DNA from: Phaeodactylibacter xiamenensis | GTDB lineage: Bacteria; Bacteroidota; Bacteroidia; Chitinophagales; Saprospiraceae | Assembly (NCBI RefSeq): GCF_000759025.1 | Contig: NZ_JPOS01000018.1 | Span: 372,001-436,000, forward strand | Direction: 5' to 3' | Length of the DNA stretch: 64,000 bases | Shown: positions 1 to 64,000 of the stretch, in pieces | Layout: each line of letters begins with the position of its first letter | Position numbering within the stretch: position 1 is the first letter of the stretch | The notes under the pieces: generated by a model | Seen by the model: the letters and a program-made list of their open reading frames with translations, nothing else | Told to the model about the DNA's origin: nothing | The model's database searches: none | Program-made: the position numbers and the translations under genes

Positions 1-1
1 C

Positions 2-925
2 ATGGAATTCGCAGTATTTGCCAAAGAGGGCTACAAAGCCACCGACTGGGCTGTGATGCGGGAAATTGCCAAAGTGGAAAACCACCTGAAGGAGTATCCC
101 TCCGTGCAAGCCGTAGCTTCCATTACCGCCGTCTACAAGAGCATCAATCAGATGATGAAAAATAACGCGCCCGAGGCCTACGCCATGCCCGAAACGGAGG
201 CAGACTTCGAGCGCTATCAGCGGATGGCCCGCCGGGTGCCCAAGCTGAATGTAAATGTGCTACTGAGCAAAGATGAGACCAAAGCCCGCATCACTTCACG
301 GGTGCAGGACATCGGCGCAGACAGCATCAAAGCCATAGGCGAGGACATCGACCGATGGATCACCATGAATACGGATACTTCGGTGGTGGCCTTTCAGCGG
401 ACCGGCACCGGGCTGATTATCGATAAAAATGCCGAGTATGTGCGCCGCGATCTGCTCTATGGGCTCGGCATGGCCATTCTGATTGTGAGCGTGCTGATGG
501 CCATACTTTTTCAGAATATCAAGATGCTGCTGATTTCCTTGTTGCCCAATATTTTCCCCCTGATACTGGCGGGGGCGCTGCTGGGTTTCCTGGGCATTGA
601 GCTGGAAGCTGGTGTGTCCATTGTCTTTGCCGTGATTTTTGGCATCGCTGTAGATGATACCATACACTTCCTAAGTAAATACAAACTAGCTAAAAACAAG
701 GGGCTGGAACTGGAGCCCGCTATGCGCATCACCTTTTTGGAAACGGGGAAGGCCATCGTGCTGACCTCCATTATCCTGTTTTTTGGCTTCCTGGTGATGC
801 TGTTCTCCATCCACCCGCCGAGTGTGACGATTGGGCTGCTGATCAGCCTGACCCTTTTGAGCGCCTTGATTAGCGATTTGCTGCTTATCCCGTTGCTGAT
901 CCGCTGGATTATGCCGAAATCCTAG
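2..925 (+). CDS. RND/MMPL-superfamily exporter, C-terminal part (5' truncated by window edge)
   Basis: This is the last 307 residues of an inner-membrane RND-type efflux protein of the hydrophobe/HAE3-like kind; the open frame runs off the left edge, so the first ATG here is probably internal. The first ~150 residues are soluble (periplasmic loop). They are followed by about five hydrophobic helices holding the RND motif IAVDDTIHFLSKY (around residues 215-227), where the acidic pair is typical of the proton-relay helix. The protein ends with a helix and a short basic tail. A hairpin overlaps and follows the stop codon. Substrate cannot be told from the sequence; relatives export hydrophobic lipids or hopanoids, but that is family knowledge only. 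Confidence 0.85.
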   Translation: MEFAVFAKEGYKATDWAVMREIAKVENHLKEYPSVQAVASITAVYKSINQMMKNNAPEAYAMPETEADFERYQRMARRVPKLNVNVLLSKDETKARITSRVQDIGADSIKAIGEDIDRWITMNTDTSVVAFQRTGTGLIIDKNAEYVRRDLLYGLGMAILIVSVLMAILFQNIKMLLISLLPNIFPLILAGALLGFLGIELEAGVSIVFAVIFGIAVDDTIHFLSKYKLAKNKGLELEPAMRITFLETGKAIVLTSIILFFGFLVMLFSIHPPSVTIGLLISLTLLSALISDLLLIPLLIRWIMPKS

Positions 926-950
926 CAGCATATCTCCGACAGGCTGCTAG
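922..950 (+). terminator. Hairpin overlapping the exporter stop codon
   Basis: CTAGCAGC (922-929) pairs perfectly with GCTGCTAG (943-950). The stop codon lies in the left arm. There is no strong T tract, only agctttgtta, so termination is tentative. Confidence 0.4.
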
Positions 951-1139
951 AGCTTTGTTAACCGTGGATGAAGGCTAAGGGCAAATTGTATTGGCAATAA
1001 GAATTCAGAGAAGCTACAGGTTACTCCATCCGTGGAAGGAAATAGCTTGTGTTGCCTGAGCTTTAAAGGCAAAGAGCGTTCGGCTCGATGCAGTAGTTAG
1101 ATTCTTGCCCGATCGGCTTTGCTGACAGAGGGGTGCCGA

Positions 1140-1483
1140 GTCCCTTTGGGGACTATATGTGGGTAATCTCCAATCTACTAAAGTCTCTCCCCGCGCCATA
1201 GGTGCGGAATGTGTTTTCCCCAAGGGGTTGATGCCAAGCCCGATCAGCATGAAAAAGTTATGGAGCGCAGTCGCCTCTACAGGTTCAGTAGCTTACCTTC
1301 CGCACCTAACGGCGCGGCACCTGTGCGTTGGCATTTGGGTTACCGATATATTGCCCCTGAAGGGGCAGCAGCTCCGCATGGTTCAGCGATGGGCATCCAA
1401 TGGCGCGGCAGCCCCAAAAATAGCTACCCATTTCAAGCTTTACAAAACACCGTGAAGTCTACAAAAAACCCTATCTTTCAGGG
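1140..1483. repeat. Cluster of short hairpin repeats in a gene-free stretch (926-1519)
   Basis: The 594 bp between the exporter and the acyl-CoA ligase have no convincing gene but hold at least six small palindromes: GTCCC/GGGAC (1140-1153), CCGC/GCGG (1191-1207), CCCC/GGGG (1218-1227), CCGC/GCGG (1300-1317), GCCCCT/AGGGGC (1353-1366) and CCCT/AGGG (1469-1483). The units at 1191-1209 and 1298-1317 are inverted copies of each other, with about 18 of 20 positions matching. The unit at 1139-1166, read on the minus strand, resembles the one at 1339-1368: both have a TTACC...ATATA lead-in followed by a G/C-rich hairpin. The open frames at 1159-1607 are by-products of this repeat and show no family features. 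Confidence 0.6.
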
Positions 1484-1519
1484 AGCCCCAAGTCGAAACC
1501 TATACCTAAGCCCCCTGAT

Positions 1520-3316
1520 ATGGACTTCCGGCGATTATTCGACATCTTGCCTTATCAACAGGACTGCTTTCCCAACAAGAGAGCCCTTGCCATTCGCGAA
1601 AGCGTAGGTTGGCAATATTTTAGCACTCAAGACTGCGAGCAGACTGCTGCCCGTATTAGTGCCGGCTGGCTGGCGCTGGGGCTCAGGCGGGGCGACCGTG
1701 TGGCACTCCTGGCCGAACGCTGCAGCCCGCGCTGGCTGCTCATGGATATCGCCCTGATGCAGGCCGGGCTCATCTCTGTGCCTGTACATAGCCACTGCAG
1801 CGACCGGGAGTTACAGTTCATCCTCAGAGATGCCGGTGTAGGCTACGTCGTAACGGCCAACCGGGAGGCTACCGAAAAAGTACAGCAGATCAAGGAGCAA
1901 TTACCGGATTTGAGGGAAGTGTATTGCATGCAGCCCCTGCCCGATCATCCGAGTTGGGACGACCTGCTGACCGAGCCTACCGCCTCCGATCAGGAAAAGC
2001 TGCAGGTGCTCCGGGCCGCTATCCACGAAGAAGACCTGGCGACCATCGTCTACACCTCCGGTACTGCCGGCGAGCCTAAGGGCGTCATGCTCTCCCACCG
2101 CAATATCGTCAGCAACATCAAAGCCACCATCAGCCTTGTACCGGTCAATGCGAACAGCCGGGTGATCAGCTTCCTGCCGCCAAGCCACATCTTCGAGCGC
2201 ATGGTCAACTACGCCTACCTGGCCTGCGGCGCTTCGGTGTACTACTCCAACAACCCCGAAGAAACCCGCTACCTGATGCGCAAAGTGAAGCCGCATTACT
2301 TTACGGTAGTACCCCGCTTGCTGGAACGCGCCTACGACGAAATTCAGGAACGCATAGGGCAATTGCCCGTGCTGCCCCGCTGGGTGGCGCATTGGGCCAT
2401 TCGGTTAGGGATGCAGTACCGGATTCGGCATCGTGGCCATCTTTTGTACCGTATGCAACTGGGCGTGGCCAACCTGCTGGTGTTTAGCGTCTGGAGGCGC
2501 TTGTTGGGTGGGCGCGTAAAGGGCATCATGGTCGGCGCTGCCGCCCTGCAGCCCCGGCTGGCACGGCTGTTTTCGGCTGCCGGGCTTTCCATTCATGAGG
2601 GCTATGGCATGACCGAGACTTCGCCCGTGGTTGCCTTCAACCGGTTTGAGCCGGGCGGCACCCGCTTTGGCACCGTGGGGCGGCCTATTCCGGGCATAGA
2701 AGTGAAAATTGAAGGGCAAGGGGAGGAAGAGGGCGAGATACTGGTGCGCGGCCCCAATGTAATGCTGGGCTACTACAACCGGCCGGAGGACACCCAACGC
2801 GTGCTATCGGAAGATGGCTGGCTGCAAACCGGCGACCGCGGGCAATGGGTGCATAAGCGGTTCCTGAAAATAACAGGCCGGCAAAAAGACATTTTCAAAA
2901 CCACCAACGGCAGGTACGTCGCTCCGGAAGAAATCGAAAACCTGGCCAAAAGCACACCTTATATAGAGGAGTGCATGGTGCTTGGTGCACAGCGGCCGTT
3001 TCCGGTTGCACTCATCCTGCCTCAGTTTGGATTGCTGAAGCAATGGTGCGAGGCGCACAACGTACACTGGACCGCCCCCCAGTTTATGGTGCACAACCAC
3101 AAGGTGGTCAACTTCATGCAGGAGCAAATGGCTATTGTGAATGCCCAATTGCCGCATTACAAACAGGTCGGTCAAATCCACCTGCTCCACGAGCCCTGGA
3201 CCGCAGCAAGTGGCGACCTTACGCCAACGCTAAAGCCCCGCCGGGAACGTATAGCAGAAAAATTCCAAAAAGAAATTGATGCCCTCTACGAACAGGGTGC
3301 CGCCCTTCGGGGTTGA
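1520..3316 (+). CDS. Long-chain acyl-CoA synthetase (AMP-forming), first of a tandem pair
   Basis: This ATP-dependent fatty acid:CoA ligase activates a long-chain acid through an acyl-AMP intermediate. The 598 residues span the full ANL-superfamily fold. The P-loop YTSGTAGEPKG is near residue 177, the A5 motif GYGMTETSP near 361, the hinge/A8 region KITGRQKDIFKT near 450, and the C-terminal catalytic-lysine region follows. All key motifs are intact. It starts at an ATG preceded by the hairpin-rich non-coding stretch, with no obvious Shine-Dalgarno, as is usual in Bacteroidota. The next gene is a paralogue 112 bp downstream; both carry nearly the same P-loop block (SGT.GEPKGVMLSHRNIVSN). A role in beta-oxidation or in recycling free fatty acids is inferred; chain-length preference is not visible. 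Confidence 0.9.
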   Translation: MDFRRLFDILPYQQDCFPNKRALAIRESVGWQYFSTQDCEQTAARISAGWLALGLRRGDRVALLAERCSPRWLLMDIALMQAGLISVPVHSHCSDRELQFILRDAGVGYVVTANREATEKVQQIKEQLPDLREVYCMQPLPDHPSWDDLLTEPTASDQEKLQVLRAAIHEEDLATIVYTSGTAGEPKGVMLSHRNIVSNIKATISLVPVNANSRVISFLPPSHIFERMVNYAYLACGASVYYSNNPEETRYLMRKVKPHYFTVVPRLLERAYDEIQERIGQLPVLPRWVAHWAIRLGMQYRIRHRGHLLYRMQLGVANLLVFSVWRRLLGGRVKGIMVGAAALQPRLARLFSAAGLSIHEGYGMTETSPVVAFNRFEPGGTRFGTVGRPIPGIEVKIEGQGEEEGEILVRGPNVMLGYYNRPEDTQRVLSEDGWLQTGDRGQWVHKRFLKITGRQKDIFKTTNGRYVAPEEIENLAKSTPYIEECMVLGAQRPFPVALILPQFGLLKQWCEAHNVHWTAPQFMVHNHKVVNFMQEQMAIVNAQLPHYKQVGQIHLLHEPWTAASGDLTPTLKPRRERIAEKFQKEIDALYEQGAALRG

Positions 3317-3428
3317 TTGTTTGGCTTAAAAGAATGTTGGCAGACAGTCGTTTTTTTGCTGCTTTATTTCGCACATTTGCTTTCTGCCAATTATCTTTCG
3401 GATACCTAACCAAAACTTGCAGGACATT

Positions 3429-5258
3429 ATGGACCATCCAACGAGGCTATTTGACTTCATACAGTACCAGCTCAAGCACAGTCCTCAGGACAAGGCTTAC
3501 GGGTACCGCCAAAACGGGCAATGGGTGTACTACAGCACTCAGGAAACAGTGGATAAAGCCAATAAGGTCAGCCGGGGCTTGCTCAAGCTTGGGGTGAAAC
3601 CAGGCGATAAAATTGCCATGGCGGTCTATCAAAACCGGCCGGAATGGGCGGTGCTGGACCTGGGCATACAGCAAATCGGGGCCATCAACGTGCCGGTCTA
3701 CCCAACGATCAGCCCTGCGGAGTATGAGTACATCTTCAACGACGCAGAAGTGAAGTACGCCTTCGTGGGCAAAGATGACCTGTACGATAAGGTAAACACG
3801 GCCAAGGCTAATGTCCCTTCCCTCCTGGATATCTACACCTTTGACCGTCAGGATGGGCGGCCCTACTGGGAAGATATCTTCTCCGATGAAGGGCAGGCGG
3901 AAGTGGAAGCGATCATGGCTAAAATCAAGCCCAGCGAGCTGGCGACCATCATCTATACCTCAGGCACTACCGGTGAGCCCAAGGGCGTCATGCTGTCGCA
4001 CCGCAATATCGTGAGCAACGTGATGGATGTGATGGACATCTTCCCGATAGACAATGAGCACAAAGTGCTGAGCTTCCTGCCATTGTGCCATATTTTCGAA
4101 CGGGCTGCACTCTACGCCTATACTTTCCTGAGCGCGAGCATCACCTTTACCGGTACGGACAACCTCGGTGGGGACGAGGGCGACCTGAAAGCCGTGCAGC
4201 CGCACTTTTTTACTACAGTGCCCCGCCTGCTGGAAAAAGTCTACGAAAAAATCTACAACAAAGGCCTGGAACTAACGGGCGTAAAAAAATCCCTCTTCTT
4301 CTGGGCGCTCAGCCTGACGGAGGACTATGAATACGATAAATCCTACAGTGGCCTAAAAGCCATTAAAATGAAGATCGCCGATAAGCTGATTTTCAGCAAA
4401 TGGCGGGAAGCGCTCGGCGGCAACGTCAGAGGTATCATTACCGGGGCAGCCCCCTGCCCGGTCAAAATGGCGAAGGTGTTCTCGGCTGCCGGCGTGCCGA
4501 TCCGTGAAGGGTATGGGCTGACGGAGACTTCACCGGGCCTGGCTATCGGGCACTTCACACCGGGCGGAGGCATGTTGGGCACGATTGGGCCGGCTTTGAA
4601 GAGCGTGGAATTGCGCATTGACGACTCCGAAGGCACCTACAACCCCGGTGAGGGCGAAATCCTGGCCAAAGGGCCAAACGTGATGATGGGCTACTACAAC
4701 AAGCCCGAAGCGACCGCCGAGGTCTTTAAAGATATTGACGGGGAGCGTTGGTTCCGTACCGGCGATGTAGGTACCCTGGTGCCTGGTCCGGGCGGCAAAC
4801 CATTCCTGAAAATCACCGACCGCAAGAAAGAGCTGCTCAAGACCTCCGGTGGCAAGTACGTAGCGCCGGCACCGATCGAGAATAAGCTCAAGGAAGACTT
4901 CCTCGTGGAGCAGGTCATGGTGGTCGGTGAGCAGCGCAAATTTGTTTCTGCCATCATTCTGCCCGCCGAAGACGCACTCAAAGACTGGTGCGCCCGTCAT
5001 GGGGTGGAGTGGAAAGGCATGCAGGACGCCGTACAGCAACCTGAAGTTATTGCCAAATACCAATCGATCATTGATCAGTACAATCCGAATTTCAGCAAAA
5101 TAGAGCAGATCAAGAAGTTCTGCCTGATTGCAGCTTCCTGGGAGCCCAGCCGTACAGACGGTACAGCTGCTGAACTGACGCCAACGATGAAGCTCAAGCG
5201 GCGGGTCATCCGTGACAAGTACCAGCAAGACATCGAAGCCATCTACGCGGAAGGGTAG
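3429..5258 (+). CDS. Long-chain acyl-CoA synthetase (AMP-forming), second of a tandem pair
   Basis: This 609-residue ANL-superfamily fatty acid:CoA ligase is a paralogue of the preceding gene. An upstream in-frame TTG exists at 3417, but the ATG at 3429 (MDHPTRLFDFIQYQL) lines up with the start of the first copy (MDFRRLFDILPYQ) and is preferred. The P-loop YTSGTTGEPKG is near residue 176, GYGLTETSP near 360 and KITDRKKELLKTSGG near 462. It matches the bacterial FadD/FAA1-like type more canonically than its neighbour; for example the P-loop has TTG where the neighbour has TAG. Likely soluble or peripheral to the inner membrane. It probably shares a transcript with the unknown gene that starts 46 bp downstream. 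Confidence 0.92.
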   Translation: MDHPTRLFDFIQYQLKHSPQDKAYGYRQNGQWVYYSTQETVDKANKVSRGLLKLGVKPGDKIAMAVYQNRPEWAVLDLGIQQIGAINVPVYPTISPAEYEYIFNDAEVKYAFVGKDDLYDKVNTAKANVPSLLDIYTFDRQDGRPYWEDIFSDEGQAEVEAIMAKIKPSELATIIYTSGTTGEPKGVMLSHRNIVSNVMDVMDIFPIDNEHKVLSFLPLCHIFERAALYAYTFLSASITFTGTDNLGGDEGDLKAVQPHFFTTVPRLLEKVYEKIYNKGLELTGVKKSLFFWALSLTEDYEYDKSYSGLKAIKMKIADKLIFSKWREALGGNVRGIITGAAPCPVKMAKVFSAAGVPIREGYGLTETSPGLAIGHFTPGGGMLGTIGPALKSVELRIDDSEGTYNPGEGEILAKGPNVMMGYYNKPEATAEVFKDIDGERWFRTGDVGTLVPGPGGKPFLKITDRKKELLKTSGGKYVAPAPIENKLKEDFLVEQVMVVGEQRKFVSAIILPAEDALKDWCARHGVEWKGMQDAVQQPEVIAKYQSIIDQYNPNFSKIEQIKKFCLIAASWEPSRTDGTAAELTPTMKLKRRVIRDKYQQDIEAIYAEG

Positions 5259-5304
5259 CTAAACAAAGCAGCAACCCAGCCATTTGGATAGTAAAAACCT
5301 TCGA

Positions 5305-5871
5305 ATGGCTGACCTCACTAAACAACTCCAGCATTTGCTAAAGCAGGGCGCGGAGCTTTTTCATCCCAGTGGAAAAGCTCCGTTGCTTTTTGCGGAAGCA
5401 ACTGAAGACTGGAAGGAATTCTCAACACTAACGCCCGAAAAAGAAGGCCTGCAGCAAAACCACTATCAGATTACAGCTGCCGATTTTGATAAACCTACCG
5501 GGAAATTGTACGTGGCGTATAGCAAAACCGATTACCTACAGGTGCGGCCGGTGCCCTTCGAAGCACTTAAAAGCCACCGGCAGCTTTTGGAGCAATGGTA
5601 CCTTTTGCTTACCCGGGAGAAACTGCCGCAGCAGGCACAAGTGGAGCAATGGCCTATTCAGCAAGACCATTGCCTGCAACGCGTGGTCTTGGACGACTTG
5701 TTTCAGGATTGCTGGTACAACCATCTCAACCGGTCTAAGCCAGCCTATCGTCAGTTAGACAATCTGCAGCTTGGGCAGAGTTTGCAACTTTTGAGCCGGA
5801 TGGAGCGGGAAGGAGAGCCGTTGGTCGCAGCGTTAAATGTCAGCAGCCTGACGTTTCGCGGAAAAATATAA
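5305..5871 (+). CDS. Conserved-looking hypothetical protein, 188 aa
   Basis: I do not recognise a family. The frame could begin at a TTG (5284), but the ATG at 5305 (MADLTKQLQHLLKQG) is the better start. The protein is soluble, without signal peptide or membrane segment. It is rich in Gln and Leu, with a central aromatic stretch (QWYLLLTREKLP, DDLFQDCWYNHLNRSKPAY). Base composition matches its neighbours. Its position 46 bp after an acyl-CoA ligase on the same strand suggests co-transcription, but nothing in the sequence ties it to lipid metabolism. The coding call rests on frame length, composition and a plausible start. Confidence 0.65.
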   Translation: MADLTKQLQHLLKQGAELFHPSGKAPLLFAEATEDWKEFSTLTPEKEGLQQNHYQITAADFDKPTGKLYVAYSKTDYLQVRPVPFEALKSHRQLLEQWYLLLTREKLPQQAQVEQWPIQQDHCLQRVVLDDLFQDCWYNHLNRSKPAYRQLDNLQLGQSLQLLSRMEREGEPLVAALNVSSLTFRGKI

Positions 5872-6169
5872 AGCGAGCCCCGCAGCGAACCGAATGGCTT
5901 AAACGATTATTCTAATGGTGTTCAATTCGCCCGTTTCTCCTTTGCTGTCAAAAGAGTTTGGGGTTGAAAAAGATTTCATTTCGGACAGTATGACAAAATG
6001 ATTAATTTAGCAACCTGAAATTCGAAGCCGAGCCTGTTTTGTCGGCAGTTTGATACTACGCACTGAAGTTTTCCGAAAGCCCCATCAACCAAAATCAGAC
6101 TTGGATTAGCCCGCTCCGGCGGTCTTTATATCGTATGTTTAAAACGCTTTAGTAATCAAAATTGCTTCT
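5872..6169. other. Intergenic region upstream of the PA-domain cargo gene
   Basis: These 298 bp are AT-richer than the flanking genes and hold no credible frame. The segment tatcgtatgttt (6130-6141), about 30 bp before the start codon at 6170, is the only promoter-like AT-rich block seen, and it does not match TAnnTTTG well. Confidence 0.4.
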
Positions 6170-7966
6170 ATGAAAATTTTTACGACTACAATCCTTTCCC
6201 TGTTCCTGGCCCTCACTATGGCCAATGCGCAGGTAGTTTATGTCAACTCACCGGCTGAGCTGGTGGGGGGGTACACCTTTGGCACGGGTGACTTCGGTAC
6301 GCAGCTTACGGATACTGTGATCACTGCTGATGCGGTATTCGTAGATGACGGCAGTGGTGAGACGGCTACTCAGGGCTGTGGCGCTGCTGTAAACGGTGCC
6401 GAGCTGGAAGGCAAAATCGCACTGGTGGACCGCGGTAGCTGCCAGTTTGGTACAAAGTGCCTGAACGCTGAAATGGCAGGTGCCATTGGTGTCATCATCT
6501 TTAATAATCAGCCGGGTGTTGGTGTCATCAACATGGCAGGTGGTAATGACGGAGGCATGGTGACTGTGCCTGTGGCTATGCTGGACTACGAAGCTGGTCA
6601 GGCCATCCGTACTGCTCTGGAGAGTGGTGCGGTGAACATCACAATGGGTAACCTGGTACTGCCAAACGATATCGGTGCAGGTGCACCAAACGTAATGGTA
6701 GCCCCATACGGTGTGGTGCCTATTGATCAGGTGACTGCTGAGAACTTTACGTTCGTACCTGGTGCAAATATGGTGAATAACGGCTCCAATGCTGCTTCTA
6801 ATCTCAACGTATCGGCTACGATCGAGTACGCAGAGCTTGACGGCTCTAACCCAACGGAAGTGTACAGCGAAGCAGGTATGCTGGATGAAACCATTGATCC
6901 GGACTCTACTTCCAGCCTGCTGACGCTTGCTGGATTTACGCCTGCCAACGGTATTGGTCGTTATACCACTACTTACCAGGTGGCTAGTGATAGCACAGAT
7001 CAGCTTAATTTTGACAACTCCGTTACCACTACATTCGCAGTGACCGATTCAATCTACTGCAAAGGTGGATGGGACTTTGCTGCTGGTCGTCCTAATGTGA
7101 CAATCTACTACTCTGTTGGTGGGGGTGGTGTATTTGAGATGATTTCCTCCTTCAAATTCCCGAACGGCAGCGGATTGCGTATTGATACGATAATCGTCGA
7201 TGTACTTTCTCCATCTGGTTCCACACTGGCTGGCGAGCCGTTCGAAGCTTATGTATATGAGTGGAACGATGCTGATGAGGATGGGCTCATTGCAAATACC
7301 GAAGTGCTGACTGTGGGTGTATCTACCGTTGCCTTCCCAGACACTTTCCCAGACCAGGTTGGCGAACTGACATTGCCTATCATTGACTTTAACACCTTCT
7401 CTGAGCCAGGCCCGGTTGTTAATCCAGATGCAACTTCTTACTTCGTTGGCATCCGTTACACTGGAGAAGGTCAGGCCTTCATTGGTGTGGATGAGAGCTA
7501 CAGCCATCAACAGTACATTGAATTCCTGACTGCTAATGAAGCATTGACAGATGCAGACTTCCCTTACTTCGTAGTTAGTTCCTTCGATCCGGGTAATAAC
7601 TCCCCTGACTTTGAGACAGCAGGTTTGTTTACAGATGTATTTGCAGGTTTGGCGCTGGCCATCAAAACCGCTCCAATCGCCAGCAGCACAGAGGACGTGG
7701 TCGGTGCAGAAACCTTTGAGATGGACATCTTCCCGAACCCAACTGCGGAGAAGCTGACTACCAATCTTACTTTCAAGGAGAGCACAAGCTTCGTAGAGTA
7801 CAACATCACTTCTGCTAACGGACAGGTGCTGTTGCGTCAGCGCGACAGCAGTGTAGGTGAGCGCGAGCAGGCAGAGTTCAATGTAGAGGCACTGCCTGCC
7901 GGTCAGTACTTCCTGATGATCCGCACAGAGCAGGGTATTCAGACGATGCCATTTGTGAAGAAGTAA
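6170..7966 (+). CDS. Secreted PA-domain protein with type IX secretion sorting domain
   Basis: This is a 598-residue exported protein. Residues 1-20 (MKIFTTTILSLFLALTMANA) form a Sec signal peptide. A protease-associated (PA) domain lies at about 70-150, with the typical core GKIALVDRGSC and a later AGAIGVIIFNN strand. The middle (170-510) is beta-rich and resembles the Ig/jelly-roll modules common in Saprospiria surface proteins. The last ~80 residues are a T9SS type A sorting domain: FPNPTAEKL, then LPAGQYFLMIRTEQG and a terminal FVKK. No peptidase catalytic domain accompanies the PA domain, so it may be a binding or adhesion protein. The sorting domain predicts transport across the outer membrane and cell-surface attachment. 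Codon use is somewhat richer in GT than in neighbours, as often in highly expressed surface proteins. Confidence 0.88.
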   Translation: MKIFTTTILSLFLALTMANAQVVYVNSPAELVGGYTFGTGDFGTQLTDTVITADAVFVDDGSGETATQGCGAAVNGAELEGKIALVDRGSCQFGTKCLNAEMAGAIGVIIFNNQPGVGVINMAGGNDGGMVTVPVAMLDYEAGQAIRTALESGAVNITMGNLVLPNDIGAGAPNVMVAPYGVVPIDQVTAENFTFVPGANMVNNGSNAASNLNVSATIEYAELDGSNPTEVYSEAGMLDETIDPDSTSSLLTLAGFTPANGIGRYTTTYQVASDSTDQLNFDNSVTTTFAVTDSIYCKGGWDFAAGRPNVTIYYSVGGGGVFEMISSFKFPNGSGLRIDTIIVDVLSPSGSTLAGEPFEAYVYEWNDADEDGLIANTEVLTVGVSTVAFPDTFPDQVGELTLPIIDFNTFSEPGPVVNPDATSYFVGIRYTGEGQAFIGVDESYSHQQYIEFLTANEALTDADFPYFVVSSFDPGNNSPDFETAGLFTDVFAGLALAIKTAPIASSTEDVVGAETFEMDIFPNPTAEKLTTNLTFKESTSFVEYNITSANGQVLLRQRDSSVGEREQAEFNVEALPAGQYFLMIRTEQGIQTMPFVKK

Positions 7967-7991
7967 TCTACTGCCAAGTAGTGTATAACTA

Positions 7992-8009
7992 AAAACCCGA
8001 ATGGGTTTT
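7992..8009 (+). terminator. Hairpin after the PA-domain gene
   Basis: AAAACCC (7992-7998) pairs with GGGTTTT (8003-8009) across a 4-nt loop, 26 bp after the stop codon. The T residues of the right arm could serve as the U tract. Confidence 0.6.
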
Positions 8010-8021
8010 CCATTCAATCAG

Positions 8022-8051
8022 GCGCCCCGCTGGAGTTTTCCGGTGGGGCGC
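8022..8051 (+). terminator. Second, GC-rich hairpin before the AIM24-like gene
   Basis: GCGCCCCGC (8022-8030) pairs with GTGGGGCGC (8043-8051), with one G-T wobble. It lies just after the first hairpin and lacks a T run, so it may be a backup terminator or an RNA-stabilising stem. Confidence 0.45.
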
Positions 8052-8148
8052 TTGTCGTTAATTTGCGCGTATCCCTCGAAAGGATTAGGGGCTTCTAAGC
8101 GAGAAAACTTATTTTAAGGCATTAATTCTAATAAACCACACCTTATCC

Positions 8149-8952
8149 ATGAATGCACACGAGATAGATTTTCAGATCTTCGGTGAAGAAATGCAGTACG
8201 TTGAGATTGAGCTTGACCCCTATGAAACGGTCATCGCAGAAGCTGGCAGCTTTATGATGATGGACGACAGCATCGAGATGGCCACCATCTTTGGCGATGG
8301 CAGCCACCGGGAAGAAAATTCCGGGCTTTGGGGCAAAGTCCTTTCAGCAGGAAAGCGCCTGATTACCGGGGAGAGCCTGTTTATGACGGCATTTACGCAT
8401 GCCGGGACCGGGAAGAAGCGTGTTTCTTTTGCTTCGCCCTACCCCGGGCGGATTATCCCCCTCGACCTGTCAGAGCACGGCGGCAAAGTCATCTGTCAGA
8501 AGGATGCTTTCCTTTGCGCTGCCAAAGGGGTGTCTGTCGGTATTGAGTTTTCCAAGCGCCTGGGGCGTGGCTTCTTCGGGGGTGAAGGCTTCATCATGCA
8601 AAAGCTGGAAGGCGATGGCTTATCCTTCCTGCATGCCGGAGGTACCGTTACCCGCAAAGAGCTGGCCATAGGCGAAACGCTGCGGGTAGACACCGGTTGC
8701 CTCGTGGGCTTCACGCAGGATGTAGACTATGATATTGAGATGGTGCGCGGTGTGCGCAACGCTATTTTTGGTGGCGAGGGCCTGTTTTATGCCCGCCTTC
8801 AGGGCCCGGGCAGCGTTTGGGTACAATCCCTGCCATTTAGCCGCCTGGCTGACCGCGTCCTGCGGGCGTCCAAACACTACGGTGGTGGCAAAAAGGGCGA
8901 AGGCAGTGTACTCGGCGGCCTTGGCGACCTGCTCGACGGGGACGGCTGGTAA
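8149..8952 (+). CDS. AIM24/TIGR00266-family protein
   Basis: This 267-residue soluble protein belongs to the AIM24 family, a double-stranded beta-helix fold found in bacteria and, as a related protein, in mitochondria. Visible hallmarks are the N-terminal [20 protein letters not shown], the glycine-rich [14 protein letters not shown], the block SYPG-like [12 protein letters not shown] and [14 protein letters not shown] near residues 205-220. Length is usual for the family. Molecular function is not established for bacterial members, so none is assigned. It is monocistronic, bounded by hairpins upstream and a strong terminator at 9125. The C-terminus is glycine- and lysine-rich ([20 protein letters not shown]). 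Confidence 0.88.
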
Positions 8953-9124
8953 GCACAAAAAAAATAAGTCACCGCTGCAAACAAAAATTCGAACACGCTG
9001 TTTATTGGTAGTTTTACTATCGATTCGAGTTGAATTACTCAAAAGATAGTGACAAGAATTTCTGTTGTAGTTCATTCCGGTTATCCACTGGAATTGAATT
9101 TACATGGTGACTGAGGCTTTTGGA

Positions 9125-9152
9125 GGAGAGGCATTGCCTCTCCTTTTTTATT
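9125..9152 (+). terminator. Strong Rho-independent terminator
   Basis: GGAGAGGC (9125-9132) pairs perfectly with GCCTCTCC (9136-9143) around a 3-nt loop and is followed directly by TTTTTTATTGTTTT. It is 170 bp after the AIM24-like stop codon, and could end that transcript or a small unrecognised one. Confidence 0.8.
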
Positions 9153-9330
9153 GTTTTTTTTTGATAGCTTTTCTATCGGTTTTATGGTCTTGTGCGCTCC
9201 GGGGCTTTTCAACCAGCGAATGGTATTGTAACGTCTGATTTTTTGCGATGATTACAAGCAGGTCAGGTTTGTATGATCCTGCCGACAGACGACAGTGATT
9301 TTCAGCACCAACCTCCTTCCATCAAAGCTT

Positions 9331-9338
9331 TACTTTTG
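9331..9338 (+). promoter_or_regulatory. Candidate Bacteroidota -7 box for the SulP gene
   Basis: TACTTTTG matches the phylum's TAnnTTTG consensus 37 bp before the ATG. No clear TTTG -33 box lies at the expected distance, so the call is tentative. Confidence 0.4.
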
Positions 9339-9375
9339 CCGGGTAAGCGTTTTGCACATCGATTAAGCAGCAAAA

Positions 9376-11295
9376 ATGCATAACATACTTAAGTTTGATT
9401 TCTCCAATATCAAGGGAGATTTCTTCGGGGGGCTTACAGCAGGCATCGTAGCCCTGCCTCTGGCGCTGGCGTTTGGGGCTCAGACTCCTCTCGGCGCAAT
9501 GGCTGGTCTGTACGGTGCAATCGTTATAGGCATACTGGCAGCATTATTTGGGGGTACGCCCACTCAGATCAGCGGCCCTACCGCTCCGATGACGGTGGTG
9601 TCTACGGCAGTCATTTCCAGCGCCATTCTGGAAGCTGGCGTCTCTACGGTGGAGGAAGCATTGCCCTTTATTCTGGCTACTTTTTTTCTGGCCGGGCTGA
9701 TTGAGGCTGTGTTTGGCATACTACGGTTGGGGCGGTATATACGGTACATTCCCTACCCGGTGGTATCCGGCTTTATGAGTGGAATCGGGGTGATCATTAT
9801 TATCACGCAGCTGTTTCCGGCTCTGGGATATAATCCGTCAGCAGATGAGGTACTGGTAGAGCAGCTTATGCCACATGCTGAAGAACAAATCCTGGAGGGC
9901 ATACTCCGTCAGGAAGAATCCGAAGGGCTGCTCAGCGGAGTGATGAGCAAGGAAGACCTGGATGAGACTTCCCGGCGTGCTCAGGCGATTACGCCTCAGG
10001 AAATTCGGGCGGAAGCAAAACTGCTGGCAGCAAGGGAGGCGAGCGGTACGGTGGGTACTATCAACAACCTGCACCGGCCTTTCAGCAATCCCGGGCTCAT
10101 CAACGGGTTCAACCTTGGTCTGACCCTACTTACGGTCATCATCATTTTTGGCTTTAAGCGTATTACGACCACGGTGCCCAGTTCGCTGGCTGCCTTGCTG
10201 GTGCTGACACCTTTAGCCTATTTTTTGCTGCCCGGTCAGGTGCCAGTAATCGGGGCGGTTGAAAGCGGGCTGCCGCCCATCCACCTGGGCTTCTTTTCCG
10301 TTTATGCGGATATGGGCATGCTGGGTACTATTCTGCAGTTCGCCATAACTCTGGCGGCGCTGGGGGCATTGGATTCTCTGCTTACCTCCGTAGTGGCGGA
10401 CAATATCACCAAGACAAAGCACGATAGTGATCAGGAGCTCATCGGGCAGGGGCTGGGCAATATGGGGGCTGCGCTGTTTGCAGGCCTGCCGGGTGCAGGG
10501 GCTACCATGCGCACTGTGATCAATGCCCAGTCGGGTGGGAAGACAAAAATCTCCGGTGCTATTGCCGGGCTTTTCCTTCTGGCTGTTTTACTGGGGCTTG
10601 GCCAGGTGGTGGCTTACATTCCCAGTGCAGTACTTGCAGGTATTCTCATTGCTGTAGGCATTGGGATTATTGATTACAAAGGGCTTCGGCACCTGCGGAG
10701 CGTCCCCCGCTCTGATGCTCTCATTATGGTCTCTGTGTTGTTGCTGACGGTATTTGTAGACCTGCTTGTGGCGGTTGCTGCCGGCATGATACTTGCCGCT
10801 TTGCTCTTTATGAAGAAAATTGCAGACGTTGTAGAGCATAAAATGAACTCTGCCCCTTTGCATGCGTTTGGTCCTGAGGTACCCTGGAAAGATGAAGCGC
10901 CCCATATTGGAAAATTGGGGGACTCGGTATACATCAGGCACTTTGACGGGCCGATCTTTTTTGGTTTTGTTGACCGCTTCCAGGAGATCATGCAGGCCCT
11001 GCCCGGTATTAGAGTAGTCGTCATGCGCATGGAGCGGGTGCCTTACATGGACCAATCGGGCCTGTATGCGATGGATGATGCGATCCGTAGCTTACGGGAG
11101 GAAGGCATCGTAGTGGCCTTCTCCGGGTTACAGGATCAGCCTCTGCTTATGCTGGAACGGATCAACGTGATTCCGGGCCTTATCAACGAAAGTTATATTT
11201 TTAAAGATTTTGAATCCTGCCTTTGCTGGCTGAAGCCTTACCTTGAGCAGGAAAAACTCGGCGACCTGGCTGAAGAACAGGACAGGCAGCCCTGA
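9376..11295 (+). CDS. SulP (SLC26) family inorganic anion transporter with STAS domain
   Basis: This 639-residue inner-membrane transporter has the SulP N-terminal signature DFFGGLTAGIVALPLALAFG (residues 13-32) and the conserved PTAPM-containing stretch SGPTAPMTVV. There are about 12 hydrophobic helices and a cytoplasmic STAS domain (about 515-625, FDGPIFFGFVDRF to LDQSGL-like YMDQSGLYAMDDA). Family members carry sulfate, bicarbonate or other anions, usually with Na+ or H+. An extra hydrophilic segment of ~65 residues (about 158-225; rich in Glu, Ala, Arg, Lys) separates two membrane helices where many relatives have a short loop. A TetR gene follows at once on the same strand. Substrate is not deducible; the AGLYGAIVIGILAALFGG region is common in bicarbonate/sulfate carriers. 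Confidence 0.9.
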   Translation: MHNILKFDFSNIKGDFFGGLTAGIVALPLALAFGAQTPLGAMAGLYGAIVIGILAALFGGTPTQISGPTAPMTVVSTAVISSAILEAGVSTVEEALPFILATFFLAGLIEAVFGILRLGRYIRYIPYPVVSGFMSGIGVIIIITQLFPALGYNPSADEVLVEQLMPHAEEQILEGILRQEESEGLLSGVMSKEDLDETSRRAQAITPQEIRAEAKLLAAREASGTVGTINNLHRPFSNPGLINGFNLGLTLLTVIIIFGFKRITTTVPSSLAALLVLTPLAYFLLPGQVPVIGAVESGLPPIHLGFFSVYADMGMLGTILQFAITLAALGALDSLLTSVVADNITKTKHDSDQELIGQGLGNMGAALFAGLPGAGATMRTVINAQSGGKTKISGAIAGLFLLAVLLGLGQVVAYIPSAVLAGILIAVGIGIIDYKGLRHLRSVPRSDALIMVSVLLLTVFVDLLVAVAAGMILAALLFMKKIADVVEHKMNSAPLHAFGPEVPWKDEAPHIGKLGDSVYIRHFDGPIFFGFVDRFQEIMQALPGIRVVVMRMERVPYMDQSGLYAMDDAIRSLREEGIVVAFSGLQDQPLLMLERINVIPGLINESYIFKDFESCLCWLKPYLEQEKLGDLAEEQDRQP

Positions 11296-11311
11296 AAGCA
11301 CAATTACACAG

Positions 11312-11323
11312 GTGGTTGACCAC
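11312..11323. promoter_or_regulatory. Short palindrome upstream of the TetR gene
   Basis: GTGGT-TG-ACCAC is a perfect inverted repeat 22 bp before the ATG at 11346, in the 50-bp gap between the transporter and the regulator. It is a candidate autoregulatory operator, though a 5-bp arm can occur by chance. Confidence 0.3.
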
Positions 11324-11345
11324 ACCTACAAAAACTGCAATAGCG

Positions 11346-12026
11346 ATGTCAATTTTCATTCAGATGCAGCTCAACGAAAGGTTGTATCTCAAAAACCCGC
11401 AGGACACCAAGCTGGGCAAAAAGATCATTCAGTACAGCATTATCCTGATTGATGAGATCGGGTTTGAGGCTTTTACCTTCAAAAAGCTGGCAGAGCGGAT
11501 CAACTCCACAGAGGCATCCGTTTACCGCTACTTTGAGAATAAGCACCGCTTGTTGGTCTACCTGCTGTGCTGGTATTGGGAGTGGATGAAGTTCCACATC
11601 GATTACAATACTATGAATATTGAAGACCCGAAGCAGAAACTGAAAATTGCCATCTCCGCTATCGTGGATACCTCCCGCCGAAATACCTCCATTCAGTTTG
11701 TGGATGAAGACGTGCTGCACCGCATCGTAGTAGCAGAAGCCACCAAGGCATACCACACCAAACAGGTGGACGAAGAAAATAAGGAGGGCTTTTTCCTGAC
11801 CTATAAAAGCCTGGCCAAGCGCATCGCAAAAATCATCAAAGAAGTCAATCCCAACTACCCTTACCCCCGAGCACTGGCCAGCACCCTGCTGGAAATGGCG
11901 AACAACCACATCTACTTCGCCCAGCACCTGCCCTCCCTCACGGACATCGAAGTGAAGGAGGGGGACCTGAGCCAGGTCGAGGAATTACTGGAAGACTTCG
12001 CTTTCGGGCTGTTGATCAGAGATTAA
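11346..12026 (+). CDS. TetR/AcrR-family transcriptional regulator
   Basis: This is a 226-residue one-component repressor. An upstream TTG (11316) is in frame, but the ATG at 11346 (MSIFIQMQLNERLYL) is preferred. The N-terminal helix-turn-helix is clear at about residues 25-75: GFEAFTFKKLAERINSTEASVYRYFENKHRLL, with SVYRYF as the recognition-helix signature. The rest is the helical ligand-binding domain with no diagnostic motif. It sits 50 bp after the SulP gene and probably shares its transcript or controls it. It converges on the topoisomerase gene, and the two stop codons overlap by 4 bp (12023-12026). Confidence 0.88.
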   Translation: MSIFIQMQLNERLYLKNPQDTKLGKKIIQYSIILIDEIGFEAFTFKKLAERINSTEASVYRYFENKHRLLVYLLCWYWEWMKFHIDYNTMNIEDPKQKLKIAISAIVDTSRRNTSIQFVDEDVLHRIVVAEATKAYHTKQVDEENKEGFFLTYKSLAKRIAKIIKEVNPNYPYPRALASTLLEMANNHIYFAQHLPSLTDIEVKEGDLSQVEELLEDFAFGLLIRD

Positions 12027-14638
12027 TCAAACATCTTCGTTTGCCCATCGTCTTCCACATCAAAGTCGATGCTGTCCCCCGGCTTGAGTTTTTCCCCACC
12101 GTCGTCCTTTGAGGAGGCAGCCGTTTCTTTTTTCAGAGGACTCACGGACAGCAGGCGCTGATCGGCGACTTTGTTGCCCATGGCGCGCCAGCCTTTGACG
12201 TCAATAAAATCCTCAATGTCGAGCTCCTGGTCAATTTTCTGGCTGCCCTCTTTGATCTGATATTGGATAGCGGCGCCCGGTTCAGGTGAAGCGAACAACA
12301 GCTTGCTCTTCTTGTGCTCCGTGATGAACAGGAAGCGCTGATTGGTAGAGGTGGTCTCCACCTGAAAGCGCTTGGCCACGGACCAGCCGCGTTCGCCCTC
12401 GTAGTAGACCGCGCTAATGACAGCATCCGGGTCAAACTTGCCGATGGAAACAATCTCTTTTGGCTCAAATTTTTTATTGAGGTCGAGCTCTATCACTTCG
12501 TAAGCCCCTTCCTTGTAAATGGCAAAGAGGTGGTCGCCGGAGCTGAACTCGCCCAGAAGCAGCCCCCGCTCATCGGTATTCAGCCGGCCGCTGACTTCAT
12601 CCATCCATATTTTGATTGCGCCAAGCGTTGATTCTCCCTCTTCTTTCAGGGAAACCTTACGTACGGGGTACTTGGTTACAGTATTACCTTTGGAGCTTCG
12701 CCCTTTGATCTCCAGCTCACTGAAGTCATAATCAAAGACCTTATTGCGCGCCCGGCTGCCCTGTGTGAGCTGCACGGTGACGACTTCGGCTTCTCCGTTT
12801 GGATTGGCGGTGAAATACAGCGGTTTTGAACCGTTTTCACCGGTGGTCATGTCGTACTCCCGGTCACGGGTAATGGACTGTACCTGAAAGCGCTTGGCGA
12901 ACGTCCGCCCGGTCTTACCGTCTACGTATATGGCGTTGTAAGTGGTCCGGTCATCGCCCTTCTTCCAGACGTCGATGTGGATGATATCCTTGCCGGCAAA
13001 GACTTTATCCGCAATCCGGGATACTTGATATTTACCATCTTTTCGGAAGACGATGATATCCGCAATATCCGAGCATTCGCAGACAAATTCGTCCTTCTTC
13101 AGGCCCGTGCCGAAGAAGCCCTCCTTCCGGTCCACATACAGCTTGGCATTTTTGGCCACCACTTCTGTCGCTTCGATGTTCTCAAAGGTGGTAATGATGG
13201 TGCGCCGCTCTTTGCCTTTGCCGAATTTCTGCAGCAGGTTTTCGTAGTAGGCAATGGCGTAGTCCGTGAGGTTGTCCAGGTGGTGCTGTACCTCTTTGAG
13301 CTCCTCTTCCAGCTTTTTGATTTGTTCCTCGGCTTTGAAGGTATTGTATTTGGAAATCCGCTTGATCCGGATTTCGGTCAGGCGCACGAGATCGTCCTCT
13401 GTGATGTCCCGCAGGAGTTCCAGCCGGTCGTCGTTTTTCTTTGGCTTTTCGCCGGGGACACGCACATACTTCCGCAGGCCGCTGTCTACCGCTTCAAGAA
13501 CGGCCTCCCAGGTTTCGCACTGCTCGATGTCCCGGTAGATGCGGTTTTCGATGAAGATCTTTTCCAGGCTGGCGAAGTGCAGTTTTTCCAGCAGCTCCGC
13601 CTTGCGGATTTCCAGTTCCCGCTTCAGCAGGGCTTTGGTTTGCTGCGTGCAAATATCCAGGATGTCCTCCACGGTCATGAAGTGGGGCTTGTCCTCAATG
13701 ATCACACAGGCGTTTGGGGAAATGGATATTTCACAGTTGGTAAAGGCGTAAAGCGCATCGATGGTGAGGTCAGGAGAAACGCCGCTGCCGAGTTCGACCA
13801 GCACTTCCACATGCTCGGCGGTGTTGTCCACCACCTTTTTGATCTTAATTTTGCCCTTGTCGTTAGCTTTGAGGATGCTGTCAATAAGGGACTGTGTAGT
13901 CGTGGCGTAAGGCAGCTCCCGAATAGCGAGGGTACTCTTGTCCACCGCTTCGATTTTGGCTCTGACTTTAACCCGGCCGCCCCGTTTGCCGCTCCTGTAG
14001 TCCGATACATCTATCATGCCGCCGGTTTGGAAATCGGGGTAGATTTTGACCCTCTTCCCCTGCAGCAGCTTGATGGAAGCCTTGATGAGCTCGTTGAAGT
14101 TGTGCGGCAGGATTTTAGTGGAAAGCCCCACGGCAATACCATCAGCACCCTGTGCCAGGAGCATGGGGAACTTCATCGGCAGCCCGATCGGTTCCTTCTT
14201 TCGGCCATCGTAGCTCAGCTGCCAGTCAGTGGTCTGAGGGTTGAAGGCCACCTCCAGTGCAAACTTGGTCAGGCGCGCCTCAATGTAACGGGGAGCGGCT
14301 GCGCTGTCGCCGGTACGCACATCGCCCCAGTTGCCCTGCGGGTCAATGAGCAGGTCCTTTTGCCCGAGATTGACCAGGGCATCGCCAATGGCAGCATCTC
14401 CGTGCGGGTGGTACTGCATGGTCTGCCCGATGATGTTCGCGACTTTGTGGTAACGCCCGTCGTGCATTTCCCGCATAGCGTGGAGTATCCGCCGCTGTAC
14501 GGGCTTCAATCCGTCAATAATGCCGGGTACGGCGCGCTCCAGAATAACGTAGGAAGCATAGTCCAGGAAGTAATCCTCATACATCCCCTTAAGGGTGATG
14601 ATGTTCTCCTGACCGTTCTGTTCAGCTGTCTCACTCAT
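12023..14638 (-). CDS. parC: DNA topoisomerase IV subunit A (ParC-type)
   Basis: This is the 871-residue type IIA topoisomerase breakage-reunion subunit. The winged-helix region contains GLKPVQRRILHAM and the catalytic Arg117-Tyr118 in AAAPRYIEARLTKFA; this tyrosine forms the covalent DNA link. A coiled-coil gate region follows (about 340-460, KLEEELKEVQHHL), then a C-terminal beta-pinwheel-like region. The canonical GyrA-box (QRRGGKG) is not seen in the C-terminal domain, which favours topoisomerase IV over gyrase, as do its length and the wording of the core motifs. It would act with a ParE subunit not found in this window. The C-terminus is acidic (DSIDFDVEDDGQTKMFD). The gene is alone on the minus strand with a long AT-rich upstream region. 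Confidence 0.88.
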   Translation of the reverse strand: MSETAEQNGQENIITLKGMYEDYFLDYASYVILERAVPGIIDGLKPVQRRILHAMREMHDGRYHKVANIIGQTMQYHPHGDAAIGDALVNLGQKDLLIDPQGNWGDVRTGDSAAAPRYIEARLTKFALEVAFNPQTTDWQLSYDGRKKEPIGLPMKFPMLLAQGADGIAVGLSTKILPHNFNELIKASIKLLQGKRVKIYPDFQTGGMIDVSDYRSGKRGGRVKVRAKIEAVDKSTLAIRELPYATTTQSLIDSILKANDKGKIKIKKVVDNTAEHVEVLVELGSGVSPDLTIDALYAFTNCEISISPNACVIIEDKPHFMTVEDILDICTQQTKALLKRELEIRKAELLEKLHFASLEKIFIENRIYRDIEQCETWEAVLEAVDSGLRKYVRVPGEKPKKNDDRLELLRDITEDDLVRLTEIRIKRISKYNTFKAEEQIKKLEEELKEVQHHLDNLTDYAIAYYENLLQKFGKGKERRTIITTFENIEATEVVAKNAKLYVDRKEGFFGTGLKKDEFVCECSDIADIIVFRKDGKYQVSRIADKVFAGKDIIHIDVWKKGDDRTTYNAIYVDGKTGRTFAKRFQVQSITRDREYDMTTGENGSKPLYFTANPNGEAEVVTVQLTQGSRARNKVFDYDFSELEIKGRSSKGNTVTKYPVRKVSLKEEGESTLGAIKIWMDEVSGRLNTDERGLLLGEFSSGDHLFAIYKEGAYEVIELDLNKKFEPKEIVSIGKFDPDAVISAVYYEGERGWSVAKRFQVETTSTNQRFLFITEHKKSKLLFASPEPGAAIQYQIKEGSQKIDQELDIEDFIDVKGWRAMGNKVADQRLLSVSPLKKETAASSKDDGGEKLKPGDSIDFDVEDDGQTKMFD

Positions 14639-14960
14639 ATTTTGACTGGCTTATTGCCTGTATGTATTTTCCTCAAAAGTACAAAAATACCGCCAAAAAA
14701 ATAAACAAAAAATTTACATAAAAACATATTTAAAACAAATTTAAATTCCACAGGCTCGCAAAAGGCGGCAGAAATTGATGCAGCGGGCAGCGGATCCGAT
14801 CTGCAAAGCGTTCTTAGCTGTAGGTTAGCTACACTACGCCTGAATATTTGAAATATACGTCATCATCTGCCTCTATTTAGCACAAGAAAAGACAAAGTGT
14901 TCGCGCTTTCCCGGTTGTATCTTTTGCTGAATTAGGGTAATTTGGGCTAATTGAACATAC
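14639..14960. other. 322-bp divergent intergenic region (parC / ECF sigma)
   Basis: No gene is seen. The half next to parC is strongly AT-rich and carries minus-strand promoter boxes. The half next to the sigma gene shows no clear TAnnTTTG match. Confidence 0.5.
14674..14700 (-). promoter_or_regulatory. Candidate parC promoter boxes
   Basis: Read on the minus strand, TATTTTTG (14689-14682) and TACTTTTG (14681-14674) both match TAnnTTTG and lie 36-51 bp before the parC ATG. A TTTTTTTGG run upstream (14701-14693) and further TTTG repeats could give a -33 element, but spacing is ambiguous. Confidence 0.5.
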
Positions 14961-15509
14961 ATGGATATCGCTTTGCCCTTAGAAAACAATGAGAAAGGCT
15001 TAATACAGGCCTGCGTTCGCCGGGAGCGCTGGGCTCAGAAGGTGCTGTACGAAGAGTACTACAGCCGGATGATGGGCGTATGCCTCCGTTATGCTACCGA
15101 TGAGGAAGAAGCACTTGATATCCTGCACGAAGGGTTCATCAAAGTTTTCCGCCACATCGGCAAGTATAAGCCGGGGACTTCACTTTCTGCATGGATTAGG
15201 CGCATTATGGTCAACACGGCGATTGACTATTTCCGTAAAAACAGCCGCCGCCGCACTGAGGACATGGACGAGGCGTATGACATCAGTACCAATGACCCGG
15301 ATGCGATCAGCCGCTGCTCGGAACAGGAAATACTTGAAGCCATTCAGGAGCTTACGCCTTCCTACCGTGCTGTTTTCAACTTGTATGTGATCGAAGGGTA
15401 CGCACACAAGGAAATTGCGGAGCTACTTGACATAACAGAAAGCACTTCCAGGTCGAACCTGGTAAAAGCTCGGTCAAAACTGAAAGAAATACTGAGCGAA
15501 CGACTATAG
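14961..15509 (+). CDS. RNA polymerase ECF-type sigma factor
   Basis: This 182-residue group-4 sigma factor has sigma region 2 at about 15-95 (YEEYYSRMMGVCLRYATDEEEALDILHEGFIKVFRHI, the core-binding/-10 helix) and region 4 at about 125-180 (LTPSYRAVFNLYVIEGYAHKEIAELL, helix-turn-helix for -35 recognition). No region 1 or 3 is present. The next gene begins 5 bp downstream and encodes a membrane protein with a cytoplasmic N-terminal segment, which is the usual place for a cognate anti-sigma factor. The pairing is therefore inferred from position. Confidence 0.93.
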   Translation: MDIALPLENNEKGLIQACVRRERWAQKVLYEEYYSRMMGVCLRYATDEEEALDILHEGFIKVFRHIGKYKPGTSLSAWIRRIMVNTAIDYFRKNSRRRTEDMDEAYDISTNDPDAISRCSEQEILEAIQELTPSYRAVFNLYVIEGYAHKEIAELLDITESTSRSNLVKARSKLKEILSERL

Positions 15510-15514
15510 AGGAT

Positions 15515-17074
15515 ATGAAGAAAAGAGAAGATCACCAGTTTGATGAGCAAATCCGCCAGAAGATGACCAATCTCCGGCCTGAAACCGGTGCGCCAGATTG
15601 GTCGGCTTTTGAGGAGCAGCTCGATGCGGCGGAGGCCCTTGATGCAGGCCCGGCAGAAGCAGACCCACGTGAGGTGGATGAGGTGATCTTTGGCAAGATG
15701 CATCAGTATGAGGTGCCCTACGAGCCAGCCCATTGGCTCAGAATGGAAGCGATGCTTAATGAGTGGTTTACCTGGCCACAGTACGTGCTGCGCTATAAGA
15801 CGATGGAACTGGCGCTTTTCCTGCTACTTTTCATCACCTGCTGGCAGTACCTGCCGAAACTGGGTGCACCGGTCGCGGGCAGTCAGCCTGCCGGTCAGTC
15901 TGATTACACCGAGGTTGCCACCGATCATCAGTCCATAAATGTAACACCTGCCGAAATACAGGAGCCCTCTACAGATAACGCAACGCCTGGCCCGAACCGG
16001 TTGGCAGAAGAAGAGGGGCAACCATCCCGGGAGGTAGACAAGTACAGCAACAACCTGCTAACGGCAAGCGCGTTGCCCGAACCGGCCAAAGAAGCCCCTG
16101 GACAAGCTTTAACAGGCGTGAAAAACCAAGTCTGGGCTCCCATGCCCCCGCTTTTGGGTTCAGAACGCCCGAAGAGCCTACGCTCCAATACCATGGCAGA
16201 GACTTCAGAGTTGCCGGTCTCTTCCCTCATGAGCCCTGTGGCTGCAATGGAAGAAGGCCCTCCGTTCGGTTTGGCTGCCTCTGCCTTGCTTCCGGGATTG
16301 CCCTTTGAAACCCTGGCTGTGCCTGAAGCTGATTTGGGAGACACCAAGGTCAGGCGCATAAAGAAGCGCCCTGCTTTACTGGTCGGTATGTTTGGCAGTG
16401 CGGATTACAACCACATCCTGGTACCGGCAAGCTCCGAAAAACGATTGACGGAAAGCCTGGAACGGGCAGCAATAGGATATGGAGGAGGCTTATCTCTTAG
16501 TGCTGATTTCGGCCGTCTGGAGGTTGAAACCGGAGCCATTTACGCCGCGCGTTACTATCCGGTGGGTATTGTTTACGTAAGGGGTAGCCTGCTGTCGGGG
16601 CTGCGTGGGGACGAGCTGCGCACTACAGAGCTGAATATGCTTAGCATTCCGCTGCATGTTCGCTATGATTACTTCCAGCATAACAAATGGCGTGCTTACG
16701 TCTTGGGCGGCGGTTCTGTACAGGTCGCTTTCCAAACCAATTACTATACAGCAGAAGCGCCTCAGTTTGACTTCCTGCCGGCTATGCCGCCACCGGTGAC
16801 TGATGGGCCGGCGGGTGGTGAGTCTGAAATTGACCGCATCCGGCGCAATGGGCAGGGGTGGTTTGAAGGAGGCAGCTTTAAGGATAATGCCTATCTGACG
16901 GTCAATTTCGGCTTTGGAGCCGAACGCTACTTCTCAGAGCGGTGGAGCCTTTTTGTGCAGCCGGTTTATCAGCATTCCGTACACTATTTCAAGAATATTG
17001 ATGGCCTGGGGCCAAACAACGACCGGATTAATTCGCTGTCGGTTCTGATTGGCACCCGTGTACGCCTGAAGTAG
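15515..17074 (+). CDS. Sigma-linked membrane protein with C-terminal beta-barrel-like domain
   Basis: This 519-residue protein starts 5 bp after the ECF sigma gene. Residues 1-90 are soluble and charged. One hydrophobic segment (about 97-114, MELALFLLLFITCWQYL) can span the inner membrane. Residues 120-275 are a Pro/Glu/Ser-rich linker. The C-terminal ~245 residues alternate polar and aromatic/hydrophobic positions like an outer-membrane beta-barrel (SADFGRLEVETGAIYAARYY, YLTVNFGFGAERYFSERWS, ending in a barrel-like strand SVLIGTRVRLK). There is no cleavable signal peptide. By position, the N-terminus may act as the anti-sigma domain. The single chain would then link inner and outer membranes. 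Function is inferred; the barrel assignment is from pattern only. Confidence 0.7.
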   Translation: MKKREDHQFDEQIRQKMTNLRPETGAPDWSAFEEQLDAAEALDAGPAEADPREVDEVIFGKMHQYEVPYEPAHWLRMEAMLNEWFTWPQYVLRYKTMELALFLLLFITCWQYLPKLGAPVAGSQPAGQSDYTEVATDHQSINVTPAEIQEPSTDNATPGPNRLAEEEGQPSREVDKYSNNLLTASALPEPAKEAPGQALTGVKNQVWAPMPPLLGSERPKSLRSNTMAETSELPVSSLMSPVAAMEEGPPFGLAASALLPGLPFETLAVPEADLGDTKVRRIKKRPALLVGMFGSADYNHILVPASSEKRLTESLERAAIGYGGGLSLSADFGRLEVETGAIYAARYYPVGIVYVRGSLLSGLRGDELRTTELNMLSIPLHVRYDYFQHNKWRAYVLGGGSVQVAFQTNYYTAEAPQFDFLPAMPPPVTDGPAGGESEIDRIRRNGQGWFEGGSFKDNAYLTVNFGFGAERYFSERWSLFVQPVYQHSVHYFKNIDGLGPNNDRINSLSVLIGTRVRLK

Positions 17075-17101
17075 CTCGGGGCATTTTGCGATGACTGGCC
17101 A

Positions 17102-17794
17102 CTAATTTCCTTCCTTCAACCGGAATCCAACCCCGTGAATGTTCTCAATTTTGAGCTGCGTATCCTTGCGCAGGTATTTACGTAGGCGGGAGATAAACAC
17201 ATCAAGACTGCGCCCCAGGAAGTAGTCATCTTCGCCCCACAGTTTTTTCAGGATATCGGAGCGGCGGATCACCTGATTGCGCTGCTCTGCAAAAAGCCTG
17301 AGCAGGTCTGCCTCTTTTTGTGTAAGCTGCCGCGGCTCCCCATCCCCTTTGAGCAGCAGGTTTTGGTAATCGAACCGGAACTGCCCCAATGCATACTCTG
17401 AAGCATTATCCGGCAGCGTTATCTGACTGCGCCTCAGAAAAATTTCGACCTTAAGCAGGAGTTCTTCAATACTGAATGGCTTGGTAATGTAATCATCAGC
17501 GCCCAGGCGCAGCCCTTTGAGCCGGTCTTCTTTCAGCGATTTGGCAGTCAGGAATAAAATCGGGGTGTGGGTGTCCTGCTCGCGGATACGACGAGCAATG
17601 GCAAAACCGTCGATGTCCGGCAGCATCACATCCAGAATGTAGAGGTCTATGTCAGGCGTTTGGGCATCGATCAGGTGCAGGGCTTCCTTTCCGGTCGCAC
17701 AATGGGTGATCTGATACCCCTGAAGCTCCAGGTTGTCGCGGGTCACAAAGCTCAGGCTTTCGTCATCTTCAACGTACAGAAGGTGTGCTTTCAT
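17102..17794 (-). CDS. OmpR/PhoB-family response regulator
   Basis: This is a 230-residue DNA-binding response regulator. The receiver domain (1-120) has the acidic pair D10-D11, the phospho-acceptor D55 (LYILDVMLPD) and the conserved K105 (ITKPF). The C-terminal winged helix (about 135-228) has the typical ending RSLDVFISRLRKYLRKD...GVGFRL. It is encoded 15 bp after the histidine kinase gene and is surely its partner. The pair resembles Bacteroides RprXY-type systems; the signal and target genes cannot be read from the sequence. Confidence 0.94.
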   Translation of the reverse strand: MKAHLLYVEDDESLSFVTRDNLELQGYQITHCATGKEALHLIDAQTPDIDLYILDVMLPDIDGFAIARRIREQDTHTPILFLTAKSLKEDRLKGLRLGADDYITKPFSIEELLLKVEIFLRRSQITLPDNASEYALGQFRFDYQNLLLKGDGEPRQLTQKEADLLRLFAEQRNQVIRRSDILKKLWGEDDYFLGRSLDVFISRLRKYLRKDTQLKIENIHGVGFRLKEGN

Positions 17795-17809
17795 AAATGC
17801 AATTGGCTT

Positions 17810-19168
17810 TTAGGCATTGGTCAGCCGGGTGGCAGTCTTGCGAAGATACTTAGAAAAATAGGTACGAAGTTGATACCACCAGCTTTGGAAGCCTGGCTGC
17901 AGAACAGGAATGTGCAAATAAACGCTAGTGCCTTCGCCCGGGGTACTCTCCATATCCAACTGCCAGCCCTGAGCATCACAGATGCTTTTTACATAGTACA
18001 GCCCAAGCCCAAAACCTTTGACTTTGTGGACGTTGCCGGTGGGTACGCGATAAAATTTGCTAAAGATTCGGCTCATATGCTCTTTGGAAATCCCCACACC
18101 TTTATCTTCGATCTTAATGGTAACCTGCTGATCGGAGGCATAGGCCGACAGACGGATTACCGGCCGTTCGCAGCAGTACTTGATCGCGTTATCAAGCAGG
18201 TTGTGGAGGATATTTGTAAAGTGGAGGCGGTCAGCTTCAATATGAATATCTCCGAGCCGGATGTCGCTTTCCAGCGTGCCGCCCTGCTTTTCTGCCTGTA
18301 CCGCCGTGCTGTTGACGATGGCATTTAGGGTTTCTGCAACGGGAAACTGCTCCAGTTTGAGCTCAAAGTTCCCCTGCTCGATCCGGGCCAGCTGCAAGAC
18401 CTTCTCCACCTGGCTGTTGAGGCGTTTGTTTTGCTCCTTGATGATGGTGGCATAGCGCAGCAGGCGCGGGTTGTTTTGCACCTCAGGGGCGTTTTGGAAC
18501 ACATCTGCCGAAATTTTTATGGTGGAAATAGGGGTCTTGAACTCGTGTGTCATATTGTTGATAAAGTCCTTCTGCAGTTCAGACAGCCGCTTTTGCCGCA
18601 GCATGATATACATGGAGTAGGCAAAAAAGATCAGGACGATCATCAGGATGGCTGAGAAGAAAATGGAAAGCTGCATTTTGCCCAGCAGATAGCCGGACCG
18701 GTTGGGGAATTTAACGCTGAAGTAATAGGTGAACTTATCGTCCTTGGGCAGGTCGCCAAGCTCGGTCAGGTCCGTCTGTTTGCCAGGGTTGAAACTGCAG
18801 TAGTTGCCATACATCATCTCATTGGTCGTACAATCGTAAACGGCGTATTCAAAATCGACGTAAAGGGCCAGGCGCTCAAACTCTTTTTGCAGAAAGTACT
18901 CCAGGTGGTCGTCGTCGATTTCGCTATCGATATTGACGACATAGTAGTTGGTCGTGCGCTGATTGACGATATTGCGGGGCGGCAGATCGCCCCCGCTCAG
19001 GTCAGCCAGCCCGCAGGCCGTACGGTAAAGCGCAAGGCTTGCTTTTTTGCTGAACTCCTCCTCGTTTATATTCCAGGTATTGATCACCCAATAGGCTTGC
19101 ATGCCAATGATGCCGGCAATGGCGATGGCGCCCAAAAGGATGACCCGGAAGATCAGGCTGTTCTTCAT
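17810..19168 (-). CDS. Membrane sensor histidine kinase
   Basis: This 452-residue two-component sensor has a transmembrane helix at about 6-28 and a periplasmic domain of ~135 residues with a few cysteines (Cys52, Cys113, Cys124). A second helix at about 166-189 leads to the cytoplasmic kinase. HisKA contains H208 in MTHEFKTPIS, the phosphorylation site. The HATPase domain shows the N box (NLLDNAIKY), G1 (DKGVGIS) and G2 (GFGLGLYYVKSI). No HAMP or PAS domain is evident between TM2 and HisKA. The gene is first of a two-gene minus-strand operon with the response regulator. Its upstream region faces the divergent DUF4271 gene. Confidence 0.94.
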   Translation of the reverse strand: MKNSLIFRVILLGAIAIAGIIGMQAYWVINTWNINEEEFSKKASLALYRTACGLADLSGGDLPPRNIVNQRTTNYYVVNIDSEIDDDHLEYFLQKEFERLALYVDFEYAVYDCTTNEMMYGNYCSFNPGKQTDLTELGDLPKDDKFTYYFSVKFPNRSGYLLGKMQLSIFFSAILMIVLIFFAYSMYIMLRQKRLSELQKDFINNMTHEFKTPISTIKISADVFQNAPEVQNNPRLLRYATIIKEQNKRLNSQVEKVLQLARIEQGNFELKLEQFPVAETLNAIVNSTAVQAEKQGGTLESDIRLGDIHIEADRLHFTNILHNLLDNAIKYCCERPVIRLSAYASDQQVTIKIEDKGVGISKEHMSRIFSKFYRVPTGNVHKVKGFGLGLYYVKSICDAQGWQLDMESTPGEGTSVYLHIPVLQPGFQSWWYQLRTYFSKYLRKTATRLTNA

Positions 19169-19303
19169 AGATGGTGGCTAAAATAAAATCCTGTACAAGT
19201 TACCAGTCCGGTAGGGGATAAAAAAACGCTTAACAGCTCTTTAACAAACCCGGGCGGGTTCAGTTCCGTACGGCAGAGGAGGCATAATGTCCGGAGAAAA
19301 GCT

Positions 19304-20257
19304 ATGGATAATTCCAGTCAGTGCGCTACCTTTGTAAGAACTGTGAATAAGGTGCTCCACATATCGACCCGTTTTCTGCTTGTTAGCCTGCTGTCAGTGC
19401 TGATAGCTAAAGGTGCTTTTGCGCAAGCCAACCCCTTTGACCTGACGCCACGGCTCTCTGCCCAGGTAGGGGCAGATACCCTGACAAGTGTTGTGCCGGT
19501 GACCGGCAACCCCTTCGATATAGTGCCCACCAGCCCCGAAGAGCAGGCCGTTGAACCGGTGTTGCCTCCTCCTGATGCAGGTTTTTCTTCCAAGCCGGTT
19601 GTGACGATTGACAGCCGTTTTAACCGGGTTGTTTTTATTACGACCGTTGCAAGCCTGTTGCTGCTCACCGTTTTGATAACGCTCTTCCGGGCGCAGTTGG
19701 GCCGGGCATACCGGGCATTTCTAAATGATAATTTGCTCAACCAGCTACAGCGGGAAAGAGAAGGGGGCGGCGGCCTGCCGTATTACCTTTTCTACGCGCT
19801 TTTCATGCTGTCTGCCGGCTTTTTCGTTTTTCTTTTGACGGAGTACTTTGAGGTCCCGGTTGCGGTAGCGCCCTGGCGTAGCCTGCTGATGTGCGTGCTG
19901 GGCATTGCTGTGTTTTGGATGGGCAAGCACCTGCTGCTGACTTACATTCGTGTGGTGTTTCCCGTAGAAAAGGAAGTCCGGATCTACAACATGACGATTG
20001 TGGTCTTCAATCTGATCCTGGGTATCGCCCTCATCATTGGCAACGGGCTCTTTGCCTACGGGCCCGACAGCCTGAAAATGCCTATACTTTATCTGATTTT
20101 TGCAGTCATTGCCGGCGTTTATTTATTCATGTTTTTACGTAGCCTGTTTTCTGCCGGCCGCTTTCTCTCCTTTCATAAGTTTCACTTTTTGTTGTATATT
20201 TGCACCGTTGAAATCGCTCCTGTCCTGATCTTGGTAAAAGGATTAACAACTTCCTAA
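19304..20257 (+). CDS. DUF4271 domain-containing membrane protein
   Basis: This is a 317-residue protein typical of Bacteroidota. An N-terminal hydrophobic segment (about 19-40, STRFLLVSLLSVLIAKGAFA) looks like a signal peptide ahead of ANPFDLTPR. One membrane helix (about 107-126) and a block of six or so helices from ~158 to the C-terminus form the DUF4271 domain. Its usual neighbour in the phylum is the HemD-like gene, as here. The biochemical role is unknown. The last ~60 codons contain a strong promoter-like sequence that may serve the next gene. Confidence 0.8.
   Translation: MDNSSQCATFVRTVNKVLHISTRFLLVSLLSVLIAKGAFAQANPFDLTPRLSAQVGADTLTSVVPVTGNPFDIVPTSPEEQAVEPVLPPPDAGFSSKPVVTIDSRFNRVVFITTVASLLLLTVLITLFRAQLGRAYRAFLNDNLLNQLQREREGGGGLPYYLFYALFMLSAGFFVFLLTEYFEVPVAVAPWRSLLMCVLGIAVFWMGKHLLLTYIRVVFPVEKEVRIYNMTIVVFNLILGIALIIGNGLFAYGPDSLKMPILYLIFAVIAGVYLFMFLRSLFSAGRFLSFHKFHFLLYICTVEIAPVLILVKGLTTS
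20195..20202 (+). promoter_or_regulatory. Candidate internal promoter for the HemD-like gene
   Basis: TATATTTG, followed by CA, is a perfect TAnnTTTG match. A TTTC at 20171-20174 lies 20 bp upstream in the -33 position. It sits within the 3' end of the DUF4271 coding region, about 140 bp before the HemD-like ATG. Confidence 0.5.
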
Positions 20258-20339
20258 TTTAAAAACCTCGTTCAGGAACTGTGCTACAGCTTGCTTTAGA
20301 TCAAACGCACAGTGGGCAAAACCCAAAAATTGTTGTTGC

Positions 20340-21119
20340 ATGGCAGCAAATGGCAAAGTACAAGAAGAGACTTACAAGCCGGTAAAAACCATCCTGATAT
20401 CCCAGCCTAAGCCGGAGCGATCTCCCTACTATGATTTAGAACAGAAATACGGACTGACCATCGACTGGCGGCCGTTCATTCATGTAGAGGGCGTCTCGGC
20501 TAAGGAGTTCCGCAAAGCCAAAATAAAACCTAATGAGTATACTGCGGTGATCCTGACCAGCAAAAATGCGATCGATCACTACTTCCGTATTTGCGAAGAG
20601 ATGCGGATCAAGGTCTCACAGGACATGAAGTACTTCTGCCTTTCTGAGGCAATAGCGAATTACCTGCAGAAGTTCATCGTCTATCGCAAACGAAAAGTTT
20701 TTGTGGGCAAGCGCACCATTCAGGACCTGGCACCTGCCCTGAAGAAGCATAAAAAAGAAAAGTTCCTGCTGCCTTGCTCCAATTTAGGGGCTAAGCAGGT
20801 CAGTTCGTATTTGAAGGAAAACAGCTTCGACTGGCAGGATGCGATGATGTACCAAACGGTCAGCAGCGATTTGTCTGACCTCAGCGATGTGACCTACGAT
20901 GTCCTCGTGTTCTTTAGCCCGCTTGGCATCAAATCGCTCTACGAAAACTTCCCGGATTTCAAGCAGAACGATACCCGCATGGCAGTCTTTGGCAATTCCA
21001 CCAGCAAGGAGGTAGAAAAGCAGGGCCTGACCATCAATATCAAAGTACCTGCACCGGGCATCACCTCCATGGCTACCGCTCTGGAGAAGTATCTGGAAAT
21101 TTCCAATAAAGACCTTTAA
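20340..21119 (+). CDS. Uroporphyrinogen-III synthase family protein (HemD-like)
   Basis: This 259-residue soluble protein has the two-lobed HemD fold: ILISQPKPERSPYYDLEQKYGL near the start, TAVILTSKNAIDHYFRIC (residues ~62-79) and the second-lobe VLVFFSPLGIKSLYENFPDF plus AVFGNSTSKEVEKQGL near the end. The enzyme cyclises hydroxymethylbilane to uroporphyrinogen III in haem synthesis. The family is poorly conserved in sequence and no other haem genes lie nearby, so the enzymatic role is likely but not certain. Bacteroidota commonly pair it with DUF4271. Its N-terminus carries an extra lysine-rich stretch (NGKVQEETYKPVKT). Confidence 0.8.
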   Translation: MAANGKVQEETYKPVKTILISQPKPERSPYYDLEQKYGLTIDWRPFIHVEGVSAKEFRKAKIKPNEYTAVILTSKNAIDHYFRICEEMRIKVSQDMKYFCLSEAIANYLQKFIVYRKRKVFVGKRTIQDLAPALKKHKKEKFLLPCSNLGAKQVSSYLKENSFDWQDAMMYQTVSSDLSDLSDVTYDVLVFFSPLGIKSLYENFPDFKQNDTRMAVFGNSTSKEVEKQGLTINIKVPAPGITSMATALEKYLEISNKDL

Positions 21120-21157
21120 TCATAAAGGCTTTTCCCTGATCGGAAAAAACGCTGAAC

Positions 21158-21188
21158 AGCCCCAAAGCATAACTTGTGTTTTGGGGCT
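21158..21188 (+). terminator. Hairpin after the HemD-like gene
   Basis: AGCCCCAAA (21158-21166) pairs with TTTTGGGGCT (21179-21188). There is no following T run, so it may act as a weak terminator or as an RNA 3'-end stabiliser. Confidence 0.5.
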
Positions 21189-21226
21189 GTGCTGTTGCGC
21201 AACTATTCAATGCCCTTCAGAGTTAA

Positions 21227-21877
21227 ATGGATATGCAGCATTCATTTATTCAGGCGATCGCAGAGCAGCTCAGGCATCCGTTGCCCGGGCAGGAGGCGCA
21301 GTTTCGTATGGCGCATGTTGTACGGCAGCAGGCGGTGACGCCACCTCAGGGGGCCCGGCAGGCCGGCGTTATGGCTTTGTTTTATCCTCATCAGTCCGAC
21401 TGGCACCTGGTTTTTATCGAACGGCAGCCCCACCACGGGCACGACCGGCATGCGGGGCAGATTAGCTTCCCGGGCGGGAAGTTTGAAGACTCGGATGCCT
21501 CTTTGGAGGAAACAGCGCTGCGGGAAACCGAGGAAGAGGTGGGCGTCCCTGTTGGTACAATTGAAGTCCTGGGCAAGCTGACGGAGCTGTATATCCCGGT
21601 CAGCAATTTTCAGGTGCACCCCTATGTAGGCTTCACGGATAGCCGCCCGGCATTTGTGCCGGATGTCGAGGAGGTGCGCACCATCCTGGAAGTCCCATTC
21701 AGGCATCTGTCCAATCCTGCCACCCGCCGCAAAACGAACCTGCAACTGGCGGCTAACATTACGCTCAAGGGCGTACCTTATTTTGATGTGGAGGGCAAAA
21801 TCCTATGGGGCGCTACGGCTATGATGGTTAGTGAATTGCTGGCAGTAGCCGAACGTTCAGGGCTGGTATCGTCCTGA
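21227..21877 (+). CDS. Nudix hydrolase, CoA pyrophosphatase type (NudL-like)
   Basis: This 216-residue protein matches the CoA-specific Nudix subgroup. The signature HAGQISFPGGKFED (about 75-88) precedes the Nudix helix ETALRETEEEVGV (about 95-107), whose glutamates bind the metal. The enzyme is expected to split CoA or acyl-CoA into 4'-phosphopantetheine and 3',5'-ADP, in the cytoplasm. The UPF0035-type upstream motif (LVFIERQPHHGHDRHAGQ) supports CoA over other Nudix substrates. It is a single gene, with the M42 peptidase cluster converging from the other strand. Confidence 0.88.
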   Translation: MDMQHSFIQAIAEQLRHPLPGQEAQFRMAHVVRQQAVTPPQGARQAGVMALFYPHQSDWHLVFIERQPHHGHDRHAGQISFPGGKFEDSDASLEETALRETEEEVGVPVGTIEVLGKLTELYIPVSNFQVHPYVGFTDSRPAFVPDVEEVRTILEVPFRHLSNPATRRKTNLQLAANITLKGVPYFDVEGKILWGATAMMVSELLAVAERSGLVSS

Positions 21878-21963
21878 TGGCTTACACCCTTTCTGATTAA
21901 GGCTAAAATCCTTCAAAAACGGTGACTCCCGAATTGGTGAACCTGTGTTTGCCACATGGGTTA

Positions 21964-22137
21964 CTAATTGGACAACACCCGATAAACCATCAGGCCTAAC
22001 AGCAGTAGAATGAGGATAACGAAGAACCCGGAAGCCGCATCATCAAAAAGCCGTTCCACCGTGTCCATGTACTTGGACCCAAAGTATATGCCCGCCCCTA
22101 GAATGACGGTGCCCATAAAGATTTGTTTTGCCCTCAT
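21964..22137 (-). CDS. Small two-helix membrane protein, 57 aa
   Basis: This short frame begins with MRAKQIFMGTVILGAGIYF and ends with LLLLGLMVYRVLSN. It has a hydrophobic segment at residues 6-20 and a second at about 37-53, with an acidic hydrophilic bridge (ERLFDDAASG). It starts 6 bp after the stop codon of the M42 peptidase on the same strand, so it is probably translated from the same mRNA. I do not recognise a family. Evidence is the clean ATG-to-stop frame, the two helices with charged flanks and the tight operon spacing. Confidence 0.65.
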   Translation of the reverse strand: MRAKQIFMGTVILGAGIYFGSKYMDTVERLFDDAASGFFVILILLLLGLMVYRVLSN

Positions 22138-22143
22138 AGTGGA

Positions 22144-23247
22144 TTAAAGAAAGTCATAGCTGTCATCAGCTGCTGGTTTGGAGCGATTGCCGTCCACATT
22201 TTCGAAGCTCCAGTCGTATTGTTGCAGTTCGCTCAGGCAATGGGTCAGCAAGTCGATGCAGTGCCTGATGTCAGCCTTGTTGGCCATTTCGATGGTTTGG
22301 TGCATATTGCGGAGCGGGATGGAAATGGCACCTGCTATCGCTCCTTTCTTGCCGTAGCGCTGAACACCGGCCGTATCGGTACCTCCTGCAGGCAGTACTT
22401 CGGGTTGCCAGGGGATGTCGTGCGCATCAGCCGTCTTTTTCATGTAATTGACCATGCGGTAGTCGCAGATGGTCATGCCATCCAAAATCTTAATAGCGGC
22501 ACCCTTGCCAAGGCTTGTGACGTATTCATGCGCTTGGGCACCGGGCACATCAAAGGCGATGGTCACGTCAAGCCCAAACCCGAAATCAGGATCAATCAGG
22601 TGGGCGGAAGAGATGGCGCCGCGCAGCCCGACTTCTTCCTGTACGGTGAACACACCATAAATATCGTAAGGTACGGTTTGGTCTTTCAGCGCCCGCAGGG
22701 TTTCCAGCAGGATAAACACTGATACCCGGTTGTCCATGGATTTACTGTTGACACAATTGCCCATCTCAATGAGCTCCCGCTCCCGGGTGATGGAGTCGCC
22801 GACCGCAACATACTTTACCACTTCATCCCGCGGCATGCCCAGGTCAATGTAGTACTCGCTGATGGGAAGCTGTTTGTTGCGCTCTTCTGGTTTCATGAGG
22901 TGGATAGGCTTGCTGCCCATAACACCGATGAAGTCTTTGCGGCCGTGCACGATGACCCGCTGAGAGGTCAGCGTTTTCGGGTCAAAACCGCCCAGGGTGT
23001 GGAATCGGATGAACCCATCCTCGTCGATGTGCGTAACGATGAACCCAATCTCGTCCATATGAGCAGCTACCATGACCTTTTTGTCTTGCTGCCCTTTTTT
23101 GATGGCGACTACGTTACCCATGGCATCCACTTCTACTTTGTCTACCAGTGGCGTGACTTCAGCAAGGATAAACTCCCGGATACGCTGTTCGTACCCTGGT
23201 GCGCCGGGTGTTTCGCATATTTTCTTGAGCAGCTCAACGTTGATCAT
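22144..23247 (-). CDS. M42 family aminopeptidase (FrvX/glutamyl aminopeptidase-like)
   Basis: This is a 367-residue cytoplasmic dinuclear-metal aminopeptidase of the kind that forms large self-compartmentalised tetrahedral assemblies. Expected metal and catalytic residues are all visible: H63 and D65 (AAHMDEIG), D172 (KSMDNR), E204-E205 (VQEEVG; general base and ligand), D227 (GLDVTIAFDVPG) and H316 (RNMHQ). Length is normal. It would trim peptides from the proteasome-like or other protease pathway; exact residue preference is not deducible. A 57-aa membrane protein gene follows 6 bp downstream, an uncommon partner. The promoter should lie in the 139-bp gap to the thioredoxin-like gene. Confidence 0.92.
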   Translation of the reverse strand: MINVELLKKICETPGAPGYEQRIREFILAEVTPLVDKVEVDAMGNVVAIKKGQQDKKVMVAAHMDEIGFIVTHIDEDGFIRFHTLGGFDPKTLTSQRVIVHGRKDFIGVMGSKPIHLMKPEERNKQLPISEYYIDLGMPRDEVVKYVAVGDSITRERELIEMGNCVNSKSMDNRVSVFILLETLRALKDQTVPYDIYGVFTVQEEVGLRGAISSAHLIDPDFGFGLDVTIAFDVPGAQAHEYVTSLGKGAAIKILDGMTICDYRMVNYMKKTADAHDIPWQPEVLPAGGTDTAGVQRYGKKGAIAGAISIPLRNMHQTIEMANKADIRHCIDLLTHCLSELQQYDWSFENVDGNRSKPAADDSYDFL

Positions 23248-23386
23248 ATAAGCGGTTTTAAAGTCGTTTGATTGGAATATGATGCGAAAATACAGGACGA
23301 GCCAAGGATTTCCGACTTATTCCTTAAAAAAATACAAGGGATGGCTTTCATCGGGCTATTACGGGAATGGTCAAGGGGCAGTAAGT

Positions 23387-24031
23387 CTATTGGGCCAGGG
23401 CTTCCTGATGTTGGAAAAGGGCCTGGATGACCTCTGACTGTATGCTTTTTGTCTTATCGCGGGCGTACCATTTCTGGGTTTCTGTCATAGTGGTCTGCTG
23501 TAGCGCTTTTTTAGCGGCCTCATCTTCCAGTGTTTTTAGTTTTGTTTTGTAATCCATGACGATTTGCTGTACGGCTACAGGTCTGGGGCCCCAGCTACCT
23601 GTTACGGCCCTGTTGGCTCCCTTTAGGAAAATGATTTTCGGAATGGAACGCCCGCCGTTGGTGAGAAAGGCATCCATGATATCGGGATATTCGTCCCTTA
23701 GGATAAGCCGTAGAGAAAGGTTGGGGGTCGCTTCTGCTATTTTATTCAGCACCGGAATGACCTGCGCTGCATCCCCGCACCAGGCTTCGGTCAGGACGAG
23801 CATCGTCATGGGCGTTTCCAGTTGTTCCAGTGCTTCAAGCGTTTCGGGCGTAAGCCGGGTGGTCTTATCGAGGCGGTTCATGCGGGTGCGGTTGAGATCC
23901 GTATAGTTCAGCATCGCCTCGCTGTGGTTAGAACCTGTGGTTTTACCATCGGCACGCAATTCTTCAATAAGCTGGCGGTATTTGTTGTAGTGCATTGCTT
24001 GCTCCAGGGTGGAGGCAGGTATCGTCTTCAT
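23387..24031 (-). CDS. Thioredoxin-family protein with a single active-site cysteine
   Basis: This 214-residue soluble protein has a thioredoxin-like core at about 60-175: LVLTEAWCGDAAQVIPVLNKIAE with Cys85, a beta strand (SLRLILRDEY) and the cis-proline region SIPKIIFLK. The usual CxxC is reduced to CGDA, so it cannot form a classical intramolecular disulfide. This WCGDA form recurs in a Bacteroidota thioredoxin-like family, so it is not damage. No signal peptide is present, so it is cytoplasmic. Function is unknown; a monothiol redox or scaffold role is inference. Confidence 0.82.
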   Translation of the reverse strand: MKTIPASTLEQAMHYNKYRQLIEELRADGKTTGSNHSEAMLNYTDLNRTRMNRLDKTTRLTPETLEALEQLETPMTMLVLTEAWCGDAAQVIPVLNKIAEATPNLSLRLILRDEYPDIMDAFLTNGGRSIPKIIFLKGANRAVTGSWGPRPVAVQQIVMDYKTKLKTLEDEAAKKALQQTTMTETQKWYARDKTKSIQSEVIQALFQHQEALAQ

Positions 24032-24123
24032 TTTTTCTGGTTAACTTTTCGATTTCTAAGGAGTCCGGCCTGTAGCTTTAGCCGCTCCGATTCAAGTATG
24101 TAGTAAAGGGAAGCGCTTAACCC

Positions 24124-26376
24124 CTACTTTTGTTTTGCAGGAGGGCTGAGGAGTTGCTGTAATTGTTCCAGGCTCGACAAATTGGACGGATGGTTCATGG
24201 CGCGCATCACATCCGCTTTTTCCCGCTGCGTGATGTGGAAGGAAATGGAGGCTTCCAACTTATTCTCTTCTATAGGGCGGTAGAAGAACGGGATTTGCAC
24301 AAAGCGCTCTTCGCCCAGCAGGTCATACATAAATCCTAAGCTGTTGTCGTGCTCAAACTCCTGAACCACGAGTACCTTGCCGGCAATACCGAGCGGGTTG
24401 AACATGGACTCCACAATACCCTGCCCACCGCTTGGTGTGATTTCCTCCACTTTATCCGAGCTACTGATTTGCAACAGCATTACCCCGCGGGTGTTTTCAA
24501 GTATCCACTCCCGGAAAACCTGAATGAACCGGGTGGCAGAAACGATACCGTAGTTATCCAGGAACCCGGCATCCATCACCTCAATACCGGGGCGGCTGGG
24601 CAGGTGTACATTGGGCAGCACGTAAGGGTAGGTTGCGTTCATGCGCACTGCCGAGAGCATGCGCAGATTGCCGGCATCCTGATCCTGAAACATCCACCGA
24701 AAGTCTACTGCGTCCACTTCCACCGCTTTGGGGTAGCGCTGCCCCACCGGCGCTTTCATCATGTAGGAAACGCCCTGTGGGGAAATGATCAGGCGACGGG
24801 CATCATTGACGATGGAGGGGGTCAGGTAAAGCATGGGGATTGTGGCCGATGCCTCCGGCTCCCGGTATTCCTCCAGGCGCCGGTCGAGTATGCCATTGGT
24901 GTTTTCATTGAGCTGCTGCTCAAAGACATAGCCCCGGTCCTTGTAGTAAGTGTAGCCATTCATCTCAAAGGGTGCCCAGGGGATAAAGAGGTCATTGGAA
25001 ACGATGGTGAAAGCGATAGAATTGACCAGGTCTTTGGCGATGTCGTCAATGTAACGTGGATCGTGGACATCTACGCATTCCCCCTGCTGCTGTTGCAAAT
25101 AAAGCTCCCGCAGGTACGTCATGCCCATCATGCCGCCAGAGGCGCCGGTAATGAGCACGGTATGATCCAGCAATTGCCCGTTGAGCAGGCTGTCTGCCGT
25201 ACGGACCACCTGCATGCTCCAGGTGGCCGATTTCAGCCCGCCCCCGCTGGAACAAAGGATGACCATCCAGGGCTTTTCCTCCCCGGTTTTGGCTTTCCAC
25301 TTTTCCAGAATGGCCGTGGTGGCGGCTTTGTCATCTTCAATCCGGGCACTGCTGGAGGCCTCCTGCAGGCGTTTTAGAGAATATTCGGCGGGGGCAGTCT
25401 CGTAATTGAGGCCGTAGGCTTTATTGGTGTAGTTGAAGTTGTCGTTGCGGGTCAGGATATTCAAGCCTAGCAATAGGGCAATGATGACTGTCATGCTCCA
25501 TTCTCCGAACCAGTAGATAACCGCACCGATGAGGGCCGTCAGCACACTGGCCAGAATGAACAGGCTGGCACCGGCCGGGATCCGAAAGGGCGGATAATCC
25601 ACCAAATAGCCGAGCACCAAAAGCACCAGCATACTGATGAGCTGAAGGATGAGCGCATTGAGGTGGTTTTGTTTGAAAATGCTCATCAGCATCTTGGTGT
25701 CGTAGTGCGCCACACTTCTGACCAGACGGGGTTCCAGCGATTCCGACAAATAGGTATCTACCCGCCACCGCGTACTGTCCAGCTTGATGTACTCCAGGTC
25801 CACCTGCCGGCGGCCGGGCGTATAGGCACGGGTGAGGTGGGGCGGGCGCTCGGACCGGCTTTCGTAGTACGAGATATCGCGGTTGGTGAATTGGAAATAG
25901 ATGGAGTACAAGATAATCAGCAGGAACATCCCGCTGAGAAAACCTACGGCATTCAGGGTGACTTCCCGGAAGACAAGCCCTTCGTAGTAGCGCTGGAAGT
26001 AGACCATGATGCCCAGGTATACCACCAGAAAGGACAGCGGTAATAATAGGTTGTTAATCACAAACTTGGTAAAAGGCCGGGCAAGCGATGCCAGAAATGG
26101 GAAATAATGGGCGCTCAGGAGGTAAAGAGCCAGGTTCCAGCTCATGAAAAAGCTGCCAAATCCGATACCCACGAAGAAAAAGCTCCAAAAGTTAACGGCC
26201 CCAAGGTATTCCGGATCCAGGAAAAGGTACTGAAAGCCGAGCTTACTGGCCAATGCACCGGAAACGAGCAGGAAGAAAACCACCCACATCGCCAGCAGCA
26301 GGTGGTTGCTGCGGATGTGCAACACCAGGAGCTGTACGGGAAAAGAATGGTAAACGTTGCGGAGTTTTTGCATCAT
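24124..26376 (-). CDS. Membrane-anchored patatin-like phospholipase
   Basis: This is a 750-residue fusion of a polytopic membrane domain and a patatin-type hydrolase. The first ~330 residues hold about seven hydrophobic helices in two groups (about 28-160, and 240-310). The patatin domain begins with the glycine-rich oxyanion loop CSSGGGLKS (near 374). It has the nucleophile motif GASGG (Ser near 411) and the catalytic-dyad Asp in MDAGFLDNYG (near 600). All catalytic elements are intact, so it should be an active lipid acyl hydrolase at the inner membrane, with the catalytic part probably cytoplasmic. Substrate is unknown. The gene is divergent from the MORN-repeat lipoprotein gene. Confidence 0.88.
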   Translation of the reverse strand: MMQKLRNVYHSFPVQLLVLHIRSNHLLLAMWVVFFLLVSGALASKLGFQYLFLDPEYLGAVNFWSFFFVGIGFGSFFMSWNLALYLLSAHYFPFLASLARPFTKFVINNLLLPLSFLVVYLGIMVYFQRYYEGLVFREVTLNAVGFLSGMFLLIILYSIYFQFTNRDISYYESRSERPPHLTRAYTPGRRQVDLEYIKLDSTRWRVDTYLSESLEPRLVRSVAHYDTKMLMSIFKQNHLNALILQLISMLVLLVLGYLVDYPPFRIPAGASLFILASVLTALIGAVIYWFGEWSMTVIIALLLGLNILTRNDNFNYTNKAYGLNYETAPAEYSLKRLQEASSSARIEDDKAATTAILEKWKAKTGEEKPWMVILCSSGGGLKSATWSMQVVRTADSLLNGQLLDHTVLITGASGGMMGMTYLRELYLQQQQGECVDVHDPRYIDDIAKDLVNSIAFTIVSNDLFIPWAPFEMNGYTYYKDRGYVFEQQLNENTNGILDRRLEEYREPEASATIPMLYLTPSIVNDARRLIISPQGVSYMMKAPVGQRYPKAVEVDAVDFRWMFQDQDAGNLRMLSAVRMNATYPYVLPNVHLPSRPGIEVMDAGFLDNYGIVSATRFIQVFREWILENTRGVMLLQISSSDKVEEITPSGGQGIVESMFNPLGIAGKVLVVQEFEHDNSLGFMYDLLGEERFVQIPFFYRPIEENKLEASISFHITQREKADVMRAMNHPSNLSSLEQLQQLLSPPAKQK

Positions 26377-26538
26377 GGTATTTCCAAAATACGGAATTCC
26401 TTGTTCTGATGCCAGTGTTTCTACAGATCGGTTACGAATGGTCCAAGACAGTTAAAAGTGTTATTTTTCGGCCGGCGAAAATGAAGCCTGCGATTTTGCG
26501 TTTGTTTGGAGGGTGAATACATAAAAACAGAGACACCT

Positions 26539-27144
26539 ATGAAGCACATTTGGATAGCCATCGCTGCCGTACTCCTCCTTGCCACAGGGTGCAAGTCGAA
26601 GATTGAGCAAGTTGAAAATATAGACAGCTATGGCTACACCGAGCGCTATCAGCGCAGTAAGGAGGACTTTGCCAAACAGGGCCTCTACCAGAAGTTTGAC
26701 GAACAGGGCCGCCTGATGGAGGAAGCGACCTACGAAAACGATACGCTTAACGGGCTCCGGGTTCTTTACTTTGAAACGGGAGATACCCAAATTGTAGAGA
26801 CCTACCGGCAGGGCATTTTTGATGGTCCTTACCGGTCTTATTACGAGTCCGGGCAGCTCAACCTTTCCGGTCAGTACGAAGCCAACGAAATGACAGGCGA
26901 CTGGGATCGCTACTACGAAAACGGGCAGCTCATGGAGCGGGTCCGCTTCGAAGACAATGCCGAGAATGGTCCTTTCATAGAGTACCATGAGAATGGCAAC
27001 CTGAAAGCAGAAGGCGCTTACCTCAATGGTGATAACGAGCACGGGTTACTCAAGCTCTACGATGAGCAGGGCGAGCTCAAGCGGAAAATGAACTGCGAGC
27101 AGGGCATCTGCCGCACCATCTGGAAACGAGAAGGAGAAGAATAA
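26539..27144 (+). CDS. Lipoprotein with MORN-variant (YwqK-like) repeats
   Basis: This is a 201-residue exported lipoprotein. An in-frame TTG lies 33 bp upstream, but the ATG at 26539 gives a clean lipoprotein signal peptide (MKHIWIAIAAVLLLATGC) with lipobox LATG-C. The mature part is built of ~22-24-residue repeats of the form GxYxxYYExGQLxxxxxY (for example GPYRSYYESGQLNLSGQY, GDWDRYYENGQLMERVRF, GPFIEYHENGNLKAEGAY). These are the MORN-related repeats often annotated as YwqK antitoxin family, a label with little functional value here. It is likely attached to the outer or inner membrane. It lies 26 bp before porQ and is probably co-transcribed with it. Confidence 0.85.
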   Translation: MKHIWIAIAAVLLLATGCKSKIEQVENIDSYGYTERYQRSKEDFAKQGLYQKFDEQGRLMEEATYENDTLNGLRVLYFETGDTQIVETYRQGIFDGPYRSYYESGQLNLSGQYEANEMTGDWDRYYENGQLMERVRFEDNAENGPFIEYHENGNLKAEGAYLNGDNEHGLLKLYDEQGELKRKMNCEQGICRTIWKREGEE

Positions 27145-27170
27145 CCGGACTTTGGAGATAAACCAACAGC

Positions 27171-28241
27171 ATGCAATTTAGATTTCTACCCAACGCCCTT
27201 ACGGCTCTGGCTTTTCTGCTCCTTGCGCAGCATGCGCACGGGCAGCTGGGCGGGCTGCATACCTACGAATTCCTCAACCTGTCGCCTTCCGCCCGGCTCA
27301 CTGCCCTGGGTGGCAACCTGATTACGGTGCGCGATGACGATGTCAACCTGGCCCTGGGCAACCCGGCCGCGCTCAATCCCGATATGCATCAGCAGATTGC
27401 CATTAACCACAGCTTTCATGTGGCGGGCATTAGCCATGGGTATGCCGCCTTTGGGCATCATTTCGATTCTCTGGGGCTGACTTCCCACCTGGGCGTACAG
27501 TACATTAGCTACGGCACCTTCGATGAGACCAACGACCGGGGCGAAGTGCTGGGCACCTTTGATGCCGCCGAGTATGCCATCAACTTTGGCGTGGGCAAAC
27601 AAGTCTACGACCGCCTGGCGATCGGGGCCAACCTGAAAGTCATCACCTCTCAAATGGCCGGCTACTCTTCCTTCGGGCTGGGGGCAGACGCAGCGGCTAC
27701 CTACATTGATACCGCCCGCAACCTGACCGCCACCCTGGTTTTCCGCAATATGGGCCGGCAGGTGACCTACTATACCGAAGACAACCTGGAGCCCCTGCCC
27801 TTTGAGATGCAGTTTGGGATTTCCAAGCGGTTGAAGTACCTGCCCTTCCGTTTCTCGGTGATTTACCGGTTCCTCGACCGCTGGAATATCCGCTACGATG
27901 ACCCGAATGCAGAGCCGTCTATTCTGTTTTTTGGCGAAGAGCAAACAGAAGAGAGCCCAACGAGCATCTGGTTTGATAACTTTTTCCGCCACCTGGTCTT
28001 CAACGGGGAGTTTTTGCTGGGCGCTCGGGAGAATTTCCGCTTGCGTTTTGGGTACAACCACTTCATGCGGCGGGAGCTCGGGCTGGATAACTTCGGCAGC
28101 CTGGCTGGTTTTAGTTTCGGAGTGGGCGTGAAAATCAGCCGCTTCCGCATCGACTACGGGCATCAGAGCTTCCACCTGGGGGGCGGGCTCAATCACATCA
28201 GCATCGCTACCAACTTGCAGGAGTTCAAGAAGAAAAATTAG
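27171..28241 (+). CDS. porQ: Type IX secretion system protein PorQ
   Basis: This 356-residue outer-membrane protein has a signal peptide (about 1-24, ending AHAHGQ) and the characteristic PorQ N-terminal block YEFLNLSPSARLTALGGN. That is followed by a long antiparallel-strand region (GLGADAAATYIDTARNLTA, FRLRFGYNHFMRREL) typical of the PorV/PorQ FadL-like barrel. In type IX secretion, PorQ is part of the outer-membrane attachment machinery with PorU, PorV and PorZ, which processes and anchors cargo carrying C-terminal sorting domains; several such cargo genes lie in this window. Its stop codon overlaps that of the converging minus-strand gene by 4 bp. Confidence 0.9.
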   Translation: MQFRFLPNALTALAFLLLAQHAHGQLGGLHTYEFLNLSPSARLTALGGNLITVRDDDVNLALGNPAALNPDMHQQIAINHSFHVAGISHGYAAFGHHFDSLGLTSHLGVQYISYGTFDETNDRGEVLGTFDAAEYAINFGVGKQVYDRLAIGANLKVITSQMAGYSSFGLGADAAATYIDTARNLTATLVFRNMGRQVTYYTEDNLEPLPFEMQFGISKRLKYLPFRFSVIYRFLDRWNIRYDDPNAEPSILFFGEEQTEESPTSIWFDNFFRHLVFNGEFLLGARENFRLRFGYNHFMRRELGLDNFGSLAGFSFGVGVKISRFRIDYGHQSFHLGGGLNHISIATNLQEFKKKN

Positions 28242-29653
28242 TCTTCGTATTTGAAGTGCTGCCCTTCCTCCAAAATGCCCCACATCACCAGCAATTCACT
28301 GGACAGGCGGGTGTCCTGACCGGGAATTGCGGGCCAGGTCAGTATCCGGCAGTCAGGGCTTATTGCAGTGGTATCTTCTTTTGACTGTGACATCGCCCTC
28401 AGGGTGCGCTCCTGGCAAGACGGGTGCCCAACTTCCGTTACATCCGCGATGGTGAAAAGGAGCAGCAGTCCCAGCGCAGGAAGGACGTGGGCTGCTTTAT
28501 TCCGGGCGGATTCAAAAAGCAGCAGGCTACTCCTTCCCCACAGGTAAAAAAGGATCAGCAATACCGGTTGGAGTGTATCCCGGCGTACGACATCTGGCCG
28601 GTAATCCCGGTAGCCGCCCAGTGGGATCAGCAAAAGATAGAGAAGGATAAACACCAGGAGGAAACGGACCTCCTGCTTCACCCATGGCTTGCGGGCCTCC
28701 ACCTGTAGCCAGCGCAACAGCCCAAATTGTAATAGTATACCCAAGATAAGGATGGACAGCCCCGGCTTATTGGTCAGCATCTTCCACAGGCCCGCCGGCA
28801 GTTTTTGGTAGCGTTCCCAGAGCCCAAAGCTGTGCTGCTGTTCGGTGCTAAGGGTACCAAGATAAAGGCTGTATGCCCCTAATATGCCAATAAGGGCAAT
28901 GGCTGCCCAGTGGCTGAGTGGCAGTTTGGCCCGCATACGTCCCACGCTTGTTTCGTAGGTGTGCCCCAGGATTTGACGAAAGCCATAACCCGCACCAGTG
29001 AGCCATCCGACCGCAATAACCCCCGGAATTAACGGGCCGGTAAAGGGCAGGATCAGCGTTAGTGCATACAAACTGAGTGTCTCCCAAGCTGGTGCTGCTC
29101 CACCCCTGTCGTAAGCCCGCCGGACCAGAGCCAGCCAGCTCAATAGTAAAACAGAAGGCCAGGCGTAGAAGAAAGTGTAAGTGGGCGAAGGCTCAATGAT
29201 GCCCATCACAGGATTGTAGTACCCGGCAGACTGAAAGAGTGGAACCAACAGCACGGCGGCAAGCAAAAAAGAGGACCACCCTTTGCCACGGGAAGCAACC
29301 CCTGCGAGTAGCAGGAGTAACAAAATATGCGCCCCGCTTTTGGCTATAGCCGAGCTCAGCGTGATGCTGTCCACTTTTTCCACGAAGTTATTCAGCGCAG
29401 CCGGTGCCCACCGGAAATAGTGGTACATCGCCCGGTGTACAAAGAAACGGTTGGGGGAAGCGTAAGTAGCCTCGCCGGTTGCAGCAGACCAGCCAAAGGG
29501 TGCCGACAGCACAGGCTCGTAGTGTGGGGCAGGCAGGATAATACTCGGCATATCGCCATCGAGCGGCGCCATTAGGTGCTGCCGGAAGGAGTAGACCGTA
29601 TCTGCCAGCAGCAACAAGACCAGAATAATCAGGAGCCCATCTTTTTTGCGCAT
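28238..29653 (-). CDS. Polytopic membrane protein of unknown function, 471 aa
   Basis: I do not recognise the family. The protein has an N-terminal helix (about 8-24), a soluble loop of ~80 residues and then about ten hydrophobic helices up to residue ~400. It ends in a soluble tail (SQSKEDTTAISPDCRILTW). The layout, with a large first extracytoplasmic loop carrying conserved-looking aromatics (YYNPVMGIIEPSPTYTFFY), resembles lipid-linked sugar-using membrane glycosyltransferases or O-antigen-type proteins, but no diagnostic motif is seen. It has its own promoter region facing away from thrS and converges on porQ. Confidence 0.7.
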   Translation of the reverse strand: MRKKDGLLIILVLLLLADTVYSFRQHLMAPLDGDMPSIILPAPHYEPVLSAPFGWSAATGEATYASPNRFFVHRAMYHYFRWAPAALNNFVEKVDSITLSSAIAKSGAHILLLLLLAGVASRGKGWSSFLLAAVLLVPLFQSAGYYNPVMGIIEPSPTYTFFYAWPSVLLLSWLALVRRAYDRGGAAPAWETLSLYALTLILPFTGPLIPGVIAVGWLTGAGYGFRQILGHTYETSVGRMRAKLPLSHWAAIALIGILGAYSLYLGTLSTEQQHSFGLWERYQKLPAGLWKMLTNKPGLSILILGILLQFGLLRWLQVEARKPWVKQEVRFLLVFILLYLLLIPLGGYRDYRPDVVRRDTLQPVLLILFYLWGRSSLLLFESARNKAAHVLPALGLLLLFTIADVTEVGHPSCQERTLRAMSQSKEDTTAISPDCRILTWPAIPGQDTRLSSELLVMWGILEEGQHFKYED

Positions 29654-29777
29654 GCCGATTCACGGGTTTTTACTAGGGCTGCTCGAAAGTTGTGTGTTTT
29701 CTTTTTGCCCCATTGCTCAAGGCGAAAATAGGTAAAAATCCAGCACTGTAAAATTTAGGCGCTCTCCCAAAATCCCT

Positions 29778-29830
29778 TAATTTTGCGCACCTTAAAACGC
29801 ACTTTTTCTGAGTGCCGGAAACTAATTTTG
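29778..29830 (+). promoter_or_regulatory. Two candidate -7 boxes upstream of thrS
   Basis: TAATTTTG occurs twice, at 29778-29785 and 29823-29830. Both match TAnnTTTG and lie 89 and 44 bp before the thrS ATG. Neither has a clear TTTG -33 box at the right spacing. No T-box or leader-peptide structure was recognised. Confidence 0.45.
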
Positions 29831-29873
29831 CTGCCCAATCGTAAGGAGCAGTAACAAAATCATTAAAATCACC

Positions 29874-31802
29874 ATGATTAACATCACTTTCCCGGACGGT
29901 AATGTCCGACAGTACGAAGCTGGCGTAACCGGGCTCGACATCGCAAAGTCGATCAGCCACGGCCTGGCCAAAAAAGTCCTTTCTGCAAAAGTAAACGGTG
30001 AGGTGTGGGATGCCACCCGCCCAATTACCGAAGACGCTACAGTGCAGTTGCTGACGTGGGACGACAAGGACGGGAAAGCGACCTTCTGGCACTCTTCCGC
30101 CCACCTGATGGCTGAAGCCCTGGAGGACATTTATCCAGGCGTGAAGTTCGGTACAGGGCCATCTACAGACGGTGGGTTTTACTATGATGTAGATCCCGGT
30201 GAGCATACCATTTCCAGCGATGACTTCCCTCAGATTGAGCAGAAAATGCTGGAGCTGGCCCGCCAGAAGAATGCCTATGTCCGCAAGCCGATTTCCATAG
30301 AGGATGCCATTGCGTTCTACCAGGAAAAAGGAGACGAATACAAGCTGGAGCTGTTGGAGAAACGCAAGGAAGAAGGCGCGGAAATTACCTTGTACGAGCA
30401 GGGCAATTTCACCGACCTCTGCCGTGGCCCGCACGTGCCCGATACCGGCTACATCAAAGCCATCAAAATCACCAAAGTGGCGGGCGCTTACTGGCAGGGC
30501 GATGAGAACCGTCAGCAGATGACCCGTGTATACGGCATCACCTTCCCCAAGCAGAAGGAGCTGACTGAATACGAAACGATGATTGAGGAAGCCAAGCAGC
30601 GTGACCATCGTAAACTGGGCACAGAGCTTGAGCTTTTCATGTTCTCTGACCGTGTGGGGCAGGGCCTGCCGATGTGGCTGCCCAAGGGCAATCAGCTGCG
30701 CGACCGCCTGATGAATTTCCTGCGGGTAGAGCAGGAGAAGCGCGGCTACCAACTCGTGACCACGCCACATATTGGCAAAAAGGACCTCTACGTGACTTCC
30801 GGCCACTGGGAAAAGTACGGGGAGGACAGCTTCCACCCTATCACTACGCCTAAGGAAGGCGAGGAGTTCCTGCTCAAGCCGATGAATTGCCCGCACCACT
30901 GTGAGATTTTTGGGCACCGTCCGCACTCCTACCGCGATCTGCCGCTCCGTATTGCAGAGTTTGGCACGGTCTATCGCTACGAGCAGAGCGGTGAGCTGCA
31001 CGGCCTTTCACGCGTACGCGGGTTTACGCAGGATGATGCCCATATTTTTTGTACGCCGGATCAGCTCAAGGACGAGTTTCTGAACGTGCTTGACCTGACC
31101 AAGACGGTACTTTCTAAGATGGGGTTTGCTGATTTTACAGCGCAAATTTCCCTGCGTGACCCGGAGAAGCCTGAAAAGTATATTGGTTCAGACGAAAACT
31201 GGAACAATGCTGAGCGGGCCATTATTGAGGCTACTGCTGAGGCGGGCATGAAGACCACAACCGAGCTGGGCGAAGCAGCTTTCTATGGCCCTAAACTTGA
31301 CTTCATGGTCAAGGATGCGCTCGGGCGTTCCTGGCAGCTGGGTACTATTCAGGTAGACTACAACCTGCCCGAACGCTTTGAGCTGGAGTACATCGGCTCC
31401 GACAATCAGGCACACCGGCCGGTAATGATCCACCGGGCGCCTTTTGGTTCTATGGAGCGCTTCATCAGTATACTGATTGAGCATACCGGCGGTAAGTTTC
31501 CGCTGTGGCTCGCACCGGAGCAATACACCATCCTGCCCATTAGCGACCGCTTCAATGACTACGCGGCTGAGATCGAGCAGGAACTGGCGAAGTATGACAT
31601 CCGCGGCACGGTGGATGACCGCAGTGAGAAAGTGGGCCGGAAAATCCGGGACGCCGAGGTGAAGAAAGTGCCCTTCATGCTCATCGTAGGTGAGAAGGAG
31701 GCAGAGACAGGTGCTGTATCCGTGCGGAAGCAGGGCGATGGTGATGTCGGCTCCATGTCTGTCGCTGAGTTCGCAAAGTACTTCCAGGAGCATCTGTACT
31801 AA
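29874..31802 (+). CDS. thrS: Threonyl-tRNA synthetase
   Basis: This 642-residue class II aminoacyl-tRNA synthetase has all domains in order. These are the TGS domain (1-60), the editing/SAD domain (about 65-225, with [13 protein letters not shown] and [11 protein letters not shown]), the catalytic core (about 240-530) and the C-terminal anticodon-binding domain (535-640). Zinc-binding Cys/His are in [10 protein letters not shown]; motif 2 is [14 protein letters not shown] and motif 3 [11 protein letters not shown]. It charges tRNA-Thr and corrects mischarged Ser-tRNA. Length is typical. A palindromic repeat begins 2 bp after the stop codon. Confidence 0.97.
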
Positions 31803-31803
31803 A

Positions 31804-31909
31804 TATACTGACGATTAAGTGGTTTGCCACAGCAAACCTACTCAATGTCAGCATTTACGCTGGGAAGTGGCCTGCTGCGATGTCGCAAACCACTTCGTAT
31901 TGCGTATAA
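31804..31909. repeat. Palindromic repeat family, copy 1 (106 bp)
   Basis: It begins TATACTGACGATTAAGTGG and ends CACTTCGTATTGCGTATAA. The ends are inverted: AGTGGTTTGC on the left, GCAAACCACT on the right, plus TATAC/GTATA at the tips. An internal CACAGCAAACC lets the left end fold on itself. The first ~65 bp match copy 2 with only a few differences. It starts 2 bp after thrS. Confidence 0.8.
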
Positions 31910-32164
31910 CATAGATCGTTCCTCCCCGGCTGAAGTACTGTCTTCAGCCGGGCGGGCGGTCAGAAATGCCGGAAACACGGCAAAAGCTTTAAAATTACTT
32001 TAATCCCGGACTGCCGGCTGAACTTGCAGGCGCTGATTTCGGTTTATTGTGTAAAGCATAAACAAATTAAGCGATTTTAACATATCGCTTGAATTTTAAT
32101 AGATTTTCGCTTATTTTTATCAAAATCGACTTTTATCCCGACGCACGTTTAGAAATCCCACGAT
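31910..32164. other. AT-rich region before the mini T9SS cargo gene
   Basis: Apart from the hairpin at 31925, no gene is seen. The last 120 bp are strongly AT-rich (about 32040-32140) and should hold the promoter of the gene at 32165, but no clean TAnnTTTG box was found. Confidence 0.4.
31925..31952. terminator. Perfect 11-bp hairpin downstream of thrS
   Basis: CCCGGCTGAAG (31925-31935) pairs exactly with CTTCAGCCGGG (31942-31952) across a 6-nt loop. No T run follows. It is a very stable RNA stem and the likely 3' boundary of the thrS transcript, or another small repeat. Confidence 0.5.
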
Positions 32165-32515
32165 ATGAAGCATACTTTACCCCTGCTGTTTTTACTGTTA
32201 GCCACCTTTAGCCTCTCTGCCTCGACCGGTCTGGAAAATAATATTGAGCCATTTCCTCCCTACACAGTAGCGTCTACCCCTGCAGATTTGAAAGTCTATC
32301 CTAATCCCGCAGTGGACTATATCAGCCTTACTGAGGCGCAAGGCGTTACAGAAATCACCGTTTTTAACCTTGTTGGGCGTGCGATGAAGCGCTTCCAACT
32401 CGATTATGCCAAGCAGCAGTTCTATGTTGGGGATTTGCCAAAAGGCATGTACCTCGTACAGATCAAGGGTTCAAACGATAACGTACTGACTACTCAGCGG
32501 CTCCATAAGCAGTAA
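32165..32515 (+). CDS. Mini T9SS cargo protein: signal peptide plus sorting domain only
   Basis: This 116-residue protein has a Sec signal peptide (about 1-20, MKHTLPLLFLLLATFSLSAS). A ~20-residue spacer follows, then a complete type A sorting domain: LKVYPNPAVDYISL, a beta strand with GRAMKRFQL, LPKGMYLVQIKG and a C-terminal TTQRLHKQ. No separate functional domain exists, unlike normal cargo of several hundred residues. It may be a small surface protein, a decoy or competitor for the secretion machinery, or a remnant of a larger cargo gene. It is a free-standing gene with its own upstream AT-rich region and a terminator hairpin. Confidence 0.82.
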   Translation: MKHTLPLLFLLLATFSLSASTGLENNIEPFPPYTVASTPADLKVYPNPAVDYISLTEAQGVTEITVFNLVGRAMKRFQLDYAKQQFYVGDLPKGMYLVQIKGSNDNVLTTQRLHKQ

Positions 32516-32537
32516 CACTTACATCCTGCCACCTTCC

Positions 32538-32575
32538 AAAGCACAGCCGTTATAAATACGCAGCTGTGCTTTGTT
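32538..32575 (+). terminator. Terminator hairpin after the mini cargo gene
   Basis: AAAGCACAGC (32538-32547) pairs perfectly with GCTGTGCTTT (32563-32572). The paired A and T tracts flank the stem, as in bidirectional terminators. Confidence 0.7.
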
Positions 32576-32793
32576 ATACTGACGATTTAGTGGTTTGCCA
32601 CAGCAAACCTACTCAATATCAGTATTTACGCTGGGAAGTGGCTTGCGCTTGCCCTGATAAGCTATGCTTCGTCACGGGCCGATGTCACAAATCCAAGATT
32701 CCAGACGATGAATGTCTGGATCCAAGACCCGACATTTATCGTTCCCCGTGCTGGCCGTCAGCGCCAGTAGGTGACCACTTCTTATTGCGTATA
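32575..32793. repeat. Palindromic repeat family, copy 2 (219 bp)
   Basis: It starts TATACTGACGATTTAGTGG and ends CCACTTCTTATTGCGTATA. The first ~65 bp match copy 1, including TTTGCCACAGCAAACC and ATTTACGCTGGGAAGTGG. The interior carries about 110 extra bases with their own inverted repeat CCAGAC/GTCTGG. It ends 3 bp before the stop codon of the SNF2 gene. Confidence 0.8.
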
Positions 32794-32796
32794 TTT

Positions 32797-35700
32797 TCAG
32801 GCCTCTCCTTTGAGCAAACTCAGCATATCATCCACTGACAGCTTGGCGCTTACATCCGTTCCCGAGAGGAGCTGATCCGCCAGTTCGCGCTTGTTTTGGT
32901 GTAGCTGTACGATCTTTTCCTCAATGGTGTCTTCACTGACGAAGCGGTAAACGGTCACCGGGCGCTGCTGCCCCATACGGTGGGCACGGTCGCTTGCCTG
33001 ATCTTCCACGGCGGGGTTCCACCAGGGATCGAGGTGGAGGACGTAATCGGCTTCCGTAAGGTTGAGGCCTGTGCCCCCGGCCTTAAGGCTGATGAGGAAG
33101 AGCTGACCCTCTCCGTTTTGGAACGCCTGCACAGCTTCTTCCCGTTTTTTGCCCGGTGTCTGCCCATCGAGGTATTGATAGGGAATACCCTGTGCCTTGA
33201 CCCACTGCTCTACGATGCGCAAGTGTTTCACAAACTGGCTAAACACCAACGCTTTATGCCCGCTGTCGAGCAATTCCAGGATGGTCTCTCCCACAAGGTC
33301 GAGTTTGGAACTGGGCACCCGGCTGTCGGGCATCACGAGACGGGGATGGCAGGCCGCCTGCCGGAGCTTGGTGAGCTGCGCCAGGATGGCAAACCGTTTG
33401 GATGCGCCATCTGCAGCTTCCACAACCTCCAATGCACTGCGGCGTATGGCTTCGTAGAAGGAGTGCTCCGATTCGGTAAGGGAAACCGAGAGGATAATTT
33501 CCGTTTTAGCCGGCAGCTCGGTAAGTACGTCCCGCTTGTGGCGGCGCAAAATAAAGGGCTGAATCAACCGCCGGAGCTGTTCCCGGCGCGGCTCGTCTCC
33601 CCTGCTGATCGGGTTAGTGAACTTTTCGTTGAAGCGTTTCTGTGAACCCAGTAAGCCGGGGTTGAGAAAGCGGAACAGGTTCCAGAGTTCACCCAGGTGG
33701 TTCTCAATAGGCGTACCAGTGGTAGCCAGCCGGAAGTCTGCCCGGAGCTCCATCGCAATTTTTGAGCGCTTGGTGGCGGCATTTTTGATGGCCTGGGCTT
33801 CATCCAGGACAAGTGAGCCAAAGGATTTTCGCGTCAGCGCTTCTTCTACAAAAGGCAGCAAGCCGTAGCTAATAATGAGCAAGTCGCCGGGCCCAACCTC
33901 GTCGATGAGGTCCACTTCTTTGCTGTTGCCCAGTAGCTTTGGCGTCAGGTCAGGAGCAAAACGCGCGGTCTCCCTTACCCAGTTGCGGGTAACGGAAGCC
34001 GGTGCGATGACCAGTCCGGGCCCTTCCTCCTTGCGCGCTGAGAGCATAGCCAGTGCTTGTACGGTCTTACCCAGGCCCATGTCATCAGCCAGGCAGCCGC
34101 CGACACCCCATTCCGCCAGCCGCATCATCCACCGGAAACCTTCCTTCTGATAAGCGCGCAGATCGGCCTGAAAAGTATTGGGCACCCGCGGACGGATGCG
34201 CTGTGCCTGTTGGATGCGCTGCATGCTTTTAGCCCAGCTCTGATCGGCTTCCAGCTCCGCCAGCTCCCCGGCGAGTTCATCAATGCGGAGCCCGGCCAGT
34301 GGGTTGAGCTCGTATTGTTGCCCCCGCATTTGGAGCAAACCGTCCAGTTCGCGAAGGCGCTCCCTGAAAGTTTCGGTAAGGGCGATGAAAGTCCCTTCGC
34401 CGAGTTCAACAAATGGGCTGTCGTCTTCGCGGACGTGGTCCAGGAGTTGCTGGAATTGCAGGATTTCTTCTTCGTCCAGCTTCAGGCTGCCATCCACAGC
34501 AAACCAGTTGGACTCCTCCTGAATGCGTACCGACAACTGATCGGTATTGGAAATGCCCAGCAGCTTGACCTTTTCCCCCTTAGGGAATTCCATTTTGATG
34601 CGGCCGGCTTCCCGAAGAGGGTGTAGCTCAAGAAGGATTTGCAGGCAAGCTCGTGTGTCTTCGATTTGCCATTCGTAGCTCTGAGCAGGTTGCTCTGCCA
34701 GCGTAGGGCAAGCTTCAATAACTTCTGCCGCCAGTGCCCGCTCTTTGTCGAGCCGGCGCTCGCAGGCTACCCGTCCTTCTTTTGTACTTAGGATGCGCAT
34801 AGACAGCCCTTCGCCCGGTTTGAAGTAGTGGGCTTCCTCCTTAAGTGGTTTGACATAAAATTCGAGCTTAAAGCCTTCGCCGAAAGGCAGGAGATGCAGG
34901 CAGGGCATGGGGTCACCGGGCACGGATTCCAGCCCCTCCTCCAGCATGGTTTTAGGGGATTGCACCTGTATGCGCCCCTGCAGCTGTTTAGTGATCCGCT
35001 CCATCTGTGGGCGGGCTTCTTCCGGCATCAGTGCTCCGCGGCCAATAAGTTTGGCGACCTTCCGCTCTTCGTCATTCAGCTTGTAGATCCGATACCGGGT
35101 TGGGGTTTCCTTCTCTGTGACGTAGGTGCCGGATTTGGTTACAGGACGGAAGTTGACGCGCAGTTGGTCGCCTTCTTCTGTGATCAGCAGCTCTGGCTTG
35201 GAGCGGACGAGTTCAACCGGGATTTCGTTCTTGCCTTCCAGAAAAACAAAAGGGTGGTTGGTCAGTTGGTACAGGGCGTGGTCGAAGTCCAGGCGAAGGT
35301 CGTCGGGCCCATAGTAAAACATGGGGTTGGAACGATTGTCATAAGCGGAGGTAACGGCATCAAGTACGCGTTGGTCTTCCTCGGTCAGGTTATCGACTTT
35401 GCCCTCGTAGAGATCGTTGATGGTGACTTTTCGGCCAGCCGACCAGCTGTTGCGCTTGCTGCGCTTTTGCTCTTTGGGCTGCAGTTCCCGTTTTTCGAAA
35501 TCCACAAACCAGACCAGGCGGGTGCTGCCGGGCGGGTAGTGGTTGTCGCTGGCCCCATTGCTTAGTGCGTCGAGGGAGTTGAGGATGCGCTCCCATGCCG
35601 ATTGGCGGGGCAGCAATTGTATGAGGTATTGGAAGCCCATTTCATCCTGATAGTAGCGGGCGAGGACTTCCCACTCGCGGCGTTTGGGGTGATCAGGGAA

Positions 35701-36963
35701 GACAAGGGCAAGAGCGTTGGCCATTTCACCGCACATCCACTTCAGCTCAGCTTGTTCCCATAGTGGAAAAACAGTGTGGAGTTCGTCTGCCATTTGCATA
35801 TCCAGCTCTGCCCCAATCCAGTAGGCGACCCAAAGCACAAACAGGAGTTCCATAGGGTGGGTGGAAGTGCGGGCGCACTGTTGCAGCCCTTCGATGGCTA
35901 TGTCTTCATCCTCCAGCAAGAAATGGAAAAAGACCCGCAGCGCATTGAAAATGCCCGGAAGGAAGCTGGATTCCACCTTATGGTTCATCTGTCGCAAGAC
36001 TTCCAGCCCTTTCATATTTTGATGGCGGCACTGCCAAACCAGGAACATGGCACCCCAGAAGTCATTGTGCAAGGCTTGCCGGGCTTTTGGCGATAGGTTT
36101 TTGAAGTGGTCGCCAGCACTTTCGGTATTGCCCTGAAGCAGGGCCTGCATCGCCTGTAAACCGTACCAGTGGTGGGTGCGGTCCAGAAAGGGCAGGGCTT
36201 CCGTCAGTTTTTCCCGGCTTATGCCCTGCATGGCCAGATTGGTAGCGTAGTGCATTTCGAAGTAGTCCTCCCGGCGGGGCGTTTCCTTCAGCAGAGCTTT
36301 GAGCAGTTTATTGAAATCCTGAGCGGTAGCCCCCTCCCAAAGGTGGGGGTGATGGAAGATGTAATGGCAGGCTTCACCGTGGAAAGGAGCGGGCAGCGCC
36401 AGGATGAAGTCGGGGTCAAGCGGCAAAAAATTCGATAAGGTAGCCTTTAAGGTTTGCTCTTTTTGCTGCTCGTCGAAGGTAAAGTTGCTGTTGAGCTGTT
36501 CGGCCAGGTGGCTGTAGTCGTAATAGCTCTTTTCGAAGAGCAGCAGGCGGAGTTTCTTGAACTGCCGTTGGAGCTCGGCTTCCTGCATGCGGAAGGAGTA
36601 GACCGGGCGGTCGAGGCGTTCTTCCCGCCGCAGCTGACTGATGATGCGGTTGAGGGTTTTCCCGGCATGGAGAAAGAAGTGCCGGGCGGCAACATCCCGC
36701 CATTCCCGTTTGGTGTAGGGGTCTTTGTACTCGTAGTCAATGTAGCCGTTTTCCTGCAGCCATCGCAATTGGTTGCGCACGAAGGTATGGGTCACCGTCC
36801 GTTGGGATTCGGGGCGGAACCCAGCCTTATCCAGGGCTTTTTCGATGCTGTAGTTAGCCAGGGGGTACCCGTAAATGCTCACCACGCCCAGTACCCAGTA
36901 GGTATCATGGGGGAGTTCGCTGATGACTCTTTTTCGCTCTTGATAAGAAAGTTCCTTCGCCAC
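32797..36963 (-). CDS. SNF2-family DEAD/DEAH-box helicase, 1388 aa
   Basis: This is a large SWI2/SNF2-type DNA translocase. The start is a GTG with a rare good Shine-Dalgarno (AAGGAG, 8 bp upstream). Residues 1-110 look like a winged-helix module. Residues ~110-900 are a long, mostly helical region without recognised motifs; no SWIM zinc finger CxCxnCxH was found. The ATPase is C-terminal: Walker A DDMGLGKT (near 960), DEAQ box (near 1054), PFILRRHKRDV, then the helicase C domain with DQASDRAHRMGQQRPVTVY (near 1330). It is likely a DNA-binding remodeler or repair protein. No defence-type partner genes are adjacent, so an anti-phage role is not supported. Confidence 0.92.
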   Translation of the reverse strand: MAKELSYQERKRVISELPHDTYWVLGVVSIYGYPLANYSIEKALDKAGFRPESQRTVTHTFVRNQLRWLQENGYIDYEYKDPYTKREWRDVAARHFFLHAGKTLNRIISQLRREERLDRPVYSFRMQEAELQRQFKKLRLLLFEKSYYDYSHLAEQLNSNFTFDEQQKEQTLKATLSNFLPLDPDFILALPAPFHGEACHYIFHHPHLWEGATAQDFNKLLKALLKETPRREDYFEMHYATNLAMQGISREKLTEALPFLDRTHHWYGLQAMQALLQGNTESAGDHFKNLSPKARQALHNDFWGAMFLVWQCRHQNMKGLEVLRQMNHKVESSFLPGIFNALRVFFHFLLEDEDIAIEGLQQCARTSTHPMELLFVLWVAYWIGAELDMQMADELHTVFPLWEQAELKWMCGEMANALALVFPDHPKRREWEVLARYYQDEMGFQYLIQLLPRQSAWERILNSLDALSNGASDNHYPPGSTRLVWFVDFEKRELQPKEQKRSKRNSWSAGRKVTINDLYEGKVDNLTEEDQRVLDAVTSAYDNRSNPMFYYGPDDLRLDFDHALYQLTNHPFVFLEGKNEIPVELVRSKPELLITEEGDQLRVNFRPVTKSGTYVTEKETPTRYRIYKLNDEERKVAKLIGRGALMPEEARPQMERITKQLQGRIQVQSPKTMLEEGLESVPGDPMPCLHLLPFGEGFKLEFYVKPLKEEAHYFKPGEGLSMRILSTKEGRVACERRLDKERALAAEVIEACPTLAEQPAQSYEWQIEDTRACLQILLELHPLREAGRIKMEFPKGEKVKLLGISNTDQLSVRIQEESNWFAVDGSLKLDEEEILQFQQLLDHVREDDSPFVELGEGTFIALTETFRERLRELDGLLQMRGQQYELNPLAGLRIDELAGELAELEADQSWAKSMQRIQQAQRIRPRVPNTFQADLRAYQKEGFRWMMRLAEWGVGGCLADDMGLGKTVQALAMLSARKEEGPGLVIAPASVTRNWVRETARFAPDLTPKLLGNSKEVDLIDEVGPGDLLIISYGLLPFVEEALTRKSFGSLVLDEAQAIKNAATKRSKIAMELRADFRLATTGTPIENHLGELWNLFRFLNPGLLGSQKRFNEKFTNPISRGDEPRREQLRRLIQPFILRRHKRDVLTELPAKTEIILSVSLTESEHSFYEAIRRSALEVVEAADGASKRFAILAQLTKLRQAACHPRLVMPDSRVPSSKLDLVGETILELLDSGHKALVFSQFVKHLRIVEQWVKAQGIPYQYLDGQTPGKKREEAVQAFQNGEGQLFLISLKAGGTGLNLTEADYVLHLDPWWNPAVEDQASDRAHRMGQQRPVTVYRFVSEDTIEEKIVQLHQNKRELADQLLSGTDVSAKLSVDDMLSLLKGEA

Positions 36964-37032
36964 GTGAATTGCTCCTTTTCCAAATTTTGCGCAAAGGTAA
37001 GGAGGTTGCGGCAGAAACCAGACAAATAAGAA

Positions 37033-37761
37033 TTATTCCTTTGGGCTCATTTTGGGGCGTGGCCCGTTGAGCGGTTGCCCACCCCAGGGTCGGATGAAGG
37101 TCGCTTCAAACCGGGCTGCCCCTGTTTTTTCGCCACTGAGCTTGACTTGCTCACCCGGCTCCAGTTGTATGCGGGGTGGCCAATCTGCGTTGGCGTAGTC
37201 AATCGTCCAGGCTTGTCCGTCGAAGTCTTCCACTTGCAGAGCCTCTGGTGTAACGCTGACGATGGTGCCGCCCAGGTAGCCTTCTTCGGGCCGGTTCCAA
37301 AGCTGCTCCTTTTTTTCCTGTACGCTTTGATAGAGGTCGACCCGAATAGCAAATGCCTGCTCAAGCTGCTGTGCGCCACCGCTGATGAAAAAAGCGGTGC
37401 CCAGTAGTATGCTAAAGGCTGTGCTGTAGCCGGCCAGCCGGGCCAGGGTGAATTTGTAGCCCCGTTCGGAGTAGCGCAGGGTGTACATAGACAGCATCAG
37501 GGCCAGGGCCAGGAAGGATATCCATATCAAAGGCAACAGACTGAGTAGCCCTTCGAGCAAGGAATGCCCAAAGTGCTGCAGCAAGCGGAAGTCTACCTGT
37601 TGTATAGTGAACAGGATGACCGAAAATGCCAGTGCGCCAATGAGAACGGTGAGCCCAAACCCCGTCCATACCGCCCACTTGAGTGCAGTGTACTGCCATT
37701 GGGGGCGCGGCTCTATGTGCCGGGATTTGATCTGTTTCACAAGTTTATGAGCAGTATTCAT
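37033..37761 (-). CDS. Three-helix membrane protein translationally coupled to an ECF sigma factor
   Basis: This 242-residue protein has three hydrophobic helices (about 28-52, 69-91 and 108-126). An N-terminal cytoplasmic stretch (about 1-25, rich in Lys/Arg/His) precedes them. The C-terminal soluble domain (130-242) has strands that could form an OB-like or small beta fold (GGTIVSVTPEALQVEDFDG). Its ATG overlaps the stop codon of the sigma gene by 4 bp, so translation is coupled. No zinc-finger anti-sigma motif is present. By position it is a candidate non-canonical anti-sigma or sensor; that is inference, as I know no matching family. Confidence 0.72.
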   Translation of the reverse strand: MNTAHKLVKQIKSRHIEPRPQWQYTALKWAVWTGFGLTVLIGALAFSVILFTIQQVDFRLLQHFGHSLLEGLLSLLPLIWISFLALALMLSMYTLRYSERGYKFTLARLAGYSTAFSILLGTAFFISGGAQQLEQAFAIRVDLYQSVQEKKEQLWNRPEEGYLGGTIVSVTPEALQVEDFDGQAWTIDYANADWPPRIQLEPGEQVKLSGEKTGAARFEATFIRPWGGQPLNGPRPKMSPKE

Positions 37762-38363
37762 GGCCTTATTTTTTTCTGGTTAGTTGCGGGAGTGGCACGT
37801 GCCGTTTTTTCGAGTGCTTTCCGGGCCCGGTTGAGGCGGGTGGCTACGGTGCCTTCCGGAATTTGCAAAACATCGGAGATGGCTTCGTAGTCGAGTTCTT
37901 CAAAGTAACGCAGGAGAATGACTTCCCGGTACTTTTGGGGGAGTTGGCTGACCCAGTGATGGAGCTGTTCGGCTGGGATATTCTTTTCTTCTGTTTCCAC
38001 CTCGCTGAGAAGGGAGTGCAGCAAGAGGGGCTCTGCGTCTGCCCAGTCTACCGTCCTGTTTTTGCCAAATGAAGTTTGCCTGCGCAGGGCAGAGATAGCT
38101 TCGTTATGTACAATTCGGTAGAGCCAGCTGCTTAGCTTCATGCCAGGGTCGTACCCTCTCAGGTTGCGCCAGATTTTTATGAATGCATCCTGCAGGATGT
38201 CCTCTGCACCATCCTGGCCTGCTCCGGTAATGCGGCGTACGTACCGCAGTAAAGCCGGCTCATAGCGCTCGTACAGACAGGAAAAGTAGTCGACTTCCCG
38301 GAGGGCGCGGTCGACTACTTCCTGGTCGGTGAGTTCGTTGCATTTTTTGCTGGCGATTAGCAT
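37758..38363 (-). CDS. RNA polymerase ECF-type sigma factor
   Basis: This 201-residue group-4 sigma factor has region 2 at about 25-100 (YERYEPALLRYVRRITG, DAFIKIWRNLRGYDPGMKLSSWLYRIVHNEAI) and region 4 at about 130-190 (QLPQKYREVILLRYFEELDYEAISDVL). The linker of ~40 residues is acidic. It lies downstream of the DUF2202 gene, past a terminator, and overlaps the next gene by 4 bp, which points to a coupled membrane regulator. Confidence 0.93.
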   Translation of the reverse strand: MLIASKKCNELTDQEVVDRALREVDYFSCLYERYEPALLRYVRRITGAGQDGAEDILQDAFIKIWRNLRGYDPGMKLSSWLYRIVHNEAISALRRQTSFGKNRTVDWADAEPLLLHSLLSEVETEEKNIPAEQLHHWVSQLPQKYREVILLRYFEELDYEAISDVLQIPEGTVATRLNRARKALEKTARATPATNQKKIRP

Positions 38364-38397
38364 GGAGCCTGATTAGTAACAAAGTGGAAAATTAAGC

Positions 38398-38436
38398 CAA
38401 CCTCCCGGCTTTCCCAAACGGAAGGCGGGGAGGTTG
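38398..38436 (-). terminator. Hairpin terminating the DUF2202 transcript
   Basis: Read on the minus strand, CAACCTCCC pairs with GGGAGGTTG (38436-38428 with 38406-38398) and is followed by GCTTAATTTT. It separates the DUF2202 gene from the sigma gene. Confidence 0.65.
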
Positions 38437-38456
38437 ATGTTATAATTTATGGTTTT

Positions 38457-39350
38457 TTAGTGGCCGCCTTTGCCATTACCGTTACCGCCGCCGTTATTGC
38501 CATTGCCCTGCTGCCCGCCCGTGCCATCACAGGTGCCGCTGCCGTTGCCCTGACCATTGCCATTGCCGCCCTGTTGTTGCCCGGTACCATCACAGGTGCC
38601 GCTGCCATTACCGGTTTGAATGCCGCAGATTGCACTCAGGTCGCTGCCGCGCTCGGTCTCGCTGCTGGTGATTTCTTCAAACAATTCGGCGCTGATGTAC
38701 TGAGGGGCATAGGTGGCACCGATATTGGTGAGGTTCTTCATAAAGCCACGCAGGTGGTTGCGGGAGCCCCGGTTGAGCTCGTTGAATACGGCGATGAGGT
38801 CTTCGTTGTCCGCTGCTGCAATTTCCATATTCAGGTCATTGATATCGAGGTCTTCGATGGTTGCACCTACGATAAAAGCGGCTTCCAGGCTTTCGCTGCC
38901 CGTCTCTGTGAGCGTGGTATAAAGCGCCTGCAGGTTCTCATTTTGGAACACGCCGGCGGGGTTGCTGCCGACCGGGTCTTGCAGTTCGTATTTTTCGATC
39001 AGGCAGAGCACGGAAGCCATATGCCGCTGCTCGGACTGCGCGATATTGGAGAAGATGCGGGTTTTCCACCGGTTGTAGAGGTACAGGTAGACGTCTTGCG
39101 CGAGCTTTTCCTCCTCCCGCATAAAAGTCAGGGCCTGCGCTTCAGCTTCAGATAACTCCTCTACCGGGAATTGGTCCTTCAGGCAGGTACATTGGTCCGC
39201 AGTTACGTCAGTGGCTGCATCCCGGGTTTCAATAACCGTGAGGTCTTCGGGGGAGGTGCCGGTGACATCGGACTCACACTGGGTGAAGAAGAAGGCCGCA
39301 CTGATCAAAAGGGTGGATAACATCATGGATTTCAAAATTTGCTTTTTCAT
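38457..39350 (-). CDS. DUF2202 (ferritin-like) lipoprotein with Gly/Asn-rich tail
   Basis: This is a 297-residue exported lipoprotein. The open frame extends upstream, but MKKQILKSMMLSTLLISAAF at 39350 gives a lipoprotein signal peptide with Cys in FTQC. The DUF2202 domain (about 60-220) is a helical bundle with ferritin-like Glu/His pairs: FMREEEKLAQDVYLYLYNRW and SEQRHMASVLCLIEKY, with a further acidic helix. The C-terminal ~60 residues are a low-complexity Gly/Asn/Gln tail with two GNGSGTCDGTG repeats, each carrying a cysteine. Relatives are copper- or metal-stress-linked in some annotations, but no function is firmly established. The ECF sigma factor downstream may or may not be related. 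Confidence 0.88.
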   Translation of the reverse strand: MKKQILKSMMLSTLLISAAFFFTQCESDVTGTSPEDLTVIETRDAATDVTADQCTCLKDQFPVEELSEAEAQALTFMREEEKLAQDVYLYLYNRWKTRIFSNIAQSEQRHMASVLCLIEKYELQDPVGSNPAGVFQNENLQALYTTLTETGSESLEAAFIVGATIEDLDINDLNMEIAAADNEDLIAVFNELNRGSRNHLRGFMKNLTNIGATYAPQYISAELFEEITSSETERGSDLSAICGIQTGNGSGTCDGTGQQQGGNGNGQGNGSGTCDGTGGQQGNGNNGGGNGNGKGGH

Positions 39351-39526
39351 GGCTGAATGTTTTTTGTGGTGATTGTTGTTTGAGGCTGTTGTGGGTACTA
39401 CGCGGCCTTTTGGGTTTTCTTTCACTTTTGGGCAAAAAAAATTATTCGCCACTTACAAATCGTAGACTTAATGAAAAATTAATGCTGAAAGTGAGTAGGA
39501 TTACGTAATCCTTGCCCGAAGCGTAT

Positions 39527-39534
39527 TAGTTTTG
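39527..39534 (+). promoter_or_regulatory. TAnnTTTG box immediately before the SerB-SerA gene
   Basis: TAGTTTTG ends 5 bp before the ATG at 39540. If used, it would give an almost leaderless mRNA, so it may be fortuitous. Confidence 0.3.
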
Positions 39535-39539
39535 CCCGC

Positions 39540-41432
39540 ATGATTAAGCCGATTAACCTCATTATCGACTTTGACAGCACTTTTACACGGGTAGAAGCGC
39601 TGGACGTGCTGGCTGAGATCGTCCTGGAGGGCGACCCCAGGCAAAGCTTTGTGCTGGACAAAATTCAGGACATCACCAATAAGGGCATGGATGGCTCGCT
39701 TGATTTTCGGGCTTCTCTGGAGCAGCGGCTGGATTTGCTACAGGCTGACCGGCGTGACATTGAGGAGCTGGCCGAACGCCTTAAAGGGCAGATTTCCCGT
39801 TCCTTTCTGCGCAATCAGGAGTACTTTAAATCACTGCGGGAGTCCATCTTCATTGTTTCCAATGGGTTTACGGACTTTATCAAGCCTGTGGTGGCCCACT
39901 ACGGGCTTAATCCGGACCGCGTTATTGCCAACGAATTTATTTATGATGAGGCCGGCCGAATCATTGATTTTAACAAAGACAACCCCCTGTCCAGAAATGG
40001 TGGTAAATCAGAAGTGATTAAGCAGTTGGACCTCAAAGGCGATGTATACGTCATTGGTGACGGAGCCAACGATCTGGAAATCCGCAAGGCCGGATATGCC
40101 AATAAATTTTACTTGTTTACAGAAAATGTAGAGCGCGAGAAGGTCATGGCAGAAGCCGACCACATTGCGCCCAATTTAGATGAAATCTTATACGAACTGA
40201 AGATGAGCAGATCTCTATCCTATCCGAAAAACCGGATCAAAGTGCTCCTGTTGGAGGGCGTGCATCCGCAAGCTGTAGAGCTATTCGAAAAAGAAGGCTA
40301 CCAGGTGGAGTACATGACTTCCTCGCTTTCTGAGGACGAACTGTGCGAGAAAATCACGGATGTCAATGTCATTGGTATTCGTTCGAAGACTCATATTACA
40401 GAAAAGGTGATCAAAAGTGCCAAGCGCCTGATCAATGTAGCAGCCTTTTGCATCGGTACCAATCAAATCGACCTGGATGCCTGTACCCGGCATGGCGTGG
40501 CCGTCTTCAACGCACCCTACAGCAATACGCGCTCGGTGGTGGAACTGGCGATCGCTGAGATCATTATGCTGGTGCGCAACCTGCCGGATAAAGCGCGTGC
40601 TATGCACAATGGGAAGTGGGAAAAATCTGCTGCCGGTGCTCAGGAAGTCCGTAGCAAAAAGCTGGGCATCGTGGGTTATGGCAACATCGGTGCGCAACTC
40701 TCCGTAGTCGCGGAGGCTATGGGCATGGACGTTTATTACTATGACCTGGAAGAAAAGCTGGCCCTGGGTAATGCTACCAAGTGCGACAGCATGGAAGAAC
40801 TGCTTGGGCTGGTGGACGTAGTGACTCTTCACGTGGATGGCCGCCCGGAAAACAATAACATCTTCGGTGCGAAGCAATTTGATATGATGAAGGACGGTGC
40901 GATCTTCATCAACCTGGCCCGTGGCAAGGTCGTGGACGTGAAAGCGCTTCGGGAGAATATCCTTTCCGGAAAGCTCAAGGGTTGTGCCGTGGATGTTTTT
41001 CCCCGCGAGCCCAAGAGCAACGATGAGCCTTTCGAATCCGAGTTGATGGGGCTGCCGAATACCATCCTTACGCCTCACATTGGCGGTTCTACGGCAGAGG
41101 CACAGGAAAATATTGGCAGTTTTGTGCCCAATAAGGTCATACAGTACATCAATACCGGCAGCACCGCAGGCAGCGTCAACTTCCCGAACCTGCAGCTGCA
41201 GCCCGTGCACCACGCACATCGCCTGCTGCACATCCACCACAACGTGCCCAAGGTACTGGCGCATATCGATCAGATTCTGGCTAAGCATAACATCAATATC
41301 CTCAGCCAATACCTCAAGACCAACGAGCAGATTGGCTATGTGATTACGGATGTGGACCGGGCCTACGATGATGACCTGCTGGAAGAACTCAAGCAGATTG
41401 AGCCGACAATCTGGTTCCGGGTGCTGTATTAG
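39540..41432 (+). CDS. serA: Fused phosphoserine phosphatase-like HAD domain and 3-phosphoglycerate dehydrogenase
   Basis: This is a 630-residue two-enzyme chain. Residues 1-225 are a SerB-like HAD phosphatase with every catalytic element: D10 and D12 in DFDST (nucleophile and acid/base), Glu19, VSNGF (motif II), GGKSEV lysine (motif III) and GDGANDLEI (near 172, motif IV). Residues ~235-550 are 3-phosphoglycerate dehydrogenase, with the Rossmann motif GIVGYGNIG near 378, ARGKVVDV, and catalytic His in TPHIGGST. Residues 555-630 are the ACT domain that binds serine in feedback control, ending FRVLY like E. coli SerA. It would join steps 1 and 3 of serine synthesis; SerC is not in this window. 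The stop codon lies in the terminal repeat of a MITE-like element. Confidence 0.9.
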   Translation: MIKPINLIIDFDSTFTRVEALDVLAEIVLEGDPRQSFVLDKIQDITNKGMDGSLDFRASLEQRLDLLQADRRDIEELAERLKGQISRSFLRNQEYFKSLRESIFIVSNGFTDFIKPVVAHYGLNPDRVIANEFIYDEAGRIIDFNKDNPLSRNGGKSEVIKQLDLKGDVYVIGDGANDLEIRKAGYANKFYLFTENVEREKVMAEADHIAPNLDEILYELKMSRSLSYPKNRIKVLLLEGVHPQAVELFEKEGYQVEYMTSSLSEDELCEKITDVNVIGIRSKTHITEKVIKSAKRLINVAAFCIGTNQIDLDACTRHGVAVFNAPYSNTRSVVELAIAEIIMLVRNLPDKARAMHNGKWEKSAAGAQEVRSKKLGIVGYGNIGAQLSVVAEAMGMDVYYYDLEEKLALGNATKCDSMEELLGLVDVVTLHVDGRPENNNIFGAKQFDMMKDGAIFINLARGKVVDVKALRENILSGKLKGCAVDVFPREPKSNDEPFESELMGLPNTILTPHIGGSTAEAQENIGSFVPNKVIQYINTGSTAGSVNFPNLQLQPVHHAHRLLHIHHNVPKVLAHIDQILAKHNINILSQYLKTNEQIGYVITDVDRAYDDDLLEELKQIEPTIWFRVLY

Positions 41433-41599
41433 TGCTCTGTCAAGTATCAAATAACGGGTATAATCTGTGGCATCTTTTTGCCCATTTCTGCGTCACGTCC
41501 TCACCTTGGTAGCTTAGGCTAACAGGCTCCGGGCGCTTCTTGAACTGGACAAAAACCTGCTGAAACCTTAATCCATTTTTCATACTTGGCAGAGCACTA
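41430..41599. mobile_element. MITE-like element with 18-bp terminal inverted repeats
   Basis: TAGTGCTCTGTCAAGTAT (41430-41447) is the inverse of ATACTTGGCAGAGCACTA (41582-41599), with one mismatch; a further ATC(AAA)/TTT stretch extends the match. The element is 170 bp with no plausible transposase. TA at each tip could be a target duplication (IS630/Tc1-like or IS5-group style), but that is unproved. The minus-strand open frame inside (41440-41646) has no family signature. Confidence 0.75.
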
Positions 41600-41693
41600 G
41601 GCATTTGTCGAAATTCCATCCTGAATAATCGGGAAATTGCCAGCAAAACTATCGAAGACCGTATCTTGAGTTGGAAATCAGAACACCCAATTC

Positions 41694-43172
41694 ATGATAC
41701 GGTCTTTACTGTTACAAAGCTGGCAGGCACAGGTGCGCTCGCCCTTCTGGGAACGTGGCCTTGTAGTCAATATCCTACTGGGGCTCCTGGCGCTCTATCT
41801 GCTGGCCAACTTCCTCTTCGCAGGGTACTTCCTGGATGTCATCCTTCAAAACTCCGTTCCCGACGAGCACCCTATCGCTGCGCTGAGCGGTATTTTCTTC
41901 TTTACCTGGATCGCCGGGCTGCTCTTTCGTTTCCTGATGCAGAGTTTTCCGGTGATTGATATACAGCCCTATTTACTGTTGCCGGTCAGGCGCAGTAAGC
42001 TCTTTCATTACCTGCTGTTCCGCTCGGTGTTCAATGTCATCAACCTCTTTCCGCTGGTCTTCATTTTGCCCTTTACCTTCAAGGTCGTGTCTACGGAATA
42101 CGGGGCAGTGGCGCAGTTGGCGTGGATTGTGAGTGTGATGTGCCTGGCGCTGTTCAATAACTTCGTGGGCTTTTACCTCAAGCGTCAGTTCAATATGAGC
42201 CCATTTGCCATACTGGGCGCTTTCTTGGTGCTGTGTGGCATTGCTTATGCGGACACGCAGGAATGGCTGACGCTGTCAGATGCTTTCGCGAATACTTTTA
42301 TGGCGATACTTACCAATCCGGTGCTGTCGCTCATCCCGGTTGCTCTGGTGGTGCTGGCTTATCAACTGCCGTTCCGGACCTTGCGCTCCAATGCCTACCT
42401 GGATACAGTGGAAGGCCGGAAAGGCCGGGTGGAAAGCACGCAGGGCATTGCGGCCCTGCGCCGGCTGGGCATGGCCGGGCAGTTTGTACAAATGGAGCTG
42501 CTGCAAATCGCCCGCAACAAACGGCCGAAAACGATGCTGCTGATGGCGGTGCTCATTCTGTTCTATCCTTTCTTTTCTCTGGAATACCTGGAAAACGGGG
42601 AGTCCTTCAGTATGGTGTTTCTGTTCACCCTCATGGCTACTACTTTTCCTATGGCCACATACGGGCAATTCCTCATCGCCTGGGAGAGCAGCTTCTTCAA
42701 TATGCTGATGGCCCGCCGCGTACCACTGATGGAATACATGAAGGGGAAGTACTACCTTTTTACCCTCTTCAATGTAGCTGCATTTTGTGTGTGCCTGCTG
42801 TACGGACTGGCAGATATCCGCATGATTCCGATTGTGGTGGTTTCCTTCCTGGTCAATATGGGGATTACTGCTTATATTATTCTTTTCCTGAGTACCTACA
42901 ACAGCCGACCGGTGAATCCGGAAAAGAGCGCGTTTATGAACTGGGAAGGCGTAGGGGCATCACAGTTTTTGCTGGTGCTGCCAGCGTTTTTCCTGCCGGT
43001 GGTCATTCATTTGCTGTTGCAGTGGATACTGGGCTGGCAATGGGGCCTGGCAGTGCTGGGTATGATTGGCATAGTGGGTATATTGCTCCACCGCCCCATC
43101 ATGCAAGCCGTTGTCCGGCAACTGAGCCGGCGCAAATATGATTTGATTGACGCTTACAAACAAGAAGTATAA
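41694..43172 (+). CDS. DUF5687-family ABC exporter permease
   Basis: This 492-residue inner-membrane protein has about 12 hydrophobic helices and almost no signal peptide. It belongs to the DUF5687 type found in Bacteroidota, recognised by the N-terminal RSPFWERGLVVNILLGLLALY and by its pairing with an ABC ATPase gene. A cytoplasmic loop (about 230-280) is basic (QIARNKRPKTM). The ATPase gene starts directly after the stop codon (0-bp gap), so the two form an exporter of unknown substrate. Confidence 0.85.
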   Translation: MIRSLLLQSWQAQVRSPFWERGLVVNILLGLLALYLLANFLFAGYFLDVILQNSVPDEHPIAALSGIFFFTWIAGLLFRFLMQSFPVIDIQPYLLLPVRRSKLFHYLLFRSVFNVINLFPLVFILPFTFKVVSTEYGAVAQLAWIVSVMCLALFNNFVGFYLKRQFNMSPFAILGAFLVLCGIAYADTQEWLTLSDAFANTFMAILTNPVLSLIPVALVVLAYQLPFRTLRSNAYLDTVEGRKGRVESTQGIAALRRLGMAGQFVQMELLQIARNKRPKTMLLMAVLILFYPFFSLEYLENGESFSMVFLFTLMATTFPMATYGQFLIAWESSFFNMLMARRVPLMEYMKGKYYLFTLFNVAAFCVCLLYGLADIRMIPIVVVSFLVNMGITAYIILFLSTYNSRPVNPEKSAFMNWEGVGASQFLLVLPAFFLPVVIHLLLQWILGWQWGLAVLGMIGIVGILLHRPIMQAVVRQLSRRKYDLIDAYKQEV

Positions 43173-43880
43173 ATGATACATCTGGAACAACTCAGCAAAA
43201 AATACGGTGACAAAGTCGCCCTGGATATTGAACAACTGGATATCTCCGCCGGCGAGCGCTTCGGATTGGTGGGCAACAACGGTGCAGGTAAAACCACCCT
43301 GTTTAGCCTCCTCCTCGACCTCATCCGCCCGACTACGGGCACCGTCTGGTCCAAGGAGACGGCCGTGAGCAACTCCGATGCCTGGAAGGACTACACTGGC
43401 GCTTTTATTGACGAAAGCTTCCTGATTGGCTATCAGACGCCGGAGGAGTATTTCAACTTCGTGGGGCAGCTGTACGGCATGAACCCTTCGGATGTGAAGC
43501 TCTTCCTGGAGCGTTTCACGGAGTTTTTCAATGGGGAGATACTGGACAGCGGCAAGTACATCCGCAATATGTCCAAGGGCAACAAAAAGAAAATCGGTAT
43601 CGCGGCGGCCCTCCTGGGCAGCCCCGAGCTCGTTATTCTCGACGAGCCCTTCGCCAACCTCGACCCCAGCTCCCAAATCCGGTTGAAAAACCTCATCCGC
43701 GAGTTGCCGCCGGAGCTAACGGTACTAATTTCCAGCCACGATCTGGCGCACGTCACGGAGGTCTGTCAGCGCATTGTACTGCTGGAAGATGGCAAAGTCA
43801 TCCGCGATATCAAGGATGCGCCTGAACGGACGCTGGAGGAGCTGGAGGCGTACTTTGCAGGAGAGGAGCCGGTAGGCTAA
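43173..43880 (+). CDS. ABC transporter ATP-binding protein
   Basis: This is a 235-residue nucleotide-binding subunit. Walker A is GNNGAGKTTL (about 32-41). The signature is degenerate, MSKGNKKKIGIAAALL in place of LSGGQ. Walker B is LVILDEPFANLDP, and the switch His is in LISSHDLAHV. The degenerate signature is seen in some exporter subfamilies, and may lower or redirect activity. It is encoded immediately after the DUF5687 permease, its obvious partner. Substrate unknown. Confidence 0.93.
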   Translation: MIHLEQLSKKYGDKVALDIEQLDISAGERFGLVGNNGAGKTTLFSLLLDLIRPTTGTVWSKETAVSNSDAWKDYTGAFIDESFLIGYQTPEEYFNFVGQLYGMNPSDVKLFLERFTEFFNGEILDSGKYIRNMSKGNKKKIGIAAALLGSPELVILDEPFANLDPSSQIRLKNLIRELPPELTVLISSHDLAHVTEVCQRIVLLEDGKVIRDIKDAPERTLEELEAYFAGEEPVG

Positions 43881-44080
43881 CCTTTTTCCGGCACCGGCTG
43901 CACCTCATCCGCATAGGTGCCCTGCTTGTTCTCCCGCAGCACAAACCGGACTGCCATGCCACGCTCGACGGGCTGCAGGAGGTTGCGGCGGTGGACATAG
44001 AACTCCTCCCGGGTCTCCGGCACCCGGATGTAGCCGTAGCCTTTGTCCTGCAGAAAAAACTGTACCACGCCGGTTATCAT
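43877..44080 (-). CDS. Cold-shock-domain-like small protein, 67 aa
   Basis: A longer open frame exists upstream, but the ATG at 44080 begins the recognisable domain (MITGVVQFFLQDKGYGYI). The CSD signatures are present in altered form: RNP1 KGYGYI (for KGFGFI) and RNP2 EFYVHR (for VFVH). It has a basic/aromatic surface, consistent with single-stranded nucleic acid binding. It ends in an acidic-proline tail (DEVQPVPEKG). Its stop overlaps the ABC ATPase stop by 4 bp. It is divergent from lpxD across a symmetric promoter-like palindrome. Confidence 0.8.
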   Translation of the reverse strand: MITGVVQFFLQDKGYGYIRVPETREEFYVHRRNLLQPVERGMAVRFVLRENKQGTYADEVQPVPEKG

Positions 44081-44092
44081 AGGTTGGAAATC

Positions 44093-44113
44093 TTTACTTT
44101 TGACAAAAGTAAA
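44093..44113. promoter_or_regulatory. Symmetric divergent promoter/operator
   Basis: TTTACTTTT (44093-44101) and AAAAGTAAA (44105-44113) flank GAC as a perfect palindrome. Each strand then shows TACTTTTG, a TAnnTTTG -7 box: 44095-44102 toward lpxD (ATG at 44123), and 44111-44104 toward the cold-shock gene (ATG at 44080). Confidence 0.55.
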
Positions 44114-44122
44114 CAATAGACC

Positions 44123-45058
44123 ATGAAGTTCTCTACGCCCATCCCCGTAACTGAGCTGGCTGAGCGCCTGGGAGCCGAGCTCATCGGCGATCAATCCCTG
44201 CAGGCTACCGGCATTAATGAAATCCATCAGGTACAGCCGGGCGACATCACTTTTGTGGATGTACGCAAGTACTTCAGCAAAGCGCTCAACTCTGCCGCTA
44301 CGATCATTCTGGTCAACGAGCACGCCAAGTGCCCCGAGGGCAAAGCACTGCTGCTATGTGAAAACCCCTTCGAGGCTTACAATCAGCTGGTGCTGTCAGA
44401 GCGGCCGGTGCAGCCCATGACTGCGGCCATTAGCGAGACGGCGGAGATCCACCCCACGGCTATCATTGAGCCTAATGTGGTTATCGGGCACCATGTGAAA
44501 ATTGGGGCGCACACCTTCGTACAGTCCAATGTGACGATCAGCGAGCATACCCATATCGGCGCGCATGTGGAGATTCAGTCCGGCTCCGTCATTGGCTCGG
44601 ATGCCTTCTACTTTAAGAAAACGGAGGCTGGCTATCAGCCATGGCGCTCCGGTGGCCGGGTCATCATCGAAGACCGGGTGCGGATTGGCGCCGGTTGTAC
44701 CATCAACAAAGGCGTCTCCGGCGACACCATCATCGGCGAGGGCACCAAGCTCGACTGTCAGGTGCATATCGGGCACGATGTGGTGATCGGCAAGCACTGC
44801 CTGTTTGCCGCGCAGGTGGGCATAGGGGGGAATACCAAAGTAGAAGACGAGGTGGTGCTCTACGGGCAGGTCGGCATTGCCCAAAACCTGGTCATTGGCC
44901 AAAAGGCGGTCATCCTCGCCAAGTCGGGCGTTTCCAAAAACCTGGAGGGAGAGAAAGTCTACTTTGGCTATCCGGCCAAGGAGGCGCGCATGGCGTACCG
45001 GGAGCTGGCAGCGCTGCGGCATTTGCCGGAGTTTTATAGCGAGTACTATAGCAAATAA
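44123..45058 (+). CDS. UDP-3-O-acylglucosamine N-acyltransferase family protein (LpxD-like)
   Basis: This 311-residue left-handed beta-helix acyltransferase would N-acylate UDP-3-O-acyl-glucosamine in lipid A synthesis. The N-terminal UDP-sugar domain (1-100) has the LpxD-type GINEIHQVQPGDITFVD. Hexapeptide repeats run from ~108 to 280, with the catalytic His in DCQVHIGHDVVIG (near 215). The C-terminus is a short helical tail. It is somewhat shorter than the usual ~340 residues, chiefly in the C-terminal extension. Bacteroidota often carry more than one LpxD homologue, so this may be a paralogue. It is alone on its strand, facing the Bat operon end. Confidence 0.85.
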   Translation: MKFSTPIPVTELAERLGAELIGDQSLQATGINEIHQVQPGDITFVDVRKYFSKALNSAATIILVNEHAKCPEGKALLLCENPFEAYNQLVLSERPVQPMTAAISETAEIHPTAIIEPNVVIGHHVKIGAHTFVQSNVTISEHTHIGAHVEIQSGSVIGSDAFYFKKTEAGYQPWRSGGRVIIEDRVRIGAGCTINKGVSGDTIIGEGTKLDCQVHIGHDVVIGKHCLFAAQVGIGGNTKVEDEVVLYGQVGIAQNLVIGQKAVILAKSGVSKNLEGEKVYFGYPAKEARMAYRELAALRHLPEFYSEYYSK

Positions 45059-45059
45059 G

Positions 45060-46787
45060 CTACACCGCCTTCTCCATACCCGCAATAGCCTGCGTAGCCC
45101 GCTCGTAAACGGTTTCCATTTTGCCGGCATCTGCCTGTCCGGCAAACAGTGCCATTTCGCAGTCCTGCACGATGCTCATCACGGTTTCGATTAAGCTTTC
45201 GTCCAAATCCAACTCCTGCAGGCGCTGACGCAGGGAGCTTTTGCTCATGGAAGACCGGGGGATTTGCAATTTATCGCCTACGTAGCCCAAGATGGCTTTA
45301 GACACTTCATCGTAAAACGCCCGGCTGTCGCCCGCCTTTAGATGAGATTTGGCCAGGCTCAGGCGTTCCTGCGCCACGCCCCGGGCAGCTTGCATCCGCC
45401 GCTCATTCGGATCGATATCATCTTGTCTGGCCCGGTGCCTGCGCCATCCCAATAGCCCGCCAAACAGCAATAAAGGTGCTGCCAGCAGCCCCCAGAACAG
45501 CGCACTTCCCAAAAAAGGCGTACGGGTTTGAGTCAGCACGGGGCTGAGCATCAGTGGGCCGATGTCTTCGGTTTCGTTCAGGCTTGCTGTTGCCCGGCCC
45601 GGCTGTCCGGTACCCTGCTTCACATATAACGAAAAGGACTGATCCGCGAGAGTGACGTATTTTGCACTGTCGGGCGAGAAGTAAGTGAATTTGGGCGTGA
45701 ACTCGTAATCGCCGGGTACTTTGGGCAGCAGCAGGTATTCAAAAACCTTTTTTCCTTCGATAGACGCATTGAGTTCCAGATTGGTTTCTTCCACAGCTTT
45801 GGGCTCATATACCTCGAAGCCTTCCGGCAAGTCTAGCGCGGGCGCTTCCACCCTTTTGATGTCCCCGGAGCCCCGAACGGTAAGGATGAGGGTGAGAGCA
45901 TCATCAGTGGTTGCGGTTTTGGAGCTTAGGTCGGGGCGGATCTGGTAGTCGCCCACAGCTCCGGTGAAGCTTTCCGGCGCACCGGCGGGCAAGGGCAGTA
46001 CTTCGATGTTGACGGTCTCGGTAGCCGCCGGATAAGGCCGCACTTCGGGTGTGAAGAAAAAGCTGCGGCTGCGTTTGGCGCCTTCCTTGACCACGCCCAG
46101 TTGAACATTCATAGGCTCGATGGTCAGCTGCCCGGTCTGCTGTGGGAAGAGGGCAATGCGTTTGAGTACTTTCGTGGTGTACTGCACGCCATTAATGACT
46201 TCCCGCATTACCCTTCCGTTGAAGCGGCGCACGTCCTGGGCGAAAAAGCCCTGGTAGCCGGACTCTTCCAAGATGTTGAAGCTTTCCACATCAAGCGTGG
46301 TATAGAGCTTGTAATCCAGCAGAATTTGCTGGCCCACGTAGGCGGTTTCGGTAGAAGGCTCTGCGCGGATGAAGACCTGTTCTGCTGCTCCGGGCTCGCC
46401 CTTTCGCCCCTTTACGACCTCTATTGTCAGCGGCTTGGTCTGTAGGGTGGTGCGGTTCACTTTTATGCTCGCACTGCCAATAGTGAACGTACCGGTGCGC
46501 CTTGGCTTCAGGGTGTAAGAATAGGCCTGTGTGCGGCTTACCTGTCCGTTGATCATGGAGGTGCTGACCGCCTGGCTCGGTCCGGAAACCACCAGGAAGT
46601 TTTCAAAAGACGGAGGTGAAAACTGCCCGCCCTGCGCATTGGAAAGCGTGAAGGTGACCTCAAAATAGCTGTTTTCCAATACGCGGCGGGCATCGGCAGT
46701 GGCCTCAAATGTAGTTTGTGCGCTCAGGGCACCTGTTGACAGGAGTATCGCTAAACACGCGGTAACATACATTCGGATCATAGCCAT
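45060..46787 (-). CDS. batD: Bat operon protein BatD
   Basis: This 575-residue protein is the last gene of the Bat operon. It has a signal peptide (about 1-24) and several tandem Ig-like beta domains: residues 25-125 (VVSGPSQAVSTSMINGQVSR), ~135-240 and ~280-390. A transmembrane helix follows (about 425-445), then a cytoplasmic helical domain (455-575). BatD sits with BatA/BatB in the periplasm and inner membrane; in Bacteroides the operon was linked to aerotolerance, though the mechanism is debated. Its first domain is clearly related to the truncated paralogue encoded 13 bp upstream. Confidence 0.88.
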   Translation of the reverse strand: MAMIRMYVTACLAILLSTGALSAQTTFEATADARRVLENSYFEVTFTLSNAQGGQFSPPSFENFLVVSGPSQAVSTSMINGQVSRTQAYSYTLKPRRTGTFTIGSASIKVNRTTLQTKPLTIEVVKGRKGEPGAAEQVFIRAEPSTETAYVGQQILLDYKLYTTLDVESFNILEESGYQGFFAQDVRRFNGRVMREVINGVQYTTKVLKRIALFPQQTGQLTIEPMNVQLGVVKEGAKRSRSFFFTPEVRPYPAATETVNIEVLPLPAGAPESFTGAVGDYQIRPDLSSKTATTDDALTLILTVRGSGDIKRVEAPALDLPEGFEVYEPKAVEETNLELNASIEGKKVFEYLLLPKVPGDYEFTPKFTYFSPDSAKYVTLADQSFSLYVKQGTGQPGRATASLNETEDIGPLMLSPVLTQTRTPFLGSALFWGLLAAPLLLFGGLLGWRRHRARQDDIDPNERRMQAARGVAQERLSLAKSHLKAGDSRAFYDEVSKAILGYVGDKLQIPRSSMSKSSLRQRLQELDLDESLIETVMSIVQDCEMALFAGQADAGKMETVYERATQAIAGMEKAV

Positions 46788-46799
46788 GGCAGATATGAT

Positions 46800-47453
46800 T
46801 TACAATTTAAAAGTTTTACGCTTCTTGCCCGGCTGGCCTTCCTGCTCGCCTTCCGGCAGTTCGTAAGGCTGCAACTGATGAAATTCGCGCATCAGGCTGT
46901 CGAGGTTGAAGGAGTCGCCGAAGCCCGGCATCATGAAATCTTCCATGTTGAAGTTTTCAAAGCCAGGGAAATCAAAGTTTCCAAAGCTGCGCATGTCAAA
47001 TTGCTCAAAGCCCGGCATACTGAACTGCAGCATCGGCTGCTGCCCGGGGGCGGGCCCTTGCTTAATGCCATCCGGGTTAGAGACGACCGTGATTTCGAGT
47101 GGGGCCGTCTCCAGATACTGATCACCTACCTTGATGCTGGCCGGCTCGATGTAGTAGTTGCCAATATCCTCGGGCATCAGATGGAAAGTGTAAGTGAGCC
47201 GCTGTGTGGTACGGCCGTTGACGATGCTCATGCTGGAGGCGTAATTGGGCCCGCTCACTACGCTAAAGCCATTGAAGTAGGGCGCCTGGAAGTCCTGCCC
47301 CTGTCCGTTTTCGAGAATGAAGCGGACCTGCAGCATATTGCCCATGAGCAGAGAATCGGTGTTGACTTCAACGGTGAAGCGCACCTCACTTTGCTGAGCG
47401 CGGAGCATGGAAAGGCTCAGCAATGCCAATGTAACAAAGAGTACCTTTTTCAT
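46800..47453 (-). CDS. Truncated BatD paralogue with aromatic-rich tail
   Basis: This 217-residue secreted protein starts at the ATG (47453; an upstream TTG in frame is not used). Signal peptide MKKVLFVTLALLSLSMLRAQ is followed by one BatD-type domain (about 20-130) that aligns well with BatD residues 25-125: both contain FxVVSGP, SMI/VNGR/Q and ASIKV. The rest of BatD is missing: the later domains, the membrane helix and the cytoplasmic part. In their place is a tail rich in Phe, Met, Gly and Asp (PGFEQFDMRSFGNFDFPGFE). It is likely a duplication of the N-terminal half of batD that became a soluble periplasmic accessory, perhaps a decoy or partner for BatA/B. Confidence 0.8.
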   Translation of the reverse strand: MKKVLFVTLALLSLSMLRAQQSEVRFTVEVNTDSLLMGNMLQVRFILENGQGQDFQAPYFNGFSVVSGPNYASSMSIVNGRTTQRLTYTFHLMPEDIGNYYIEPASIKVGDQYLETAPLEITVVSNPDGIKQGPAPGQQPMLQFSMPGFEQFDMRSFGNFDFPGFENFNMEDFMMPGFGDSFNLDSLMREFHQLQPYELPEGEQEGQPGKKRKTFKL

Positions 47454-47502
47454 GATTCCAATAGTTTTATTTACAATGACAACGTTTCCGGCCAAAGGGT
47501 TG

Positions 47503-48300
47503 TTACCAGTCCTTTTCCTTTTTCACGGGTTGCCCCTTTTCGGCTTTGCGCAGCTTTTCTAGTACCTGTAGTTCTTCTTCCTCTATGATGCGCAGCAGGC
47601 GGCGGGCTTCTTCTTCAGAGAGTTCCCGTTTCTCCATATTCTTTTGCTGGTCGCTTTCGCCCTGTTGTTGCTCGGCGGCTTGCTGTTCGCTCGGGTTTTG
47701 GTCTTCGCCTTCCGATTGTTGTTCCTGCTGTTGGCTTTGTTGCTGCTGCTCGTCCTGATTCTGCTGCTGATTGTTCTGTTGTTGTTGTTGCTGCTGTTCC
47801 TGTTGTTTCTGTTGTTCCTGGTCCTCGTTCTGCTCGTCGTTTTGCTGTTGCTGCTGTTGTTGCATCTTCAGCTGCCGCTGCGCCTGAGCGAGGTTGTACT
47901 GTGTGGACCGGTCGCCGGGGCGCTCCCGGAGTGCGTTTTTAAAGGCTTCCACGCTTTTTTCGTATTCCTGGGCCTCAAAGTGCGCGTTGCCCATGTTGTG
48001 GTAGGCCTGCGCCCGTACCTCGGCATTGTCGGCATTTTCGATCACATGCTCATAGCGCCGTACTGCCTCGTCGTACCGTCCCTGTTGGTAGATGGCATTG
48101 CCGAGATTGTAATGTCCACGGGCGGTGCTGTTGGCTTCCAGAGACTTCCGGTAAGCTTCCTCCGCGTCGGCATAGGCTTCTTCCTTGTAGGCCTCATTGC
48201 CTTCGCGCAGCAGCCGGTGCACCGACTGCGCAGACAGGGTGGCTTGCGCCAAAAAGAGCCCCGGAATTATTGCAATAAGCCATTTCATGGTGCTACGCAT
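47503..48300 (-). CDS. batC: Bat operon TPR protein BatC
   Basis: This 265-residue protein has a signal peptide (MKWLIAIIPGLFLAQATLSA) and three to four TPR helices (about 30-140, with NLGNAIYQQGRYDEAVRRYEHV). A long Gln-rich segment follows (about 150-220, dozens of CAG/CAA codons with scattered Asn/Glu), then a helical end. The start is the ATG at 48300, which overlaps the batB stop (ATGCGTAG); a downstream ATG at 48288 is also possible. BatC proteins are TPR scaffolds of the Bat complex in the periplasm. The Gln tract is longer than in many relatives and is prone to repeat-length change. Confidence 0.85.
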   Translation of the reverse strand: MRSTMKWLIAIIPGLFLAQATLSAQSVHRLLREGNEAYKEEAYADAEEAYRKSLEANSTARGHYNLGNAIYQQGRYDEAVRRYEHVIENADNAEVRAQAYHNMGNAHFEAQEYEKSVEAFKNALRERPGDRSTQYNLAQAQRQLKMQQQQQQQNDEQNEDQEQQKQQEQQQQQQQNNQQQNQDEQQQQSQQQEQQSEGEDQNPSEQQAAEQQQGESDQQKNMEKRELSEEEARRLLRIIEEEELQVLEKLRKAEKGQPVKKEKDW

Positions 48301-49330
48301 TTTCTCCAAATAAATTTTGATTTCTGCCTTTGCCGCTGCTCCGGTACGGCATCAGGAATTCCAACACGAGCAGCAGTATAGCGATGCCGACAAACCACTG
48401 AAAAGAACTTTCAAACTCCGAGAAACTGCGCTGCTCAAAGGCGCGCTTTTCCATCTTGTCAATGCGTTCCTTCAGGGCATTGACTACGGCGTCGCTTCCC
48501 GCAGAGAGGTTGAAATAATTGCCATTGCCGACTTTGGCGATGTCCCGGAGGACCGCTTCATTAAGGCGGGAGCGTACCGGGTTGCCCTGTTGGTCGCGCT
48601 TATACATCTCCCGCCCATTTTCCCGGATGGTAATAAAGCTCCCTTCAGTCGTGCCTACTCCCACGGTGTAGAGAATGAGCCCTTCCTCTGCAGCAGCTTC
48701 GGCAGCAGCCAGGGCTTCCTCTTCGTGGTTTTCGCCATCTGTAATGATAATTAACGCCTTGTGGCTCTTGTTGTTGTCTTCGAAAGACTCTCCCGCCAGC
48801 TCAATGGCTTCCGCAATAGCGGTGCCCTGATTGCCAATCATATCGGGGCTGGCCGACCGCAGGGATAGCTGAATGGCGTTGTAGTCGGTGGTAATTGGTG
48901 ATTGCAGGAAGGCGCTCCCGGCAAAGACGACCATGCCAAGGCGTTCGGCCCTCAGCCCTTCCACCAGTTCCTGCCCAAAGCGCCGTGCCCGCTCCAACCG
49001 GCTGGGAGTAATGTCGGTGGCGAGCATGCTCTGGGAGAGGTCAAAGGCAATGATAATATCGACACTCTTGCGCTTGTACTTTTGCAGTTTGGCCCCGTAC
49101 TGAGGATTGGCCCAGCCGACGACGAGCAGGGCTACAGCGAGCATCAGCAGCCCGAATTTCAGGTACTGCCGGTAGCGGGAGACCTGTGGCATGAGCTGCT
49201 CCATAAGGCTGTGGTTGCCAAAACGCCCGATGGCCCGCTTCCTGGCCGTCCATGCCGCCCAAAAAAACAGGCCCAGCAGCGGTAGCAGCAGCAGTGCGTA
49301 TAAATGTTCGGGATGTTCGAGTTGTAGCAT
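48293..49330 (-). CDS. batB: Bat operon VWA protein BatB
   Basis: This is a 345-residue inner-membrane von Willebrand factor A protein. Two N-terminal helices (about 9-27 and 58-75) precede the VWA domain (about 90-280), whose MIDAS metal site reads DLSQS (D97, S99, S101) with later T and D ligands. A last helix lies at ~307-325. It pairs with BatA in the Bat complex. The gene overlaps batC by 8 bp. Confidence 0.9.
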   Translation of the reverse strand: MLQLEHPEHLYALLLLPLLGLFFWAAWTARKRAIGRFGNHSLMEQLMPQVSRYRQYLKFGLLMLAVALLVVGWANPQYGAKLQKYKRKSVDIIIAFDLSQSMLATDITPSRLERARRFGQELVEGLRAERLGMVVFAGSAFLQSPITTDYNAIQLSLRSASPDMIGNQGTAIAEAIELAGESFEDNNKSHKALIIITDGENHEEEALAAAEAAAEEGLILYTVGVGTTEGSFITIRENGREMYKRDQQGNPVRSRLNEAVLRDIAKVGNGNYFNLSAGSDAVVNALKERIDKMEKRAFEQRSFSEFESSFQWFVGIAILLLVLEFLMPYRSSGKGRNQNLFGENA

Positions 49331-49360
49331 GCCTTGGTTGTTTTGCCAAAAAAATGGGCT

Positions 49361-50365
49361 TTACGGGATCGTGCGCAGTACGGTATACCGCAGCAGGGCT
49401 TCCATCAGCAGTATAACGAGCCCCCAAAAAACGAAGGGGTGGAAAGCCTCGTTGTAGCGCTTGATCACCGTCACTTCAATTTCGCTTTTCTCCAGTTGGT
49501 CAATCTGAGCGTAAATCTGCTGCAGGCTTTCCGCAGAAGTAGCCCGGAAATAAGCGCCCTGTGTCATTTCTGCAATATCCCGCAGCAGGGCTTCGTCAAT
49601 TTCCACCCTGGCCCGCCCAAAAATGTAGCGACCATCGCTGCGGCGGCTGATGGGGGTCAGGGCGTCGCCGGTGGAGCCCACGCCAATGGTATAGACTTTG
49701 ATGCCGAGTTTCTGGGCGATTTGGGCGGCCATTTCTGGTTGTATGTACCCTGCGTTATTGACGCCATCGGTTAGAAGGATAGCGATTTTACTCTTGGCTT
49801 CGCTGCTTTCCAGGTGGCGCACGGCCGTAGCTAGCCCCATGCCAATAGCTGTACCGTCCTGCAACTCTCCGCATTCCAGTTCACCCAAAAAGCCTTTCAG
49901 GATGCGGTGGTCAACGGTAAGGGGGCATTTGGTGAAGGCCTCGCCGGCAAAAATGGCCAGCCCGATCCTGTCGTACGGGCGCTTATCAACGAAGTCGCTG
50001 GCCACCGCTTTGCTGACTTCCAGGCGGTTGGGCTCGAAATCTTGCGCGAGCATACTGCTGGAGAGGTCGATGGCAAGCATAATGTCCACGCCCTCTGCAT
50101 TCACCTCCTCCTCTTTCAGGACTTCCTGGGGCCGGGCCATGGCGATCACAAGCGACGCAAAAGCCAGCGCTCTGAATACCGGCAGCAGCCCTCTCAATCT
50201 GCCCCGCCACGACTGCATGCCCTGCACACTCGCCAGGCTGGGCATACGCAGCGTTGCATAGTGCTGCCGGCGCTTGCGCAAATAGTGCCAGCCTACTGCA
50301 GGCAACAGCAGCAAGAGGAGGAAAAACTCCGGATTGACAAATTCTATGTTGGGGCTGAATATCAT
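49361..50365 (-). CDS. batA: Bat operon VWA protein BatA
   Basis: This 334-residue inner-membrane VWA protein has N-terminal helices (about 10-27 and 58-78) and a VWA domain (about 92-280) with MIDAS DLSSS (D100, S102, S104). The C-terminal helix is at ~310-328. It overlaps the preceding gene by 4 bp, so the two are translationally coupled. It is the paralogue of BatB, and both carry complete metal sites. Confidence 0.92.
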   Translation of the reverse strand: MIFSPNIEFVNPEFFLLLLLLPAVGWHYLRKRRQHYATLRMPSLASVQGMQSWRGRLRGLLPVFRALAFASLVIAMARPQEVLKEEEVNAEGVDIMLAIDLSSSMLAQDFEPNRLEVSKAVASDFVDKRPYDRIGLAIFAGEAFTKCPLTVDHRILKGFLGELECGELQDGTAIGMGLATAVRHLESSEAKSKIAILLTDGVNNAGYIQPEMAAQIAQKLGIKVYTIGVGSTGDALTPISRRSDGRYIFGRARVEIDEALLRDIAEMTQGAYFRATSAESLQQIYAQIDQLEKSEIEVTVIKRYNEAFHPFVFWGLVILLMEALLRYTVLRTIP

Positions 50366-51993
50366 GCGTTCAGATCATTGTCTAGTAGAGTGTCTTTGCT
50401 CCAGTTTATATCTGGCTTTCGAATGACATAGGTGCCAGCCATACGGTCGTGCAACGTTTGCCTGCCTTGCTTGTCGAAGAAATAAGGCAGATAGCCTAGC
50501 CAAAATGTAGCTTCGGATATGAGTTTACCAATGAAGCGGATTGATGCTGTCTTAAGGCTTGGGTATTGCTCTTGCTTATCCACTACCCGTATTCCCAGGA
50601 TCAATTTTCCCATAGTGCCTCCAAATCGATGTTCCATATAAGCGTAGCACAGCCAAAAGAAGACTATCGAAAAAACGATGAATGTAGGTAAGAACCAATT
50701 ATTATCGGTTTCGAGCTCAGCTGCTGAGACTAACTCCCCAATCCCGAATGAAATAGCAAGATAGAGCAGCGGAATTAAATTAATGTCAATGAGGCGTGCA
50801 AAGAAACGTGGCCAGAATCGGGCGAGGTCTAAACGTGGGGCAATAGAACCGGTGCTGGGTTTGCTGCTTTTGCCCTTCAGGCTGCCTGTCGCTATACGTT
50901 CTGTTGCAGTAGTCTTGTTAGACAGCGTATATAATGCTTGGCGAGTGCCTTCCAATACGACTCGCTCCATTGGAGCTTGATTTGTGTATGTTCCTTCTTG
51001 TTTTTCCTGTTGTTTACGGTGTATTGTAACGCTGTTATTCGGATAAAAGCGGAGGAATAATTGTTCATCCTTTGTTTGTTGGATCACTTCCCGTATTTGC
51101 TGGAGGGCATCCCGATGGAATTGCTCAGACGGTATTGCTTTCGCAAATTTGACCAAATCGACCTTTTGCAATAGCTCATTCAGCTTTGGCAATAGCTCAT
51201 GTGGAAAAGCCTGTTCACGTAAGCTCTGGACAATTTGTGGACTTGTCTTTTCTCGGGTGTGGAGGTCATACAAGCAGTCAAGATAGAAACGGAGCAGGTG
51301 GTTCAACTCTATCTGAAAGCCATGCTCGTTACCATTAGCCCAAGATTCTGATTGCTCTAAGCGTTGGAGCTCTTCCTCCATATACACACGTAAGGCTACC
51401 TCTCTCTCAGGTGACAATGGAGCCGGTCTACCTTTTTTTCCCCGGCTTATCCAATAGAAAATCAGCGCTATAATGATGATTGCCACAAGCCCCACCAATA
51501 TGTAAGGTAAGAAGTCCCTGAAGCCCAGTGGTTCTTCAATAATATCCTTGATCGGCATCAGGCGGGTGGTGTCGCTGGCCACATCCATGGTGCGGATTAG
51601 AATGGATGCGTTGTCGCTTTGTATTTGTTCCTGTTGACCGTTCGTGGTGTAGGTCAGGGTGACGGGGGGGATGGTGTAGCGGCCTTCTTCCCAGAAGATT
51701 AGCTTCAGGTCCAGGGTACTGATGGAGCTGTTGCCTTCGCCTGCTTTATCGAGGCGTTTGGCGTCGAGGACTTCCATGTTGTCCTGATTTTCCAATGCCC
51801 GGTAGTCGAAGGCATCAATCGTGGTACCGGCTTCGGCCACCGCTACAATCTGCAAGGGAACAGCTTCGCCAAACAGGGCGGTTTCCTGTTCGAGGACCAC
51901 CAAAATGCTGGGTTGAGCCCAAGCCGAAGCAGACCAGCCCAGGAGCAGGAGGGTCAAAAGGGGCAGCCAGTGATTTCGGTGTCGGTTGATCAT
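50362..51993 (-). CDS. Bat operon DUF4381/BatD-like protein fused to an RDD membrane domain
   Basis: This is a 543-residue chimera. Residues 1-150 have a signal peptide (about 1-26) and a beta-rich periplasmic domain, as in the usual Bat-operon hypothetical/DUF4381-like protein. A helix (~162-185) and a cytoplasmic helical region to ~330 follow. Residues 395-520 form an RDD domain with three helices; the arginine/Asp signature is seen as ARFWPRFFARLIDINLIP. The RDD half is not a usual part of this protein. It is encoded by visibly AT-richer DNA (50362 to about 51540) than the N-terminal half, suggesting recent recombination. Confidence 0.82.
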   Translation of the reverse strand: MINRHRNHWLPLLTLLLLGWSASAWAQPSILVVLEQETALFGEAVPLQIVAVAEAGTTIDAFDYRALENQDNMEVLDAKRLDKAGEGNSSISTLDLKLIFWEEGRYTIPPVTLTYTTNGQQEQIQSDNASILIRTMDVASDTTRLMPIKDIIEEPLGFRDFLPYILVGLVAIIIIALIFYWISRGKKGRPAPLSPEREVALRVYMEEELQRLEQSESWANGNEHGFQIELNHLLRFYLDCLYDLHTREKTSPQIVQSLREQAFPHELLPKLNELLQKVDLVKFAKAIPSEQFHRDALQQIREVIQQTKDEQLFLRFYPNNSVTIHRKQQEKQEGTYTNQAPMERVVLEGTRQALYTLSNKTTATERIATGSLKGKSSKPSTGSIAPRLDLARFWPRFFARLIDINLIPLLYLAISFGIGELVSAAELETDNNWFLPTFIVFSIVFFWLCYAYMEHRFGGTMGKLILGIRVVDKQEQYPSLKTASIRFIGKLISEATFWLGYLPYFFDKQGRQTLHDRMAGTYVIRKPDINWSKDTLLDNDLNA

Positions 51994-52014
51994 AAATTAC
52001 CCTGCGTTTTTTGA

Positions 52015-52881
52015 TCAGGAGCGCTGTTGGAAAAACTGGTGCAGCGCATCCACGTATGATTCGTTGGTTCGGATATTGACCACTGAAGCCCCGCTTTTCC
52101 GGAACGTCTGGGTGAAGTAGTTCAGGTGGTTTTGGTGCCAGCGGGCGTACTCCTCCCTTAGCCGTTGGGAAGAGGTGTCAATCCAGCGTATGGCTCCGCT
52201 TTCGGCGTCCTGTGCCCGGATCAGCCCCACATTCGGCAGGTTTTCCTCCCGGGGGTCGATGATATTCACACCAATCACATCGTGGCGGCGGGCAGCCACC
52301 CGCAGTGCCTGTTCGTACTCCATCGACAGGAAGTCGGAAATAATGAAGCAGATGCTCCGCTTTTTGACCAGGTTGTTGAAGTACTCCAGGGTAGCGCCAA
52401 TTTCCGTGCCTTTGCCTTTAGGCTCGAAATTGATGAGCTCCCGGATAATGCGCAGGATGTGCTGCTTACCTTTTTTGGGCGGAATAAACAACTCTACTTC
52501 ATTGGCGAAGAAGGCCACGCCCACTTTATCGTTGTTGTTGATGGCGGAAAAGGCCAGCACGGCGCAAATTTCCGTGATGATTTCGTTTTTGAGCTGATTG
52601 ACGGTGCCGAAGAAGGAGGAAGGGCTCATATCGATCAGCAGCATCACGGTCAGTTCCCGCTCTTCCTCAAAGATTTTGACGTGAGGGGTGCCGGTGCGTG
52701 CGGTTACGTTCCAGTCGATATTGCGGACATCGTCCCCGTATTGGTAGTCTCGAACCTCACTGAAAGACATGCCCCGCCCCTTGAAAGCTGAGTGGTACTC
52801 TCCGGAAAAGAGATGCCGGCTCAGCCCCCGGGTCTTGATTTCAATCTTGCGGACTTTCTTCAGCAGTTCGCTGGTTTCCAT
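52015..52881 (-). CDS. DUF58 domain-containing protein
   Basis: This 288-residue soluble protein has the DUF58 core GRGMSFSEVRDYQYGDDVR (about 35-53) and NIDWNVTART, followed by a VWA-like fold (LLIDMSPSSFFG at about 100). It partners MoxR ATPases in many bacteria, and here is encoded 3 bp after moxR. It lacks a membrane segment. The role in the Bat system is as an adaptor for the ATPase, by analogy. Confidence 0.92.
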   Translation of the reverse strand: METSELLKKVRKIEIKTRGLSRHLFSGEYHSAFKGRGMSFSEVRDYQYGDDVRNIDWNVTARTGTPHVKIFEEERELTVMLLIDMSPSSFFGTVNQLKNEIITEICAVLAFSAINNNDKVGVAFFANEVELFIPPKKGKQHILRIIRELINFEPKGKGTEIGATLEYFNNLVKKRSICFIISDFLSMEYEQALRVAARRHDVIGVNIIDPREENLPNVGLIRAQDAESGAIRWIDTSSQRLREEYARWHQNHLNYFTQTFRKSGASVVNIRTNESYVDALHQFFQQRS

Positions 52882-52884
52882 GAT

Positions 52885-53886
52885 TTAGGGTACTTCTACG
52901 GTATCGAGAATTTTGTTGATCAGGTCCTCCTGTGTGATGTTTTCAGCCTCCGCTTCGTAAGTCAGTCCCAAACGGTGGCGCATGACGTCCAGGCATACAT
53001 TGCGCACATCCTCAGGGATAACGTAGCCCCGGCGGTTGAGAAAAGCCTGGGCTTTGGCAGCCAGAGCCAGGTTGATGCTTGCCCGGGGCGAGCCTCCGTA
53101 GCTGATCAGGGGCTTCAGCCGGCCCAGCTGATAGCTGTCGGGCTCACGGGTGGCGAAAACGATATCGAGAATGTAGCGCTCGATTTTCTCATCCATGTAA
53201 ATCTTGCGCACAGATTGCCGCGCCTTCAGTATTTCCTCCGGCTTTACGACCGGGCTGACTTTGCCGAAGGTGTCGCTGCCCAGTACCCGACGGATGATCT
53301 CGCGTTCCTCCTCCTTGTTGGGGTAGGAAATCTTCACCTTGAGCATGAAACGGTCGACCTGCGCCTCGGGCAGGGGGTACGTCCCTTCCTGTTCGATGGG
53401 GTTTTGGGTGGCCAGTACGAGAAAAGGCTCCTCCAGGCTGAAGGTCTGATTGCCGATCGTGACCTGCCGTTCCTGCATGGCTTCGAGCAGGGCACTCTGT
53501 ACTTTGGCAGGCGCCCGGTTGATCTCGTCAGCCAGCACAAAATTGGCAAAGACCGGGCCTTTACGCACGGTGAACTCATTTTGCTGCGGATTGTAAATCA
53601 TGGTACCGATGATATCGGCCGGCAGCAGGTCGGGCGTAAACTGAATACGGCTGAACCGGGCATCAATAGCCTGAGAAAGGGTCTTAATCGCCAGCGTTTT
53701 GGCCAGCCCCGGCAAGCCTTCCAGGAGGACATGCCCTTTGGTGAGCAGCCCCAGGAGCAGGCGGTTCAGCATATGCTTCTGCCCCACGATTACCTGCGCG
53801 GTTTCCTGGTTCAGGCGGTCTACAAAAGCGCTGTCCAGGTAAATTTGCTGATTGAGGGCTTCAATGTCTACTGATTGCATGGTCAT
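52885..53886 (-). CDS. MoxR-family AAA+ ATPase, first gene of the Bat operon
   Basis: This 333-residue MoxR-type ATPase begins at the ATG 53886 (MTMQSVDIEALNQQ); the open frame extends upstream without a better start, and an ATG 6 bp inside is also possible. Walker A GLPGLAKT (about 57-64), Walker B VLADEINRAPAKVQ, and sensor-2/lid helices with the MoxR-type GASPRASINLALAAKA near 270 are present. It acts as a chaperone-like ATPase that helps VWA proteins load metals or assemble. The operon order moxR-DUF58-(BatD-like)-batA-batB-batC-batD matches Bacteroides. Confidence 0.93.
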   Translation of the reverse strand: MTMQSVDIEALNQQIYLDSAFVDRLNQETAQVIVGQKHMLNRLLLGLLTKGHVLLEGLPGLAKTLAIKTLSQAIDARFSRIQFTPDLLPADIIGTMIYNPQQNEFTVRKGPVFANFVLADEINRAPAKVQSALLEAMQERQVTIGNQTFSLEEPFLVLATQNPIEQEGTYPLPEAQVDRFMLKVKISYPNKEEEREIIRRVLGSDTFGKVSPVVKPEEILKARQSVRKIYMDEKIERYILDIVFATREPDSYQLGRLKPLISYGGSPRASINLALAAKAQAFLNRRGYVIPEDVRNVCLDVMRHRLGLTYEAEAENITQEDLINKILDTVEVP

Positions 53887-54051
53887 TTCGTTGTTCAGGT
53901 CTGCAAAGTTGCTAATTTTTTCACACAATTGGGCAGGGTGTTCGGGTCCTTGCCCTAAATTCGCAACATCAGCCACTTAATACAATTACTTAAGCGAAAA
54001 GGCTCAATTTTGTCCGGCAAATAATACTTTTTTAACATTAAACATTCCACT

Positions 54052-54732
54052 ATGCTTTCCAGATTGACGCTACTGCTTGCACTTTTGGCTTTTGGCATCG
54101 TTGCGTACGCTCAGGATACCACAGCCGTTCCTGTAAGTGCTCCGGTTGCGGCTATCAAAGACTTGCGCAACGGCACCCTGATCATCCGCCTGCCGTCCAA
54201 TCAGCGCAAAATGACAGCTCTGCAGGATGCGCTGGAAAATGATGACAATACGAACCGGCGGGCCAAATGGCTGGAAAAAGAACTGGCGGCCACCCGGGAA
54301 GAGACCCGGACTTTCAACAATAACATGTACCGGGCATTCCGGGAGTCGTATGATTTTTCGGACATTCGGTTCACCTACGATTACTTCACGCCTGAGCTTA
54401 AAGCCGGTAATTTTCAGGGGCACCTGCTGAATGCAGACCTGGAGCCGGACGCGAGCATTACGCTGGCGCAAAAACCGGCATTCATCCTCAGCTTTGGCAG
54501 GACCAACAAGGACTACTCCGACGGGGTGGAAGCGATGGTTATACTGGGCGAGCAACTGAAAAGCCCGCCTCCGCCTTTTCCCTACTATCAGCGTTTGAAT
54601 GACTTTCAGAAATTCTGGGGCAGTATTTTTCCACGGGAAGATCAGGATGAGTTTGATGCACTGCGCCTTGTGGGCAAGCTGAATGAAAAGCTATACAAAT
54701 ACTTTTACCGGAACGCGGGCCCTACTGATTGA
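54052..54732 (+). CDS. Secreted protein of unknown function, 226 aa
   Basis: I do not recognise the family. A Sec signal peptide (MLSRLTLLLALLAFGIVAYA) is followed by a small beta-containing region (LRNGTLIIRLPSNQRKM), a charged helix (~60-90) and an aromatic-rich segment (YRAFRESYDFSDIRFTYDYF). The C-terminus is helical (LNEKLYKYFYR). No membrane helix or lipobox is present, so it is probably periplasmic. It sits divergently from the Bat operon and overlaps the converging lipoprotein gene by 11 bp. Confidence 0.7.
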   Translation: MLSRLTLLLALLAFGIVAYAQDTTAVPVSAPVAAIKDLRNGTLIIRLPSNQRKMTALQDALENDDNTNRRAKWLEKELAATREETRTFNNNMYRAFRESYDFSDIRFTYDYFTPELKAGNFQGHLLNADLEPDASITLAQKPAFILSFGRTNKDYSDGVEAMVILGEQLKSPPPPFPYYQRLNDFQKFWGSIFPREDQDEFDALRLVGKLNEKLYKYFYRNAGPTD

Positions 54733-55132
54733 GAGGCGCCCCGATGGTATCAGGCTGCAGGGAGTCCCGCTGCAGTGAATCCAGCCTCAGGAGCTTGAGG
54801 ATACTGTCTTCTGAGAGCAGTGGGGCGACCTTCAATAGGGAGTCGCGCAGTTTTTTGGCAGCGGGCCGCTCCGGGCGGGTGGGCCGCGGAGGTTTGGAAG
54901 CGGTATCCCGGTTGAGGCGGGCCTGCAGTAACAAGATAGAATCCGCGAGGGAGCTGGCTTCCTTAACGGCATCCTGATAACAGCGTTGGGTTCGGTTGCC
55001 CCGGTAAGTGGCGACGCGCTGAGTGACCTCTTCCTGAATCATCTTTTCTACGGCAATTCGGTTGCGGTTGTCCTCGCCACAGGAGGAGGCCAGGAAGGCA
55101 ATTAGGGCGAGGAGAATGGAAAGTCTGCTCAT
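54722..55132 (-). CDS. Small lipoprotein, 136 aa
   Basis: The signal peptide ([18 protein letters not shown]) ends in the lipobox LASS-C. The mature part is helical and charged, with a Pro/Arg-rich stretch (KPPRPTRPERPAAKK) and a C-terminal run of LRLDSLQRDSLQ. Its ATG overlaps the stop codon of the previous gene by 4 bp. Together with that gene it forms a pair of tiny lipoproteins after lptB. Function unknown. Confidence 0.75.
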   Translation of the reverse strand: MSRLSILLALIAFLASSCGEDNRNRIAVEKMIQEEVTQRVATYRGNRTQRCYQDAVKEASSLADSILLLQARLNRDTASKPPRPTRPERPAAKKLRDSLLKVAPLLSEDSILKLLRLDSLQRDSLQPDTIGAPLNQ

Positions 55133-55407
55133 TGCTGTTGCTGTTTTCGCATGATGCGCTCGCGAAGGGTCTGCTCTTCCTGTTGCCGCAACTCAATGAT
55201 GGAATCCAGCGCCTGCTCAATCAAGTTGTCCTTATTTGCCGTACACAGGCTGTCCAGTACGGGGACAAGGCTGTCAATCTGCTTTTTGGCGAGGCTGTCA
55301 ATACGGATGCGCTCACTGGAAGTCAGCCGGATGCCCGTTTCCTGAGACTCGCAGGACGGCCATAGCAAAACGCCCAACAGTAGGAAGACCAGGTTAGCGT
55401 TCTTCAT
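55129..55407 (-). CDS. Small lipoprotein, 92 aa
   Basis: A longer frame extends upstream, but the ATG at 55407 gives a lipoprotein signal ([19 protein letters not shown]). The mature part is helical with two Leu/Asp/Ser heptad-like blocks ([36 protein letters not shown]), suggesting a coiled coil. It overlaps the lptB end by 14 bp and the next gene by 4 bp. The sister lipoprotein has a similar size and layout. Function unknown; location after lptB hints at envelope work. Confidence 0.78.
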
Positions 55408-56146
55408 TGAGGTCGATGACTTTTCTTCGGAGTTCAAAGTTTTTACCGAGGTAGACCTTACGGACCATCTCATCGGCAGCGAGTTCTTCAGCTGTGCCGG
55501 CCTTGAGGATATTCCCCTCAAACATGAGGTAGGCCCGGTCGGTAATGGAGAGGGTTTCCTGCACATTGTGGTCGGTGATGAGAATGCCGATGTTCTTGGT
55601 CTTCAGCTTGGCTACGATGTACTGAATGTCCTCCACGGCGATGGGGTCAATACCGGCAAAAGGCTCATCCAGCAGGATAAACTTAGGATCGGTAGCGAGG
55701 GCACGGGCTATTTCGGTACGGCGGCGTTCACCGCCAGAAAGAGTGTCCCCCCGGCTTTTGCGGACCTTCTCCAGGCCAAACTCACTGATCAGGCTTTCCA
55801 GGCGTTCCTTTTGCTCTGCTTTGGGGTAGGGCATCATTTCCAGTACGGCGGCGATATTGTCTTCCACACTAAGTTTGCGGAAAACGGAAGGCTCCTGCGG
55901 GAGGTAGCCGATGCCCCGCTGTGCCCGTTTGTACATGGGCAGGTCTGTGATGTTGTCCCCCTCCAGGAAAACCTGTCCGACATTAGGCTTAATGAAACCC
56001 ACCACCATGTAAAACGTGGTCGTCTTCCCGGCACCATTGGGCCCCAGCAGCCCGACAATTTCCCCCTGATTGACTTCCAGGGAAACGCCCTTGACTACTT
56101 TCCGCTTACCGTAAATTTTTTCCAGCCCGTCGCTTCTAAGTCGCAT
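55394..56146 (-). CDS. lptB: Lipopolysaccharide export ABC ATPase LptB
   Basis: This is a 250-residue ATPase. The start is the ATG at 56146 ([13 protein letters not shown]), not the longer upstream frame. Walker [12 protein letters not shown] (about 35-45), signature [15 protein letters not shown], Walker [14 protein letters not shown] and switch LITDHNV identify LptB. It powers removal of LPS from the inner membrane with LptF/G, which are not in this window. Two small lipoproteins follow on the same transcript. Confidence 0.95.
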
Positions 56147-56171
56147 GTGTATGGTTGAATGGAAGAATCTG

Positions 56172-56909
56172 TTAGTCGATATAAATGACCTCACGAAGGA
56201 AGCGAAACCCAAGGCTCACTTCAAAGGCTATATTTCGGATTTGCCGCTCCGGTATCGTAGTTTGGTTGCCGGTGAAGGGGTCAGTTACATTCCCGATTTC
56301 CGGCTGCTCGTATTGGAACGAAAAGTCTGGGTGAAGGTTGAGCTCCAGAGACATGCCAACAAAATCGCCCAGGCTATACTCCATTCCGCCACCAATGGTC
56401 ACACCATAGTTGAATTCCCGGATGTAGGTGGGGTCATTAACCGGAAGTGTAGAAAAGAAGAAATTGTTAATCTCATCAAATTCATTCAGGTTGGTATCAA
56501 AGGTATAATCTGCCCGTACCCCGATGGAGTAGAAAAAACGGCTTTCCCCCCTGCCGATGTCAAACTTTTGCTTGGCGCCCAGCACCAGAGAAGCATTGTG
56601 GAAAATGAAGCGCTCCGGTGGCACGCGGGTGAGCTGCCCGTTGAGGACGTTATTGAAAAAGCGGTTCCGCAGGGCACTGCCCTTTGGGTGGTAGCCCAGA
56701 GAAGCAAAGAGCGAGAAGGCATTGCTTTCCGGCACATCTTCAATAAAAAAATCGCCCTGAGGCAAAAACAGGGCATTGGTGTTAATGGCGTCCCACTGTT
56801 GGGTAGCCAGGGTGAACCCTCCCTTGATGCCGTATACGGTGCCCTGGGCTTGTAGTCCTGCCACGCTCAGCGCGGCGATTATCATCATGAGTATCCGTTG
56901 CTTCATCAT
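56172..56909 (-). CDS. Outer-membrane beta-barrel protein, 245 aa
   Basis: The start is the ATG at 56909 ([22 protein letters not shown], signal peptide); longer frames upstream are unlikely. The mature part has alternating hydrophobic strands ([44 protein letters not shown]) and an N-terminal GIKGGFT typical of PorT-like barrels. Loops are acidic. The substrate or role is unknown. A palindromic repeat (copy 3) lies 37 bp upstream of the start codon, between this gene and the LysM gene. Confidence 0.8.
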
Positions 56910-56945
56910 TCCAGTTTTGTGCAAAGGTCTTGAATTATTACGAAA

Positions 56946-56997
56946 TATACTGACGATTAAGTGGTTTGCCACAGCAAACCACTTTGTTAAGCGTATA
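56946..56997. repeat. Palindromic repeat family, copy 3 (52 bp, no interior)
   Basis: TATACTGACGATTAAGTGG and the following TTTGCCACAGCAAACC match copy 1. The right end AGCGTATAA closes the palindrome directly, so the whole element is one hairpin: AGTGGTTTGC pairs with GCAAACCACT around CACA. Confidence 0.8.
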
Positions 56998-57043
56998 ACC
57001 GGAGCGCCATACAGGAAATAGGGCTCCGGTCACTTGCATTGCC

Positions 57044-58522
57044 TTACCGCACCTTCAGCTGCTGACCAATGAATATGGTATTGCTGGTCAGCCCGTTCAG
57101 TGCTTTGAGCTGGTCAACTGTCAGATTGTAGCGGCGGCTGATGTTGAAGAGCGTATCCCCCTTCACAACAGTATGCAAGCTATTGGAAGGCTGTACGGGG
57201 CGTGGATCGGGCTGAGGCGGATTGGGCGCCGGATCATCATCTGAGTTGAACCAGTCATCCCTGTCAAACCCATTATCGGTATCTGGCTGGCTGGGCCGGT
57301 CATTCCAGGTCGGACGGTTATCGGGCCTGGGGTCAGGGCGGTTGCCCGGTGGCGGGGTGATGGGGTCCAGAAAGTCATCATCAAAGTCGAAGTCACTATC
57401 GGGCTCAAAGATTTCATCTTCGATTACGATAGGATTAACTGGGCCTTCGTCAATGGATGGTGGCTCAGGTTCCGGGAAGTCCATCACGTCGTCGCGGTCG
57501 GGCACCGAGGATGGCGCTTCCACTTCCCGGCCCAATTTGGGAGGATCGCCTACATTCCAGCCCCGTATCTTCAGGCGCTCGCCAACGGCTGCCATCTGAC
57601 CTTTTTCCAACTGATTACGCCGGTACAGGCGGTCGAGGTCGATACCGTAGATTTGGGAAATGCTGAACATGGTTTCGCCCTTTTTCACATAATGCCACTG
57701 CCGCTGCCCCCTGAAGCTGTTACGCTTGGACTGCAGGTAGATGACCGTGCCCTGCTCCAGTTGGCGGTTACGGCTGTATTGGTTGTTGTTGTAGCGCACG
57801 AGGTCGGTGAGGTCGGAGTCGGTACGAAGAGCAATTTCCTGCAGGGTCTCACCGGACATGCTCAACACGTACTGCACATCGTTGTTGGTAAAGACCTGCC
57901 CGGCCACCACTGTGTTAGGAGCATCGGTCCCGTCGCCGCCCAGTTGTGGCACACCCGTCTCACCGCCCGCGATAATACCGGTGGAGGTCATGCGGTCGTA
58001 GCGGTGCAGCTCATAACGCTCAATAATATCGATAAGCTTGCTGGCGTAGGTCGCGCTGGTGGCGTAGCCGGCCTGCTTGAGCCCTCGTGCCCAGGCTTTA
58101 TAGTCGGTGGGGTCCAGCCGGAAAAGAAACCCATAGCGGAATTGCTTATTCGGGTCGCGCAGGAATTCGGAATGCGCCCGGTAGCTGGCATCGGGGTTTT
58201 TATAGCTGCGGAAGCAGGATTCGATCAGCTCCCCCCGGTCGTTGACATCATCGTCTTTCTTGTAGTATGTCCGGCCATTCCAGCCACTGCCACATTTAAT
58301 GCCAAAGTGGTTGTTGGCACGCCGGGCCAGGTCGCTTGTACCTGCACCAGACTCCAGGAGCCCCTGCGCCAGTTTGATGCTTGCCGGGATGCCGGTCCGC
58401 TCCATTTCCAGAATGGCAATTTCCTTGAAACGCTCCAGGTATTCCTGATGCGTATTCCCTTGTGCCTGCAGGCAAAAGGCCAGGCTCAGGGAGAAGAGGA
58501 GAAAAAATGATGATCGGTTCAT
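57044..58522 (-). CDS. Secreted glucosaminidase with three LysM domains
   Basis: This is a 492-residue cell-wall hydrolase. The start is the ATG at 58522 (MNRSSFFLLFSLSLAFCLQA, signal peptide). The glucosaminidase domain (about 25-170) has the catalytic Glu region LAQGLLESGAGTS and the family's NNHFGIKCG and YRAHSEFLRD blocks. LysM modules lie near 205-255, 275-320 and 448-492 (VVKGDTLFNISRRYNLTVDQLKALNG). An acidic, Pro/Asp-rich linker (about 325-445) separates the last two. It would trim peptidoglycan glycan strands in the periplasm. It is a single gene. Confidence 0.92.
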   Translation of the reverse strand: MNRSSFFLLFSLSLAFCLQAQGNTHQEYLERFKEIAILEMERTGIPASIKLAQGLLESGAGTSDLARRANNHFGIKCGSGWNGRTYYKKDDDVNDRGELIESCFRSYKNPDASYRAHSEFLRDPNKQFRYGFLFRLDPTDYKAWARGLKQAGYATSATYASKLIDIIERYELHRYDRMTSTGIIAGGETGVPQLGGDGTDAPNTVVAGQVFTNNDVQYVLSMSGETLQEIALRTDSDLTDLVRYNNNQYSRNRQLEQGTVIYLQSKRNSFRGQRQWHYVKKGETMFSISQIYGIDLDRLYRRNQLEKGQMAAVGERLKIRGWNVGDPPKLGREVEAPSSVPDRDDVMDFPEPEPPSIDEGPVNPIVIEDEIFEPDSDFDFDDDFLDPITPPPGNRPDPRPDNRPTWNDRPSQPDTDNGFDRDDWFNSDDDPAPNPPQPDPRPVQPSNSLHTVVKGDTLFNISRRYNLTVDQLKALNGLTSNTIFIGQQLKVR

Positions 58523-58621
58523 AGCCAAATTGTTTTGGGGTAAAGGTTGTGTTGTAAACGCGAAAGTCGCCGGTAACGTCTAAAAGATAGGGCTAATTAT
58601 CATTTTATTAATATTTTGATG

Positions 58622-59692
58622 TTAATCCAGCCCTGAAATTTTGCCTTTCCCCAGTGCTGCAGCACCCCGCTGCCCAAAGTACTGCACCGCCTGCAGCAAA
58701 TTCGCAAAACGCGGGTCCTGCGTATGCCCTCTTTGGTAGCGAGCGTAAATCTGCTGCACAATCACCCCGATCTTAAAGGCGCCAAAGACGTAGTAGAAGA
58801 CCGGGTTGGTGATCGTTATTTCCCGCTGCTGTGCGTAGCGGTGCAGCACCTCCTGCCGGTTGAGATTGCCGGGCAGCCAGGTGAGGTTGGCGGCAGCGAG
58901 GGGCATGAGGCGGGCTTCTTTCGGCTCGGTCCAGTAAGCGAGGGTGGTGCCCAGGTCCATCAGTGGGTCGCCCACCGTAGCCATTTCCCAGTCGAGGATG
59001 GCGCGGATGTTATGGGGTGGGTCCGGGCCGAGCACCAGGTTGTCGTATTTGAAGTCGTTGTGGATCAGACCTGCGGGGCCCTCTGCAGGCTTATTTTTTT
59101 GCATCCATTGTGCCAGCTCGTCCATAGCAGGCACCTTGTCCGTTTCGGCTTTGTAGTACCGCTTGATCCACCCCTCTACCTGCCGGCCGACGTAGCCCTC
59201 GGGTTTGCCCAGCTCGATGAGACCGGTCGCTTCAATATCAATCTGGTGAAGGGCTGCCAGTGTATCTACTGCCGATTCCGAGACTTGCCGCATTTGTTTG
59301 GGTGCCCATTGCAACTGTTTGGCTAAATTGCCCCTCAGGATGATGCCTTCCACCCGCTCCATCAGGTAAAAGGGTGCGCCGATGATTGCCTCGTCCTCAC
59401 AGTAGACGATGGGCTGCGGAATGGTTTTCAGTACAGGTCTGAGTTTGGACAGTACCCGATACTCCCGCCCCATATCGTGGGCGCTCCTGATATTGGCACC
59501 GAATGGCGGGCGGCGGAGAACCGCTTCCCCCGCATTAGTTTTTAGCAGGTAGGTCAGGTTGGAATAGCCGCCGGGGAATTGTTGGATGCCCTCAATTTTC
59601 CGGAAGCCATCCCAATGCTGACGCAGGTAGGTTTGCAGGGCTTCCTGATCGAGGGCTTCCCCTTCACGGATTGGGCTGGGCTGATCGAGCAT
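58622..59692 (-). CDS. APH-like phosphotransferase family protein
   Basis: This 356-residue aminoglycoside-phosphotransferase-fold protein starts at ATG 59692 (MLDQPSPIREGEALDQ); upstream in-frame sequence has no ATG. Kinase motifs are present: the Brenner loop HNDFKYDNLV (Asp near 209) and LDWEMATVGDP (near 230, DFG-equivalent). The type is that of ACAD10-like proteins that act on acyl-CoA-related or hydroxyacid substrates, rather than true drug-resistance enzymes. Substrate not determinable; fatty-acid genes lie 53 kb away, so linkage is not shown. Confidence 0.85.
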   Translation of the reverse strand: MLDQPSPIREGEALDQEALQTYLRQHWDGFRKIEGIQQFPGGYSNLTYLLKTNAGEAVLRRPPFGANIRSAHDMGREYRVLSKLRPVLKTIPQPIVYCEDEAIIGAPFYLMERVEGIILRGNLAKQLQWAPKQMRQVSESAVDTLAALHQIDIEATGLIELGKPEGYVGRQVEGWIKRYYKAETDKVPAMDELAQWMQKNKPAEGPAGLIHNDFKYDNLVLGPDPPHNIRAILDWEMATVGDPLMDLGTTLAYWTEPKEARLMPLAAANLTWLPGNLNRQEVLHRYAQQREITITNPVFYYVFGAFKIGVIVQQIYARYQRGHTQDPRFANLLQAVQYFGQRGAAALGKGKISGLD

Positions 59693-60025
59693 TTTTGTGG
59701 GGAAGATAGGAAAAATCGGCAAGAGATAGCCATGAACCTCGTCAGAGAGTATCTCCCGAAAGATTGAATAAACCAATCTGTGCTCAACCTGCTTTTTAAC
59801 ATTGTCATCCTCGTGACAAAACACAGGGTGAGCAAAATAAACAGCGCCCCATTCCTGAAATGCCACTGTAATTAGTGTACCTTTAAGCAAGACAAAGACA
59901 AGCGCTTAATTTAGCCTACGCAAAAGCTCAATTACACCGCTCAACCAATTATTTACCTTAATAAACTATTTGAACATGAATCTTTACGCTTTTTCACCCC
60001 CCCTCCCCGCGGGCTTTTTCTGACA
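59693..60025. other. 333-bp divergent intergenic region with a C7 tract
   Basis: It contains no full gene. The 3' end holds an ATG (59976) followed by a short frame that stops at 60021-60023, and a run of seven C at 59997-60003 just before the annotated start of the 1141-aa protein. See the finding on this tract. Confidence 0.5.
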
Positions 60026-63000
60026 ATGTTATTGCTTATGTTTAGCTATTGGAGCGCCTCCGGGCAGTGCGATAGCCCGACAACAGTAAGCGATGGCAGT
60101 TTCGAATCTATTCAATCGCCTTGCACGCCGGGTCAAAATCAGTACAACGAGGCCTTTAACGATGGCTGCATGGGCGATTGGTTTGCCGGCAAAGGGACAC
60201 CAACTTTAATTAAGACCGGTACTGTTTCGGATAACTCCGGAGTGATCAACACGCCATCGGGCGGTGGCAGTTACTATGCGGACCTTCACTCTATTACAAC
60301 GAACAATACGCCCCCACTGTGCGAACACGAAGCGCTGGTCTTAGACCTTACGCTAGACCCGGGCTGCTCGTACGACATTACGCTTTGGTCAAGGATTTAC
60401 GACCAGCCCCTAGTTACAGGTGAGTCCTCAGAGCTGACCGTCTATTTTACTTCCGGAATAACGAATGCGGTGGGCGCAACCGGCCCTCAGAGCTGCCTCA
60501 GCGCCCCTATGGATGCGGAAACGCATACGATTAATTCTTTTACCTGGGCCCAGTATAGCTTTAATATCCCTGCCGAAGCGGGTGATGATCAACTGGTCAT
60601 CTTCGCCACTTCAACTAATTCTTCCATCAACTTTCGGACATTGATTGACTTGGTTACGGTTGAGGTATGCGAATCAGACCTCAACCCAGGCTTTGTAGCC
60701 AATGAAGTTGGAGTCTTCACTTATCAGTTTAACGACTTGACCTCTACTACCGCCACCAATAGTGCCGTAGAATGGTGCTGGGATTTTGGCGATGGCACCT
60801 ATGCTTATACCCAAAACCCGGTACACACTTTCCCGGACAGCCAGCCCTACACCGTTTGCCTTACTATCAAGGATGAGAACGGATGTACAGCGAAGCACTG
60901 TCAGGGCGTTGTCGCCCAGCCACTCTGTGATTGCCTGGATGACCCGCTTGAAATCAATGCTGACCAGACCTGGACTTCTGATCAGGCGGTGAACCATAAT
61001 CTGATTATCAGGACAGGAAGAACCCTGGAGCTTGACCTAATGACACTGAACATGGCCCCCGATTGTAAAATTTATGTGGAAAGGGGCGCAAAGTTAGAAG
61101 CAATAAAAAGCACCCTGACAACTGGTTGTACACAACCTGGCAAATATTGGAGTGGTATTGAAGTCTGGGGCAATGGGCTCGTCAGCCATCCTCCTCTTTC
61201 TCAGATTACATCTTCTATATATCCCTATTTGCCAGATCACCATGGTGTTGTTATTTTAGCTAACTGTGATATTACTAAAGCACATATTGGTGTACTGACG
61301 GATAATTTGGCTAACAATGGGCATGAGACCTACTGGCAGCCTTATGGGACCTGGGGCAAGCACTACGGTGGGATCGTATACGCATTGAAGTCTAACTTTA
61401 CAGACAATAAGAGAGCTGCACATATCGCCGCATTCCCAGCAAACCTTACTGGGGCACCTCCCAACGCTCCAAACATCTCCCGCTTTATAGACTGTGTTAT
61501 TGACGACCCTGCAAATGTCAGCACTCAAGGAATTTCAGTTTGGGGCAGTCAAAATGTAATTTTTGACAATACAAATTTCCTAGATATCATTGGTTACTCT
61601 CTATCTTTTGATGATGCAACCGGAAGGGTGTATGAATGTGAATTTAAGGATTTTGTTTATGGGATAAGAATTGATAACACAGCTGGGCATACAACAGGAT
61701 TTCAAACCATTATTGGCGATGAGAACGACGCCTCAAAAGGAAACCTGTTTGAATTTGCCACATTAGGAGCTAGCAGGCCAATAGGTATTTGGGCGGATAA
61801 TGCAGTTAAACTGCAAGTGCACAACAATCAATTCAATTCGACTTATAATCCAATATTTATTGCAGGGCCTAGTCAGTATACAGTTACCCAAAATACGTTT
61901 GATAACTTCATTTGGGGGAATATACTGCAAAACACGTTTGATAACTTATCTGAAGCAGACTACAATTGTAATCACTATGATGATCTGGGCTTGACCCGAG
62001 GAGTATATGTTTGGGGGAATAATGGTAACTTTTTATTCGAAAAGGAAACTTTCAACATTCCTTCCGGGCAGGATATGCTATTAGCTAATTCTGGAGCGAC
62101 ACTAGGTGAAATCAATGGAGCACAAGGCGGCTTAGGGGATCCTGTACTCAATCTATTTTCCGGAACCCAGCATATTATTTCACCCGCCCCACAAACAAAC
62201 TCATTTACTTACTTCCACCCTGGGTCTAACCTTACTACTGCATTCCCAACCCTTACCTTCATTCCCGATAATACTGGGCAGAATTTTGTTAATATAGGGT
62301 ATACATTAAGTTTTGCAGATTATGACGACGGCTGCCTTGAACTCGAAGGTGTAGGTGACCGTCCACGTGAAGGAGAATGCAAAACAGAAGAATGCTTGGA
62401 CTCCTTAAACAACCTTTTAGCTGACAAGCGTAGCTTTATTGATGGCGGAGATACAGGAGAATTGGTTAATGCTCTTTTACAATCTCCAGCTGTACCAGAT
62501 ACCTACGGGGCTTTATCAGGTGCAGCACCCTACCTTTCAAATGAAGTCCTGTTAACCATGCTTTCGGTTGACATGGAGCTATCGCAAAAAGAAGCCATTT
62601 TATTACAAAATGCTCCAGTCTCTGCTTCGGTACTAAGTGCCGCCCAAAGTTTGATTACCGATGATACTTACCATGCGCTGCTAGATATCCGAGCATCTGA
62701 AGGGTATTCGGCTATGGAAGTCTTGATTGCAGAAATCAGTGGACTAGAATCAAAAAAGGCGAAGGCATTTAACCATATTTACAGCACTGCATTCATAGAA
62801 GGAGACTGGGCAACCGCCGAAAGCCTATTAATTGAAGAGGGCTCCTTTTCCTCCATGCGTAAGCTCGTTGGCCTAAAGCTGCGAATGGGGGAATTTGACG
62901 AGGCCGATGCTTACGTGCAAGCAATGACAACTGAAAATGATGAGGAGTCTACAATCGCTGATTTATTAGCGTTGGAAGTAGCCTACCGTTCTAATCCTGT

Positions 63001-63451
63001 GGATTATTCACTATCAGGCGGAGATGAGGCTTATCTCCAATTGCTCAGCCAAGACACATTATCTTCGACCTATACCTTTAGCCGTGCTTTGCTTAGATTA
63101 ATTACCGGAGCACAATTTGCCCCTCCTGTTCCTCCAGATTCTCCTATTGACGGCCTGGTCCAACAACAACCTGGCTGGGCAGTTCCCCAGAGCCATAAAA
63201 GTCTTGAGGAAACAATTTCTATCCTGCCTAATCCTGCACAGGATATTGCGACAGCAATACTGCCTGTAAATGCTGAACCTGATTGGCGGGTAGAACTTTG
63301 GAGCTCTACCGGTGCTATTATTCAGTCCCATGACATCAATTCAAACCAGGTTGACTTTAACCTGGAGGGGCTACCCGCTGGATTTTATGTAGTCAGAGCC
63401 ATCAACAAAGTTGAACCGCTCCAAATTCAGCAATCTTTGATCATACAATAA
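60026..63451 (+). CDS. Large T9SS cargo protein: PKD domain, beta-helix and sorting domain (1141 aa)
   Basis: This is a secreted surface protein. The annotated start gives a short signal peptide (MLLLMFSYWSASGQ) without the usual basic residues. An ATG at 59976 is out of frame by one base across a C7 tract; a frame-restoring change would give a longer N-terminus including RGLFLTM. Residues ~15-215 are a beta-sandwich with several cysteines. A PKD domain follows (about 225-300, WCWDFGDGTYAYTQNPVHTF). Residues ~340-720 look like a right-handed beta-helix (many N-rich turns). Residues ~790-1030 are helical. The last ~80 are a T9SS type A sorting domain (SILPNPAQDI, LPAGFYVVRAIN). DNA from about 61100 on is clearly AT-richer than the first third. 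Likely an adhesin or polysaccharide-binding protein. Confidence 0.85.
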   Translation: MLLLMFSYWSASGQCDSPTTVSDGSFESIQSPCTPGQNQYNEAFNDGCMGDWFAGKGTPTLIKTGTVSDNSGVINTPSGGGSYYADLHSITTNNTPPLCEHEALVLDLTLDPGCSYDITLWSRIYDQPLVTGESSELTVYFTSGITNAVGATGPQSCLSAPMDAETHTINSFTWAQYSFNIPAEAGDDQLVIFATSTNSSINFRTLIDLVTVEVCESDLNPGFVANEVGVFTYQFNDLTSTTATNSAVEWCWDFGDGTYAYTQNPVHTFPDSQPYTVCLTIKDENGCTAKHCQGVVAQPLCDCLDDPLEINADQTWTSDQAVNHNLIIRTGRTLELDLMTLNMAPDCKIYVERGAKLEAIKSTLTTGCTQPGKYWSGIEVWGNGLVSHPPLSQITSSIYPYLPDHHGVVILANCDITKAHIGVLTDNLANNGHETYWQPYGTWGKHYGGIVYALKSNFTDNKRAAHIAAFPANLTGAPPNAPNISRFIDCVIDDPANVSTQGISVWGSQNVIFDNTNFLDIIGYSLSFDDATGRVYECEFKDFVYGIRIDNTAGHTTGFQTIIGDENDASKGNLFEFATLGASRPIGIWADNAVKLQVHNNQFNSTYNPIFIAGPSQYTVTQNTFDNFIWGNILQNTFDNLSEADYNCNHYDDLGLTRGVYVWGNNGNFLFEKETFNIPSGQDMLLANSGATLGEINGAQGGLGDPVLNLFSGTQHIISPAPQTNSFTYFHPGSNLTTAFPTLTFIPDNTGQNFVNIGYTLSFADYDDGCLELEGVGDRPREGECKTEECLDSLNNLLADKRSFIDGGDTGELVNALLQSPAVPDTYGALSGAAPYLSNEVLLTMLSVDMELSQKEAILLQNAPVSASVLSAAQSLITDDTYHALLDIRASEGYSAMEVLIAEISGLESKKAKAFNHIYSTAFIEGDWATAESLLIEEGSFSSMRKLVGLKLRMGEFDEADAYVQAMTTENDEESTIADLLALEVAYRSNPVDYSLSGGDEAYLQLLSQDTLSSTYTFSRALLRLITGAQFAPPVPPDSPIDGLVQQQPGWAVPQSHKSLEETISILPNPAQDIATAILPVNAEPDWRVELWSSTGAIIQSHDINSNQVDFNLEGLPAGFYVVRAINKVEPLQIQQSLIIQ

Positions 63452-63468
63452 GTTTTAATTAATAAAAC

Positions 63469-63510
63469 GCTCCGCTTTTACTTTTCAAGTTAAGGGCGGA
63501 GCTTTTTTAA
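63469..63510 (+). terminator. Rho-independent terminator after the large cargo gene
   Basis: GCTCCGC (63469-63475) pairs with GCGGAGC (63496-63502) and is followed by TTTTTTAA, with a 20-nt loop. Confidence 0.75.
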
Positions 63511-63522
63511 TTCCATAAAAAA

Positions 63523-64000
63523 ATGAAAAAGCTTATTTTTTTGTTCTTTTCTGTCGCTACGAGCCTTCTTTTAATTGGACAACCTACTTTCCATAACATT
63601 TACGACATTACGAACGGTTTTTCGGAGAATGCATTCAATATGGTCGTAGTACAGGATGGCCTTTATTTAAATTGTGGCACTTGGTGCAGCGAAGATTTTA
63701 AATCTTGTCCTATCCTGTTTAAAGTCAATAATAATGGGGATAGCCTTTGGCATAGGCAGTATGATCATAATCTTGCGGATTATTCTATTTGGGATTATGT
63801 TATTGACCCCAATGAAGAATATCTATATGCCTGTGGAAGGATTGCAGATGAAGACCAATTGCCATTTATAGTGAAAATGAACGAATGGGGGGATACCTTA
63901 TGGCTAAAGACCTACTATGAGCCCTATTGGGATGTTGCCTTTGACATAGAACAAGATCACGACGGCAACCTTGTTGTAAGTATCAACGGCGGGAGTTTTG
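63523..64000 (+). CDS. Secreted beta-propeller-like protein, N-terminal part (cut by window edge)
   Basis: The frame begins at an ATG (MKKLIFLFFSVATSLLLIGQ, signal peptide) and runs off the right edge with 159 residues visible. The mature part has repeats of the type FKVNNNGDSLWHRQYD and VKMNEWGDTLWLKTYY. These are the short beta-blade repeats common in Saprospiria secreted proteins that usually end in a T9SS sorting domain, which would lie outside the window. Composition is AT-rich like the end of the preceding gene. Function not assignable. Confidence 0.75.
   Translation, partial: MKKLIFLFFSVATSLLLIGQPTFHNIYDITNGFSENAFNMVVVQDGLYLNCGTWCSEDFKSCPILFKVNNNGDSLWHRQYDHNLADYSIWDYVIDPNEEYLYACGRIADEDQLPFIVKMNEWGDTLWLKTYYEPYWDVAFDIEQDHDGNLVVSINGGSF

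Follow-up and report, generated by a model that had tools for sequence, protein, structure and literature searches.

Two similar palindromic sequences stand 666 nt apart in the 64,000-nt window, by which we mean the whole stretch of Phaeodactylibacter xiamenensis DNA analysed here, and they raise the question of whether they are copies of a mobile element and, if so, of what kind. A first-pass annotation had suggested a mobile palindromic family of the REP or MITE kind, with fixed ends and a variable interior, and its description of the two copies stands up to measurement. They have a common start, a block of 72 nt matching at 94% and beginning TATACTGACGATT, and a common end, a 3′ block of 20 nt, ACCACTTCKTATTGCGTATA, matching at 95%. 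Copy 1 (31804..31908, plus strand) is 105 nt long, within a base or so of the estimate, and copy 2 (32575..32793, plus strand), at 219 nt, carries 114 extra bases, close to the 110 reported, with hairpins of their own in the fold. Each abuts the end of a gene, as had also been noticed: copy 1 begins 1 nt past the stop of an ORF ending at 31802, which the annotation and we take to be thrS, and copy 2 ends 3 nt ahead of the stop (32797-32799) of what is presumably an SNF2-type gene. If transcribed, the element would place a stable branched hairpin near gene ends. When up to 3 mismatches are allowed, a 24-nt pattern of the start has three matches in the window compared to none in 100 shuffles, the third being copy 3 (56946..56997, plus strand), a minimal form of 52 nt with a single hairpin. 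When 4227 Rfam models were compared with positions 31000-33500, the one match had E = 1, fell below the gathering score and lay outside the copies.

Dispersed copies and insertion at TA

The genome from which the window comes (G000) is a 7.87-Mb draft in 164 contigs, and the relatives in the genus with which we compared it (G001-G005) are drafts in 60-870 contigs. Searching it for the two tips, as the annotation had advised, gives 64 matches to the 13-nt 5′ tip (up to 1 mismatch) compared to 6 for a reversed-pattern control, and 58 matches to the 3′ tip (up to 2 mismatches) compared to 0. Sixty two-ended, hairpin-rich copies of 52-403 nt, in 19 architectures, are dispersed over the genome, which disposes of the possibility, raised at the outset, that it holds only three. 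The commonest lengths are 105 nt (16 copies), 136 nt (9), 219 nt (5) and 157 nt (4). The total comprises 57 copies found by rule and three clear ones that we added (L005, L061, L087); hits with both ends were merged ahead of counting if nested in a shorter one or if overlapping loci gave them repeatedly, a false pairing of ends (L078, 388 nt) was left out, and the diverged or truncated copies L088, L180, L182 and L183 are excluded from the counts. A further 51 two-ended copies, in 23 architectures, were found in other records, a number that includes the doubtful L135 (G002, 440 nt) and L110, from a contig labelled Trichodesmium.

Some of the places set aside deserve description. L182 and L183 (G000:C30:36301, C31:3075 and 4908) are diverged relatives (TAATACCGACGATTGAGAGGCTTGC..) with near-identical flanks at three places, and L180 (G000:C83:395090) is a copy with module W (see below), without the usual 3′ end, that lies between near-identical repeats starting GGCGTATTTCACTAATTTTGAGGGA. 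L094 and L096 (G000:C37, C97) belong to another repeat, with 143 nt in common at 90%, whose end, CCACTTCRTATGGCKTATA, is similar to the 3′ end of the element.

Matches to the element occur in every one of the six genomes of the genus; of 150 genomes sampled from the family, 2 carry it, both of them Phaeodactylibacter. A 20-nt start pattern (up to 3 mismatches) has 84, 2, 8, 33, 31 and 33 matches in G000 to G005, respectively, with 0-5 for each control; 22 of the 33 in G005 are a sibling family, described below, and not the main element. Scanning named genomes with the start pattern gave at least 26 stretches, and among those listed 23 are Phaeodactylibacter records or the unclassified MAG bin.35. 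Also among the matches listed are one on the Trichodesmium-labelled contig (L110) and two on Flavobacteriales CC_bin18 (L113, L120). L110 and L120 are real copies, the latter running off its contig, and L113 is a start fused to other sequence. None of these contigs has an alignment longer than 260 nt with the loci of this study, and they may reflect either mis-binning or spread between taxa.

The ends of the element are inverted repeats, TATAC..AAGTGGTTTGC and GCAAACCACTT..GTATA. The 28-nt arms of copy 1 are complementary at 75%: TATAC/GTATA and AAGTGGTTTGC/GCAAACCACTT pair exactly and the intervening 8 nt are mismatched. Sites empty of the element are found in relatives for both window copies, that of copy 1, by thrS, in G004 (CTAAA-TA-ACATAG) and that of copy 2 in both G004 and G003 (TTTGT-TA-TTTTCA); the junction of copy 1 in G003 is too diverged to be read. 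We extended this to 20 of 44 G000 copies for which no shared site was known, joining their flanks over one TA and searching G003, G004 and G001. For twelve of these sites, one or more of the three relatives have continuous sequence across the site and lack the element, with TA at the junction in one or more of them for 11 of the 12; the other eight gave a partial match or none, with no spanning. The site of L042 is TT in its only clear relative, that of L051 is TA in G004 and GA in G003, that of L028 has one extra base beside TA, and that of L032 has repeated surroundings that match several paralogous places. Since the empty sites of copies 1 and 2 and 11 of the 12 further ones show TA, the element inserts at TA.

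The copies are biased towards the spaces between genes. By a simple, indeed crude, ORF caller, 5 of 59 copies (with the false pairing L078 among the unclassifiable) lie within a predicted ORF, compared to 2412 of the 2715 TA dinucleotides of the window, and four of the five ORFs are of 91-131 aa. The 49 classified intergenic copies lie between co-directional (30), divergent (13) or convergent (6) genes, with 5 more unclassifiable. A preference for convergent genes was considered and rejected, these proportions being close to those of the window TA sites between ORFs (17 convergent, 90 divergent, 196 co-directional). Between co-directional genes the element shows no clear strand preference (17 versus 13). 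The element is probably a genomic parasite without a fixed role, and its intergenic placement suits a parasite surviving where harm is small. At one place (L092, G000:C75:135510) a lone 3′ end sits inside the arms of an apparent transcription terminator (GAAGCCCGTCGG..CCGGCGGGGCTTC, followed by a T-run).

A probable miniature transposon and its putative mover

The reading that we favour, and consider likely, is that of a non-autonomous element of the MITE kind, moved by a trans-acting transposase, inserting at TA and having nodes that accept hairpins. Many short, non-coding, dispersed copies, terminal inverted repeats and an apparent TA target site duplication are all found, as in MITEs. The transposase supplied in trans would recognise the imperfect inverted ends (TATAC../..GTATA) and insert the element at a TA dinucleotide, leaving TA on either side of it. 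The TA target, which is that of IS630/Tc1-mariner transposases, suggests that the enzyme would be a DDE transposase of that type.

In another possible reading the element is moved in single-stranded form by a transposase of the Y1/HUH class (IS200/IS605 or RAYT), which inserts it beside TA without a true duplication. End hairpins are a hallmark of elements moved by these enzymes, the present element has hairpins at both ends, three Y1 genes are present in the genome, and the filled TA[..]TA sites are compatible with insertion beside TA, as such sites alone cannot separate it from TA duplication. However, the outermost 5 nt of the element are inverted repeats (TATAC/GTATA), and no element ends, only short matches at chance level, lie within 1.5 kb of any of the three Y1 genes on either side, so that a RAYT link was rejected. 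Moreover, the copies are of 52-403 nt, compared to the 20-40 bp palindrome of REPs, and their ends lack the GTAG or CGTC tag. We therefore think movement by a Y1/HUH enzyme unlikely, and of the two kinds that the annotation had named, REP falls and MITE is retained.

For the MITE-kind element no transposase gene with matching ends was found in G000. The annotation had recommended looking for such a gene, of RAYT or other type, and in this draft genome we looked with PF13358 and PF01797, which gave ten DDE_3 loci in addition to the Y1 genes. Three multi-copy types of DDE_3 end in CTAGTG and not in the ends of the element, so that an IS630-type link to these elements was also rejected, and the tenth locus lies at a contig edge, where its ends are undefined. 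No long autonomous copy was seen when the G000 tips without a partner within 1.5 kb (loci L031-L096) were read; the unpartnered tips look truncated, diverged or accidental, and no pair of ends was seen to enclose a transposase. Possibly the mover is absent, lies in an assembly gap or belongs to another family. One of the Y1 genes (L123, G000:C54, 37625-37969) has hairpin-rich repeats on both sides, about 310 bp apart by eye (CCGCACCTACGGCGCGG..GCCCCTAATGGGGC), and is possibly half of a RAYT/repeat pair of another kind.

Hairpin modules and their change at shared sites

The 52-nt form of the element is one hairpin and the 105-nt form two, H1 and H2. In copy 1 these lie at 31808..31851 (H1, CTGAC..GTTTGC CACA GCAAAC..GTCAG) and 31856..31906 (H2), both on the plus strand, H2 having the plan ACGC..AAGTGGCTTGC..GCAAACCACTT..GCGT. 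Longer copies carry additional hairpin modules at up to four nodes. The loop of H1 takes W, the 3′ strand near the H1 base takes X1, X2 or X3, the loop of H2 takes Y, and the H2 3′ strand takes Z. For instance, copy 2 has a Y hairpin (GCCCTGATAAGCTATGCTTCGTCACGGGC) inside its H2 loop at 32651..32679 (plus strand), present in the fold and matched elsewhere in the genome, and a Z hairpin, CCAGACGATGAATGTCTGG, at 32701..32719 (plus strand), also with genome matches. These are followed by a copy of the Z hairpin core that has one mismatch and runs the opposite way (32731..32743, minus strand) and by the CTGGC..GCCAG hairpin of the long Z form (32751..32767, plus strand), the latter read from the sequence and overlapped by one stem of the copy 2 fold. 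Y occurs as 0-5 units and Z as 0-5 units plus two endings, singly or grown into tandem arrays, with up to five tandem Y units in L070 and up to five tandem Z units in L086. By counts that rest on regular expressions, 20 of the 60 G000 copies have no module, and Y is present in 33, Z in 20, X in 15 and W in none; for the 51 copies of other records the corresponding numbers are 19, 24, 16, 20 and 11.

The folds are far more stable than those of shuffled sequences, with z from -5.3 to -6.6 for RNA folds of copy 1 (-5.3), copy 2 on both strands and the 403-nt copy, and for the DNA fold of copy 3 (-6.6). Pairing is kept across copies in 90% of cells for H1 (54 distinct rows, 18 pairs) and 87% for H2 (44 distinct rows, 11 pairs), with two-sided changes at 2 and 3 pairs, respectively; the H1 rows include copies with a module at the H1 base, which adds mismatches there, as well as the L078 start and a misplaced L160. 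Only 2 (H1) and 0 (H2) of 500 shuffles reach these paired fractions, and none in either case reaches the number of two-sided changes. Examples of covariation are a change from T-A (21) to C-G (11) in H1 and from G-C (41) to T-A (3) in H2.

The comparison of sites occupied in more than one genome goes beyond what the annotation had forecast. Eleven insertions can be linked on both flanks between genomes, ten of them between G000 and either G003 or G004 and one between G003 and G004. The modules are equal at four (L055/L208, L066/L121, L009/L212, L214/L048) and differ at seven (L204/L031, L205/L069, L225/L195, L049/L140, L057/L201, L072/L198, L073/L200). For L205/L069 the left flanks match over no more than 33 nt, and the orthology of L073/L200 is less certain because G000 holds two other loci similar to L073 (L075, L077). 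An apparent twelfth site, L005/L136, with equal modules by eye, stands outside this count. Several of the differing pairs have private end mutations in common (GTGTA; AATAC..GTAAA; CATATTGCGTAAA), which argues that the outer ends have not been replaced, and since flanks and ends are kept while the hairpin content differs, modules change in place. Such change may come about by recombination or gene conversion between dispersed copies, together with replication slippage and template switching. One G000 copy of 199 nt has the left flank of one G004 copy (55 nt, 100%) and the right flank of the next (400 nt, 96%), as expected if two copies had recombined, and its modules are in neither of the two G004 copies.

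The H1 hairpin of L214 (G003) has a right arm that is an exact reverse complement of its left arm. The changes in that left arm are found also in the G000 ortholog L048, the right arm of which is the usual one. DNA template switching would best explain this correction. Covarying pairs in bacterial repeats therefore need not mean a functional RNA, as an arm has here been renewed as its partner's complement, and template switching in DNA would give the same pattern.

This bears on whether the element is a structured RNA or regulatory element under selection for a cellular role, as its very stable folds, some covarying pairs and intergenic position could suggest. We consider this highly improbable, as insertions are present or absent between close species, orientation to genes is unbiased, the interior modules of a single site are variable, copies 1 and 2 have no Rfam match, and the family genomes that carry the element, two in 150, are both of this genus. 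In addition, one H2 pair is a C-A mismatch in 34 of the 44 distinct rows, and, as the corrected arm of L214 makes clear, selection is not needed for pairing to be renewed.

That the variable interior is largely a gap-closing artefact of short-read drafts, with the wrong repeat interior placed, is scarcely credible: though the window genome is in 164 contigs (Illumina, if the strain is KD52; PMC4263839), the relatives in 60-870, and some copies have common blocks longer than 72 nt and 20 nt, the same module types recur across independently assembled genomes, and the contig names of G003 (bin.35) carry k141, which is longer than the 72-nt and 20-nt blocks common to copies 1 and 2. Some interiors could nevertheless be mis-joined, as all genomes used are drafts.

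Known relatives and modules in other repeats

The element is a new, unusually modular relative of known miniature transposons, found mainly in Phaeodactylibacter, and a search of the open-licence literature gave no publication on this family. Correia/NEMIS elements have a TA target, and their interiors, like those of RUP, are simple or shortened by deletion and are not known to be exchanged hairpins. In published descriptions both resemble the present element in being short and non-coding with inverted ends, and in being thought to be moved by IS transposases, the ends of pneumococcal RUP being IS630-Spn1-like (PMC3049150).

The closest analogues appear to be BOX and BrickBuilt. BOX of Streptococcus pneumoniae is described (Croucher 2011, PMC3049150) as having fixed, inverted ends, a variable number of inner modules, a length of 67-637 bp, a duplication on insertion, a stable predicted RNA fold and length differences between strains at the same site, and is thought to be parasitic. 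Compared by description, the present element is alike in its fixed and inverted ends, variable inner modules, stable fold and same-site length change, and it too has fixed outer modules around a tandem inner one, Y and Z each reaching 5 units. However, BOX as described there has one repeated inner module (boxB), whereas here several types occupy four nodes and may be absent, tandem or replaced. The BrickBuilt MITE of Porphyromonas gingivalis (PMC4596501), also from the Bacteroidota, is described as always intergenic, with leader and tail ends around an inner tandem array, but that array is of one 23-nt repeat and not a choice of hairpins at fixed nodes. A similar nesting is described in Anabaena variabilis (Di Nocera 2013, PMC3733652), where GTAG-15 REP dimers lie inside TATAGGA..TCCTATA palindromes, and the same paper names CGTC-tagged palindromes in Bacteroidetes. 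The likeness is that of small palindromes within a larger one ending in TA; unlike those dimers, the present element has no GTAG or CGTC end tag or linked RAYT. What the element adds is that the gain, loss, multiplication and exchange of hairpins inside a mobile element can be followed in nature, by comparing sister species at the same insertion sites, and in this way the spread of small palindromes (REPs, BOX modules) becomes a testable question.

Also outside the annotation's forecast, the modules are common to other repeats. The Z hairpin has 47 matches in G000 (up to 2 mismatches), 16 of them outside the element. Apart from one on C34, the outside matches belong to two other inverted-repeat families or to a repeat array on contig C80, with one more at a single place. 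Both families are roughly 190-215 nt long, one with ends AGACTATG..CATAGTCT (L186, L187, L189, L190, L192) and the other with ends AGACTGTGTTGGG..CCCAACACAGTCT (L178, L185, L188, L191). The Y hairpin has 54 matches in G000, ten of them outside the element and its diverged relatives, and three of the ten lie in decayed copies within a tandem tRNA-Gly array.

A similar picture emerges for the sibling family, TATACCGACGACGAAGTAGT..GAGTATA, which is found in G005 and G004 (L293-L312) and has no match in the window. It has the same two-hairpin plan as the main element and two of the same nodes, with most of the sequence different. Fifteen of the 20 places examined are two-ended by pattern, seven as plain two-hairpin copies of 104-105 nt and eight with added hairpins, which occupy the loop of H1 (CCCCGATAGCTATCGGGG, sometimes as tandem units), a place near its base (CCTGCCCGACATGCAAAGGCAGGCGGG) or the H1-H2 junction. 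The folds of two copies have z of -5.0 and -4.6.

Z occurs in three inverted-repeat families and an array, relatives of Y are found where tRNA-Gly copies have decayed, and the sibling accepts other hairpins at nodes equivalent to those of the main element. Conceivably, then, the modules are themselves very small mobile units, about 20-35 nt long, for which the loops and stem bases of other palindromes are places to settle, a suggestion that we put forward only tentatively and with some doubt. If true, this would be a nested system, in which large palindromes are landing sites for small ones.

The tRNA array itself (L193, G000:C79:136800-138400) consists of tandem tRNA-Gly(GCC) genes, two of them intact and three decayed, and the tRNA body of the decayed copies contains hairpins, among them TCCCGATAACTATCGGGA and CCCGACAAGC..GCTTCGTCGGG.
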